Source of the DNA: Rivularia sp. T60_A2020_040
GTDB lineage: Bacteria; Cyanobacteriota; Cyanobacteriia; Cyanobacteriales; Nostocaceae
DNA length: 50,916 bases
Assembly: GCA_015272215.1 (NCBI GenBank)
Contig: JACYMD010000072.1
Location: forward strand, 1 to 50,916
Reading direction: 5' to 3'
The notes beneath the pieces were generated by a model that saw only the letters and a program-made list of their open reading frames with translations, made no database searches and was not told the origin of the DNA. Position numbers and translations under genes: made by a program. Positions 1 through 50,916 of the stretch are shown here, in pieces; within the stretch, counting starts at the first letter, position 1; every line of letters starts with the position of its first letter.

Positions 1-74
1 ATTACCAATTACCAATTACCAATTACCAATTACCAATTACCAATTACCAATTACCTATTACCTATTACCAATTA
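1..74. repeat. ATTACCA heptamer tandem array
   Basis: About ten head-to-tail copies of the 7-bp unit ATTACCA, with a few ATTACCT variants, fill the left edge of the window. Arrays of 7-bp units are known from heterocystous cyanobacteria as STRR sequences. The rest of the gap up to the first gene is very AT-rich and shows no gene. Confidence 0.9.
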
Positions 75-226
75 TACTTGGACTACTAACACATAAAAAA
101 AATAACAATTGTCAAATTATATATCACTAAGATACGATTATTTACTGAAATACAACCAAAAAAAGTAAAAAAATATATATTAGTAATATAAATAAATAAT
201 TACCATTTTTTTTAAAGGATACCAGA

Positions 227-925
227 GTGAATACCACTTTCTTGCATAACGTTGAAGAAAAAATAGTTTCCATCGAACTTGATTCTACTCATTTAGAAGC
301 AGAAATAGTTTTACCTAGAAGCTGTCAAGGAATTGTTGTATTTGTACATAGTAGTGGAATTGGTCGCTACAGCACTCGTAATCGTTACCTTGCTCATATG
401 TTAAGGCAAACAGCCGGATTAGGTACTGTACAAATCGATTTATTAACACCTCAAGAAGAGGCAATCGACTTACGCAGTAGACATTGTAGTAGTAACGTTA
501 AACTACTATCAACAAGATTAATTGGTGCAGCAAATTGGCTAGTTAATAATCCCCTCACCAGTGATTTGAAAATTGGTTATTTCGGAGAACAAACGGGTGG
601 AGGTGCAGTTTTACTTGCAGCAGCAGAAAATCCCGACTTAGTAGGGGCTGTAGTTTCTTGCAGTGGACAAACTTGCTTAACATCCTCAGTTTTATCTAAC
701 CTGCAAACACCAACTTTATTGATTGTCGGTGAAAATGACCTGCCAACCATCGCCACAAATCAAGACACGCTCAAACTAATTAAGACACCTGATAAAGAAT
801 TAAGCATGATCCAAAATGCTAGCCGTCAATTTAAAGAGCCGGGTGCATTTGAAGAAATTGCCCGTTTATCCAGCAATTGGTTTGAGAAATATTTATTCCA
901 TCCAACCACGGTAGCCAGTAACTAA
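227..925 (+). CDS. Dienelactone hydrolase-like alpha/beta-fold protein, nucleophile lost
   Basis: A 232-residue protein that looks like the small dienelactone-hydrolase type of alpha/beta hydrolase. The GTG start is chosen because AAAGGA lies about 7 bases upstream. The strand beta3 region (GIVVFVHSSGIG, about residues 35-46), the strand leading to the nucleophile elbow (KIGYFGEQTGGGA, about 116-128) and the late TPTLLIVGENDLPT strand with an acid residue are all recognisable. In this family the elbow normally reads G-x-S-T-G; here it reads G-E-Q-T-G, so the catalytic serine is replaced by glutamine and ordinary esterase chemistry is unlikely. A non-enzymatic or binding role is an inference. 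The 3' end overlaps the convergent radical-SAM gene by 33 bases. Confidence 0.75.
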   Translation: MNTTFLHNVEEKIVSIELDSTHLEAEIVLPRSCQGIVVFVHSSGIGRYSTRNRYLAHMLRQTAGLGTVQIDLLTPQEEAIDLRSRHCSSNVKLLSTRLIGAANWLVNNPLTSDLKIGYFGEQTGGGAVLLAAAENPDLVGAVVSCSGQTCLTSSVLSNLQTPTLLIVGENDLPTIATNQDTLKLIKTPDKELSMIQNASRQFKEPGAFEEIARLSSNWFEKYLFHPTTVASN

Positions 926-1510
926 ACGACTACCATCTTTAAATACGTGTATCTCGATTTGGTCGCTAGCCCAAGTAATTTTATCCTCAAAATCTGGGTT
1001 AAATATACGGACGTGTTGATTGCTCGATGACACGGGAGAATTGGGAGAATTTATTGCTAAAGACTCGATAAAAGGTCCGTCAATTAAAATATCCAATTGT
1101 TCTAACAATTCTTTTGCTCCTGGTGGTGCTTGTTCTGATTGCAATTTTTCCCAGGTGAAGCCAGTAAAAGACATGACATTTAACCCAGAAGCTTTCACCT
1201 TACGAGCTAAACTAGCTAATGCTGGAGCTTGCCAAAAAGGTTCTCCTCCAGAGAATGTAACTCCTGTATTTCCTGGTTTACTGAGAATTTTTTCCGTTAG
1301 GGAATCAACTGATTCTAGCTGATTAATTTCAAATGACCAAGATTCTGGATTGAAACAACCCCCACATTCTCGTTTACAACCTTGTACCCAGATTACAGCC
1401 CGACTTCCAGGGCCATTTACTTCCGACTCATCAACGTAACCCATGATATTTAAATAGCCAGGGGGAACGTCATTTTGTGATGGATATGAATTAGTTGACT
1501 TTATTACCAT
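893..1510 (-). CDS. Radical-SAM 4Fe-4S activase, NrdG-like
   Basis: A protein of 205 residues from the chosen start. It carries the radical-SAM motif C-x3-C-x2-C in VQGCKRECGGCFNPESW (about residues 43-59), followed by the SGGEPFWQ motif that helps bind S-adenosylmethionine. Size and layout match the short 4Fe-4S single-cluster activases related to NrdG, which activate anaerobic ribonucleotide reductase; many cyanobacterial members have no proven partner, and no nrdD lies nearby. An ATG at 1534 is possible, but the ATG at 1510 has GGAG six bases upstream and is preferred. The gene converges on and overlaps the hydrolase-like gene by 33 bases. A palindrome lies about 120 bases upstream. Confidence 0.8.
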   Translation of the reverse strand: MVIKSTNSYPSQNDVPPGYLNIMGYVDESEVNGPGSRAVIWVQGCKRECGGCFNPESWSFEINQLESVDSLTEKILSKPGNTGVTFSGGEPFWQAPALASLARKVKASGLNVMSFTGFTWEKLQSEQAPPGAKELLEQLDILIDGPFIESLAINSPNSPVSSSNQHVRIFNPDFEDKITWASDQIEIHVFKDGSRLVTGYRGWME

Positions 1511-1856
1511 TTTTTGCTCCTTTGGCTCCGTCATCTTTATAATGACGGTTTTTGCGATCAGAATGCATCCGCGAAGTCTACTTTATCAAATGTTATCGAT
1601 AATTCCATTTCAAAAAAATTATCACGCAGTGATGTGCATCACTGTCGCATTGCGATCGCGACTGGTAACGTAGAAAGCTATATTCAATTTTCGTTTTTTT
1701 TACACATAATTGATGATATATCTGCAAATTTGCATTGACGATCAGGTATTTTAGCTACTTCCAATGGGCTCTTGCCTTTGAGTAATCTAGTTCTAACTTC
1801 TGCTTCCCTAAAAATTCGCTTAATGTATTAATCCCCGATATTGACGGTTATCATGT
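1511..1856. other. Intergenic region with palindrome
   Basis: This divergent gap lies between the radical-SAM gene and the hybrid kinase and contains no convincing gene. It holds a palindrome at 1627-1644 with 8-bp arms CAGTGATG and CATCACTG, containing GTGAT-N4-ATCAC, followed by a HIP1 site near 1653. The remainder is unremarkable. Confidence 0.6.
1627..1644. promoter_or_regulatory. Candidate CRP/FNR-type operator
   Basis: The 18-bp palindrome contains GTGAT-N4-ATCAC, the geometry of CRP/FNR-family sites (FNR: TTGAT-N4-ATCAA). It sits about 117 bases upstream of the preferred start of the NrdG-like gene and about 213 bases upstream of the kinase. Function is inferred from symmetry only. 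Confidence 0.3.
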
Positions 1857-4800
1857 ATGTCATCAAAAGCGCGATCGCAACAAACAACCGAAACTGCAAA
1901 ATGTTTGAGTGAACAGAAGTTGGCTTCGGCATTCCGTTTGAGTCCCGATCCGACTGCTCTCAGTACATTTACGGATATAACTTATATAGAAGTTAACGAC
2001 AGTTTTTGTAAATTTTTTGGTTATACGCGAGAACAGGTAATTGGATGTAAGGGGAAAGAGTTAGAAATTTGGCAGGATTTAGAGCAATGCAATGATTTAG
2101 TGCATATTTTAGCCGAACAAGGCACAATTAGCAACCAAGAAGTAGATTTTCGTGTTGCTGGGGGAGAAGTGAAAACAATGTTGTTGAGTGCGGAGTTAAT
2201 AGAAATTAACGCACAGCAATACGTTTTAGCAACAGCTAGGGATATTACCGAGCGCAAACAAGCGCAGTTGGAAACTCGTTTATTGTTGGAAGCAACCCAA
2301 GCTATTAGTAAAGCAATTGATATCGATAGCGCTTTGAGTTTTATTCTGCGGTTAATTTGCCAACATATAAACTGGGATTTTGGGGAAGCTTGGATTCCTA
2401 GTAGCGATGGTAGGGTGTTGGAATACTGTTTGGCTTGGTATGGTTTGCATGAAAGTTTAGTAGAGCTGAGCAAGTACAGCGAAACTATAACTTTGAGTAA
2501 AGAGTTGGGATTACCGGGATTGGCGTGGGCAAGCAAAGAATCCCAATGGTTAGAAGATATTTCGCAAGTTTCCCAGACAAAGTTTATGCGTAGAGAAATA
2601 GCTTTGCAAGTAGGATTAAAAAGCTGTTTTTGTATACCGATTTTGAATGGGGGTGAAGTGCTGGCTGTTTTGATGTTTTTTAAAAGCTGCACTAAAAGTC
2701 GGGATAAACATTTATTAGAATTAGTCAACGCTGTAGCTGCACAATTGGGGGGGTTAATTAAACGCAAACAAGCCCAAACTGCTCATAGGCAGAGTGAAGA
2801 AAGATTGGAATTAGCTTTAAAAGCCAGCGATTTAGGCTTATGGGATTGGAATATTCGCGATTCTAAAGTTTACCGCGATTCCCGTTGGAAGAAAATGCTC
2901 GGTTATGAAGATGGCGAAATTGCTGAAGATGCTGTAAATTTACGACGACTGATACATCCAGAAGATTGGGAATTTATCCAGCAAGAGTTAAAAGCATATT
3001 TACAGGGAAAAATTCCGATTTATCAAGTAGAATTTCGGATGCTTTGTAAAAATCAAGAATGGAAGTGGATCGAGTCTCGCGGAGAAATTTTTGAGCGTGA
3101 TTCTGCTGGAAGACCGTTACGAATGACGGGTACTCATAAAGATATCACAGAACGTAAGCAAGCAGAAGTTGTTTTACAAGAAAGTGAAAGACGTTTTCGG
3201 GCGATTTTTAACTCTAGTTTTGGATTTACGGGACTATTACAACCGAATGGTAAAATTATCTCACTTAATCAAACAGCCCTTAATTTATTTGGTTTAACAG
3301 AAAGCGAAGTTATAGGTTTACCATTTTGGCAATGTTTAGGAAAACAAATTTGCTGTTGTCAAAATAATTTAAAAGCAGTAATTCAACGAGCCGCAAATGG
3401 TGAATTGATTCGCGATGAAGTAAATGTTATCGACAATCATGGCAATATAGTGACAATTGATTGTTCTCTCAAACCAATATTTGATGACAATAATCGGGTA
3501 GTATTGTTAATTGTTGAAGGGCGCGATATTACTGAGCGTAAAATTTTAGAAAAGGAAGTAGCTTTACGGGAAGCTCGATTAAATGCCTTTTTTAGCAGCG
3601 CTCCCGTAGGATTGAATATTGTAGATAGACAATTAAGATTTATTCAAATCAACGAATTACTTGCTGAAATTAACGGTATATCTGTAGAAAAACATCTTGG
3701 TAAAACCATTCAAGAAATTTTACCAACTATAGCTCTTAGGGTAGAACCACTTTACCAGCAAGTTTTAGCAACCAATCAATCAATTCTTAATATTGAAATC
3801 AGCGGTGCTTCTATTAGGCAACCTGCGGAGATTCGTGACTTTCTATTTTCTTGTTTTCCCATCGCTGGAGAAGATAATATCCCCACAGGAGTAGGAACCG
3901 TATTAATCGAAATTACCGCTCTCAAACGCGCCGAAACAGCTTTGCGGGAACGAGAACAAGCATTTCGCGCTATTTTTGAAAATGCCGCAGTCGGAATCGC
4001 TCAAGTTTCTCTCGATGATAGATTTATCAAAGTGAATCAGCAGTTTTGTGAGATTGTCGGCTATTCCAAATCCCAGCTTCTACAACTTAACTGCACCGAA
4101 ATTACTCACCCCGATTCCCTTGCAGAATGTGTCGATTATTGCAACCAATTAGCGCAAAATCAAATCGATGTATTTTCTATGGAAAAAGCCTTTATCCGCA
4201 AAAATGGTGAGGTGATTTGGACAAATTTAACAGCATCAGTAGTACGTGAAACCTCCGGAGAAATTAAATATTTCATCGGCGTAATTGAAGATATTAGTAG
4301 CCGTAAATATGCTCAGGAACAAATGCGTTTAGCAACTGAACGTTTAGAATATTTACTGGCTTCCTCCCCAGCCGTAATTTTCAGTTGTTCACCTTCAGGC
4401 AACTTCGACAACACATTTATCAGCCAAAATGTTTACGAAATACTGGGTTATCAAGCACAACAATTTTTATCCGAATCTGATTTCTGGATGCGTCACGTAC
4501 ATCCAGAAGATTTACCAAAAGTACAAAAAAAACTATCTCAAACCATAAAACAAGAATATTTAACCTACGAATATCGCTTTTTACACAGTGATGGTACTTA
4601 TCATTGGTTTAGCGAACAAGCACGATTAATTCGGGATCAAAAAGGCTTACCTTTAGAATATGTAGGCTATTGGATAGATATTAACGAAGCCAAAAAAACC
4701 GAGTTAGAACTACAACTGAGCCAGCGACGATATCAAAACTTAGCAGAAGCTTGTCCAGTTGCCATTGTCAATACCGATGTTAATGGGTTGTGTATTTATT

Positions 4801-6584
4801 TTAATCAATATTGGAGCAAAATTAGCGGACTTTCTATCCAAGAATCATTAGGGGATAGTTGGATGAAAATATTACATCCCGATGACCGCGAAACAGTTGT
4901 AAAATCATGGGGAGAAGCGGTAAGAACAAAAACATCCTTTGCTAAAGAATGTCGTTATCTTCGTCCGGATGGTAAAGTTGTTTGGGTTATGGGTAAAGCA
5001 TTGCCAGAAATAGACGAAAACGGTGAATTCAAAGGTTATATTGCTACCATCACCGATATTACCGACATCAAACTTGCTCAACAAGCTCTACAGCAAGCCG
5101 TCATCGCCGCAGATGCAGCCAACCGAGCCAAAAGCGAATTTTTAGCCAACATGAGCCACGAATTGCGAACTCCTCTCAACGCGATTTTAGGCTTTAGTCA
5201 ATTAATCACCCAAGATAAAACTATTACAGAAGAACATCAAAATTCCTTAGCAATTATTAACCGTGCAGGAGAACATTTACTCAGCTTAATCAACGATATT
5301 CTGGAAATGTCCAAAATCGAAGCCGGTAGAATATCATTAAATATTATCGACTTCGATTTACATACCTTCTTAGATAATCTCCAAGAAATGTTACTTTTCC
5401 GGGCTTCAGGAAAAGGTTTACAACTCACATTTGAAAAAGCAGTAGACATTCCCCATTATATTCAAGGCGATATTAGTAAACTGCGTCAAGTTCTGATCAA
5501 TCTTTTAGGAAATGCCATTAAATTTACTAAAAAAGGTAGCGTTAAATTAAGTGTGAAGATGGGGAGACAAGGGGAGAAGGGGATGGGGGGAAATCAGTTA
5601 GAAATTACTTCTTCTGCTTCTAAAATTTGTCTCATTTTTGAAATTACAGACACAGGAATTGGGATTTTACCCGAAGAAATCGAACTTTTATTTGAAGCCT
5701 TTAAACAAACATCTTCTGGAAGAGAATCGCAACAGGGAACCGGCTTAGGTTTAGCAATTAGCCGTAAATACGTCCAGTTAATGGGAGGAGATATTACAGT
5801 TGAAAGTACCCCCGGAGTTGGTTCAAAATTCAGTTTTGATATTCAAGTAAATCTTGCTTTTCCACCGAAAACCGAAATTAATCAACATAACTGTCAAATA
5901 ATTAGTTTAGCTCCATCTCAAATAGAATACCGTATTTTAGTCGTCGATGACCGTCCGGAAAGTCGTTTGTTAATCATAAAAATGCTTTCTCAACTTGGAT
6001 TTAACGTCAAGGAAGCTGCTAACGGTTTACAAGCAATAACTCTATGGGAAGAATGGCAGCCACACTTGATATTAATGGATATGCGAATGCCAATAATGGA
6101 CGGATATCAAGCCACCAAAATTATTAAATCTAGAGAGAAACAAACAATATCTCATAGTTTAATTACCACAAAAACCATGATTATTGCTTTAACTGCAAAT
6201 GCCTTTGCAGAACAAAAAAATATCATTATTCAAGCCGGTTGCGATGATTTAATTAACAAGCCATTTTCTAAAGAAACACTATTAAAAAAACTCCAACAAC
6301 ATCTGGGAGTAAAATATTTATATCAACAAGAAGAAAACTCTACCTCTCAACAAGCAACCACCATATCAAAAAACATTTTCACATCAACTAATTTACGTAA
6401 TTTATTATCTCAAATACCCCCTGAATTGGTAGCACAAATATCTCACGCCGCAGCCCAATGTAGCGACAACTTAATATTAGAGTTAATAGAACAAATCCCC
6501 GAACAAAATACCGAATTAACAACCGTATTAAAACATTTTGCTGAAAACTTTCAATTTGACAAAATACTCGAAGCAATTGATTAA
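1857..6584 (+). CDS. Hybrid sensor histidine kinase with seven PAS domains, one GAF and a receiver
   Basis: A 1575-residue soluble multi-sensor kinase. Order seen: PAS (about 20-135), GAF (140-305), six more PAS domains (315-1070), several ending in the D-I-T-E-R-K type linker, HisKA with phospho-acceptor His1101 in NMSHELRTPL, an HATPase domain with GTGLGLAIS, and a C-terminal receiver with phospho-acceptor Asp1408 in LMDMRMP. No membrane segment is evident. A short Gly/Lys-rich insert (about residues 1234-1246, MGRQGEKGMGG) in the ATPase domain is encoded by a purine-rich stretch resembling an intergenic repeat. The signal and partner are unknown; it lies outside the far-red cluster and lacks phytochrome features. 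No clear ribosome binding site supports the ATG, so the start is uncertain by some residues. Confidence 0.9.
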   Translation: MSSKARSQQTTETAKCLSEQKLASAFRLSPDPTALSTFTDITYIEVNDSFCKFFGYTREQVIGCKGKELEIWQDLEQCNDLVHILAEQGTISNQEVDFRVAGGEVKTMLLSAELIEINAQQYVLATARDITERKQAQLETRLLLEATQAISKAIDIDSALSFILRLICQHINWDFGEAWIPSSDGRVLEYCLAWYGLHESLVELSKYSETITLSKELGLPGLAWASKESQWLEDISQVSQTKFMRREIALQVGLKSCFCIPILNGGEVLAVLMFFKSCTKSRDKHLLELVNAVAAQLGGLIKRKQAQTAHRQSEERLELALKASDLGLWDWNIRDSKVYRDSRWKKMLGYEDGEIAEDAVNLRRLIHPEDWEFIQQELKAYLQGKIPIYQVEFRMLCKNQEWKWIESRGEIFERDSAGRPLRMTGTHKDITERKQAEVVLQESERRFRAIFNSSFGFTGLLQPNGKIISLNQTALNLFGLTESEVIGLPFWQCLGKQICCCQNNLKAVIQRAANGELIRDEVNVIDNHGNIVTIDCSLKPIFDDNNRVVLLIVEGRDITERKILEKEVALREARLNAFFSSAPVGLNIVDRQLRFIQINELLAEINGISVEKHLGKTIQEILPTIALRVEPLYQQVLATNQSILNIEISGASIRQPAEIRDFLFSCFPIAGEDNIPTGVGTVLIEITALKRAETALREREQAFRAIFENAAVGIAQVSLDDRFIKVNQQFCEIVGYSKSQLLQLNCTEITHPDSLAECVDYCNQLAQNQIDVFSMEKAFIRKNGEVIWTNLTASVVRETSGEIKYFIGVIEDISSRKYAQEQMRLATERLEYLLASSPAVIFSCSPSGNFDNTFISQNVYEILGYQAQQFLSESDFWMRHVHPEDLPKVQKKLSQTIKQEYLTYEYRFLHSDGTYHWFSEQARLIRDQKGLPLEYVGYWIDINEAKKTELELQLSQRRYQNLAEACPVAIVNTDVNGLCIYFNQYWSKISGLSIQESLGDSWMKILHPDDRETVVKSWGEAVRTKTSFAKECRYLRPDGKVVWVMGKALPEIDENGEFKGYIATITDITDIKLAQQALQQAVIAADAANRAKSEFLANMSHELRTPLNAILGFSQLITQDKTITEEHQNSLAIINRAGEHLLSLINDILEMSKIEAGRISLNIIDFDLHTFLDNLQEMLLFRASGKGLQLTFEKAVDIPHYIQGDISKLRQVLINLLGNAIKFTKKGSVKLSVKMGRQGEKGMGGNQLEITSSASKICLIFEITDTGIGILPEEIELLFEAFKQTSSGRESQQGTGLGLAISRKYVQLMGGDITVESTPGVGSKFSFDIQVNLAFPPKTEINQHNCQIISLAPSQIEYRILVVDDRPESRLLIIKMLSQLGFNVKEAANGLQAITLWEEWQPHLILMDMRMPIMDGYQATKIIKSREKQTISHSLITTKTMIIALTANAFAEQKNIIIQAGCDDLINKPFSKETLLKKLQQHLGVKYLYQQEENSTSQQATTISKNIFTSTNLRNLLSQIPPELVAQISHAAAQCSDNLILELIEQIPEQNTELTTVLKHFAENFQFDKILEAID

Positions 6585-6589
6585 AACAG

Positions 6590-6622
6590 TTGACAGTGGA
6601 CAGTTGACAGTTGACAGTTGAC
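6590..6622. repeat. TTGACAG heptamer tandem array
   Basis: Four to five copies of the 7-bp unit TTGACAG, one with a base change (TGGACAG), follow directly after the hybrid kinase stop codon. Confidence 0.85.
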
Positions 6623-6634
6623 TTTTAACCTGTA

Positions 6635-7078
6635 TTAATTTTTTTGCCGCTTCAAACCATCGATAGCATCACCTAATGCAGTAGTTAAACTTTTACGAGT
6701 TTGAGAATGGTTATCTTGTTCGGTTTTTAAAGCTTGAAAAAGTCTATCGCGTTCTTTCATAGTTAAGATAAGTTTGGTTTTCAAGTCTTCTACTGTTGTG
6801 AGTTGAGCTACTTCCTGCTGAATTGCCGTCACTGTTTCGCTATCTGGAAGAGTGGCATCTTCTATACCTTTAAGTTTGTGAATTTCTGCTTTCAAAGAAG
6901 CAATAGTCTGCTGAAAAAGTTGAGCATCATTACGACGTTGTTCAGCTTCAGTGTTATAAAGTTTACGCCATTTTTCAGTACTTTCCCAAGTAGCAATTCG
7001 TTCAGCTTGAAGTTGTGCTATCTGCTGTTTCAAAGCTTGAATCTCCGTCAACCATTGTTGGGTTAAATCTTCACTCAT
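6635..7078 (-). CDS. Conserved hypothetical coiled-coil protein
   Basis: A 147-residue, highly charged protein with no membrane segment or signal peptide. Residues about 10-75 (QWLTEIQALKQQIAQLQAER onward) show heptad spacing of Leu/Ile and should form a coiled coil; a second helical stretch covers about 85-140. No enzymatic motif is visible and no function can be assigned. It converges with the preceding hybrid kinase, separated by a heptamer repeat. The ATG at 7078 is the first in the frame, but no strong ribosome binding site precedes it. Confidence 0.7.
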   Translation of the reverse strand: MSEDLTQQWLTEIQALKQQIAQLQAERIATWESTEKWRKLYNTEAEQRRNDAQLFQQTIASLKAEIHKLKGIEDATLPDSETVTAIQQEVAQLTTVEDLKTKLILTMKERDRLFQALKTEQDNHSQTRKSLTTALGDAIDGLKRQKN

Positions 7079-7236
7079 AGAATAATATCTGTAATAATTT
7101 TACAATCAACAAAGCGAATTCATGTCACATAACTATATTTTTACGATAAATTAAGGCTTAACACCAAAAATCCATCAATAGAGAACAATGTTTACTTAAA
7201 AGTGAAGAGTCAGGAGTTAAAAGTAATTAAAATTCC

Positions 7237-7289
7237 ATCCCCTTGTCTCCCCATCCCCTTGTCTCCCCATCTCCCCATCTCCCCAATAC
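7237..7289. repeat. Pyrimidine-rich tandem repeat before DUF389 gene
   Basis: Imperfect tandem copies of CCCCATC and CCCCTTGTCT lie immediately upstream of the DUF389 start codon. The reverse complement of the same motif occurs inside the hybrid kinase coding sequence at 5558-5591. Confidence 0.75.
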
Positions 7290-7298
7290 TCTCTTATC

Positions 7299-9056
7299 AT
7301 GAGTCAGCAAAATAAAAAAGGTCAAAAATTTGGTATGTTCCGAAATTGGCTGTCAAATAACTTAGAAATTGATACAGTTCGTAAGGAAGAGGTTTATCTG
7401 GGAATATGTAATTCTGTTATTCTCAAAGACATTAGCTATTGGATTGAAGTGCTTTTTTCGGCTGGGATTGCCACTGTCGGGCTGGTATTAAATAGCCCGG
7501 CGGTGATTATTGGAGCAATGTTAATTTCTCCTTTGATGGGGAGTATTTTGGGTAATGGTTTAGCCTTAGCTGCGGGTGATGTAATTTTAGCAGTGCGGGC
7601 AATTATTAAGCTTGCGCTTTCTTGTGTGGTTGCTATTTTGTTTGCGGTGCTGTTAGTTTCCTTACTACCTTTCAAGGAAATGACACCGGAAATTTTAGCC
7701 CGTACTCAACCGAATATTTTAGATTTAGTAGTAGCATTATTTTCCGGTGCTGTGGGTTCAGTGGCTATTTGTAAAAAGCCAAAAGGGGTAGTAACTTCAA
7801 TTCCTGGTGTTGCGATCGCAGTTGCTTTGATGCCACCTTTATGTGTTGTAGGATACGGGTTTGGTATCGCTGTCAGCGTCAATATGACAAATGGATTGCG
7901 GGTTGCAAGAGGTGGTGGATTATTGTTTTTCACCAACTTGGTGGCAATTACTTTTACCGCAATGATTGTTTTTCTGGCTTTACATATTGATAGCGTTAGC
8001 ACTAAACAAACAGTTAGAGAATGGCGAATAAAATACAAACAAAATAACTGGGCAAGAAATTTCTTAGAATTACTTCCTCAATCAAGGCGGCTCAAAAAAA
8101 TTGGTAGTCTTCCTGGTAGATTTATATTAATTGTAATTACGATTTTCAGTATTTTATTTCCTCTCAATCAATCATTTATGCAACTTAAACAGGAAATTAC
8201 TTTAAAACAACAGGAAAATCGGATTAATTCCGCAATTAGAGACATTTGGGGCGACAATTTTGCCGATTTACCTTCAGGGGAACCACGTTCTTTTATTAGT
8301 CAAGTTTCAACTCGTGAAAAAAATCGTAAATTGACGGTTCAACTTCAGATTTTTACTAGTGAATTGTATACACCCGGAGAACAAAATCAATTCGTTAAAC
8401 TATTAGCAAATCGTTTAGGTAAACCGCAAGAATTATTATCTTTAAATTTAATTGAAATTCCTACCGCATCCAACCAATTTTTACGCACAACACCTCAAGA
8501 AGAACCACCAGAACCAATCATTACCATTGCTCAATTACAAGCCAATTTTTTACAAGAAATCAAGTCAGCTTTATTTAATTTAAGACTTCCACCACCTGCA
8601 AGGATGATTAATTACGAGTTAATTAACAATCCAGTAGAATCGATGGCTATCCGCATTATATATTTAAGCGATCGCGATATTGATAAAGATGCTCAAGTTT
8701 TACTGGCGAATGATATTAGACAAAGATTGAATTACGCCTCGGCAAAAGTCAGCATGAAGAGGATTGCTGCAACTCCTGTAAATATTAACTTTGAAGAACA
8801 ATCAACAATACTTACAGATGAAAACCTGAAAATTTTAGATAGTATTGCTTCTACATTAGAGCAACAACCGAACTTAAATCTAGAAGTAATTGCCAATCAA
8901 AAACCAGAGGAAACTGTAGAAACTAATAATACAAGAGCAAAAGTTATTCAAGAGTACCTTGAATTGAAATGGAAAATCGATAAAAAACGAATTACTGCAA
9001 AAATTGGAGAAGAAACTCAGTCAAATGCCATACTTAAGTTGACAGTTGACAGTTGA
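7299..9056 (+). CDS. DUF389 membrane protein with C-terminal OmpA-like segment
   Basis: A 585-residue protein. The first 240 residues match the DUF389 (TIGR00341-type) hydrophobic family: several membrane segments, including GIATVGLVLNSPAVIIGAML and the ISPLMGSILG motif, with another predicted near 270-290. After a hydrophilic middle, residues about 490-580 resemble an OmpA-like peptidoglycan-binding fold (a central N-T-R-A-K-V-I-Q-E-Y-L helix), which would put this part outside the cytoplasmic membrane. The family has no firmly established function. The start follows a pyrimidine-rich repeat with no ribosome binding site. The last codons and the stop lie within a TTGACAG heptamer array, so repeat growth appears to have set the C-terminus. 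Confidence 0.8.
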   Translation: MSQQNKKGQKFGMFRNWLSNNLEIDTVRKEEVYLGICNSVILKDISYWIEVLFSAGIATVGLVLNSPAVIIGAMLISPLMGSILGNGLALAAGDVILAVRAIIKLALSCVVAILFAVLLVSLLPFKEMTPEILARTQPNILDLVVALFSGAVGSVAICKKPKGVVTSIPGVAIAVALMPPLCVVGYGFGIAVSVNMTNGLRVARGGGLLFFTNLVAITFTAMIVFLALHIDSVSTKQTVREWRIKYKQNNWARNFLELLPQSRRLKKIGSLPGRFILIVITIFSILFPLNQSFMQLKQEITLKQQENRINSAIRDIWGDNFADLPSGEPRSFISQVSTREKNRKLTVQLQIFTSELYTPGEQNQFVKLLANRLGKPQELLSLNLIEIPTASNQFLRTTPQEEPPEPIITIAQLQANFLQEIKSALFNLRLPPPARMINYELINNPVESMAIRIIYLSDRDIDKDAQVLLANDIRQRLNYASAKVSMKRIAATPVNINFEEQSTILTDENLKILDSIASTLEQQPNLNLEVIANQKPEETVETNNTRAKVIQEYLELKWKIDKKRITAKIGEETQSNAILKLTVDS

Positions 9057-9090
9057 CAGTTGACAGTTACCAATTACCAATTACCAATTA
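9036..9090. repeat. Double heptamer array at a gene junction
   Basis: TTGACAG units (about four) run directly into ATTACCA units (about three). The first array supplies the DUF389 stop codon and the second abuts the ATG of the YihY/BrkB gene. Confidence 0.85.
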
Positions 9091-9995
9091 TGAACAAACC
9101 TCGTTTTTTGAGATTTTTTCGTCACCTGAGTTTCAAAACTCTTAAACAAGTTGCTAGCAATGTAGGCAAACAGCGACTCTTAGGATTATCATCCGAAATC
9201 GCTTATAATGCCATGTTATCTCTATTTCCAGGAATTCTCGCTATTTTGACCGCAATTGGTTTGTTAGAAGAAGGTTTACAGAATATCTTTAATGAACTAG
9301 CAGAATTAATTAGTAGAGTTGCACCTCAAGAAGTTTTAGATTTAATTACACAATTTGCTAGAAATGAAATTGCTAACTCTAAAAATGGCGGTTTATTTTC
9401 TTTAAGTTTTATCGCTGCACTTTGGACTTCTTCTGGTGCAATTAGTACCGTAATGGCTGCTTTAGACCAAATTCAACAAACATCTTCAGATAAAAAACGC
9501 CCATTTTGGCAAGCTAAAATCGTGTCTTTAGGCTTAACAATTGGTACTATTATCCTTTTGTTAATAGCTTGTATTTTAATATTTATCAGTGGAGAACTTT
9601 TGCAGTTTGTAGTAGATAATTCTGCTGGTTACTTAAACTTTTTATCCGACCTGTGGAACTTGATGCGTTATCCATTAGCATTAATAATTGTAGCCTCTGC
9701 CTTCGCTTTTATTTATCGTTATGGTCCAAGCCGTTGGATAAAAGGAACACCAATTATGCCCGGAGCAATATTTGCAGCTATTTGCTGGGCTTTTGTCTCA
9801 AATTTATTTAGAATTTATGTCGCTAATTTTGGTAATTACAACAAAGCATATGGCGCTATTGGTACTGTAATTGTACTCATGCTATGGCTTTATATGACTG
9901 CTGCTGTAATATTAATAGGTAATCAATTAAATGTCACTGTTGCAGAAAATATGTATCCCAATTCCTTCAAAAAAATTGAAGCTGATGGAAATTGA
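9090..9995 (+). CDS. YihY/BrkB family inner membrane protein
   Basis: A 301-residue integral membrane protein of the YihY/BrkB family (once mis-annotated as RNase BN). The diagnostic early segment SSEIAYNAMLSLFPGILAIL is present, with about six hydrophobic helices, including those near 60, 115, 155, 205, 240 and 270, and the late GAIGTVIVLMLWLYMTAAVI segment. Function is not established. The frame is open upstream to a TTG at 9060, but those residues are only translated heptamer repeat, so the ATG at 9090 at the end of the ATTACCA array is preferred. Only 33 bases separate it from the DUF389 gene, suggesting co-transcription of the two membrane proteins. Confidence 0.85.
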   Translation: MNKPRFLRFFRHLSFKTLKQVASNVGKQRLLGLSSEIAYNAMLSLFPGILAILTAIGLLEEGLQNIFNELAELISRVAPQEVLDLITQFARNEIANSKNGGLFSLSFIAALWTSSGAISTVMAALDQIQQTSSDKKRPFWQAKIVSLGLTIGTIILLLIACILIFISGELLQFVVDNSAGYLNFLSDLWNLMRYPLALIIVASAFAFIYRYGPSRWIKGTPIMPGAIFAAICWAFVSNLFRIYVANFGNYNKAYGAIGTVIVLMLWLYMTAAVILIGNQLNVTVAENMYPNSFKKIEADGN

Positions 9996-10103
9996 AATTA
10001 ATTAAATAGTATTTTAAGCTACATATTTACTGCAATATTATCCAGCCTTCCATTATAACAGTAAAAGAACCAGCGATTTCATTCTATAAAAGTCATTCCT
10101 TCT

Positions 10104-10610
10104 ATGTCTTTGCCACCTTCTCAATTTTATTCTCTCAACCCTGATATCAAAGCACCTACTTTAAAACGTCTACGGATTCTCAGTCGCATCTTAGATAAAG
10201 CTATTACTATTCCCGGTACCGGAATCGGTGTAGGTTTAGATCCAATAATCGGACTAATACCCGGAGGTGGTGACTTTATAGGTGTTATGCTTTCAGCCTA
10301 TATTGTTTTAGAATCGGCACGATTGGGCGCTTCCAAAGCAACTTTAGGCAGAATGACTGTAAATATTATTATTGATGCCTTAGTAGGTTTAGTACCCGTT
10401 TTAGGAGACTTCTTTGATTTTGCTTGGAAAGCAAATGACCATAACATCAAATTGTTGGAAGAACATTTGAAATTTCCTAGTCAAAATAAAAGAGCAGATG
10501 TTTGGTTTGTATTTATACTTTTAGGTATATTATTATTGCTTGCTATCGGTTTAGTTACATTTTCCGTCGTGATTACACGTTTAATTTGGGGACTTTTGAC
10601 AGGAAGCTAA
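10104..10610 (+). CDS. DUF4112 membrane protein
   Basis: A 168-residue protein matching DUF4112. The core LDKAITIPGTGIGVGLDPII and the repeated G-L-x-P-x-x-G-D-F turns (LIPGGGDFIG about residue 53, LVPVLGDFFDF about 95) are characteristic. Hydrophobic segments lie at about 55-75 and 130-160, the latter a clear membrane helix ending near the C-terminus. Function is unknown for the family. It follows the YihY/BrkB gene by 108 bases on the same strand and may belong to the same transcription unit. There is no convincing ribosome binding site. Confidence 0.8.
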   Translation: MSLPPSQFYSLNPDIKAPTLKRLRILSRILDKAITIPGTGIGVGLDPIIGLIPGGGDFIGVMLSAYIVLESARLGASKATLGRMTVNIIIDALVGLVPVLGDFFDFAWKANDHNIKLLEEHLKFPSQNKRADVWFVFILLGILLLLAIGLVTFSVVITRLIWGLLTGS

Positions 10611-10654
10611 AGAATTTTAGATTTTGGATTTTAAATTTTGGATTGAGCTATAAA

Positions 10655-10692
10655 CAATTACCCATTACCCATTACCAATTACCAATTACCAT
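10655..10692. repeat. ATTACCA/ATTACCC heptamer array
   Basis: Five heptamers of the ATTACCA family lie just upstream of the alpha/beta hydrolase start. Confidence 0.8.
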
Positions 10693-10700
10693 TTCTTGTA

Positions 10701-11636
10701 ATGAAAGACTGGTGGCAAAATACCTTTCCTCAAGGACAACAAAAAATAACTATTACTGATAGTCAAGGCTATCCCGTACAAATTGCTTATGGTGAAAAAG
10801 GTACGGGTAAACCTTTATTTTTACTGCATGGTATTGGTAGCTGGAGCTATAATTGGCGCTATCTAATCGAACCATTATCTAAATATTTTCGAGTCATTTG
10901 CTTTGATGCTAAAGGGTTTGGATTCTCTGAAAAACCTTTACATCGCGAAGAAACTACAGGACATCAAGTAATTGAATTACAACGCATTATTAAATCATTA
11001 TGTGATCAACCCGTCGCGATATTAGCAGAATCTCTAGGAGGTTTAGTTGCTCTGGCTTTTGCTGAAGAATATCCGGAATTAATTTCTCATTTGGTAATTG
11101 TTAATGTTCCAGTATTCGCGAAAAAGCTTCCTCATTGGGGTATGTCCATACTCGCAAACACACCCCTACAATTAATCGAAATAATTGATAAATTCCGTTT
11201 AAGCTACCTTTTCGCACCATTGATTAGAGAAATCATGGCAATAGAAAGACGTAATGTATTATTTGACCCTTCAATTTTGACAACAGAAGATGTATTCTGG
11301 ATAACATACCCCTATATCGAGTTTCCTGGTACTTTTTTTAAAGTTGCTCAGGAATTACAAATCGCTGCACGAGAAATTGAAAGTTATATAAACAATCAAC
11401 CTAATTGGTTGACCAAAATTCAGGAACATTTATTTAAGATTGAATGTCATACATTAATTATGTGGGGTGAACAAGATAGTTGGTTCAAAATTGAAGATGG
11501 AAAAAAACTGCATCAGCTTATTTCTAATTCTCAATTCCAAATTCTTGCTAACTGTCATCATGACGCTTCAAGTGGTTCAGCAGATGCAATTAAAATAGCG
11601 ACTATTGAATTTTTAAGAAGTACAAAATTCTTGTGA
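10701..11636 (+). CDS. Alpha/beta hydrolase
   Basis: A 311-residue alpha/beta hydrolase of the epoxide hydrolase/haloperoxidase-like group. It has the oxyanion-hole motif LFLLHGIGSWSYNW (about residues 39-52), a nucleophile elbow AESLGG (Ser about 112), the acid strand LIMWGEQDSW (Asp about 259) and a late histidine in CHHDASSG, so a complete triad can be proposed. A helical cap lies between about 140 and 220. The substrate cannot be told; related cyanobacterial proteins are annotated only generically. The ATG lies 9 bases after an ATTACCA array and has no ribosome binding site. A strong inverted repeat follows the stop. Confidence 0.85.
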   Translation: MKDWWQNTFPQGQQKITITDSQGYPVQIAYGEKGTGKPLFLLHGIGSWSYNWRYLIEPLSKYFRVICFDAKGFGFSEKPLHREETTGHQVIELQRIIKSLCDQPVAILAESLGGLVALAFAEEYPELISHLVIVNVPVFAKKLPHWGMSILANTPLQLIEIIDKFRLSYLFAPLIREIMAIERRNVLFDPSILTTEDVFWITYPYIEFPGTFFKVAQELQIAAREIESYINNQPNWLTKIQEHLFKIECHTLIMWGEQDSWFKIEDGKKLHQLISNSQFQILANCHHDASSGSADAIKIATIEFLRSTKFL

Positions 11637-11659
11637 ATCGCAAAAAGTACCCATAAAAA

Positions 11660-11704
11660 TAAGAATGGGAGGATGCATACCACAAGCATTCACTCCCATT
11701 CTTA
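11660..11704. terminator. Strong hairpin downstream of hydrolase
   Basis: Perfect 12-bp arms TAAGAATGGGAG (11660-11671) and CTCCCATTCTTA (11693-11704), with an inner ATGC/GCAT pairing, lie 24 bases after the hydrolase stop. There is no clear T-run, so it is either a weak terminator or part of the structured element that follows. Confidence 0.4.
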
Positions 11705-11706
11705 CA

Positions 11707-11814
11707 TTTGCCGCTGAAGCGTTCAGGAATACGTACAAACATTGCCTTGATTTTGGGGGCTGTTTTTGGGTCAACACAACGTTTGTACGCGGTTGGTATT
11801 CCTAATGCGGCAAA
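11707..11814. ncRNA. Candidate structured RNA or MITE-like long hairpin
   Basis: This 108-base stretch folds into one long interrupted hairpin: TTTGCCGC (11707-11714) with GCGGCAAA (11807-11814), AGGAATA (11725-11731) with TATTCCT (11797-11803), CGTACAAAC (11732-11740) with GTTTGTACG (11781-11789), and TTGA/TCAA near the tip. The arms are interrupted by asymmetric internal loops, as in structured RNAs. No open frame covers it. It could be a small RNA or a decayed miniature transposable element; the sequence alone does not decide. Confidence 0.35.
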
Positions 11815-12314
11815 TTAAACTTAAATTTTTTGTAATTTGTTTTTGGTTTTTTGAATTTTCTTTTAATCCTAATTATCATTGACAATTATCTCATTTAACT
11901 GTTAGGATATATATCCCATTCAAAAAAGATAATTTTTTTGGTAAAGAGCGTATCACAATCGGTTATTAAAGTGATACACCCCGATAACAACACCCTTGAA
12001 GTCGTTTATCTTGATTAAAGATAACTGACTCAATTTTAAGTTGGTTGCCATTTTGGCAGGTTTTATAATTTGTTTGAAAATTTAGTTGAAATTATTTGAA
12101 AATCAAGCAATAACGCAGTTAATAGCTTAATTTAGACTGCTCTCAACGCTTTCTATAATTACAATAGAACTGTTTACTACTCTCCGGCTAGCAACAAGCT
12201 GCATGAAGCTCTGCCTTCAGTTGATTACGAGGCTGAGCCTCAGATACTACATTTCTTGCTAGAGACAAGGATTGCCTCTTACCTCTTGCCTCTTGCCTTT
12301 TACCTCTTGCCTCC
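11815..12314. other. Intergenic region without a gene
   Basis: AT-rich sequence with small palindromes (GTATCAC/GTGATAC at 11950-11976; TGCCA/TGGCA near 12048) and, at 12274-12312, a tandem array of CCTCTTG/CCTCTTA heptamers just beyond the end of the leftward membrane protein gene. No coding frame is convincing. Confidence 0.6.
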
Positions 12315-13004
12315 CTACTTATGCAACATTGACGATAAAGAGTTTTGTTTACGAATATCCATAATATCAGCCAAAGAATCTTGATTGTTTTGATCGTTGG
12401 GCTTAAAACTATGTTCGGGGGGTAAAACTGTAACAACAGGCTTTGGTTGCGGCTTTTGCGGGGGCATAGCCATTATCGGAGTTCTGCGTGGGTGTGATGA
12501 TACGTAAACAGGTGTTTTCCTTTTTGGTAAACGTGCTTCCATTGCTTGATAACGTCCCTGTGCTAAACGTATTTCATCGCGATTAACAACACGCTTGATA
12601 ATTTTAGTTTTTTTCCTGGGACGATTGATAAATTTTAAAACTACTAAACATCCACTAGCGCAGCTAAGAGCTATAGCAGCTACCATCCATAAAGGTATAG
12701 AATTTTCATTGCTTTCAATAGCTTCAGGACTTATCTGTGGTGGTATAACTTCAGCCTCTAATTCTTCGGAATCTTGACGTTTTATACTTTCATCAACATA
12801 GCCTAAACTGTATATTGATAGCGCACCTCCTCCCAGAAACATCAACAATAAACCTGTCAAAAATAGCCAAGGGTAATGGGTGAATAAATATATTGCTACA
12901 TTACCAAAACTGTTTATTTTCTTTGTCGATTCCTTGCTTTCTGAAATAGGTGCCGATTCTTTGACTTTAGACGACTCCTGCTGTACACTCTGAGTGTTTT
13001 CCAT
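12315..13004 (-). CDS. Hypothetical protein with two membrane segments
   Basis: A protein of 229 residues from the ATG at 13004. The frame stays open to a TTG at 13031, but the ATG is the more natural start. The N-terminal 35 residues are Ser/Glu/Lys-rich; a first hydrophobic helix (PWLFLTGLLLMFLGGGALSI) lies near 48-67 and a second (WMVAAIALSCASGCLVVLKF) near 105-125. The remaining C-terminal half is basic and proline-rich, with RPRKKTKIIKR after the second helix, suggesting a cytoplasmic tail. No family is recognised and no function is proposed. It lies 139 bases downstream of ddl on the same strand. Confidence 0.65.
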   Translation of the reverse strand: MENTQSVQQESSKVKESAPISESKESTKKINSFGNVAIYLFTHYPWLFLTGLLLMFLGGGALSIYSLGYVDESIKRQDSEELEAEVIPPQISPEAIESNENSIPLWMVAAIALSCASGCLVVLKFINRPRKKTKIIKRVVNRDEIRLAQGRYQAMEARLPKRKTPVYVSSHPRRTPIMAMPPQKPQPKPVVTVLPPEHSFKPNDQNNQDSLADIMDIRKQNSLSSMLHK

Positions 13005-13143
13005 GATTTTTTTCAGATTTGCACTTCTCAAGATATAAATTGTACTGGAGTAACAAGGTTTGATGTATCCGTAATCAATCGGAGGATTTAAGTAGTCTTT
13101 TTTGAAAATTTTGACTACTTAATCCATTGATTATCAAGAAAAT

Positions 13144-14226
13144 TTAGGTGTTCAAAGTGACTTGATTATTATCCGGGGTTGAGTTTCTTTCTAATGCGAA
13201 TTGAATCAATTGATCGACTAATTCCGGAAAAGAAACACCGCTGTTTGCCCAAAGTTGTGGATACATACTTGTTGATGTAAAACCTGGCAGAGTATTGATT
13301 TCGTTGATTAAAATTTCTCCTGTCGCTTCAACATAGAAGAAGTCTACCCGTGCTAATCCGGCACAGTCAAGGGTAGTAAATGCCTGTATTGCTTTCTCTT
13401 GAATTTGTTGAATTACCGCATCAGGAATCGGCGCTGGAATCAGTAAATTTGCCATGCCACTAGTATATTTAGTTTCATAATCATAGAAATCGCTTTCGTA
13501 AGTGATTTCACCAACGACAGAAGCTTTAGGATTATCATTTCCTAAAACAGCGCATTCAACTTCCCTTGCAGTAACTCCAGCTTCCACAATAATTCTGCGA
13601 TCGTAACTTGCCGCATTATCTAAAGCGGCTTCTAATTCGGAGCGCGATCGCACTTTGGCGATACCGACGGATGAACCTAAATTCGCGGGTTTGACGAAAC
13701 AAGGATAGGATAAGGTTTGTTCAATGTCATCGCAAAGTTTGGGAAAAATACAGGGATTTGACCAAATTTGTTCCCTAGTCAAAGCCATATACTTAACTTG
13801 CGGCAATCGGGCTTGAGCAAATATAGATTTCATGGCAATTTTATCCATACCCGCAGCCGAACCCAATACGCCGGAACCAACGAAGGGAACTTGCATCAAG
13901 CTGAGTAATCCTTGAATCGTACCATCTTCACCATTAGGTCCGTGGAGAATGGGAAACCACACGTCTACCGTTTCCGCTTCTACTGGGAATTGCCAAAGAT
14001 GAGATTGAGATTCGGTTGATAAAGCTTCCCCCGAAGCTAAAACCTGACTTGCCATATCAGGACCTTGCCAGCTACCATCTTTTTTAATATAAAAAGGCAA
14101 TAATTCGTATTTATTAACGTTTTCCTCTGCGTTTATAGCTTTTGCAATTGCTCTAGCTGAAACGATGGAAACTTCATGTTCCCCAGAACGACCACCAAAA
14201 AGTAAACCTACCCGCAATTTTGTCAT
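13144..14226 (-). CDS. ddl: D-alanine--D-alanine ligase
   Basis: A 360-residue ATP-grasp ligase that joins two D-alanines for the peptidoglycan stem peptide in the cytoplasm. The N-terminal signature [19 protein letters not shown] is intact, as are the [14 protein letters not shown] motif, the [17 protein letters not shown] nucleotide-binding strand and loop, and the C-terminal [15 protein letters not shown] with the metal- and phosphate-binding residues. The length is normal. The ATG at 14226 gives the expected [12 protein letters not shown] start; a TTG two codons earlier is less likely. It is the left boundary of the far-red cluster and is probably unrelated to it. murE, another peptidoglycan gene, lies about 31 kb away. 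Confidence 0.96.
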
Positions 14227-14472
14227 TTTCAATACTTATAAATCGTAACTAATTGCAGATAGGGTATCATAACCTGTGATTATTGCTGAATTTTTTTGGT
14301 AACATAATTCTTTATAATATTAATTTTCGGCGGTCAAAATTAACAACTGACTTAATTGCAAAGTTATAAATAATGGGGAGAGCGATCGCAATAACTACGC
14401 TGTGAATTTATATACTAAAAATATTTCTAGATCAACGACTAAAATCTAAATCCGATTTCTGGAAGCTTGATT

Positions 14473-14508
14473 GATCGCAAAATACCACGCTATGCAGTAA
14501 TTGCGATC
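14473..14508. repeat. Inverted repeat downstream of psaJ2
   Basis: Arms GATCGCAA (14473-14480) and TTGCGATC (14501-14508) flank a 20-base loop just past the psaJ2 stop. It could act as a 3' stabiliser or terminator, but there is no T-run. Confidence 0.35.
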
Positions 14509-14523
14509 GACCTAATGATTAAC

Positions 14524-14673
14524 TTATTGAGGTAAAGGATGGAAAAAAGTCCCGTATTGCAATCCAGGAAACAAGTAATTCAATGTAACGAAAATTACAA
14601 ACAAAATAATCACTGCTAAGGTAGCAACAACGGGAACACTAGAAAGATATTTTAAGAAATAACGTGACTCCAT
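14524..14673 (-). CDS. psaJ2: Photosystem I subunit IX, far-red paralogue
   Basis: A 49-residue single-helix protein, MESRYFLKYLSSVPVVATLA at its N-terminus, matching PsaJ: the F-L-x-Y-L-S-S-x-P-V-V motif, one membrane helix and the C-terminal L-F-P-G/F-F-H-P segment. PsaJ lies at the edge of photosystem I beside PsaF and helps bind pigments. AAGGAG lies 9 bases before the ATG. It follows psaF2 on the same strand, 151 bases apart with an ATTACCA array between, the same order as the normal psaFJ operon, so it is taken as the far-red copy. It is the last gene of the leftward arm. Confidence 0.9.
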   Translation of the reverse strand: MESRYFLKYLSSVPVVATLAVIILFVIFVTLNYLFPGLQYGTFFHPLPQ

Positions 14674-14710
14674 GATTCATTCTCCTTCAAAAATATTAAG
14701 TCGGGAACAA

Positions 14711-14765
14711 TACCCATTACCAATTACCCATTACCAATTACCAATTACCAATTACCAATTACCAA
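14711..14765. repeat. ATTACCA heptamer array between psaF2 and psaJ2
   Basis: About seven ATTACCA/ATTACCC heptamers lie inside the psaF2-psaJ2 operon. Confidence 0.85.
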
Positions 14766-14824
14766 TCAACAGCGAGTAATAACTAATCATCCGGACATGA
14801 TATGGTTGGTTGATTTTGATTTTA

Positions 14825-15307
14825 CTAACGAATTGAAATTGGAATTTCATCATCTTTAGCAACTAATTCGCCACTTAAAAACTCTTTGATTGCTAATATC
14901 GGCCACATTAAAGCCTTGATCATACAACTTAGGAAGAGTCTGAGATCAATAAACAATTCCTTTTCTTCCCCTGCACCTTCTTTTCTAATTGCTACTAAGT
15001 AAGAACGTCCACTCCAACCTATCCAACCTGCAATGTATAAAAACATCGTAATCGGAGCCATTACGTCAAATGCCAGGTTTAAACGATCAAGAACTAAATG
15101 TGGTAAACCATCATCACCACAGAGTAATCGCGAATAAGCCTGAAATGGCTTGGTAGTGTAATAATTATCAGGTGCATTTTGCATCCGTTCTACAAATGCA
15201 GGAGATTCTTTACAAGGTACCAGTGTCGTGTTCTCTGCGAATGCAACAGGAACAATATTCATCCACAGAAAACTTGTGAGTAGTAATGCGAAAAATATTT
15301 TTTTCAT
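14825..15307 (-). CDS. psaF2: Photosystem I subunit III, far-red paralogue
   Basis: A protein of 160 residues from ATG 15307. MKKIFFALLLTSFLWMNIVP followed by VAFA and ENTTLVPC is a signal peptide with likely cleavage after AFA, as expected for a lumenal-exposed subunit. The mature part has the PsaF landmarks: two cysteines (VPCKESPAF and RLLCGDDGLPHLVLD), the FLYIAGWIGWSGRSYL membrane segment and the IDLRLFLSCM...WP segment. PsaF sits at the photosystem I periphery and contacts PsaJ and chlorophylls. The frame is open to a TTG at 15340, but the signal peptide fixes the later start. Position between psbB2 and psaJ2 marks it as the far-red copy. Confidence 0.93.
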   Translation of the reverse strand: MKKIFFALLLTSFLWMNIVPVAFAENTTLVPCKESPAFVERMQNAPDNYYTTKPFQAYSRLLCGDDGLPHLVLDRLNLAFDVMAPITMFLYIAGWIGWSGRSYLVAIRKEGAGEEKELFIDLRLFLSCMIKALMWPILAIKEFLSGELVAKDDEIPISIR

Positions 15308-15368
15308 GATTTTATCTTTTGTTGTTAGTACTTGCGCCAAAATTCATCATGCTTAACGCAGAATCGTT

Positions 15369-15397
15369 GTAAAGACGTAGCAATGATACGTCTCTAC
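15369..15397. repeat. Dispersed inverted repeat (GTAGAGACGT family)
   Basis: An imperfect palindrome with arms GTAAAGACGTA and TACGTCTCTAC lies between psbB2 and psaF2. Related copies are at 23782-23812 and 50623-50650. Confidence 0.65.
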
Positions 15398-15413
15398 ATT
15401 TCAGGAATCTCAA

Positions 15414-16943
15414 TTAAACAGGTTGCTTTTTGCGGGTAGTCAAATCACCAACTTTCTGGAAAACACCGAATTCAACTTGTTCTTCTAAGTCAGGATCAAT
15501 ACCAGCAAAGACATCTCGATATATTGTGCGGGAACCATGCCAAATATGTCCAAAGAACCAGAGTAAACCCCAAACTGTATGAGCAAAAGCGAACCATCCA
15601 CGGGTACTTGTGCGGAATATGCCATCGGAATTCAGAGTTGCACTGTCAAATTCAAAAATTTCACCCAGTTGAGCGCGACGAGCAAATGGTTTAACATCAA
15701 TTGGATCTGTAAATGTTTGACCGTCGAGTTGACCACCGTAAAAACTGACAGTTGTACCAGCTTGTTCAAAGCTTAATTTTGATTCAGCTCGTCGGAAAGG
15801 TATATCTGCACGGACAACATCATCTTTGTCAGTCAAAACTACTGGGAAAGTTTCAAAGAAGTTGGGCATCCGTCTTACCGTCAATTCCCGACCTTCTTTG
15901 TCTTGAAACACTGGATGACCAGACCAAGCTTGAGCAATACCATCACCTTTATTCATCGCACCGACGCGGAATAAACCACCTTTAGCCGGACTATTGCCAA
16001 CATAGTCGTAGAAAGCTAACTTATCTGGAATATTCGACCAAGCTTGCGATCGCGTTTCACCTCCAGCCAAATTGGTTTGTACTCGCCGATTAATCTCATT
16101 TTGGAAATAACCGCTGTCCCATTGATAACGAGTCGGACCAAACAATTCAATCGGAGTTGTGGCGCTACCATACCACATTGTTCCAGAAACAATAAAAGCT
16201 GCAAAAAAGAATGTTGCTAAGGCACTTGCCAGAACAGTTTCAATATTACCCATTCTTAAAGCCCTATAGAGCACTTCTGGAGGGCGAAAAGCTATATGGA
16301 AAATACCACCGATAATACCAACAATCCCCGCCGCAATGTGATGAGCTACAACACCACCAGGATTAAAAGGATTAAAGCCCTCCGCTCCCCACACAGGAGC
16401 CACACCCTGGACATGACCAGTTAATCCGTAGGGGTCAGAAACCCACATACCCGGACCAAATACACCTGTAAGGTGAAAAGCACCAAAACCAAAACAAAGC
16501 AGACCTGCAAGTAACAAATGAATCCCGAATATTCTTGGTAAATCGAGGACTGGTTGATTATTCTTACGGTCTTGAAATAAATCCAAATCCCAATAAACCC
16601 AGTGCCAACAAGCAGCTAGAAATAATAAACCTGACAAAATTATATGAGCTGCGGCGACACTTTCAAAAGTCCACAAACTAAATCCTGTAACAGGTTCACC
16701 CGTGAGACTCCAACCACCCCAAGATTCCGTAACACCCAATCGAGCCATGAAAGGCAATACATACATCCCCTGTCGCCACATCGGGTTGAAAACTGGGTCG
16801 CTGGGGTTAAACAGAGCAAGTTCGTATAAAACCATTGACCCTGCCCATCCCGCTGTCAAGGCTGTATGCATCAGATGCACAGCAATTAGTCTTCCTGGGT
16901 CATTCAAAACTACTGTGTGGACACGATACCAAGGTAATCCCAT
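15414..16943 (-). CDS. psbB2: Photosystem II CP47, far-red paralogue
   Basis: A 509-residue core antenna protein, full length for PsbB. The start [20 protein letters not shown] is the family signature; six membrane helices carry the chlorophyll-binding His pairs ([29 protein letters not shown]), and the large lumenal loop lies between about 260 and 450. CP47 binds antenna chlorophylls and docks on D2. AGGA lies about 10 bases upstream of the ATG. Neighbouring far-red D2, CP43 and D1 copies show this is the FaRLiP paralogue, expected to bind some chlorophyll f. No psbH lies beside it; instead a small PsaJ-like frame precedes it. Confidence 0.96.
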
Positions 16944-17047
16944 AAATAATGTTCCTGATGAAAAAGTTAGTTAGGAGTTAAGAGTTAGGAGTTATGAATT
17001 TTAAAATCACAAATTGATAACTGCTAATTTTTTCTACTCCCTGATTT

Positions 17048-17215
17048 TTAGAAAAAAAGTTGTAGATATGTGCCTGATATCGAATCAGGAAAAAATCTGT
17101 TTAAAAACATCACAGTAACTGAAAAAAAGAAGATAAACACAGGAACAATGATGTATTCAACCAAAAAATCCTGTATCCCGACTACGAGATTATTTTTACG
17201 AAATGCCATCAGCAT
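17048..17215 (-). CDS. Small single-helix protein resembling PsaJ
   Basis: A 55-residue frame in the gap between psbC2 and psbB2, on their strand. It reads MLMAFRKNNLVVGIQDFLVE at the start, then YIIVPVFIFFFSVTVMF and LNRFFPDS, ending GTYLQLFF. It has one membrane helix (about 20-38), and its F-L-x-x-x-x-x-x-P-V followed by N-R-F-F-P-D matches the PsaJ pattern (N-R-F-Y-P-D in ordinary PsaJ), though the helix is about four residues shorter. AAGGAGG lies 12 bases before the ATG, a slightly long spacing; an internal ATG at 17209 is further away. psbH2 might have been expected beside psbB2, but the protein lacks the PsbH signature. Coding status is supported by the motif, the Shine-Dalgarno and the location. 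Confidence 0.6.
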   Translation of the reverse strand: MLMAFRKNNLVVGIQDFLVEYIIVPVFIFFFSVTVMFLNRFFPDSISGTYLQLFF

Positions 17216-17357
17216 ATAAGACTAAAGCCTCCTTGATTAATAAGTATTTACCAGCTACCACTAATATCTCCTAACTGAATTAACATGATTTCGATGGGCT
17301 TCTGATTACTAAATTCCGATCAAAATAAGCTGTAAAACTGGAATTTTTTGTGGGGTA

Positions 17358-17422
17358 AGAAGTCGGGTTTTTATTACTTTTATAAGCCTGCAATTGATAT
17401 TTATCTTAAAAACCCGACTTCT
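17358..17422. repeat. 15-bp inverted repeat after psbC2
   Basis: Perfect arms AGAAGTCGGGTTTTT (17358-17372) and AAAAACCCGACTTCT (17408-17422) lie just beyond the psbC2 stop. The same arms recur between psaA2 and psaB2 at 36836-36902, so this is a dispersed element that may also act as a 3'-end hairpin. Confidence 0.75.
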
Positions 17423-17446
17423 ATGATTATCAGAACTCACATTGAA

Positions 17447-18850
17447 TTAATCCAATGGTTTCATCGATAAAACTGGCTCATCTTCACGTTCGATACCTCT
17501 TTCAAAACCCGCAGCAGCCGCTCTTGCACGACCTGCGTGCCAAAGATGACCAACTAGAAACAGTAATGCAAAAATAAAGTGAGCAGAAGCTAGCCAAGTT
17601 CGAGGTCCGACAAAATTAAAGGAATTAACTTCCGTTGCTAAACCACCAACTGAATTCAAAGAACCGATGGGAGAATGGGTCATGTATTCAGCAGCCCGAC
17701 GTTTTTGCCAAGGTTGAATATCATTCTTTAGCTTGTCAATATCTAATCCATTAACTCCCCGCAACGGCTCTAACCAAGGTGCTTTTACATCCCAAAACCG
17801 CATTGTTTCAGCCCCAAAGATGATTTCTCCTGTTGGCGATCGCTGTAAATATTTACCTAAACCAGTGGGACCTTGAGATGTAGAAATATTCGCTCCTAAA
17901 CTTTGGTCACGGACTACAAAGTTCAGTACTTGAGCATTGGCAGCTTCTGCTACTGTCGGTCCATAAAACTCACTAGGATAGGCAGTATTGTTAAACCAAA
18001 TAAACATCGCAGCAATAAAAGCCTGTCCGGCAACATTACCTAAACTTTGAGAAAGGTAGGCTTCACCAGACCAGATAAAGATTTTGTGAGTCCATTTAAA
18101 AGGTTTCGTTACAATGTGCCAAATACCGCCAAGTATTAGCAATCCACCTACCCAAATATGACCACCAACTAAATCTTCTAAATTATCAACGCTAACAATA
18201 TTACCGGAGCCTCCCGTAATATTACTGAAAACGTAACCAAAGATGATTCTTGGGTCGAGAGTGGGATTTGTCACAAGCCGCACATCACCGCCTCCTGGGA
18301 CCCAAGTATCATATAAACCACCCCAAAACATTGCTTTACCGACAAGTAAGTAAGCGGCTATCCCAAGGGCAATCAAGTGATATCCCAGAATACTAGTAAC
18401 TTTGTCTTTATCAGTCCAATCAAAATTGAAGAAACCCGCTAGCTTTTGGGGTCCTCTAATTGAGTGATAAATGCCACCAAAGCCTAAAACAGCAGAACCA
18501 ATTAAATGTGTTACGGCAATGGCAAAAAATGGGAAAGTATTGATTATTTCACCGCCTGCTCCTACACCGATGCCGAGAGTTGCAATGTGAGGCATGAGAA
18601 TTAAGCCCTGTTCGTACATCGGCTTTTCTGGTATGTAGTGAGCAACTTCAAACAACAGCATTGCTCCAGCCCAGAAGGCAATCACTCCTGCATGAGCTAC
18701 GTGAGCGCCCAAGAAGCGACCGGATAAGTTGATAAAACGGGCGTTCCCAGCCCACCATGCATATCCAGTAGATGCTTGGTCGCGACCTTCTCTTTCTTGA
18801 GAGCTAACATTGGTTGTAGTAGCTGAACTTTCAAATGGTGTTTCCATCAT
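17447..18850 (-). CDS. psbC2: Photosystem II CP43, far-red paralogue
   Basis: A 467-residue inner antenna protein. The segment [20 protein letters not shown], the helix His residues ([30 protein letters not shown]) and the lumenal GAETMRFWD motif are present; the Glu and Arg of that motif correspond to CP43 Glu354 and Arg357, which touch the Mn cluster, so the water-splitting interface is kept. Two adjacent ATG codons begin the frame. Unlike the usual psbD-psbC arrangement, in which the two genes overlap, here 118 bases separate psbD3 from psbC2, filled with heptamer repeats. It lies between D2 and CP47 genes of the far-red set. Confidence 0.96.
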
Positions 18851-18852
18851 TA

Positions 18853-18966
18853 ATTAGTTGATAGTTGACAGTTGATAGTTGACAGTTGACAGTTGATGGT
18901 TATTATTTATTTCCCCCCTCTCCCTGCTCCCTATTCCCTATTCCCTATTCCCTACTCCCTATTCCC
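18853..18966. repeat. Two heptamer arrays between psbD3 and psbC2
   Basis: TTGACAG/TTGATAG units (18853-18898) and a CCCTATT array (18918-18966) fill the gap between psbD3 and psbC2. Their growth may have broken the usual psbD-psbC overlap. Confidence 0.8.
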
Positions 18967-18968
18967 AA

Positions 18969-20027
18969 TTAAAGAGCATTTCCACGAGGTAATACTTCTG
19001 GGGGAAATTGGAAGTGTTGATGAGGCTGGTCTTCTTGCGCCATCCAGGTCCTAGCACCTTCATTCAGAAGAATGTTCTTGGTGTAAAAGGTTTCAAATTC
19101 CGGATCTTCCGCTGCTCGTAATTCTTGAGAAATAAAGTCGTATGCTCGCAAGTTAAAGGCTAATCCCGCCATTCCAATTGCACTCATCCATAAACCAGCG
19201 ACTGGTACAAACAACATAAAAAAGTGTAACCACCGCTTGTTAGAAAAGGCTATCCCGAAAATCTGCGACCAAAAGCGGTTAGCTGTCACAAAGGAATAAG
19301 TTTCTTCTGCTTGAGTTGCACTAAATGCACCGAAAGTATTGAAATTTTTACCATCTTTGAACAGAGTATTTTCCACAGTTGCACCGTGTATGGCGCATAA
19401 TAAAGCACCACCCAATACACCAGCGACTCCCATCATATGGAAGGGGTTGAGGGTGTAGTTGTGAAAAGCTTGGAAAAATAGTAGAAAACGAAAAATGGCG
19501 GCTACTCCAAAGCTAGGAGCAAAAAACCAGCTTGATTGACCTAAAGGGTAAATCAAGAATACAGAAACAAAAACAGCAATCGGTGCAGAGAAAGCGATCG
19601 CATTGTAGGGTCGAATACCTACAAGTCGAGCAATTTCAAGTTGCCGTAGCATGAAGCCGATTAATCCGAAAACACCATGAAAAGCGACAAAATTCCACAA
19701 TCCGCCAATTTGAAACCAACGGATCAAGTTTCCCTGTGCTTCAGGTCCCCATAATAGTAGTAAAGAGTGACCCATACTATCGGCAGGGGTAGAAACTGCT
19801 GCTGTCAAAAAGTTGCAGCCCTCTATGTAAGAACTGACCACACCGTGAGTATACCAAGAAGTTACAAATGTGGTGCCAGTAAACCAACCTCCTATAGATA
19901 AGTAAGCACAGGGGAATAGTAAAAGACCAGACCAACCGATAAAAACGAAACGGTCTCGTTTTAACCAATCATCAACAACCGTAAACCATCGCCATTCTGT
20001 CTGACTGCGTTTGAGAGCTATCGTCAT
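18969..20027 (-). CDS. psbD3: Photosystem II D2, far-red paralogue
   Basis: A 352-residue reaction-centre protein, exactly the usual D2 length. Functional residues are at canonical numbers: His117 (peripheral chlorophyll), Tyr160 (TyrD, in FLIYPLGQ), His189 (its hydrogen-bond partner), His197 (special-pair ligand, in NPFHMMG) and the iron-ligand His near 214. The protein should therefore be a working D2. AAGGAC lies 8 bases before the ATG. It is placed in the far-red set by its position between the allophycocyanin genes and psbC2. A MITE-like element lies in its upstream gap. Confidence 0.95.
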
Positions 20028-20074
20028 AGTATTTGTCCTTTTTTTTCAAGCAGTTGAAGAGTTCCGGAGCGATC

Positions 20075-20175
20075 AGCTAAAAAGCCTTTAATTTGTATAT
20101 TCAAATTTGATTAAACTCTTGTAGTGCCGGCTGTTAGCCCGCTAGAAAAATACAAATTAAATGAGTGACAACTTA
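20075..20175. mobile_element. MITE-like element, copy 1
   Basis: A roughly 100-base element with inverted ends TTTAATTTGTAT (20087-20098) and ATACAAATTAAA (20150-20161) and an inner GCCGGC/GCCCGC hairpin. A second copy with the same outer sequence (AGCTAAAAAGCC to CGACAACTTA) is at 26795-26901. It lies upstream of psbD3. No transposase is encoded. Confidence 0.7.
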
Positions 20176-20215
20176 GAAGTGATCAAATTTTTTTCAAATG
20201 CCTCATTGCACATCT

Positions 20216-20737
20216 TTACCAATCCGGGTTGCCATCGTTGATCAAGTAAGGAGTACCAGGTAAAGCAAGAGCTTGAATAATTTGGTCAAAATAAGGAGTT
20301 ACCAAAGCAGCATCCTCGGAGCCAAGAAGATATACAGCTTGTTCCTTGATACAGCATAATGCTTCTACCCAATTCGCTAAGGGTATACCCAAAGATTGGT
20401 ACATTTCTTTCATCCCGACAATACCAATTTCCGTTAATGGCTGTTCATTACCTGCTAAAACACAGTAAGCAACTAAACGGATATACCAACCTTGATCGCG
20501 CTGACACGAAGATGTTTTTCTCATATTGCCGCTATTACTGGGGGTGTTAGGACACCGCTTCCAGAATTGATCGCTGGCTAATTCTACCAACCGTCTTTGA
20601 TTTTTTGCCAAAGTTGTCGCAATCCGAATCCGCTGCGTTCCTGTATGACAAAAATTTTGAATCATGCGGATTTCTCCGGGTGTCGGATAACGCAGTTGTT
20701 CATCGGCATTAAGAATCACTTGCTTGACTATACTCAT
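20216..20737 (-). CDS. apcD: Far-red allophycocyanin alpha-type subunit (ApcD-like), extended C-terminus
   Basis: A 173-residue phycobiliprotein of the ApcD/alpha type. The bilin-binding cysteine is in SSCQRDQGWY (about 83), and the N-terminal MSIVKQVILNADEQLRYPT helix and the late YFDQIIQAL helix fit the globin-like fold. It shares an N-T-P-S-N-S-G-N loop with the other two ApcD-like proteins here, replacing the usual region before the chromophore. It is 15 residues longer than they are, ending PGTPYLINDGNPDW. AGGAG precedes the ATG, which lies 29 bases inside the end of apcE2, implying translational coupling. It is one of the ApcD2/ApcD3/ApcD5 group; the exact number is not assigned, though the long tail is distinctive. 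Confidence 0.88.
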   Translation of the reverse strand: MSIVKQVILNADEQLRYPTPGEIRMIQNFCHTGTQRIRIATTLAKNQRRLVELASDQFWKRCPNTPSNSGNMRKTSSCQRDQGWYIRLVAYCVLAGNEQPLTEIGIVGMKEMYQSLGIPLANWVEALCCIKEQAVYLLGSEDAALVTPYFDQIIQALALPGTPYLINDGNPDW

Positions 20738-23054
20738 AATTCTCCTGAGTTACAGATTCAGTCATTGGTTCTAGGCTTAACTTTGGTTTCGAGTTGTTGG
20801 TGTTGGATACATATTCGGAGTTTTGCTGTTGTCTATGAGCAGATTCTGCCCAGAAAAGTTGTTTTGGGATGTTCCGCTGTTGGGGAATAAAGGCATCCAG
20901 TTCAGAGGCAGATGAAACTGAGGATTTAGCTGTTAAATTTACAGCCTCAGCGGATGCAGAACGGCGCATCGCCAAACCTCTTGGTGTAACATAACGCTCG
21001 TAAGGAACCGTATTTTCCCCAAAGGCTTCGATATATTCGGCGCTGTTGAGGATTTCATCGATCAGAGCATAAAACCCTTTGGTAGCGCAAATATCATAGT
21101 AGCGATTCATTTCTTGCCGTCCATAAGTGGGACGACCTAACAAACGCCGATGAATATATTCAATCGCCTTAGTAATATAAAGTTTTTCCCAATACATTCT
21201 GCGAAACCAATTAGACTTAGCCAACTGACGGATAAACTCCCGCACCGTAATTTCACCACCTTTGAGTTTGATTTCTGCGGTTGTTAAACGTTGACCTTGT
21301 AACAATTCGCGTCCGAATACCTGTCGATAAGCTCCTCTAATTACAGCTTCAAGGGAGTGTTTCGCCAAATTTATACTCGTATTTTCTGGCTTTTTGACCT
21401 TAGTAGTTTCATCTGTGTTTTTACCATTTTGTAGAAACTTATTAGTTTTTCCTTTCTCTAGAGGATGTAACTTGATAATACTAACCGCAGAACCGGGTAC
21501 TTGATGGTAGCTAGTTTGATTACCATTGTAAAAAGAGGAACTACAATTAATCAAAATCCGGCGAGTATCTTTGTTGAAAAATGCAGGTTCAGGATGAGGA
21601 TTGCGGTTCTCTTGAGGAAAAACTGCACCAAACTGAATTTCTAATGGATCGTTACCACAACCGTAAGGATGTTGATTGGGTAGAGGCTTTTGATATTTAG
21701 CAAACAAGGTTACAAACTGAGGAATTTTGCGAACGGGAGCGCTATATTTGAATAAATCAATTTGCGGACCCCAATTGCGACATTCCTGAGCTTCTTGACC
21801 TAATCCGCGCAAATACGGTACTGTTTCCTCACCAAAGTAATCGGAGTATTCCTGAGAATCAACTAAAGCATCTATCAGTTTAGGTAAACCACCTTTAGTA
21901 ATAACTGCAAAATATTCTTGGAATTCTGCTAAAGAACTCAACCCGCGACCTAAAAAGTGCCGCATCGCCAATTCTATAACCCGACTGATTGTATAAGGCT
22001 CGTAAAAAAGCGTCCGATAGAGGCGAGATTTACCCAACCGGCGGACAAACTCTTTCATCGAAATTTGTCCACCCTTAAGTTGAGATTCTATTTCTGTACT
22101 ATTCCCAGCATATATTGCAGTAATGTCACGTTCAAAAACTTGACGATAAGCAGCTTTAATTGCCTCTCGCTTTTCTGTTTCCGATAGAACCGACTTGAAC
22201 ACGAATTTTGATCGGTGTTCGGACGCTATCGCATAACTTTGGGGTAATACCAAACCCTGTTGTTCATTGGAAACTCCAAATCTCAGTTTGTCTGAGGGTT
22301 TTTCTTCTAAGTACTCAGCAATCAGGATGTCAAAATAGTACTTGATAATGTTTGTCGCTTCAGTATTAACTTGCAAATAGCTCACCGACTGTCGCCGCAT
22401 TTCTTTGAGAGCAACAACGGTAGCTTCTGTTACATCTTCTGGAATAACTCCGCGTAATCCTCGCGCATTAACTGTGAGAATACTGGCATCACCAGCAACA
22501 ATCGCATAAGTAATATAACGCAAGAACCAGGATAAGTCTCGCATAGACCTTTGCATTCTTTTTGGTCCATAGCGAGAGATATTGATAAAACGAAAACCTC
22601 CTGGAAGTGGGTCTCTATCGCTATAAAGCGTTCGTACTTGTTCCCACCAAGCCTTAATCGGAGCAAAAATCTTTGGGGGTTGTATTGATTCGAGACGTTC
22701 CTTAACAGCAACAACACGATTTCTTCTTGCTACAGTCAGATAATCTTCACCGATATAGTATCCCGAACCAGGTAATCCGATCTGCTCTTGAGGCTTTTCT
22801 AGGTAATCAGAAGGTGAACCACCAACAAAAATCCGGTTGGCTCCAGCACAGACAATTTCATCAGCTTTATTAGTTAAAGTTATTGCAATCTCTAACCGCA
22901 ACTTACCAGAATTAAAAAACGACTCTAGTTCTTTAAGTTCAGTATTTCTTAAATAACGGTCTTGTTGTGACCCTTGAGAAATCACTGAAATAGGTAAACT
23001 TTGATATTGTTGTGGATAAATGACTGGACTACCACCACTTACTTTTACACTCAT
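20709..23054 (-). CDS. apcE2: Phycobilisome core-membrane linker, far-red paralogue
   Basis: A 781-residue linker. Residues 1-250 form the phycobilin-like LCM domain (RYGPKRMQRSMRDLSWFLRY conserved), followed by two linker repeats (about 290-420 and 560-690, each with an AAYRQVF or GAYRQVF start and K-G-G-x-I). Two repeats imply a small, bicylindrical-type core. The chromophore region reads VIPEDV (203-208), where normal ApcE has a cysteine; this loss is diagnostic of ApcE2, which holds its bilin non-covalently and absorbs far-red light. AAAGGAT precedes the ATG. It sits between two ApcD-like genes and overlaps the downstream one by 29 bases. Confidence 0.96.
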   Translation of the reverse strand: MSVKVSGGSPVIYPQQYQSLPISVISQGSQQDRYLRNTELKELESFFNSGKLRLEIAITLTNKADEIVCAGANRIFVGGSPSDYLEKPQEQIGLPGSGYYIGEDYLTVARRNRVVAVKERLESIQPPKIFAPIKAWWEQVRTLYSDRDPLPGGFRFINISRYGPKRMQRSMRDLSWFLRYITYAIVAGDASILTVNARGLRGVIPEDVTEATVVALKEMRRQSVSYLQVNTEATNIIKYYFDILIAEYLEEKPSDKLRFGVSNEQQGLVLPQSYAIASEHRSKFVFKSVLSETEKREAIKAAYRQVFERDITAIYAGNSTEIESQLKGGQISMKEFVRRLGKSRLYRTLFYEPYTISRVIELAMRHFLGRGLSSLAEFQEYFAVITKGGLPKLIDALVDSQEYSDYFGEETVPYLRGLGQEAQECRNWGPQIDLFKYSAPVRKIPQFVTLFAKYQKPLPNQHPYGCGNDPLEIQFGAVFPQENRNPHPEPAFFNKDTRRILINCSSSFYNGNQTSYHQVPGSAVSIIKLHPLEKGKTNKFLQNGKNTDETTKVKKPENTSINLAKHSLEAVIRGAYRQVFGRELLQGQRLTTAEIKLKGGEITVREFIRQLAKSNWFRRMYWEKLYITKAIEYIHRRLLGRPTYGRQEMNRYYDICATKGFYALIDEILNSAEYIEAFGENTVPYERYVTPRGLAMRRSASAEAVNLTAKSSVSSASELDAFIPQQRNIPKQLFWAESAHRQQQNSEYVSNTNNSKPKLSLEPMTESVTQENYEYSQASDS

Positions 23055-23220
23055 TTAATTTTATCCTTTGTTATTTGTCTCCTATCCCTAAATGCCTTTC
23101 CATCCCAAGGACTCATTATCAATGACAATTTCAGATATAGGACTCAAGATTGAAAATTGAAATGAAGGCAGTATACCTAACTATTTATTCCCAATTCCCA
23201 ATTCCCCATTCCGCAATTCC

Positions 23221-23697
23221 CTACATTAATGATTGAATCAAGTAATCAAAATAAGGTGCAACTTCAGTAACATCTTGCAAAGGGAAGAATTCTAAAGAAA
23301 CTTCTTTGAGAGAATGAACAGCTTCTACTAAATTGGGTAAGGGAATTTCCAAAGATTCATACATTTCCTTCACCCCGATAGTACCAATTTCTGCTAAAGG
23401 TTCTATATCTCCCACCACAAGGGAATAAGTAATCAGGCGAATATACCAACTTTGGTCTCGCAAACAAGAAGCCCGATAGGTTCTATTCCCACTATTACTA
23501 GGCGTATCAGGACACCGTTCCCAAAACTTTAAACTAGCTTTTTCCACAATTTTTTTTTCGTTTTCTACGAGAACTGTGGCTAAGTCTAGCCGAGAAAGCC
23601 CACCTTGATAAAAGTCTCGGATAGCAGTTAATTCACCCACATTTAGATAACGAGCTTCTCTGTCGGCTTGAGCAATTGTTTTTGTAATTATGCTCAT
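23221..23697 (-). CDS. apcD: Far-red allophycocyanin alpha-type subunit (ApcD-like)
   Basis: A protein of 158 residues from the ATG at 23697 (MSIITKTIAQADREARYLNV), chosen because AGGAG lies five bases upstream and the N-terminus then matches the family; the frame runs further upstream through repeat-like sequence. The bilin cysteine is in ASCLRDQSWY, and N-T-P-S-N-S-G-N-type residues (DTPSNSGN) precede it. It ends YFDYLIQSLM. It pairs with ApcB2, encoded just upstream, to form far-red-absorbing allophycocyanin. It is one of ApcD2/ApcD3/ApcD5; the number is left open. Confidence 0.88.
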   Translation of the reverse strand: MSIITKTIAQADREARYLNVGELTAIRDFYQGGLSRLDLATVLVENEKKIVEKASLKFWERCPDTPSNSGNRTYRASCLRDQSWYIRLITYSLVVGDIEPLAEIGTIGVKEMYESLEIPLPNLVEAVHSLKEVSLEFFPLQDVTEVAPYFDYLIQSLM

Positions 23698-23781
23698 AAA
23701 ACTCCTATTTTTAGTTGATAAAATCAGAAGAAATTGGTAATTGGTAATGGGTAATAAACAACTCTTGACTCCGGTGGTCCG

Positions 23782-23812
23782 GTAGAGACGTAGCAATACG
23801 CCCCGTCTCTAC
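23782..23812. repeat. Dispersed inverted repeat (GTAGAGACGT family)
   Basis: Arms GTAGAGACG and CGTCTCTAC lie between apcB2 and the downstream ApcD-like gene. This is the same family as 15369-15397. Confidence 0.65.
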
Positions 23813-23830
23813 AACTCCTAAAGATGCTTT

Positions 23831-24316
23831 TTAACTCAAACCAGAAGCAATGTGGTCAAAATAAATACCCATTTCTTTTCCTGCTTCGCTACCAAGCATA
23901 CTACTAACAACTTCCTTCATTGCTTGTACTGCTCGGATAGTTCCACCGATGGGAACTCCTAATGAATTGTAAGTTTCCCTTAAACCATTTAAAATTCGCT
24001 CATCTAAAATTGAAGTGTCACCAGCCAACATGGCATAAGTTGCATAGCGCAAAAAATAATCCAAGTCACGCACGCACGCAGCATAGCGACGACACGTATA
24101 CATATTGCCGCCAGGAGCGGTAATATCTGTGTAAAGCAAAGACTTGGCAACAGTCTGAGTGATGATACTTTTGGCATTAGCACTTAGAGCAGTCGCAGCT
24201 CGCGCACGCATATCACCGCTATGAAAGTAGGCTTCTAGTTTTTCCAAGTAGTTATTATCTAGATATTTGCCTTGAACATCAGAGGAATTAATCAAAGCAG
24301 TAATTACATCTTGCAT
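23831..24316 (-). CDS. apcB2: Allophycocyanin beta subunit, far-red paralogue
   Basis: A 161-residue allophycocyanin beta chain. The start [20 protein letters not shown] is near-identical to ordinary ApcB; the methylated-asparagine site (PGGNMYT, about 71) and bilin cysteine ([13 protein letters not shown], about 81) are both intact, and the end is the usual [10 protein letters not shown]. It is the only beta-type subunit in the cluster, so it likely pairs with all three ApcD-like alpha subunits. It lies between two of them on the same strand. Confidence 0.95.
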
Positions 24317-24456
24317 AATTAAAGTTCCCTAAGTGAAGTTTTGATTGATTTTTTGAATTAAAGATTAGAGGTGATTCGATTTGAGATTTGAGATTTAGGA
24401 TTGATGTATCTGACAATCCTAAAAACCTCAATCTCATTATTGTTTGTTATTGTTTG

Positions 24457-24933
24457 TTAAGAAAGTGCCTGAATGATGTAGTCAAAATAGGGTCCAACTT
24501 CAACCACATCTTCTTCACTCATCATTGATACAGCTTCTTCTTTGACACAGCGCATAGCTTCAACTAAATTCCTCAGTGGAATCTCTAAATTGTTGTACAT
24601 TTCTTTGATGCCAAGTGTGCCGATTTCTTCTAAGGGTTTTTCACTACCAGCCAAGATAGAATAAGCAACTAAACGCACATACCAACCTTGATCGCGCTGA
24701 CAAGAAGCTGTCTTACGATCATTGCCGCTATTGCTTGGGGTGTTGGGACAGCGTTCCCAAAATCTCATGCTGCCATTTTGGACAATTTGTTGCTCATTTT
24801 CTGCCAATATTCTGGCAATGCGAATTCTTTGGTCTCCTGTTTTTAAAAAATCTTGAAATATTCTCAGTTCTTTGGGAGCAGGATATCGAGCTTCACTATC
24901 AGCGTTCAGAATCAATTCAGTGACTACACTCAT
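24457..24933 (-). CDS. apcD: Far-red allophycocyanin alpha-type subunit (ApcD-like)
   Basis: A 158-residue ApcD-type alpha subunit (MSVVTELILNADSEARYPAP at the start). The bilin cysteine is in ASCQRDQGWY; the preceding loop is NTPSNSGN, as in the other two. It resembles the 173-residue copy in the CQRDQGWY stretch, but lacks its tail and ends at YFDYIIQALS. AGGAAAA precedes the ATG. It is the first phycobiliprotein gene after psbA3 in the leftward arm and belongs to the ApcD2/ApcD3/ApcD5 group, number unassigned. Confidence 0.88.
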   Translation of the reverse strand: MSVVTELILNADSEARYPAPKELRIFQDFLKTGDQRIRIARILAENEQQIVQNGSMRFWERCPNTPSNSGNDRKTASCQRDQGWYVRLVAYSILAGSEKPLEEIGTLGIKEMYNNLEIPLRNLVEAMRCVKEEAVSMMSEEDVVEVGPYFDYIIQALS

Positions 24934-24946
24934 TGCTTTTTCCTGA

Positions 24947-24998
24947 TTATTAGTTATTGGTTATTAGTTATTAGTCATTAGTCATTAGTGCTGACTAA
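24947..24998. repeat. TTATTAG heptamer array
   Basis: Six to seven TTATTAG/TCATTAG heptamers lie between psbA3 and the first ApcD-like gene. Confidence 0.8.
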
Positions 24999-25016
24999 TG
25001 ACTTGAGCAAATCTCC

Positions 25017-26108
25017 TCAAGCAGCTAATGCTGGAGCTTTAAGCGAAACAGTTACCGGAACAGATTCACCAGATGCCAAATCTAATGGAAAATTATGAGC
25101 ATTCCGTTCGTGCATGACTTCAAAACCAATATTGGCTCGATTTAATACATCAGCCCAACTAGGAAGTACCCGACCTTGAGAATCAAGGATTGAATTATTA
25201 AAGTTGAATCCGTTGAGGTTGAATGCCATTGTACTAATACCGATCGCAGTAGCCCAAATACAAATTACAGGCCAAGCTGCAAGGAAGAAATGCAAGGAAC
25301 GGCTATTGTTGAAGCTGGCATACTGGAATATCAGACGACCAAAATAGCCGTGGGCTGCAACTATGTTGTATGTCTCTTGTTCTTGTCCAAATTTATAGCC
25401 GTAATTCTGAGATTCAGATTCAGTTGTTTCACGCACAAGACTCGACGTTACTAATGAACCGTGCATGGCACAAAACAACGAACCTCCCAGCACTCCAGCA
25501 ACTCCTAACATATGAAATGGATTCATCAGGATATTATGTTCGGCTTGGAAAACGAACATAAAGTTAAAGGTGCCGCTGATACCCATTGGTAAACCATCCG
25601 AGAAGCTGCCTTGTCCGATGGGGTAAATCAAAAATACCGATGTTGTCGCAGCAAGAGGAGCGCTGTAGGCAACTGCAATCCAAGGACGCATACCTAAACG
25701 GTAAGAAAGTTCCCACTCACGTCCCATATAACAAGAAAGGGCTGGGATGTAGTGGAATGCAATCATCTGGTAAGGGCCGCCGTTGTACAGCCATTCATCC
25801 ACAGAAGCAGCTTCCCAAATCGGATAAAAGTGCAGTCCAATTGCATTGGAGGTGGGAACAACAGCACCAGTAATGATATTGTTGCCATAAAGTAATGAAC
25901 CTGCTATTGGCTCCCGGATGCCGTCAATGTCTACGGGTGGAGCCGCGATGAAGGCAATTATAAAGACGCAAGTGGAGACTCCTAGTAAAGGAATCATTAG
26001 GAAACCAAACCAGCCGATATACAGCCGATTTTCGGTACTAGTTACCCAATCGCAGAACCTATCCCACGTGGGAAAACGGCTAGGCTGTTGTTGTGAAACT
26101 GTAGTCAT
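25017..26108 (-). CDS. psbA3: Photosystem II D1, far-red paralogue
   Basis: A 363-residue D1. Numbering is one ahead of standard D1. Tyr162 (TyrZ), Asp171 (Asp170, Mn ligand), Glu190/His191 and His199 (special-pair ligand) are present, and the C-terminus keeps [13 protein letters not shown] with cleavage expected after Ala345, so it can assemble the Mn cluster. It has CYMGREW where ChlF has CYQDREW, so it is not the chlorophyll f synthase. Unusual residues for D1 occur near the pigment region ([20 protein letters not shown]), fitting the far-red type. It is the first gene of the leftward arm, divergent from rfpB. There is no clear ribosome binding site. Confidence 0.93.
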
Positions 26109-26490
26109 AAGTTCAACAGTGGTATGAAGTTTGATTACTATTGGTTACGAAAAACTTGAAAATGTGAAAAAGTTAAATTGCCGTTTGTGTCAGAGAATAT
26201 CTGAAAACTGGTTTCATATAGCTCAACATTAATTGTTAGCTATTAGCTGCAACTACTGAGATGTTGGCAATTCTAAATAAATACTCTAAACAAATTAAAT
26301 TGCTACTCTCAGAAAGTTTCGACCTTATTGCCCGCTAACGGCGTTCCCCGTTGATTTTTTGTTGAAGAATCCCCCCTCATCCCTATAACTTTTGTAAAAT
26401 CATATGCGATGAGGTGGTAACGACGAGCTAATTAAGATGCAGTTCTCAAAGCTCTCAACTCAACTTATGAAAATCACAATAGTAATTAAA

Positions 26491-26508
26491 AATGAAGAAC
26501 TAATGAAG
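26491..26508. promoter_or_regulatory. Candidate OmpR/PhoB-type direct repeat
   Basis: AATGAAG occurs at 26491 and 26502, an 11-bp period typical of winged-helix response-regulator sites. RfpB has such a DNA-binding domain and is encoded nearby, so it is a candidate binder, but this is inference. Confidence 0.3.
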
Positions 26509-26794
26509 TCGATTTTTATCTTTACAAATCTTCATCATTAGCTGAAGTGCAGAATATAAATTAAAGTAAAGAAACTTATTTTTTCTTGAAGCTAAGTAAC
26601 TTTTAGACAAGAAACTCGTTAATAATGATTTTCAATACAATAAAAAAAAATTCAAATTAGCTTGGTGATTAAAGATAGATTTTCTTTATAGATGCTATCA
26701 ACGTATATCGATAAAAAATCAAGAGCATGACTTAGTAAGACTAAGAATTTATGGTAAACAACTTTTTTGCTGCCAACTTCTTGGTCAATTGTTA

Positions 26795-26901
26795 AGCTAA
26801 AAAGCCTTTAATTTGTTATTCAAATTTTATTAAAGTCGCCGTTCTTGTAGTGCGGGCATCCTGCCCGCTAGAAAAATACAAATTAAATGCGCGACAACTT
26901 A
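26795..26901. mobile_element. MITE-like element, copy 2
   Basis: This matches the element at 20075-20175 at both ends, with TTTAATTTG and ATACAAATTAAA ends and a strong inner GCGGGC-ATCCT-GCCCGC hairpin. It lies 50 bases upstream of the rfpB start, inside its likely leader. Confidence 0.7.
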
Positions 26902-26950
26902 TAACTCTGTGGAAAAAGCTTAGTTTCCAGGTTTTAGAGGTATTGATTAA

Positions 26951-28819
26951 ATGAGAATTTTAATAGTTGAGGATGACGAGTGTATTGCCAAAGCTTTAGA
27001 AAACATTCTGAGCAATCAACACTATATGGTAGATATTGCAGATAGTGGGTTGCTCGGCTGGGAGTTTGTCGAGACTTTCACCTATGACTTAATTTTGCTT
27101 GATGTTATCCTACCCGAACTCGATGGCATCAAATTTTGTCAGAAGTTACGACAACATAATTATCAAATGCCTGTTTTATTATTAACAGCCCAAAACTCCA
27201 GCAATGACAAAGTTTTGGGATTAGATGCGGGAGCAGATGATTATGTGGTCAAACCTTTTGAAATAACAGAATTATTGGCTCGGATTCGGGTTTTATTGCG
27301 TCGTAAAAATACGCCGATACAAACAGTTTTACAATGGGAAAGCCTGTGTCTTAACCCTGGTAGTACAGAAGTTACTTATAACGGTCATTTGCTCAATCTA
27401 ACTCCCAAAGAATATCGGTTGTTGGAGCTTTTTCTTCGTAACCGTAATATTGTGTTTAATAGAAGTGATATTTTAGACCATTTGTGGTCTATGGACGAAG
27501 CACCTAAAGAAGATACAGTTACTGCTCACATTAAAGGTTTACGGCAGAAAATGACCAGAGCCGGAGCGCCGAATGATTTGATTGAAACTGTTTATGGTTT
27601 GGGTTATCGCCTCAAAGATGTTGCAAACGATAAAGTAAAATTTTCTGGGGATAAGCATCAATATAAACCGAATAAACTAAGCAATAAACAACAGCAAACT
27701 AAAGAAGCATTAACTAAATTATGGGAAAAGCTGAAAGTACAAAGTATTGAAAGTGTAGAAGTTTTAGAGCAAGCTGTTAGTGCATTATTAGAGAATACTT
27801 TAGAGGAAGAATTAAGAGAAAAAGCCCAAAAAGTCGCGCACAAATTGGCTGGAGGTTTAGGAATTTTTAGTTTTTCTCAAGGTTCTGATCTAGCTAGAGA
27901 AATAGAACAAATTTTCAAGTCACAACTCAATTTAAACCGAACTCAGGGACTTTATTTGAGAAAATTAGTCAAGCGTTTACAAGAGGAAATTAAACAGCCT
28001 GCCTTTAAACAATCTCAAAAAACTTTGCAGTGTGAGAAATCTTCTGTAATGGTGATAATTGATGATGATGAAAAACTAGTCCATAGCATGATTAAATTGG
28101 CTGTTGCATCGGGAATGCAAATAGAATTGGTCAGAGATTTATTGGCAGCAAAAGAAGCATTAATTAAGCCGAAAATTGATGTAGTTTTACTGAGTATTTC
28201 CCTTGCCAAGACAAGCGAAGACAGTCTGAATCAACTTGCCAAATTAACGAATTGTTCCACACCACCAATCCCAGTAATACTATCCACAACTGATGATAGT
28301 TTAGCTAATCGGGTAAAATTGTCGCGATTATTTACTCATATATTTTTACAAAAAACATTACTTCCCGAACATTTATTAAAACTGATTTCTCAGGTATTGA
28401 CACAAAGCCGCTCCCAAGTTGGCAAAGTTATGGTGGTAGATGACGATCCACAAATTTTAAGTTTAATCAGGGAATTATTAGAACCTTGTGGACTAAAACT
28501 TTCTACATTAAATGAGCCATTATGCTTCTGGGATCTTTTAATGAAAAATTCCCCAGATTTACTGATTCTTGATGTGGAAATGCCTCATATTAATGGTATT
28601 GATTTGTGTCAAGTGGTTAGAAATGAACCACGTTGGAGTGGATTACCTATTGTGTTTCTCACAGTTCATAATGATGCTGAGACTATACAAAAAGTTTTTA
28701 ATGCAGGTGCTAACGAATGTTTGAGCAAGTCTATTGTTGGACCAGAATTAGTGACTCATATATTCAATCGCTTAGAGCGAATCAAATTATTTCAAACTAT
28801 TAATGGTGTAACTAATTAG
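26951..28819 (+). CDS. rfpB: Far-red response regulator with winged-helix domain, HPt and receivers
   Basis: A 622-residue regulator and the predicted transcription activator of the cluster. Order seen: receiver (1-115; Asp51 in LLDVILPELDG), OmpR/PhoB winged-helix domain (125-225; LTPKEYRLLELFLRN), an HPt-like helical domain with His297 in AHKLAGGLG, a degenerate receiver (about 370-490, no normal phospho-Asp) and a final receiver (495-615; Asp541 in LILDVEMP). RfpB of FaRLiP clusters is the DNA-binding output; the internal HPt and multiple receivers suggest a phosphorelay. GAGG lies 11 bases before the ATG. rfpA follows after 53 bases. Confidence 0.9.
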   Translation: MRILIVEDDECIAKALENILSNQHYMVDIADSGLLGWEFVETFTYDLILLDVILPELDGIKFCQKLRQHNYQMPVLLLTAQNSSNDKVLGLDAGADDYVVKPFEITELLARIRVLLRRKNTPIQTVLQWESLCLNPGSTEVTYNGHLLNLTPKEYRLLELFLRNRNIVFNRSDILDHLWSMDEAPKEDTVTAHIKGLRQKMTRAGAPNDLIETVYGLGYRLKDVANDKVKFSGDKHQYKPNKLSNKQQQTKEALTKLWEKLKVQSIESVEVLEQAVSALLENTLEEELREKAQKVAHKLAGGLGIFSFSQGSDLAREIEQIFKSQLNLNRTQGLYLRKLVKRLQEEIKQPAFKQSQKTLQCEKSSVMVIIDDDEKLVHSMIKLAVASGMQIELVRDLLAAKEALIKPKIDVVLLSISLAKTSEDSLNQLAKLTNCSTPPIPVILSTTDDSLANRVKLSRLFTHIFLQKTLLPEHLLKLISQVLTQSRSQVGKVMVVDDDPQILSLIRELLEPCGLKLSTLNEPLCFWDLLMKNSPDLLILDVEMPHINGIDLCQVVRNEPRWSGLPIVFLTVHNDAETIQKVFNAGANECLSKSIVGPELVTHIFNRLERIKLFQTINGVTN

Positions 28820-28872
28820 CAAATATTTTGATTTTTCATCTTGTAATTTAGATTTTTTGATCTTTATAGATA

Positions 28873-31434
28873 ATGCAGTTTAATCACCCACGTCCCCAAA
28901 GTTCAGATAAATCATCCAACAGTGGTGAACAATCAATTGCTTCTGTTGAGGTACTTCTACACCGGATGATCACTAGGATTCGTCAATCTTTGGAATTACC
29001 AGCAATCCTCACCGGAACAGTCACAGAAGTACGTACATTATTGCAAACAGACCGAGTTAAAGTGTATCGTTTTGATGCAGATGGTAGTGGAAAAGTAGTC
29101 GCTGAATCAGTTATTCAACAACGTTTACCATCGCTTTTAGGACAACATTTTCCCGCAGAAGATATTCCACCCGAAGCACGTGAATTATTTATCAAAGCAC
29201 GTCAGCGTTCAATTGTAGATTTAGCTACACAACAAATTGGCGTAAGTCCATTAAATGATCCCGAAACTGGAGAGTCAATCGCTGATGATATTCGCTTTCG
29301 TCCTGTAGACCCCTGTCATGTAGAATATCTCACATCAATGGGTGTACAGTCCTCTTTAGTCGTGCCGATTTTTCATCGCGAGCAATTATGGGGATTATTA
29401 GTATCTCATCATAGTTCCCCACGACTGGTAACACAACGAGAATTACACATTGTCCAGCTAGTTGTAGATCAATTATCCATCGCGATCGCCCAAAGTACCC
29501 TACTAGAACAAACCCGCGCTCAAGCAGCACAAGAAGCGATGATTAACCGAGTCACCAAGCTGCTACATTCTATGACAGAAATGCAGTTGCAACAGGCTTT
29601 GGAATTAACTGTCAATGGTTTGCAAGCGGCGGCTGGCAGAATTTACATAGTTCCGCAAAATCCTCAAGAGCAAGCACAATTGTTTGTTTGTGGGCAGTGG
29701 GAATTTAATCAAACTGGAGAAAAATTTGAGGAACATCCGACTTGGCAACAATGGTTAGAGGAGCAAGTAACTTTCTGTAATGGAATTCAAGCTCGGATAA
29801 TTCCAGATTTACATCAAGTTGCTTTACCAAAGTATTTAGAAACGGTTTTTTTCGACAATAAAATTCGCAACTTGCTAGTTATCGAACTGCAATCCCGACA
29901 GCAGAAATTAGGCTATTTGAGTATTTTTCGCCACGAAATTCAGGTTGAAACTTTATGGGGCAGAAAACGCGATCGCGACGATCCGCGACAACAGCGCCCG
30001 ATAGTATCTTTTGAGACATGGCGAGAATTAAAACAAGGTCAAGTGCAGCAATGGACTTCAGCAGAAATTGAACTTGCTTTAGCTTTGGGTAGTCACTTTG
30101 CTACGGCAATTCATCAATACGAACTGTATCAACAAGTCTATGCTCTGAATGTTGATTTGGAACGAGATATCCAAGAACGCAAACAAGCAGAGTTAAAAAT
30201 TTCTGCCTTGAATGCCGAATTAGAACAGCGAGTGCAAGAACGAACAGCAGAATTACGCAGAGAAATCAGCGAACGCGAACAAGCAAAAGCCTCACTTGAA
30301 CGCTTGAGTCGGCAAAGTGGGTTAATTTTAAACTCCGCAGGTGAGGGAATTTACGGATTAAATGCCCAAGGTAAACTGACTTTTGTGAACCCAGCAGCAG
30401 CAAGAATGTTGGGATATCGGGTAGAAGAATTGATTGTTTCAATCGCCAATAAGAATTTAGATTCTTACCCAAGCTACATTCTTTCGGAATTTCCACATCA
30501 GTCCGAAGAAAGATTTATGCACAGGATATTGAATCATTCTAAGCCAGACGGAAGTCCTTATCCTTGGGAAGAAAATCCGATTTATGCCACATTAAAAACT
30601 GGTGCAGTGCAGCATATTGTTGACGACACATTCTACCGTCGAAATGGAACAAAATTCCCCGTAGAGTATGTTAGTACACCAATTTTAGAAAAGAATCAGA
30701 TTGTAGGTGCTGTTGTAATTTTTAAAGATATTACCGAGCGGCAAATAGTAGAACGAATGAAAAATGAGTTTGTCTCAGTTGTCAGTCACGAATTGCGGAC
30801 ACCCTTAACTTCCATTCGCAGCGCTTTAGGTTTACTTTCCCATGGTTCCTTGAACAATCAACCCGCGAAAAGTCAACGGATGCTGGAAATTGCCTTTGAT
30901 AATACCAATCGTTTAGTGCGTTTAATTAATGACATTCTTGATATTGAACGGATTAATTCTGGCAAAGTAACGATGGAAAAACAAAATTGCAATGCCGCAG
31001 AATTGATGATACAAGCAGTAGATGAAATGCGAGCAATGGCTGAGAAAGCAGAAATCAAACTTGCGTTGAAACCTTTTGAAGTACAATTATGGGCAGACCC
31101 AGATCGAATCATTCAAACATTAACTAATTTACTCAGCAATGCAATTAAATTTTCACCACCACATAGTACAGTCTTCCTTGGAGCCAAAGTACAAGATTAT
31201 AAAATATTATTTCAAGTCAAAGATCAAGGTAGAGGAATTCCTGAAGATAAACTCGAAACCATTTTTGACCGTTTTCAACAAGTTGATGCTTCTAATTCTC
31301 GACATCAAGGAGGTACGGGTTTAGGATTAGCAATTTGTCGCAGTATTGTGCAACAACACGGTGGCAAAATCTGGGTTGAAAGTATTTTAGGTCGTAGTAG
31401 TACTTTTTACTTCACATTACCTCTTAAGGAGTAA
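28873..31434 (+). CDS. rfpA: Red/far-red phytochrome histidine kinase
   Basis: An 853-residue photosensor kinase. A bilin-binding GAF (about 20-215) has Cys148-His149 in RPVDPCHVEYLTSMGV, the usual chromophore attachment; a PHY domain follows (215-415) with a tongue-like WGRKR...VSFETW stretch. A coiled linker, a PAS domain (480-620), HisKA with His639 in VVSHELRTPL, and an ATPase domain with NLLSNAIKF and GGTGLGLAI complete it. It lacks the N-terminal PAS/knot of canonical phytochromes, as reported for RfpA. It should control RfpC/RfpB by red/far-red state. There is no clear ribosome binding site at the ATG. It lies between rfpB and rfpC. Confidence 0.93.
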   Translation: MQFNHPRPQSSDKSSNSGEQSIASVEVLLHRMITRIRQSLELPAILTGTVTEVRTLLQTDRVKVYRFDADGSGKVVAESVIQQRLPSLLGQHFPAEDIPPEARELFIKARQRSIVDLATQQIGVSPLNDPETGESIADDIRFRPVDPCHVEYLTSMGVQSSLVVPIFHREQLWGLLVSHHSSPRLVTQRELHIVQLVVDQLSIAIAQSTLLEQTRAQAAQEAMINRVTKLLHSMTEMQLQQALELTVNGLQAAAGRIYIVPQNPQEQAQLFVCGQWEFNQTGEKFEEHPTWQQWLEEQVTFCNGIQARIIPDLHQVALPKYLETVFFDNKIRNLLVIELQSRQQKLGYLSIFRHEIQVETLWGRKRDRDDPRQQRPIVSFETWRELKQGQVQQWTSAEIELALALGSHFATAIHQYELYQQVYALNVDLERDIQERKQAELKISALNAELEQRVQERTAELRREISEREQAKASLERLSRQSGLILNSAGEGIYGLNAQGKLTFVNPAAARMLGYRVEELIVSIANKNLDSYPSYILSEFPHQSEERFMHRILNHSKPDGSPYPWEENPIYATLKTGAVQHIVDDTFYRRNGTKFPVEYVSTPILEKNQIVGAVVIFKDITERQIVERMKNEFVSVVSHELRTPLTSIRSALGLLSHGSLNNQPAKSQRMLEIAFDNTNRLVRLINDILDIERINSGKVTMEKQNCNAAELMIQAVDEMRAMAEKAEIKLALKPFEVQLWADPDRIIQTLTNLLSNAIKFSPPHSTVFLGAKVQDYKILFQVKDQGRGIPEDKLETIFDRFQQVDASNSRHQGGTGLGLAICRSIVQQHGGKIWVESILGRSSTFYFTLPLKE

Positions 31435-31515
31435 GAAGTAAGGAGTAAGGAGTAAGGAGTGTTTTCAAACTCATTACTCACTAATATCTAAATAATATAT
31501 CAATTTAATTCTGTC

Positions 31516-31657
31516 TAGTAGTTCTTTTCATTAATTTTGATGGGTAATCGTTCGTAGTGGGAGCGTCTCGCTCCCTGGTAGCCAAAGGGCGAGCTTTCCG
31601 GCTCGCACTACCAATTACCAATTTATGACCCCGCATAATTAATGAAAAGCACTACTA
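31516..31657. mobile_element. MITE-like element between rfpA and rfpC
   Basis: A 142-base element with 21-base inverted ends that differ at two positions; the cores are TTTTCATTAATT (31525-31536) and AATTAATGAAAA (31637-31648), flanked by TAGTAGT and ACTACTA. Inner hairpins are GGGAGC/GCTCCC and GGCGAGC/GCTCGC. No transposase is present. It fills most of the rfpA-rfpC gap. Confidence 0.8.
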
Positions 31658-31787
31658 TTAGTCCATCAAGGGAACTTTGCCTGGGGTTTATGCAATTTTA
31701 CACTCACTATTCACTACTCTCTACTCCCCACCCCATAATCATGACCTTTTCAGCTAACACGGCACCTATTTATTAATAAAAAAAAAT

Positions 31788-32156
31788 ATGACCAAACGTA
31801 TTTTAATCGTTGATGATGATCGAGATATTCGAGAAGCCACTCAAATGTGTTTAGAAATTTTAGGTGAATGGGAAGTTCTGAGTGCTGCTTCCGGTAAAGA
31901 AGGTTTAGTTACAGCCGCAGCAGAGCAACCTGATGCGATTCTTCTAGATGTAATGATGCCAGAGATGGACGGGTTGACAACTTTTGAGAAACTACAAGAG
32001 AATCCGATTACCAAAAATATTCCTGTGATTTTACTTACAGCAAAAGCTCAACCTGCCGAAAAGCGTCATTTTACTCAACTTTGTGTTGCCGGAGTTATAA
32101 CCAAACCTTACGATCCGTTTACTTTGGCTCACGAAATTACTCAAGTTTTGCAATGA
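31788..32156 (+). CDS. rfpC: CheY-like receiver
   Basis: A 122-residue stand-alone receiver. The acidic pocket (VDDD, 8-11), phospho-acceptor Asp54 in ILLDVMMPEMDG, the T of LLTAKAQ and the Lys of ITKPYDPF are all present, so it should be phosphorylated normally. RfpC in FaRLiP clusters is the CheY-type intermediate between RfpA and RfpB. It sits downstream of rfpA beyond a MITE-like element. There is no clear ribosome binding site. A second, degenerate copy follows. Confidence 0.88.
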   Translation: MTKRILIVDDDRDIREATQMCLEILGEWEVLSAASGKEGLVTAAAEQPDAILLDVMMPEMDGLTTFEKLQENPITKNIPVILLTAKAQPAEKRHFTQLCVAGVITKPYDPFTLAHEITQVLQ

Positions 32157-32306
32157 GAATTGTATTTTCTTCATGGGTTATTCATACTTTTTACTTACCC
32201 TACAAGGTGAAGCTGGCTAACAAATCACCGAAAATAATTCAACAAGTATCCACCAGCGGGAGTTGGTAGCCAGAAAATACTTGGCACCCACGGGTAAATG
32301 TAAATA

Positions 32307-32699
32307 GTGAACCACCGACGTATCCTACTAATTATTGAAAATGTAGATGCAATACAGGAAGTTACTCAGGTTTGCTTAGAAACAATAGCAGGCTGTTCGG
32401 TTGTAATCACGAACTCCCTAAATGAAGCTATTGCCAAAGCTACAACCGAACAAGCTGATGCAATTATTTTGGATTTGAATGAAATTATATTTGATTTTGA
32501 TTGCAATACCATATTGCAAGAGTTGCAGAATAAACCGACTACTCAGCAAATTCCGATAATTTTATTAACTTCTACAGAACAGTATCAAGAATTGTCTCAA
32601 TTAACCGAACTTGGAGTAACGGCAGCCATTATCAAGCCTTTTGATTTATTAACCTTAGCTAGACAAGTCGCGGTTGCACTGAATTGGGAATATTCATAA
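32307..32699 (+). CDS. Degenerate RfpC-like receiver
   Basis: A 130-residue receiver-fold protein, likely a diverged duplicate of rfpC: both share the pattern RILLI/RILIV at the start, QVCLETI/QMCLEIL and the C-terminal I-K-P-F/Y-D-x-x-T-L-A. The acidic pocket is broken (LIIENVD instead of VDDD), while Asp56 in ILDLNEI is kept but followed by an altered loop. Poor phosphorylation is predicted, so it might act as a phosphate-independent partner or be decaying. It starts at a GTG without a ribosome binding site, 150 bases after rfpC; a 7-bp inverted repeat CTGGCTA/TAGCCAG spans the gap. Confidence 0.75.
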   Translation: MNHRRILLIIENVDAIQEVTQVCLETIAGCSVVITNSLNEAIAKATTEQADAIILDLNEIIFDFDCNTILQELQNKPTTQQIPIILLTSTEQYQELSQLTELGVTAAIIKPFDLLTLARQVAVALNWEYS

Positions 32700-33193
32700 C
32701 TGAATTTGCCGTATTTTATTTAAATAAATATTTACATAAATGTAAGCTTTTGTAAATATAATCTTCTTCTTCATAAGTTCTTCAGAACTTTTATTTATTC
32801 TCCAAATAGCAACTAATCTATTGCTGATAAAATTCATCATAAATCATCAACAAATTGGAATTTATATCATTAGTAAATCAGAAGTAGATACTTTCTCAAA
32901 TGCTAATAATAGATATATTTTCTCAAAAGTTGAATGTTCTGTTGAAATTCTTTGATTACATTGTCAACCATGAATTTGAGATTTGAGATTTGAGATTTGG
33001 AGAATACTGCATTGCGTTCCGACTTTTTGAACAGCAAGTATCGGGGTTTTGAATTAAATAATTCAACTTTAAACTTCCTTCTTGCATAAAAAAATCACCA
33101 GCCCCTGGATTATTTTCCCGATCAATCTAAAATCCTAAATCTAAAATCTAAAATTTCGTGACCTCTACCCTAGACTCAGGAGCCATTAATTAA
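32700..33193. promoter_or_regulatory. Upstream region of chlF
   Basis: This 494-base gap has no gene. Near its left end (32729-32757) are overlapping TTTACA/TGTAAA half-sites: a TTACAT-AA-ATGTAA palindrome (32732-32745) and a 10-bp-period direct repeat TGTAA (32741 and 32751). Heptamer arrays of TTGAGAT (about 32977-32999) and CTAAAAT (about 33128-33153) follow. The chlF promoter is expected here. Confidence 0.5.
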
Positions 33194-34294
33194 ATGGTAC
33201 AGTCTGAATTACAACGCACAATTACGACCTCAAGCCATAGTGATTTGGTCGATAAACATCAAAATCAAAACAATCTTGTAGAAAGAAGCGATTTCTCTTT
33301 GGTATGGGAAAGATTTTGTGAATGGGTAACTAGCACCGATAATCGTCTGTATATTGGCTGGTTTGGGCTAGTGATGATACCGACTCTTTCCATTGCCGCA
33401 ATTGTTTTTATAATTGCCTTTATTGCTGCTCCTCCCGTAGATATGACTGGCTGGGGAGAACCAATTTCTGGTTCTTTGTTACAAGGAAATAACATTATTA
33501 CTGCTGCGGTTGTTCCCACATCAGCAGCGATTGGACTGCACTTTTACCCTGTTTGGGCAGCAGCATCCTTTGAGGAATGGTTGTGCAATGGAGGTCCATA
33601 TCAGCTGATTGTACTGCATTTTTTGATTGGCATCTATTGCTATCAAGATCGGGAATGGGAGTTGAGCTATCGTTTGGGAATGCGTCCTTGGATTAGTTTA
33701 GCTTTCTCTGCTCCAGTCAGTGCCACAGCAGCAGTGCTGTTAGTTTATCCAATTGGACAAGGAGGGTTTTGTGAGGGAATGCCTTTAGGAATTTCGGGGA
33801 CTTTCTATTTCATGTTCAAGCTACAAGCTGAACACAATTTTCTGATGAATCCATTTCACATGATTGGAGTAGTTGGAGTTTTGGGAGGGGCATTCTTGAG
33901 CGCTATGCATGGTTCTTTAGTCACTTCGACTCTAAACTTTCCCAGAGAACATCGTCACAAACAATCAAGTTACAATTTCATGGCAGCCCATAATTATTTG
34001 GGAAGGCTTCTCTGGCATCGCTTGAGCTTCATAAACAAGCGCAATTTGCATTTGTTATTAGCAATTGTGCCGGTGGTAGGAATTTGGTCTGCGGCTTTGG
34101 GTGTCGTTTCTATGGCATTTAATATCAATGGCTTGAATTTTAATCAGCACATACACGATAGCCAAGGGCGAGTAATCAATAGCTGGGCAGACTCGATTAG
34201 CTGGGCTGATTTAGGAATAGAAGTAATGGACGAAGGCAAAATTTACTCTTTCCCCTTGGATTTATCATCTCAAATAGTAATGCCTGTGAAGTAA
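33194..34294 (+). CDS. chlF: Chlorophyll f synthase, super-rogue D1
   Basis: A 366-residue D1 homologue that makes chlorophyll f by light-driven oxidation. Numbering is 24 ahead of D1. The diagnostic Gln151-Asp152 (D1 127-128, in CYQDREW) is present; TyrZ (Tyr185), His214 and His222 are kept. Mn-cluster positions are altered: Asp170 is Glu194, His332 and His337 are Asp and Tyr, and the C-terminal Ala344 is Ser ([16 protein letters not shown]), so water oxidation is not expected. An N-terminal extension of about 24 residues is unlike normal D1. AGGAG lies 11 bases before the ATG. It is followed by psaA2 on the same strand. Confidence 0.96.
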
Positions 34295-34410
34295 TTAGAG
34301 TCTGGTGAATAACGATGAAAGATTTATTTATCAAGTCTTTGGGGCTATCACCTTGATGAAAAAATACAAGATATTCCCCCCAACCCTATTGCAAAAAGGA
34401 GGCAATGATT

Positions 34411-36777
34411 ATGACAATAACTCCAGAGCGAGAGCAAAAAGTAAAAATAGTAGTCGATAAAGATCCGGTGCCTACTTCTTTTGAGAAGTGGTCAAAACCA
34501 GGACACTTTGATCGCTCCCTTGCTAGAGGTCCGAAAACCACAACTTGGATTTGGAATCTGCACGCTCTTGCTCATGATTTCGATACTCATACCAGTGACT
34601 TAGAAGATGTATCTCGCAAAATCTTCGCTGCTCATTTTGGACATTTAGCAGTGATTTTTATCTGGTTGAGCGGGATGTATTTTCATGGGGCAAATTTTTC
34701 CAATTTTGAATCTTGGATGACAAATCCCACTGGTATTAAACCAAGCGCTCAAGTAGTTTGGCCTATATTTGGTCAAGAAATTTTGAATGCCGATATGGGT
34801 GATGGCTTCCACGGGATTCAAATCACCTCTGGACTTTTCCAGTTGTGGCGGGGTGCTGGATTTACAAATGCGTTCCAATTATACTGCACAGCAATTGGAG
34901 CCTTGGTAATGGCAGCATTGATGCTATTTGCTGGTTGGTTCCACTATCACAAACGCGCTCCCAAATTAGAATGGTTTCAGAATGTTGAGTCGATGTTAAA
35001 TCATCACTTGGCTGGACTTTTAGGTTTGGGTTCCTTGGGCTGGTGCGGACACCTAATTCATGTTTCTTTACCCACTAACAAGCTGTTGGATGCTGGGGTA
35101 GCTCTTAAGGATATTCCTCTACCTCATGAGTTCATTCTGAATGCTAGCTTGATGGGAAGGTTATATCCCGGTGTTGATTGGGGTTTTATGAGTGGAGTGG
35201 TACCATTCTTTACTTTGAATTGGGATAGATACAAAGAATTTCTGACATTTAACGGTGGTTTGAATCCGGTAACTGGCGGTTTGTGGTTAACAGATATAGC
35301 ACACCATCACTTAGCTATAGCTGTAATGTTCATTGTTGCCGGTCATATGTACCGCACTAATTGGGGTATTGGTCATAATATCAAGCTCATGCTTGATGAC
35401 CTGAAAAGTCCGAATATGCTGCCATTTTTGAGCTTTATTGGTCCTAGAGGTCATAAAGGTCTTTACCAAGTCCTGACAACTTCCTGGCACGCTCAGTTAT
35501 CACTCAATTTGGCAATGTTGGGTTCTCTAAGTATCATCATTGCCCATCATATGTATGCAATGCCGCCCTATCCGTATTTGGCAACAGACTATGCCACGGT
35601 TTTATCTCTGTTCACGCATCATATATGGATTGGAGGGTTTTTAATAGTCGGTGCCGCCGCTCATGCAGCAATTTATATGGTGCGAGACTATGACCCGGAA
35701 GTAAATAATAACAATGTACTAGACCGCGTAATTCGACATCGAGATGCAATTATCTCTCACCTGGCTTGGGTATGTCAGTTCCTCGGCTTCCACAGCTTTG
35801 CAATTTATTGTCACAACGACACAATGCGGGCTTTTGGTCGTCCTCAAGATATGTTCTCGGATACGGGAATTCAATTGCAGCCTATTTTTGCTCAGTGGAT
35901 ACAACATATTCACACAATGGCAATTGGAAATCTGGGATTGCAAGCGGCTACACCTTTGGGCAATATGTTTGGGGGCTTGCACAATTTACAAACCTCTGGA
36001 TTGGGAGTAACGGCTCCAGGTTTGCACGAGCCTGTAAGTTATGCCTTTGGCGGCGGTATTCTTGCCGTAGGTGGTAAAGTGGCAATGATGCCTATACCTT
36101 TGGGAACGGCTGATTTCTTAATCCACCACATCCACGCTTTTACAATTCACGTCACCGTATTAGTTCTGCTCAAAGGTGTATTATTTGCCCGTAGTTCCCG
36201 GTTAATTCCAGATAAAGCAAACCTTGGTTTCCGCTTTCCTTGCGATGGTCCAGGTCGCGGGGGTACTTGTCAAGTCTCTGCTTGGGACCATGTATTCTTG
36301 GGACTTTTCTGGATGTATAATTCCCTGTCCATGGTAATTTTCCACTTCTTTTGGAAGATGCAATCGGATGTGTGGGGGACGGTTGATGGCAATGGGGTAG
36401 TCACTCACATTACTGGTGGCAACTTTGCCATGTCATCGATTACCAATAATGGTTGGTTGCGGGACTTTCTTTGGGCGCAATCTTCCCAAGTAATCAATTC
36501 ATACAATACAGCACTTTCTGCATACGGGTTAATGTTCTTGGCTGGACACTTTGTTTTTGGCTTTAGCTTGATGTTCCTATTTAGCGGTCGCGGTTACTGG
36601 CAAGAACTGATTGAATCGATTGTTTGGGCGCACAACAAGTTGAAAATTACTACTGCGATTCAGCCCCGTGCTTTAAGTATCGTTCAAGGTCGGGCTGTGG
36701 GAGCTGCTCACTACCTATTGGGAGGAATTGTTACCACTTGGGCATTCTTCCTAGCGCGAATGAGCGCACTTGGTTGA
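34411..36777 (+). CDS. psaA2: Photosystem I P700 apoprotein A1, far-red paralogue
   Basis: A 788-residue PsaA. The start at 34411 is chosen because AAGGAGG lies 8 bases upstream; an ATG two codons earlier is too close. N-terminal [20 protein letters not shown], eleven membrane helices with paired His ([28 protein letters not shown]) and the FX iron-sulfur loop [13 protein letters not shown] with both cysteines are present. It should bind P700, A0, A1 and FX with PsaB2. It is slightly longer than usual (about 750-755). psaB2 follows after 186 bases containing an inverted repeat. Confidence 0.96.
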
Positions 36778-36835
36778 ATATAGCTTTCGGCGCTATAAAA
36801 CCCTGAACTGACGCAGGTGAAGCCAGAAACATCAC

Positions 36836-36902
36836 AGAAGTCGGGTTTTGATGAATGTTATAAGAGTGTGACCGATACTTGTATTGTAAAAACCCGACTT
36901 CT
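36836..36902. repeat. 14-bp inverted repeat between psaA2 and psaB2
   Basis: Arms AGAAGTCGGGTTTT (36836-36849) and AAAACCCGACTTCT (36889-36902), the same arms as after psbC2 at 17358-17422. It is a dispersed element in the psaA2-psaB2 gap. Confidence 0.75.
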
Positions 36903-36963
36903 TAACCCTACGAAAAATTCACGTTTTTTTTCTTACTCAAAAACAATCAAACAATGAAAGTGT

Positions 36964-39186
36964 ATGGCAACTAAATTTCCCAAATTTAGCCAAGACTTGG
37001 CACAAGACCCGACGACTCGTCGCATTTGGTATGCGATCGCAACTGCTCATGATTTTGAAAGTCACGACGGAATGACCGAGGAAAATCTTTATCAAAGGAT
37101 TTTTGCTTCTCATTTTGGTCATTTGGCGATTATCTTTCTATGGACATCGGGTATTTTGTTCCACGTTGCTTGGCAAGGTAACTTTGAATTGTGGATTAAA
37201 GACCCACTTCATATACATCCCATCGCTCACGCTATTTGGGATGCTCAATTTGGACCACCAGCAATTGAGGCTTTTACCCAAGCCGGAGCGCGTAATCCCG
37301 TTGATATTTGTTACTCTGGTGTTTACCACTGGTGGTATACCATCGGTATGCGAACAAATAATGAACTTTATGCTGGTTCGTTGTTTCTTTTACTGGTTGC
37401 TGCTGTATTCTTATTCGCAGGATGGCTGCACCTCCGACCTAGGTTTCGTCCGGGACTTGCTTGGTTTAAAAATAATGAATCTCGTCTAAATCATCACCTC
37501 GCAGGTTTATTCGGTATTAGTTCTTTGGCTTGGGCGGGACATTTGGTTCACGTTGCAATCCCCGAATCTCGCGGTATTCATGTTGGTTGGAATAATTTCC
37601 TGGCTGTGGCTCCCCATCCCAAGGGATTGTTACCTTTTTTCACGGGTAACTGGGGTGTTTACGCACAAAACCCGGATACAGCAAATCATCTATTTAGTAC
37701 CAACGAAGGCGCAGGAACCGCAATTCTCACCTTTTTAGGTGGTTTTCACCCGCAAACAGAATCGCTGTGGCTAACAGATATGGCTCATCACCATTTAGCG
37801 ATCGCAGTCATTTTGATTGTTGCGGGTCATATGTACCGTACCAATTGGAGTATCGGTCACAGTATGAAGGAAATGCTTAATGCGAAGAACTTCTTTGGGC
37901 AAAAGGTGGAAGGACAGTTCAATTTACCTCACCAAGGGCTGTACGATACAATCAACAACTCTTTACATTTCCAATTGTCTTTAGCGTTAGCTGCTTTGGG
38001 TGTAGCAAGTTCTTTGGTGGCACAGCATATGTATTCAATGCCGCCTTACGCTTTCATTGCTAGGGACTTCACTACCATGTCAGCGCTGTATACTCATCAC
38101 CAGTACATAGCCGGATTTTTGATGGTAGGAGCATTTTCCCACGCGGCGATTTTCTGGATTAAAGACTATGATCCAGAAATGAATCAGGGTAATGTTTTAG
38201 ACAGGGTTTTGAAGCACAAAGAAGCGATTATTGCTCACTTGAGTTGGGTATCTCTATTCTTAGGCTTCCATACTTTGGGATTGTATGTTCACAATGATGT
38301 AGAGGTTGCTTTCGGTACACCTGACAAACAAATCTTGATTGAGCCAGTATTTGCTCAGTTTATCCAGTCGGCTCATGGTAAAGCACTTTACGGATTTAAT
38401 ACTTTGTTATCGAATCCAGATAGTATTGCTTCCACAGCATGGCCTAATCACGCTAACGTTTGGTTATCAGGCTGGCTAGATGCGATTAATAGTAGTACTA
38501 ACTCCTTATTCCTCACAATTGGTCCTGGTGACTTTTTGGTTCACCATGCAATTGCTCTCGGTTTGCACGTCACCGCCTTGGTTTTAATTAAGGGTGCCTT
38601 GGATGCCCGTGGTTCTAAATTAATGCCGGATAAGAAAGATTTTGGTTACTCATTCCCTTGTGATGGTCCAGGTCGTGGTGGTACTTGTGACATCTCGGCT
38701 TGGGATGCTTCTTACCTGGGTATATTCTGGATGCTCAATACCCTCGGTTGGATAACCTTCTACTGGCACTGGAAGCATTTAGCTATTTGGCAAGGGAATG
38801 TCGCCCAGTTCAATGAAAATTCTACTTATCTAATGGGCTGGTTCCGAGATTACTTGTGGAACTATTCAGCATCCCTGATTAACGGTTACAATCCCTACGG
38901 TACTAATAATCTTGCTGTTTGGACTTGGATGTTTCTCTTAGGACATTTAGCTTGGGCTGTGAGTTTCATGTTCTTAATCACTTGGCGGGGTTATTGGCAA
39001 GAGTTGATTGAAACTCTCGCTTGGGCTCACGAACAAACACCATTATCTTTTGGTTATTGGAGAGATAAGCCTGTTGCTTTGTCTATTGTTCAGGCTCGTT
39101 TAGTTGGCTTAACCCATTTCACAGTTGGTTATATTGCTACCTATGGGGCATTTCTAATTGCTTCAACGGCGAGTCGATTAGGTTAA
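36964..39186 (+). CDS. psaB2: Photosystem I P700 apoprotein A2, far-red paralogue
   Basis: A 740-residue PsaB, full length. The start [20 protein letters not shown] is typical; helix motifs [20 protein letters not shown] and [11 protein letters not shown] provide chlorophyll-ligating His, and the FX loop [13 protein letters not shown] has both cysteines. The C-terminal helix [20 protein letters not shown] is intact. The ATG lacks a strong ribosome binding site (GAAAG only). It partners PsaA2 in the far-red photosystem I. A 14-bp inverted repeat follows the stop. Confidence 0.96.
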
Positions 39187-39190
39187 ATCA

Positions 39191-39226
39191 GTTAACAGTT
39201 ATCAGTTAACCGTGATAACTGTTAAC
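39191..39226. terminator. Hairpin downstream of psaB2
   Basis: Perfect 14-bp arms GTTAACAGTTATCA and TGATAACTGTTAAC separated by 8 bases, starting five bases after the psaB2 stop. There is no T-run, so it is a weak or processing-type 3' hairpin, possibly heptamer derived. Confidence 0.45.
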
Positions 39227-39316
39227 AATTAACCATCATTAAATGATTGTTGAAAAAGAAAGTTGTTAATATGATTATTTTTGCCGCGATTGTGACAACT
39301 TTCTGAAAATTTGCAT

Positions 39317-39405
39317 AGGACTTACGCAGCAATTAAAAAATAAGCCTTTACGATTACTTTGCTTCCCTCGTAATGACATAAAATCCTAGTCTGTGCGTAA
39401 GTCCT
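39317..39405. mobile_element. MITE-like element
   Basis: An 89-base element with 12-bp terminal inverted repeats AGGACTTACGCA (39317-39328) and TGCGTAAGTCCT (39394-39405). The terminal motif is common in cyanobacterial genomes. No transposase is present. Confidence 0.7.
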
Positions 39406-39679
39406 GAAATAGTTAGATTATTTGATTTGCAATATTATCAAAACGAAAAAAAATATTTTTAAGCTTTACAAAATTTGTCATTCGACCTCCTCTGACCTGT
39501 GAGCCAAAGCCTAATGGTTAGAGGATTTTCTTATGATTAATTATTATGAAAAAATCTTTAAATATTGATTTTTATAACAATTAAGCATCAGCATTGTATT
39601 TATCGACTATTTATTTTTAAAATAAAAGATAAGAGATTTTCAAAAAATCAAAAACTACAAAAACAATCAGTAGGTAAAT

Positions 39680-40192
39680 ATGGCTAATACCGAAATAGAT
39701 GTGATCAAACCATATCAAGATAACCCCTTTCTTGCAAATTTATCCACACCAATCAACGATTCTCCTTTAGCAAAAGCCTTTATTAATAATTTGCCTGCCT
39801 ATCGTAAAGGCTTAACTCCTTTTATGCGAGGGCTAGAAATTGGTATGGCTCATGGTTATTTTTTAGTGGGACCAGAGGTGGTAATTGGACCACTTCGAGA
39901 AACTGCCCATGGAGCTAATTTAAGTGGATTAATTACGGCTATTTTTATCACTGCATTAGCCTGTTTGGGCATTTCTATTTTTGCTTTGACTACTTTTCAA
40001 GGAAATCCCCGTGGAGCTTATAGCTCTTATTGTAAAGACCCTCTGAGACCATTAAAAACTCGTGAAGAATGGAACGAACTTAATGGCGGAGTCTTTCTAG
40101 GTTCAATGGGTGGTGCTATATTTGCATACTTGTTACTAGAAAATTTTGATGCTTTAGATGCCATTCTTCGCGGTGCAGTTAATATTAGCTGA
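39680..40192 (+). CDS. psaL2: Photosystem I subunit XI, far-red paralogue
   Basis: A 170-residue PsaL. The N-terminal IKPYQDNPFLANLSTPINDS, the LPAYRKGLTPFMRGLEIGMAHG motif with its conserved acidic and His residues, and two to three membrane helices (GLITAIFITALACLGISIFAL; FLGSMGGAIFAYLLLENF) are all family features. PsaL holds photosystem I trimers or tetramers together. The ribosome binding site is weak (TAGG). psaI2 follows 71 bases later. Confidence 0.95.
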   Translation: MANTEIDVIKPYQDNPFLANLSTPINDSPLAKAFINNLPAYRKGLTPFMRGLEIGMAHGYFLVGPEVVIGPLRETAHGANLSGLITAIFITALACLGISIFALTTFQGNPRGAYSSYCKDPLRPLKTREEWNELNGGVFLGSMGGAIFAYLLLENFDALDAILRGAVNIS

Positions 40193-40263
40193 TGGCTAAA
40201 AACTCCAAAGAAAAACTAAATTTTCAAGAACTATTTACTTCTATCTAAACAGGAGAATAAATC

Positions 40264-40464
40264 ATGGTAGATATGACGCAACTTACAGGAGAATATGCAG
40301 CTTCCTGGTTGCCTTGGATAATGATTCCGTTGGTTTTTTATATTTTACCTTTTCCCGTTTTCGCTATTCTTTTTCTTTGGATTGAAAAAGAAGATATTGA
40401 AGAAGAAAGAACGGATATTTCCGGAAATCAATTAATGGGTAATGTCATCAATATGGACTCATAA
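40264..40464 (+). CDS. psaI2: Photosystem I subunit VIII, far-red paralogue, extended
   Basis: A 66-residue protein with the PsaI membrane helix: AASWLPWIMIPLVFYILPFP followed by VFAILFLWIEKED. PsaI is normally about 38-40 residues; here a charged tail (IEEERTDISGNQLMGNV and on) adds over 20. GGAG lies 9 bases before the ATG. PsaI contacts PsaL, and their adjacency is normal. It is the last gene of the rightward arm. Confidence 0.92.
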   Translation: MVDMTQLTGEYAASWLPWIMIPLVFYILPFPVFAILFLWIEKEDIEEERTDISGNQLMGNVINMDS

Positions 40465-40552
40465 TTTCAGATTTTAATTGTGCTAGTTGTATAAGTCCTA
40501 ATTTTGGTGTTGTGTTATCGAAGACAATTTGTGAATCCATTTAGCGAAATAA

Positions 40553-40630
40553 CGCGAAAAACCCGGTTTCCATACAAAATGGTTGTTTTAGCACCAGATG
40601 TCGAGGAAGAAAACGGGTTTATTACTTCAA
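40553..40630. repeat. Imperfect hairpin after psaI2
   Basis: Arms AAACCCGGTTTCC and GAAAACGGGTTT flank about 40 bases downstream of psaI2. It resembles the CGGGTTTT inverted-repeat family and may mark the end of the far-red cluster transcript. Confidence 0.45.
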
Positions 40631-40658
40631 TTGCATAATATTGAAACAAGCAATAAAT

Positions 40659-41285
40659 CTAGCTTCGAGTCGAGTCAATAATTACGACTTGAGAATCTGA
40701 AGGGGCGCTCGCTTTTTGCTCTGAACTAGTTTGTACCGGGTTGGGAGCGTTATAAATCTCAAATTCTTCAATCCCATGATTTCTTACAATAGCTTCAGCG
40801 CGATTAATTTCAGCTTCAGTTCCATCTAAGATGATTAAATAATCCCCGCGCTCGATTCGCTGATTATATACTTTTGCTCGTTCTTCAGGAATTCCCAAAC
40901 CAACCAATGCACCTAATAAACCACCACTAGCTGCACCAATACCAGCACCGGCAACAGTCGTTATGAGAGTTGTTGCGATTTCACCAGCAAGCAATATCGG
41001 CCCGACACCAGGAATTGCTAAACTACCCAAACCCACAAGTAAACCTGTTATACCTCCGAAAATTCCCCCCGTAAGCGCTCCTGCTGCTGCACCTTCATCA
41101 GCTTTGTTTCCCAGGTTTTCCTGAGTTTCTACACCAGCAACTTGGTTAGCAGTATCATTATTCCTGGCAATTACAGAGACTTTATTCATATCAAAACCAG
41201 TATCTCTGAGTTCCCGGAGTGCATATTCAATGTCGTTACGACTCAGAAATGCTCCAACTGCACGCTTATATTCTCCCACAGCCAT
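40659..41285 (-). CDS. General stress protein-like, glycine-zipper protein
   Basis: A protein of 208 residues. The N-terminal 45 residues (ALRELRDTGFDMNKVSVIAR) form a small alpha/beta fold seen in general-stress-protein 17M-like and related proteins. The middle (about 65-140) is Gly/Ala-rich with repeated G-x-x-x-G, a glycine-zipper that can insert in or pack on membranes. The C-terminal YLIILDGTEAEINRAEAIVRNHGI resembles a second alpha/beta unit. The ATG at 41285 has GGAG six bases upstream and is preferred over 41297. Function is unknown; it converges with psaI2. Confidence 0.78.
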   Translation of the reverse strand: MAVGEYKRAVGAFLSRNDIEYALRELRDTGFDMNKVSVIARNNDTANQVAGVETQENLGNKADEGAAAGALTGGIFGGITGLLVGLGSLAIPGVGPILLAGEIATTLITTVAGAGIGAASGGLLGALVGLGIPEERAKVYNQRIERGDYLIILDGTEAEINRAEAIVRNHGIEEFEIYNAPNPVQTSSEQKASAPSDSQVVIIDSTRS

Positions 41286-41656
41286 TTTTATCTCCATTTA
41301 ACAATGCGTATTACTGTTTTCGCCTGTTAAACTCGAATTTAAATCAACCTTGAGTTTGGACTATGCATCTATCTTTAGGAAGAAATTTTTTATTAAGTAG
41401 GGCTATTACCAATTACCAATTACCCATATCACGGATTAAAACGGATGGAAGGGATTTCACGGATTTAATTCCCCATTACCAATTACCAACTACCAATTAC
41501 CAATTACCAATTCTTAACTGTTAACGGAAAACGCCCCTATGGTTGTTCGGTTCTACTACTTTCATTCTTAGGACATATATCGGTACACTCTTAAGGAATA
41601 GTGAATCACCAGTTTCTGAAGCTGTTAGTCGCTTTGAAATTAAGGGGTGAACTCCA
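41286..41656. other. Intergenic region with heptamer arrays
   Basis: This divergent gap has ATTACCA arrays at about 41407-41426 and 41475-41512 and a CACGGATT direct repeat between them. No gene is seen; the promoters of the flanking genes should lie here. Confidence 0.6.
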
Positions 41657-43162
41657 GTGTATAAATATAAATGGATATTGCCGAGTTTAAAAGAAGTTTT
41701 AAGTCCTACTCAAGCGACTAAAGCTGAATGTTCTTTACAGAAAGCACGACTGCAATGGCGTACTGCTTTAGCTGCTACTGAAGAGTTGCTGCTAAAATAT
41801 TTGCCTGAAGTTGCATCGGATACAATTCAAGGATTGGTTTTAACTGCACCCGCTCCCGTGTTGTGCGAATCATTACTCAGGGGATGTTTACGGACGGTAA
41901 CTTTTACAGCAAAGCCGTTTAATCCTCTGGCTTTGATGCCTTTTCATATGTCTTGCGATCGCAAAACAGCAAAAGAAAATACTTTTGATGAATCGGTATT
42001 ACCTATATTAGAGGTAGATCCGTTATCAAAGGAACAGTTTTGTCTGGTTTTTACAGAAAAATTTTCATTAGTAATCGTTTTAACGGAAGAAAATAACCAT
42101 AAAAGCAGCTTTTTATTTTCCTTTGATCCGGAAGTTGTTGAGCAAGCATGGCAAGCTCTTGCGGCTAGGGTAATGTTAAGTAATCCCGATTTATTCCTAG
42201 AATTGGATCGGTTGGTACAAAAATATTATCCGAGTATACCTGACTATCGGATTGTGATGCAATTTAGTCAATTGTTGCTCGCAGAATACCCAGAATTAGG
42301 AGATAAAGGAACGAGGTTTCATTCTCAAGCAACGGGAGAGTCTAGAAATAAAGTTGAAGAAGTTAATTATCATAACTACTCTACTTCCACATCGACCAAA
42401 CAGTCATCTCGTTCGGATATAGAATTATTACAAGCTTTTGCTCATGAAGTACGTACTCCTTTAACAACGATTCGGACTACAACTCGTTTGCTGTTAAAAC
42501 AAAAAGATTTACCAGCTAAAGTTTTGAAGCGTTTACAATCGATTGATCGCGAATGTACTGAACAAATTGACCGGATGGAATTGCTGTTTAGAGCGGCGGA
42601 ATTGGAAACATCTTCTTCAGTAAATTCCCCAGGTTCTCCATTAACGGCAATGTGTTTAGAGCAAATGTTACAGCAAAGTATTCCTCGCTGGCAACAAGCT
42701 GCAAATCGGCGAAATTTAACTTTGGATGTTGTTTTACCGCAACAGTTACCTACCGTGGTGACTAATCCCAATATGCTCGATCGAGTTTTGACTGGTTTAA
42801 TGGAAAACTTGACTCGTAATTTACCTGCGGGTAGTCATATTCAGGTACAAGTAATTCAAGCTGGCGACCAATTGAAGGTACAATTACTACCTAACGCAAC
42901 TCTCGATACATCAGCTGCGACACAACCGATTCGTAAAGCCATCGGTCAATTACTTACATTTCAGCCAGAAACGGGTACAATTAGCCTGAATTTAGCTGCA
43001 ACTAAGCATTTATTCCAGGCTATTGGTGGTAAATTAATTGTACGGGAACGACCCCAACAAGGAGAAGTATTAACGATTTATTTGCCTTTGGAAGGAGTAA
43101 ATAATTCTAGTTATTGCTTGGGTAAACTTGGACAATATGGGTTTAAAGTTAATACAAGGTAA
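41657..43162 (+). CDS. Sensor histidine kinase
   Basis: A 501-residue soluble kinase. The N-terminal 240 residues have no recognisable sensor domain. HisKA carries His263 in AFAHEVRTPLTTIRTTTRLL. The ATPase domain is weak: a relaxed N-box (LTGLMENLTRN) is seen, but no clear G-box Gly-rich loop, so kinase activity may be low. The GTG start has AAGGGGTGA about 7 bases upstream. The next gene, a DICT-type kinase-like protein, converges with it; cyanobacterial proteins of these two types are often neighbours, but partnership here is inference. Confidence 0.78.
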   Translation: MYKYKWILPSLKEVLSPTQATKAECSLQKARLQWRTALAATEELLLKYLPEVASDTIQGLVLTAPAPVLCESLLRGCLRTVTFTAKPFNPLALMPFHMSCDRKTAKENTFDESVLPILEVDPLSKEQFCLVFTEKFSLVIVLTEENNHKSSFLFSFDPEVVEQAWQALAARVMLSNPDLFLELDRLVQKYYPSIPDYRIVMQFSQLLLAEYPELGDKGTRFHSQATGESRNKVEEVNYHNYSTSTSTKQSSRSDIELLQAFAHEVRTPLTTIRTTTRLLLKQKDLPAKVLKRLQSIDRECTEQIDRMELLFRAAELETSSSVNSPGSPLTAMCLEQMLQQSIPRWQQAANRRNLTLDVVLPQQLPTVVTNPNMLDRVLTGLMENLTRNLPAGSHIQVQVIQAGDQLKVQLLPNATLDTSAATQPIRKAIGQLLTFQPETGTISLNLAATKHLFQAIGGKLIVRERPQQGEVLTIYLPLEGVNNSSYCLGKLGQYGFKVNTR

Positions 43163-43163
43163 A

Positions 43164-43282
43164 TCAGTTATCAGTTATCAGTTATCAGTTCCGACGGTAT
43201 ATGGTTTGAGATAAGATAGGGAGCATATCAATCAATAGATTTTTGTCAACTGTCAACTGTCAACTGTCCACTGTCAACTGTT
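43164..43282. repeat. TTATCAG and CTGTCAA heptamer arrays
   Basis: TTATCAG units (43164-43190) and CTGTCAA units (43243-43282) occupy the gap between the two convergent kinase genes. The last units overlap the stop codon region of the DICT-type gene. Confidence 0.8.
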
Positions 43283-44707
43283 TATACTTGCTAAAAGTAC
43301 TTTAAAACTAGAACCTTCACCGGGAATTGAAGAGACAGAAATACTTCCACCGCATTTTTGGAGTAATTTTTCTACAATAGTTAAACCCAAACCAGCACTT
43401 CCGGTTTCTTCATTAGCAACGGGACGCACTTTGTAAAAGCGGTTAAATATTTGGGTAATTTCATTTTCTGGAATACCTACACCAGTATCGGTAAATTCTA
43501 GTTGTACGTAGCCTTTTTGTACGCGAGTTTTCACCCAAACTTGACCACCATTAGGTGTAAATTTAATGCAGTTAGAAAGAAGATTAATGACAATTTGTCT
43601 TAATCCACCACTGACACACCAAACATTCGGTAAATCATTTGGTACTGTATACGCCAGCATGATACCTCTTTCTTGTGCTAAAGGTTGATATGTACTCACC
43701 ACACCTGGAACCACCTCAGACAGGCATACAGGTTCTAAAGAAGCAGTTCCTAAGTGACGCTCCAACTCGACTAAATCCATTGCACCAGTCATCAAATGAT
43801 TTTGGCGATCGCACTCTCGTTTGATCATGTCCAAATAACGTTGGCGTTGGGGTGCTTTGATGCTGGGAGAATTCAGTAATGAAAGGGCTGTCTTGATATG
43901 GGTTAGAGGTGCGAGTAATTCTTGAAATACGTTCTTTAAGTATTCATCTTTAGCTTGCAATTCACTACGAAGTGTTTGATTTTGCTGTTTGGAGTTTCGG
44001 AAGCGACTTTTAAATTTTCTAGAACTTATTTCTTCTTGTCGCTGAATTTGTGCAATCAATAATTGATTTGTTAATGCTGTTTGGGGTGTTTGAGGATAAA
44101 CAAATTTGTTAGTTGCTAAATTAAACTCTTCGGAATTACTGATATTCTTGATACCATTTAATATTTGTTGAATTACTTCACCATCAAAACAGTTAACAGC
44201 TGCAAGAGAGGGAATTTTATAATGATTTTTTTGATTTAAAATCCGTTTTTTCAGCTTTTTTTGGGGACGATGAGCCAAAATCAAGCTGCAAAATTCCGGA
44301 GATAAAACAATTAAAAAGTACTCTCGTCTGATTTCGCGATTATCTGTCAAAAGTTCGACTAAATTATGGGATAAATCGATTCGAGAAGCAGCAGACGACC
44401 AATGATAAGATTGTGAATCGGAATTATTGGTATTTGTTTTAATTTCTTCAACCCCAGATAATTGGCAATTATAAATAGTAGCATCACTTAAATGCTGTTG
44501 ATAACGTTTTAATTCGGAATCCAAAATATTCAGCAATGGAAATTTTACCACAATAGTCGCCGATATTTTTTGTTCAATCAGCAAATCAAATTGTGACCTG
44601 ACCATTGATAGCAGAGTACCACAACTAAGAGTTAAACGCTTTGGAGGTGTTTGTACTTGCATCGCTAACTGATAGAGAGATAAATTATCCGGTGGAGATA
44701 AATTCAT
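43274..44707 (-). CDS. DICT-type histidine kinase-like protein lacking the acceptor histidine
   Basis: A 477-residue protein. The N-terminal 200 residues resemble a DICT sensory domain (NLSLYQLAMQVQTPPKRLTL near the start). The H-box reads NVFQELLAPLTHIKTALSLL: Gln262 replaces the phospho-acceptor His. The ATPase domain is good, with an N-box (NLLSNCIKF), DTGVGIP and GSAGLGLTIV. It could be a pseudokinase or phosphorylate a partner, perhaps the opposite-strand kinase. The ATG at 44707 is the first in frame; no strong ribosome binding site. Similar Gln-containing H-boxes may be normal in this subfamily. Confidence 0.75.
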   Translation of the reverse strand: MNLSPPDNLSLYQLAMQVQTPPKRLTLSCGTLLSMVRSQFDLLIEQKISATIVVKFPLLNILDSELKRYQQHLSDATIYNCQLSGVEEIKTNTNNSDSQSYHWSSAASRIDLSHNLVELLTDNREIRREYFLIVLSPEFCSLILAHRPQKKLKKRILNQKNHYKIPSLAAVNCFDGEVIQQILNGIKNISNSEEFNLATNKFVYPQTPQTALTNQLLIAQIQRQEEISSRKFKSRFRNSKQQNQTLRSELQAKDEYLKNVFQELLAPLTHIKTALSLLNSPSIKAPQRQRYLDMIKRECDRQNHLMTGAMDLVELERHLGTASLEPVCLSEVVPGVVSTYQPLAQERGIMLAYTVPNDLPNVWCVSGGLRQIVINLLSNCIKFTPNGGQVWVKTRVQKGYVQLEFTDTGVGIPENEITQIFNRFYKVRPVANEETGSAGLGLTIVEKLLQKCGGSISVSSIPGEGSSFKVLLASINS

Positions 44708-44810
44708 AAGAAAATAAAAGAAGGAAAATCACAGAAGTATACAGCAATAAATCATACTTTCTTAGATTCTCCCCCCTAAGTGTAATTTTTTTACAAAAAC
44801 ATCAGAATTT

Positions 44811-44905
44811 GATAGTGGACAGTTGATAGTTGACAGTTGACAGTTGACAGTTGACAGTTGCCTATTCCCTCCTCTTCCCTCCTCTTCCCTCCTCTTCCCT
44901 ATTCC
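44811..44905. repeat. TTGACAG and TTCCCTCCTC tandem arrays
   Basis: A TTGACAG array (44811-44860) is followed by a tandem TTCCCTCCTC-type repeat (44865-44905), next to the murE stop. Confidence 0.8.
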
Positions 44906-44908
44906 CTC

Positions 44909-46423
44909 TTACCTTTCTGCTAAAGCTTCCCGTGCGTGTTCTCTATCGTCGAAGTGGATTTTTTCGGTACCGAGGATTTGGTAATCTTCGTGTCCTTTAC
45001 CAGCTAATAAAACTCCGTCTCCAGGTTGTGCTTCGAGAATTGCAGTACGAATTGCAGTAGCGCGATCGCAAATTACCATGGGTTTAACTGTGTCGGGAAT
45101 TCCGTTTAAGACATCTTGTAAAATGCTTTCTGGATCTTCGGTACGGGGATTGTCGGAAGTTACTACGGCTAAATCGGCTAAATGAGCCGCAATTTTACCC
45201 ATTTTAGGACGTTTTGTTTTGTCTCTATCACCACCACAGCCGAATACGCAAATCATTTTACCCGGAATAAATGGACGTGATGCTTTTAACAAGTTCTCCA
45301 AACTATCGGGGGTATGAGCATAATCTACAATCACGCTGATATCTTGGTTTGAGCTAATTTGTACTCTTTCCATGCGTCCGGGAACTCCCTCAAATTGGGG
45401 TATCACGGCAGCTATTAATTGTAATTCTAAATCGAAGTGTAAAACGGCTCCAACTGCTGCTAGTAAATTTTCTAGGTTAAATTGTCCTACAAGGGGTGAA
45501 CTAAAAGCTATATCGCCTTTTGGAGTATGTAGAGTACCGTTAACTCCATTGGGTTCGTAACTTAAGTCACTCATATATAAATCAGCCGTGGAATCGTTGA
45601 CGCTGTAACTCCACACCTTGTTTTTATTTAAAGATTCTATTAATCGCTTACCATAAGGGTCATCAGCGTTAATAATTGCCCTTCCCGTGAGATAATCGGA
45701 ACTGAATAGTAAACTTTTAGCAGCAAAATAATCTTCCATATCCTTGTGGTAATCAAGGTGGTCTTGAGTCAAGTTGGTAAATACTCCAACTTCAAACTTG
45801 CAACCCAAAACCCTTCCTTGATCCAAAGCATGGGAACTGACTTCCATTGTCCCGAATTCATTACCAGCATCGAGAGCGGCTTTCAATTGTTTTTGCAACT
45901 CTACCGCAAAAGGTGTAGTATAAGCAGCAGTTTGGACAAAACCTTTCCAGCGAGTGTAAAGAGTCCCCATTAAAGCAGCAGATAAATCAGCTTTGTTGAG
46001 AAAATATTCGATTAAATGGCTGGTTGTAGTTTTACCATTAGTTCCCGTTACACCAATTAACTTCAGTTTTTGTCCGGGATAATCAAAGAAAGCCGCAGCC
46101 AGTTGAGCGCAAGCTTTAACCATATCCGCAGCCACAATTACACAAGGAGAATTTCCACCTACTCCCTGTTGATAAGGAGGAGCTAGAGGAGGAAACTTTT
46201 CCGCAGCTTGGGGAGAAATAATTGCAGCAATAGCACCAGCTTTAATCGCACTTTCCCAAAATTCTCCGCCATCAACTCGCGTACCCGGCATTCCAATAAA
46301 CACATCTCCCACCTTAGTTGCATGGGAATTCGTCGTTAAACCTGTTACCTCAGCATCCATCGCTGGATGTTCCGGTAATTGAGAAATACCATTAATAGTA
46401 GCTAATAATTCTTGTAGTTTCAT
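44909..46423 (-). CDS. murE: UDP-MurNAc-tripeptide synthetase (mDAP-adding)
   Basis: A protein of 504 residues. It adds the third amino acid to the peptidoglycan precursor in the cytoplasm. The ATP loop (GVTGTNGKTTTSHLIEYF, about 124-141), FTNLTQDHLDYHKDMEDYF, and DNPRTEDPE, the signature that selects meso-diaminopimelate, are present; the C-terminus GVLLAGKGHEDYQ is intact. The ATG at 46423 has GAGG 9 bases upstream and starts MKLQELLATI; the TTG at 46441 is less likely. A short proline/glycine-rich insert (about 78-92, PPLAPPYQQGVGG) sits in the N-terminal domain and looks repeat-derived. Confidence 0.96.
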   Translation of the reverse strand: MKLQELLATINGISQLPEHPAMDAEVTGLTTNSHATKVGDVFIGMPGTRVDGGEFWESAIKAGAIAAIISPQAAEKFPPLAPPYQQGVGGNSPCVIVAADMVKACAQLAAAFFDYPGQKLKLIGVTGTNGKTTTSHLIEYFLNKADLSAALMGTLYTRWKGFVQTAAYTTPFAVELQKQLKAALDAGNEFGTMEVSSHALDQGRVLGCKFEVGVFTNLTQDHLDYHKDMEDYFAAKSLLFSSDYLTGRAIINADDPYGKRLIESLNKNKVWSYSVNDSTADLYMSDLSYEPNGVNGTLHTPKGDIAFSSPLVGQFNLENLLAAVGAVLHFDLELQLIAAVIPQFEGVPGRMERVQISSNQDISVIVDYAHTPDSLENLLKASRPFIPGKMICVFGCGGDRDKTKRPKMGKIAAHLADLAVVTSDNPRTEDPESILQDVLNGIPDTVKPMVICDRATAIRTAILEAQPGDGVLLAGKGHEDYQILGTEKIHFDDREHAREALAER

Positions 46424-46673
46424 CTTAATTAACCTCGTCAATTCAATTTTGGATACATTCGCTTCGCTCAGTACAAGCTTTGGATTTTGGATTTTGGATT
46501 ATGTAACTTGTCTCTCGTGAGAAGAGCTCAAAAGATTAAAAATGGTTGATTGCGGATTTTGAATTGTCATCATCCCCAACCAAGAGGCTTTTTTAATCTA
46601 AAATTTCCAATCCAAATCAGTCACACGCATTGCTTGGGGTTATTTTGCAACATTTTTGATCATATACAAACAC

Positions 46674-46943
46674 TTAAATATACTTACGGAGAGTTTTTTC
46701 TAACTGAGTAAGGGAAGTACGAGGAGAAGAGCGGGGAATTGTTTGTAAATGATCATCTTTTACTACACATAACACGGGTACTTCATACTGATAAGCAGCA
46801 AACCAATCTTCATGAGTGGTGATATCTCGAACCTCCAACTGTAAATAGGCAAAATCATCAGTTTGCATTATGGTTTGCAACTTTTCCTGTAAACCCTCAC
46901 ATAAATGACATCCCGGTTTGCTGTATAAGATTAGTTGCATCAT
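46674..46943 (-). CDS. Glutaredoxin-like thiol protein
   Basis: An 89-residue protein of the glutaredoxin/DUF836 group. LILYSKPGCHLCEGLQEKL contains the redox-active C-x2-C, and YEVPVLCVVKDD contains the cis-proline. The fold is small and soluble. The substrate is unknown. Two adjacent ATGs begin the frame and there is no clear ribosome binding site. It lies 250 bases upstream of murE on the same strand, with no evidence of a shared function. Confidence 0.82.
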   Translation of the reverse strand: MMQLILYSKPGCHLCEGLQEKLQTIMQTDDFAYLQLEVRDITTHEDWFAAYQYEVPVLCVVKDDHLQTIPRSSPRTSLTQLEKTLRKYI

Positions 46944-47066
46944 AATATTACGACAAAGGAAACAATCTCAAATCTCATCACTCCTAACTCTACCTCTTGA
47001 GAGGTGTTAGCTGATATTTGGGAATTATCAATACTAAAGACTGTAATTGTAGATGACTTTTCTCCC

Positions 47067-49205
47067 ATGACTGAAAATTTTATCACCATCGATAAAAATA
47101 TTTATGAATCGCTCCAGCGAGAAAATAAGTATTTAAAGGATAAATTACAACACACCGAACAAATATTACAACTTGCAATCGATAATGTGCCACATTCTGT
47201 GTTCTGGAAAGATCGAAATTCAGTTTATCTTGGTTGTAACCGCAATTTTGCTGAAGATGCTGGTATTAACAAACCAGAGGATATAGTAGGTAAAAGCGAT
47301 TATGATTTACCTTGGACACAAGAAGAAGCAGATTACTATCGAAAATGCGATCGGCAAGTGATGGATAATGGTATTCCCGAAGCAAATATTATTGAAACTC
47401 AATTACAAGCAGATGGAAACCTATTTTGGTTAGATACAACTAAAATTCCTTTACGGGATAATCAAGGTAATGTGGTGGGTATTCTCGGTATTTACGAAAA
47501 TATTACCGAACGAAAACAACTAGAAGAAAGTTTAAAAATATTAGAAAGAGAACAATTTATCCGCAGTATTTACGATGGCATGGAACACAATATATTTGTC
47601 ATCGATATTAACCCAGATGGTGAATTAATTTGTGTAGGTATTAACTCTTTTGGACTGCGGATGATCGGTTTATCGAATGATGAAGTTGTTGGTAAAAGTT
47701 TAGAAGAATTATTTGGTATTGAAGCCGCAGCGGGAATACATTTAAAATGTCAACAATGTATAGAAAGCAGTACTGCGATTACTTATGAAGAATCTCTGAT
47801 ATTACAAGGTAAAGAAATTTGGTTGTTAACAACTTTGAATCCGATCAAAGATAATCAAGGTAAAATTTATCGTTTAATTGGAACGACATTTAATATTACT
47901 GAACGCAAGCAAGCAGAAGAAAAACTCAAAGCTAGTCAGCATTTTATCCAGCGTGTTGCAGACTCTTCTCCAAATATACTTTATATCTATGATATTGAAG
48001 AACAAAGAAATATTTACGCAAATCAAGAAGTTGCCTTAATTCTTGGTTATTCTATCGAAGAAGTTGGAACTTGGGGAAATCAGATAATGCCTAAAATAAT
48101 TCATCCAGAAGACTTGGGAAAAATCATGTCTCAGCAACAGTTAGTTATTGCTGCTGCTGATGGTGATATCTTAGAACTTGAATATCGTATCAAAGATTAT
48201 AATGGTGATTATCATTGGCTTTTCGATAGACAAACGGTTTTTTGTCGTAAAATAGATGGTAGTGTTAAACAATTTTTGGGTGTTGCAACCGATATCACTA
48301 ACCGTAAATTAGCAGAAATAGAAGCACAACAAAAAGCTATTGAGTTAGAAAAAACTTTACAAAAATTGCAACAAACTCAAGCTCAATTGATTCAAACTGA
48401 AAAAATGTCTAGTTTAGGTCAAATGGTAGCAGGTATTGCCCACGAAATTAACAATCCTGTAAACTTTATTCATGCTAATCTTTCTTTTATTGATGAATAT
48501 TCCCAAGATTTATTAAAAACTTTAGAACTTTATCAACAACATTACCCAAATCCAGTTAAACAAGTTCAAGAAGAAATTAAAAATATAGAACTTGATTTTA
48601 TCAAAGAAGATTTGACAAAAGTCATTAAATCAATGGAAGAAGGTACACGACGTATTCGTGCAATTGTTTTATCATTGCGTAATTTTTCACGTCTAGATGA
48701 AGCTGAATTCAAAAAAGTAGATATTCATCAAGGGATAGAATCGACGTTAATGATTTTACAAAATCGCTTGAAACCTAAACCAGATTTTCCCGGTGTTGAA
48801 GTGATTAAAGAATACGGGAATCTTCCTTTAATTGAATGTTACCCTTCTCAATTAAATCAGGTATTTATGAATATTTTAGCTAATGCAATTGATGCTTTAG
48901 AAGAGGAATTTATTCATCATCAAGATTTAATTCCTAAAATTACTATTTATACTCAAACAATCACTGAAAATACTGTTCAAATACGTATTTCTGATAACGG
49001 TTCCGGTATTCCTCAAAATATCATCTCAAAACTTTTTGATCCATTTTTCACCACTAAAGAAGTAGGAAAAGGTACGGGATTAGGTTTATCAGTTAGTTAT
49101 CAAATTATTGTAGATAAACACGCTGGAAGTTTATCTTGTAATTCTATACTTGGTCAAGGTACGCATTTTATAATTGAGATTCCTGTTTTTCAGGTTAGAG
49201 GTTAA
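47067..49205 (+). CDS. PAS-domain sensor histidine kinase
   Basis: A soluble kinase of 712 residues from the preferred start. Three PAS domains (about 40-155, 165-290 and 295-430), each ending with D/N-I-T-E/N-R-K, precede a coiled stretch and the HisKA region with His459 in GIAHEINNPVNF, a variant typical of cyanobacterial PAS kinases. The ATPase domain has an N-box (NILANAIDAL), DNGSGIP and GKGTGLGLSV. No receiver is attached. The frame opens further to a GTG at 47004, adding 21 residues; neither start has a good ribosome binding site. Signal and partner are unknown. Confidence 0.88.
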   Translation: MTENFITIDKNIYESLQRENKYLKDKLQHTEQILQLAIDNVPHSVFWKDRNSVYLGCNRNFAEDAGINKPEDIVGKSDYDLPWTQEEADYYRKCDRQVMDNGIPEANIIETQLQADGNLFWLDTTKIPLRDNQGNVVGILGIYENITERKQLEESLKILEREQFIRSIYDGMEHNIFVIDINPDGELICVGINSFGLRMIGLSNDEVVGKSLEELFGIEAAAGIHLKCQQCIESSTAITYEESLILQGKEIWLLTTLNPIKDNQGKIYRLIGTTFNITERKQAEEKLKASQHFIQRVADSSPNILYIYDIEEQRNIYANQEVALILGYSIEEVGTWGNQIMPKIIHPEDLGKIMSQQQLVIAAADGDILELEYRIKDYNGDYHWLFDRQTVFCRKIDGSVKQFLGVATDITNRKLAEIEAQQKAIELEKTLQKLQQTQAQLIQTEKMSSLGQMVAGIAHEINNPVNFIHANLSFIDEYSQDLLKTLELYQQHYPNPVKQVQEEIKNIELDFIKEDLTKVIKSMEEGTRRIRAIVLSLRNFSRLDEAEFKKVDIHQGIESTLMILQNRLKPKPDFPGVEVIKEYGNLPLIECYPSQLNQVFMNILANAIDALEEEFIHHQDLIPKITIYTQTITENTVQIRISDNGSGIPQNIISKLFDPFFTTKEVGKGTGLGLSVSYQIIVDKHAGSLSCNSILGQGTHFIIEIPVFQVRG

Positions 49206-49207
49206 AG

Positions 49208-49330
49208 GGGAGCATCCCAGTCAAGGCAAAAATAAAATTTGTAGTGGGAGCCGAAAAGCTTTCTAATGTCCATGAAGCGGGCTAGAAGCCCGCACTACAA
49301 AAAATGAATTTACATAATTGGGATGCTCCC
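49208..49330. mobile_element. MITE-like element with perfect ends
   Basis: A 123-base element with perfect 12-bp terminal inverted repeats GGGAGCATCCCA (49208-49219) and TGGGATGCTCCC (49319-49330). Nested inside are TTTGTAGTG/CACTACAAA and GCGGGC/GCCCGC hairpins. No transposase is present. It follows the kinase stop by two bases. Confidence 0.85.
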
Positions 49331-49460
49331 GGTCAAAGGTCAAAGGTAATATAGTTACGAGCTTCAAATTTATAATTCCTAACTCCTAACTGCTCACTCC
49401 TAACTCCGGTGGTACTAACTCCTAATTCTTAATCCAAAATCCAAAATCTAAAATCTAAAA

Positions 49461-49491
49461 TTAAAACCCCCTCTCAATCATGATCGGGGGT
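49461..49491 (-). terminator. Rho-independent terminator
   Basis: On the minus strand ACCCCC pairs with GGGGGT around a 14-base loop, followed by TTTTAATTTT. It lies about 40 bases after the stop of the small leftward gene. Confidence 0.7.
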
Positions 49492-49529
49492 AATGTAAAC
49501 TTATATTACACAATAAAAGCCGTTTTGAT

Positions 49530-49634
49530 CTAAAACATATTCATGATGGTGATGACGCTAGCGCCGGTAAGCATCAGCAACAAACCCATCAGTAAGGATT
49601 CTTTTAAAACATTTGGAGTTTTTGATTCATTCAT
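49530..49634 (-). CDS. 34-residue single-helix membrane peptide
   Basis: A small frame, MNESKTPNVLKESLLMGLLL then MLTGASVITIMNMF. It has a short polar N-terminus and one hydrophobic helix (about 12-31). AAAGGAT lies about 10 bases upstream of the ATG, and a well-formed terminator follows, which together support a real small gene. No family is recognised; it does not match PsaM, PetM, PsbX or PsbY as far as can be seen. The overlapping frame on the opposite strand is not credible. Confidence 0.6.
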   Translation of the reverse strand: MNESKTPNVLKESLLMGLLLMLTGASVITIMNMF

Positions 49635-49872
49635 TTTTTACAATCCTTTGATTATTATTTTCTCAGATTATCAACAACCGTATAATTATCTACAAATTAG
49701 CTATAAAAAGTTGTTAAAACTTAAAATTGCTTAAACTTACTTAGTAATTACTAGTGTATTTACCCTTGACAGCTTCGTAAATCAAAACACTTAACTCCGA
49801 GCGAATCGAAGCACCTTTATGCGGTAAAATGACTTTATCCCTGCTATGTAAGCATTTGACCGATTAATTGTT

Positions 49873-50595
49873 ATGACGATTTCCCCAGTATCTACTAATA
49901 AGAGCGATTTCAACCTTGAAGAGTTAAACCAAAAATACGAAACTGCTCATCCAAGAGAAATTTTGGCATGGTGTGTGGAGAATATTTCGCAAGGATTAGT
50001 ACAAACCAGCGCTTTCAATGTTGATGATATTGTAATTACTGACATTCTCTATCGCGAACTCAAACAGCAAACACCAGTAATTTTTCTCGATACACTATTC
50101 CACTTCCGCGAAACTTTAGAATTAGTCGAAAAAGTTAAGCAGTTGTACAACCTGAATTTAAAAGTTTACAAAAATCCTGATGTTGATAGTCGCGAAGCTT
50201 TTACTGCTAAATATGGTGAAGCACTTTGGGAGCAAGACATTACAAAATTTCACGACGTTACTAAAATTGAACCTCTGCAACGAGGTTTAGATGAACTTGA
50301 TACCGTTGCTTGGATAACCGGACGCAGACGTGATCAAGCGGTAACTCGCGCAAGTATGCCGATATTTGAATTGGATAAAAAAGGTCGTTTAAAAATTAAT
50401 CCTTTAGCTACTTGGACTCGTAAAGAAACTTGGGATTATGTCGGCGAACACAAAGTAATTTATAATCCTTTACACGACCAAGGTTATCCCAGCGTTGGTG
50501 ATGAACCCATCACTACCAAAGTGGCAGAAGGTGAAAGCGAACGCGATGGACGCTGGCGCGGTACTGGAAAAACCGAGTGTGGTATACATATTTAA
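49873..50595 (+). CDS. cysH: Phosphoadenylyl-sulfate reductase
   Basis: A 240-residue soluble enzyme that reduces PAPS to sulfite with thioredoxin in assimilatory sulfate reduction. The QTSAFNVDD, FLDTLFHFRET and TGRRRDQ motifs line the substrate pocket, and the C-terminal KTECGIHI carries the catalytic cysteine. It lacks the extra cysteine pairs of the Fe-S-containing APS reductases, fitting the PAPS type. Length is normal. The ATG lacks a strong ribosome binding site. Confidence 0.94.
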   Translation: MTISPVSTNKSDFNLEELNQKYETAHPREILAWCVENISQGLVQTSAFNVDDIVITDILYRELKQQTPVIFLDTLFHFRETLELVEKVKQLYNLNLKVYKNPDVDSREAFTAKYGEALWEQDITKFHDVTKIEPLQRGLDELDTVAWITGRRRDQAVTRASMPIFELDKKGRLKINPLATWTRKETWDYVGEHKVIYNPLHDQGYPSVGDEPITTKVAEGESERDGRWRGTGKTECGIHI

Positions 50596-50916
50596 AAGGT
50601 TAAAGGTTAAAGGTTAAATGATGTAGAGACGTTGCAATGCAACGTCTTTCTGTATTTTGATTGGTTATATTTTGATTTATATTGATAATGCGCGTGAAAT
50701 TGGACGAAAAGTTGATTATAAGCTGTAAATTATAAGTAAGAAGTTAATAACATTAGCTTGTTTTTACAATAATCATTAATAATATTGAGGACTAAACTCT
50801 CAGCATTCAAATATTCAAGATGTATTTTTTAATTAATTAATCAAACAACTCTCCACTGTCCACTGTCAACTGTCAACTGTCCACTGTCCACTGTCAACTG
50901 TCAACTGTCAACTGTC
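50590..50916. other. Right-edge intergenic region with repeats
   Basis: TTAAAGG heptamers (50594-50617), a GTAGAGACGTTGC palindromic repeat (50623-50650; arms AGACGTTGCA/TGCAACGTCT) that could terminate cysH, and a CTGTCAA/CTGTCCA heptamer array (50850-50916) running off the window. No gene. Confidence 0.75.

Follow-up and report, generated by a model that had tools for sequence, protein, structure and literature searches.

The window, a 50,916-nt stretch of Rivularia sp. T60_A2020_040 DNA, carries a FaRLiP cluster in which psbD3, psbC2, psbB2, psaF2 and psaJ2 all run in the same direction. The 503-nt gap separating psbC2 from psbB2 holds a short open reading frame of that same orientation (herein referred to as the ORF or psaJ3, a name of our own; table 1). 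The first-pass annotation had proposed a 55-codon frame preceded by AAGGAGG, and both are there: the start ATG occupies 17215-17213, the stop codon 17050-17048, and the plus strand at 17048-17215 is interrupted by stops in the same frame, leaving it open on the minus strand only. Measured to the in-frame ATG of codon 3, the AAGGAGG stands at the long spacing of 18 nt. The encoded protein reads MLMAFRKNNLVVGIQDFLVEYIIVPVFIFFFSVTVMFLNRFFPDSISGTYLQLFF, and no other small frame in the gap has a long hydrophobic stretch. Its length is unremarkable (the surrounding 20 kb has 155 frames of at least 30 aa, among them several of 50-65 aa that lie within real genes), and we take the ORF as real because of its conservation, not its length. 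Between psbC2 and the ORF lies a perfect inverted repeat; the same hairpin, AAGTCGGGTTTTTA, is found downstream of psbC2 (17358-17422) and between psaA2 and psaB2 (36838-36900), with 4 matches against 0.07 expected.

Table 1. The ORF and neighbouring features of the window, in positions of the whole stretch.
Feature	Position	Strand	Remark
ORF (psaJ3)	17048..17215	-	55 aa, predicted single-helix membrane protein; relatives in 19 of 217 family genomes
AAGGAGG	17228..17234	-	Shine-Dalgarno-like; 12 nt 5' of the first ATG
Hydrophobic stretch	17096..17164	-	ORF codons 18-40; putative transmembrane part of the PsaJ-like helix, limits set by eye
PDSISGTYL	17063..17089	-	ORF codons 43-51, C-terminal; aligned with the PsaJ2 far-red-specific insertion PGLQYGTFF, with Ser in the place of PsaJ2 Tyr40
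Inverted repeat AGAAGTCGGGTTTTTA	17358..17422	.	perfect, 16 bp, 33-nt spacer; between psbC2 and the ORF
psbC2	17447..18850	-	directly upstream of the ORF
psbB2	15414..16943	-	directly downstream of the ORF; 78% identity to the other psbB of the same genome
psaF2	14825..15340	-	presumably psaF2 (name from the context in the first-pass annotation); adjoins psaJ2; directly beside the ORF in three other genomes
psaJ2	14524..14673	-	known far-red PsaJ, 49 aa; Pfam PSI_PsaJ E 2.3e-9

The AlphaFold2 model of the ORF product consists of a helix (residues 2-41), a loop and a short helix (49-54), with a mean pLDDT of 77.7; the predicted architecture is that of PsaJ, one transmembrane helix followed by a short tail. 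By analogy with PsaJ, the N-terminus is most likely stromal and the tail lumenal.

A first search, covering 100 genomes with the window's own among them, found strong matches in three congeners and weaker matches in a further four genera; by tblastn, six of these seven hold the ORF between psbC2 and psbB2 and the seventh (G029) beside psaF2-psaJ2. Hits of that search from L009 on were treated as chance, except one in G027 (E 0.48), which proved real. Using an alignment as query, we found relatives in 19 of the 217 genomes of the family (Nostocaceae) at E<=3e-9, nine further family genomes at E 0.0098-0.041 being treated as chance. All 17 of the 217 genomes that encode psbC2 (E<=1e-240) carry the ORF, as do 2 of the 200 that do not; these two, the Nostoc assemblies NMS9 (G550) and JL34 (G548), are FaRLiP remnants devoid of both psbB2 and psbC2, and were found through the ORF itself, so that the frequency of ORF loss in remnants is not given by them. 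A separate scan of named genomes yielded 12 ORF loci. Carriers include Plectonema cf. radiosum LEGE 06105, Calothrix parasitica NIES-267, Mastigocoleus testarum BC008, Calothrix PCC 7716, F. thermalis PCC 7521, F. muscicola PCC 7414, C. fritschii PCC 6912 and two Nostoc assemblies.

Beyond the family, 25 genomes among 388 of the class were counted as FaRLiP-bearing, using a psbC2 score cut that we placed just above canonical psbC. None of these 25 has a strong ORF match; the best of the 25 weak matches listed has E 7e-4, and ten of them, fetched as loci, proved to be psaJ2 (nine) or psaJ1 (one). The gene therefore seems, from these searches, confined to the family, that is, to heterocystous cyanobacteria as we name them from the organisms listed. 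One match on a viral contig (L031) was rejected, being a stretch within a 154-aa frame with no other FaRLiP gene beside it. For the comparisons below, the frameshifted G054 copy and the second of two equal-scoring copies in G511 (an assembly with 38% contamination) were dropped from the ORF alignment, and L179 (a broken psaJ2), L211 (a PsaJ1) and identical rows from the PsaJ2 set; PsaJ1 and PsaJ2 loci missed by the search pattern fall outside the counts.

Across 15 pairs of ORF copies of our choosing, 14 of them non-identical, 13 have dN/dS values (Nei-Gojobori) of 0.04-0.33; the one exceptional pair, at 0.85, rests on 4 changes. For five pairs on separate branches, the comparison of synonymous with non-synonymous change gives a Fisher p of 5.7e-7 (on rounded counts), and differences at codon positions 1/2/3 amount to 8/6/24. 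Judged by these substitutions, the ORF is a real gene under purifying selection. The first-pass annotation had made its reading depend on conservation of the frame in related clusters and on a coding signature; both are present, and the same gap in other FaRLiP clusters of the family does hold the ORF.

We compared the ORF family with the PsaJ and PsbH models that the first-pass annotation had suggested, and found similarity to PsaJ2 and none to PsbH2. With hhalign, the profile of 18 ORF members matches that of 23 PsaJ2 sequences over 50 gapless columns with a score of 27.6 (E 3.2e-5 as a single comparison, probability 46%), bearing out the earlier PsaJ-like reading. The controls PsbH2, the 48-aa FaRLiP protein, the CxxC protein and PsaI2 (one row) score 1.1-4.3 (E 0.44-0.90), and the unlike pair PsaJ2-PsbH2 of the same control run, at 9.5 (E 0.064), stays far below 27.6. 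Shuffling the PsaJ2 columns gave a best score of 10.9 in 150 trials, or 20.3 in 150 when segments were kept, none of which equals the observed value. In the PDB, a single ORF sequence retrieved with phmmer five chains, all PsaJ (E 0.13-0.68); the 18-member profile retrieved nine, of which eight are PsaJ, led by 7s3d_J (E 0.0019) and 6pnj_J (E 0.012), both presumably far-red PsaJ2, with the unrelated peptide 4b19_A in third place (E 0.042). Pfam PSI_PsaJ matches 8 of the 18 ORF members (best E 0.0014); on whole genomes, PF01701 picks up 5 of the 19 ORFs, none of which reaches the cut-off (best 18.2 vs 22.4 bits), and the window's own ORF protein has no Pfam or NCBIfam match. On these scores the ORF is a PsaJ homologue and not, lying below the cut-off, a Pfam member of PsaJ.

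One short helix offers little on which to base homology. The gene tree (48 columns, long branches) groups the ORF copies in one clade (100/99) and PsaJ1 in another (100/100) and leaves the placement of the ORF relative to PsaJ2 without resolution; the link to PsaJ2 rests on the profile scores and on a shared insertion. Each score by itself is moderate; combined with the insertion, they leave homology to PsaJ2 as the best account of the sequences.

In published structures, residues 39-43 of PsaJ2 are described as a far-red-specific insertion (PMC10694217) in which Tyr40 donates a hydrogen bond to chlorophyll f B30 (PMC10694217, PMC7002129), and the pigments that PsaJ1 binds through Thr22, Glu28 and His39 are lost in PsaJ2 (PMC10694217, PMC7002129), Glu28 and His39 being chlorophyll ligands of PsaJ1 (PMC7002129). 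The insertion aligns without gaps with the ORF family, which has Gly (16/18) and Thr (18/18) at +5/+6 after Pro, followed by Tyr (18/18). The position of Tyr40, a Tyr in 23/23 PsaJ2, is occupied in the ORF family by Ser (16/18) or Gln (2/18), and at the places of the pigment ligands Glu and His each occur in 0/18, residue pairings that are based on alignment rather than on structure. Going by this alignment, the ORF product looks like a PsaJ2 derivative stripped of its known pigment contacts. The NRFFPD pattern singled out by the first-pass annotation is present in the window's ORF and occurs in only 3 of the 18 aligned sequences, each from the window's genus; the consensus of the 18-member alignment is, with exceptions, KxFFPxSxSGTYL.

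The first-pass annotation regarded a PSI-type subunit amid PSII genes as unexpected, and such is the arrangement in 16 of the 19 genomes, where the ORF lies between psbC2 and psbB2. It is not that of the other three (G029, G550 and G548), in which the cluster is split or decayed and the ORF lies beside psaF2-psaJ2. One contig of G029 carries psaI2-L2-B2-A2, chlF, rfp genes, the ORF, psaF2 and psaJ2, and another contig psbA3, apc genes, psbD3, psbC2 and psbB2, with psbC2 and psbB2 adjacent and no ORF between them. In NMS9 and JL34 the sole psbB is canonical (75-76%), as is the sole full-length psbC (71%). On the NMS9 contig (L177, L178; G550 contig 53), psaJ2-psaF2-ORF is followed by broken apc fragments, then by a gene of chlF type (at 64% to the window's chlF and 61% to its psbA3, without the C-terminal 13 residues of PsbA3), rfpB-A-C and psaA2-B2-L2-I2; that of JL34 (L179; G548 contig 182) begins just before the ORF and continues with psaF2 and a psaJ2 broken by an internal stop. 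Canonical psbD is absent from G550 and incomplete in G548, which implies gaps in both assemblies; the adjacency of ORF and psaF2 without psbB2 was read directly in both. An intact 48-codon frame where both flanking psb genes are lost suggests selection for use with PSI. With the ORF beside psaF2-psaJ2 in these three genomes, its usual place amid PSII genes does not oblige it to act in PSII. As psaJ2 is present in all 19 ORF-bearing genomes (the G548 copy with its internal stop), the ORF does not replace it.

Several further peculiarities of these genomes were observed. The JL34 psaJ2 (L179:1080-1228) is split by a frameshift or stop, and the ORF adjoining it is intact and identical to the NMS9 copy. 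The psbC2 of G007 (L100:9639-11035) is split into two overlapping frames by a frameshift or an assembly error. Some genomes encode a further PsaJ paralogue, above the Pfam cut-off and away from the FaRLiP cluster (G499:C1:5108401, G498:C65:2760, G054:C7:959042, G480:C97:83685, G481:C6:355185, G477:C269:10775 and G497:C1:5491640). The psbC2-psbB2 gap of other FaRLiP lineages (L045-L050, L052, L053 and L055) holds a frame of ~100 aa or longer with one hydrophobic stretch and the conserved part IPCxxCxFFTxxxxLKCTVHP...AIxCPDY, which is possibly metal-binding; this CxxC one-helix protein was rejected as a relative of the ORF (E 0.44).

We hypothesize that the ORF encodes, as is probable on balance, a PsaJ2-derived, PSI-associated protein (PsaJ3) of far-red cells in heterocystous cyanobacteria. 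The computations support a real, selected gene, its homology to PsaJ2 and its retention together with PSI genes; that PsaJ3 is present in PSI, where it would sit and how it would affect B30 are what we infer as most likely from them. Within the heterocystous cyanobacteria, psaJ3 would most likely derive from a duplicated psaJ2 or from a duplicated ancestor common to the far-red PsaJ proteins, and it is kept in all 17 psbC2-bearing genomes searched in the family. The protein would most likely sit in far-red PSI next to PsaF2 and, in a fraction of the complexes or while they are being assembled, would either fill the PsaJ pocket or contend for it; in this form the hydrogen bond to the B30 chlorophyll f would be missing, or would be remade by the invariant Tyr at position 43. 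A bolder version, which we advance only tentatively, is that there are two exchangeable far-red PsaJ subunits whose swap would switch the far-red tuning or the assembly state of PSI: PsaJ2 would hold chlorophyll f in B30 via Tyr40, PsaJ3 would present the same loop with the bond removed or replaced through Tyr43, and the solved complexes would contain PsaJ3 in sub-stoichiometric amounts that were left unmodelled. In the far-red PSI structures 6pnj and 7lx0, which we take to be from F. thermalis PCC 7521, a strain with the ORF gene, no chain besides PsaJ belongs to the ORF family at E<=10. PsaJ3 is thus no firm stoichiometric subunit of that preparation, which argues for a sub-stoichiometric, transient or easily lost protein rather than a second full-occupancy subunit.

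The same data bear on several other readings. PsaJ3 could be an assembly or exchange factor: during the replacement of white-light by far-red PSI it would hold the PsaJ site next to PsaF2, to be displaced by PsaJ2 once the trimer is mature. This is a special case of the PSI-associated protein that we favour, so that the odds of the two overlap, and by itself we judge it possible though rather less than an even bet. It would account for the presence of psaJ2 in all 19 genomes, for the solved F. thermalis complex having no chain of the ORF family and for the missing Tyr40, Glu and His of the ORF; however, absence from the structure can also reflect loss in preparation or low occupancy. A PsaJ-derived helix recruited instead to far-red PSII, or to a contact between PSI and PSII, would fit the operon position of the ORF within psbD3-psbC2-psbB2 in 16 of 19 copies, and an unassigned single helix of ~40% occupancy is described in the monomeric apo-FRL-PSII of Synechococcus 7335 and as absent from the dimer. 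We nevertheless think recruitment to PSII improbable: NMS9 and JL34 retain the ORF without psbB2 and psbC2, G029 keeps it with the PSI genes and not between its adjacent psbC2 and psbB2, and the Synechococcus 7335 helix is unlikely to be the ORF product given that the 25 FaRLiP genomes searched outside the family have no strong match.

That the ORF is a decaying, functionless duplicate of psaJ2 could explain the frameshift in one of its 19 copies (G054, possibly a dead gene, possibly a mis-assembly), the four codons fewer in the helix of three of the four members of the window's genus relative to the other 15 aligned, and a faster change in that genus (89-91% identity to G001 and G007, vs about 99% for psbB2 and psbC2). 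Decay is nonetheless very hard to reconcile with an ORF in every one of 17 psbC2-bearing genomes, with dN/dS well below 1 in separate pairs and with an ORF left intact in NMS9, which has lost the adjoining PSII genes and has a broken apc gene. The highly diverged PsbH2 that the first-pass annotation offered as its alternative draws on the absence of psbH2 from the window's 15340-15414 junction and from the homologous junctions of its congeners, G027, G029 and G036 (7 of the 9 family genomes tested), and one paper calls psbH2 optional. A further candidate is the 48-residue small subunit which, in section 3.7 of PMC9325196, is proposed as a piece of a two-helix PsbH2. Neither has profile similarity to the ORF family (E 0.88 for PsbH2, 0.59 for the 48-residue subunit), and PF00737, run on the window's own genome at E<=10, has no match at the ORF position. 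Where found, psbH2 lies after psbB2, and F. thermalis, F. muscicola, C. fritschii and G054 carry it together with the ORF; a 47-aa frame resembling the 48-residue subunit stands beside psbH2 in G015 and G054, both of which also have the ORF. This co-occurrence refutes identity with PsbH2, and we give either candidate next to no chance.

Searches on psaJ3 and on FaRLiP gene content returned, in the text extracts they yielded, no paper naming the protein or the gene, and PsaJ3 is apparently without a name in that literature. Cluster-figure legends of PMC4390838 and PMC4658448 mention 'hypothetical' genes, in whose figures the ORF may be drawn without a name. In a C. thermalis thylakoid proteome, PsaI2 and PsaJ2 went undetected for lack of suitable tryptic peptides (PMC8827656), which illustrates how a small protein such as PsaJ3 can escape detection. 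Far-red PSI is described as exchanging six subunits (PMC7002129, PMC10694217); PsaJ3, if our reading is true, would be a seventh, and the inventory of a much-studied complex would have to be revised. Its very small size, its escape from Pfam and its place amid PSII genes are the probable reasons why it was overlooked. It would also offer a test of how Tyr40 of PsaJ2 tunes chlorophyll f at B30, and the two Nostoc remnants without psbB2 and psbC2 are a natural test of which far-red components are of use by themselves.

Among known systems, PsaJ2 is the closest counterpart: the ORF product shares its length, its single helix (the helix block being gapless in 15/18 members) and its far-red-specific C-terminal insertion with Gly-Thr-(Tyr/Phe). 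The ORF nevertheless forms its own clade, is not beside psaF2 in 16 of 19 genomes, and differs by the Tyr at position 43 (18/18) and by Lys for Asn before FFP (14/18). Canonical PsaJ1 (PSI subunit IX, PF01701) likewise has a single helix with an FFP motif near its lumenal end, but lacks the insertion (its tail is DLLFHPL) and carries Glu (15/16) and His (16/16), neither of which the ORF family has at these places. PsbH2 and the 48-residue subunit of PMC9325196 are, like the ORF product, small one-helix proteins of FaRLiP clusters, whereas both are encoded downstream of psbB2, coexist with the ORF and share no sequence similarity with it. Finally, the NMS9 and JL34 remnants mirror the cluster of Chroococcidiopsis CCMEE 010, which is described as uniquely reduced, with four of six PSI paralogues lost and the PSII genes kept: in the Nostoc remnants it is the opposite part of the cluster that has been lost.
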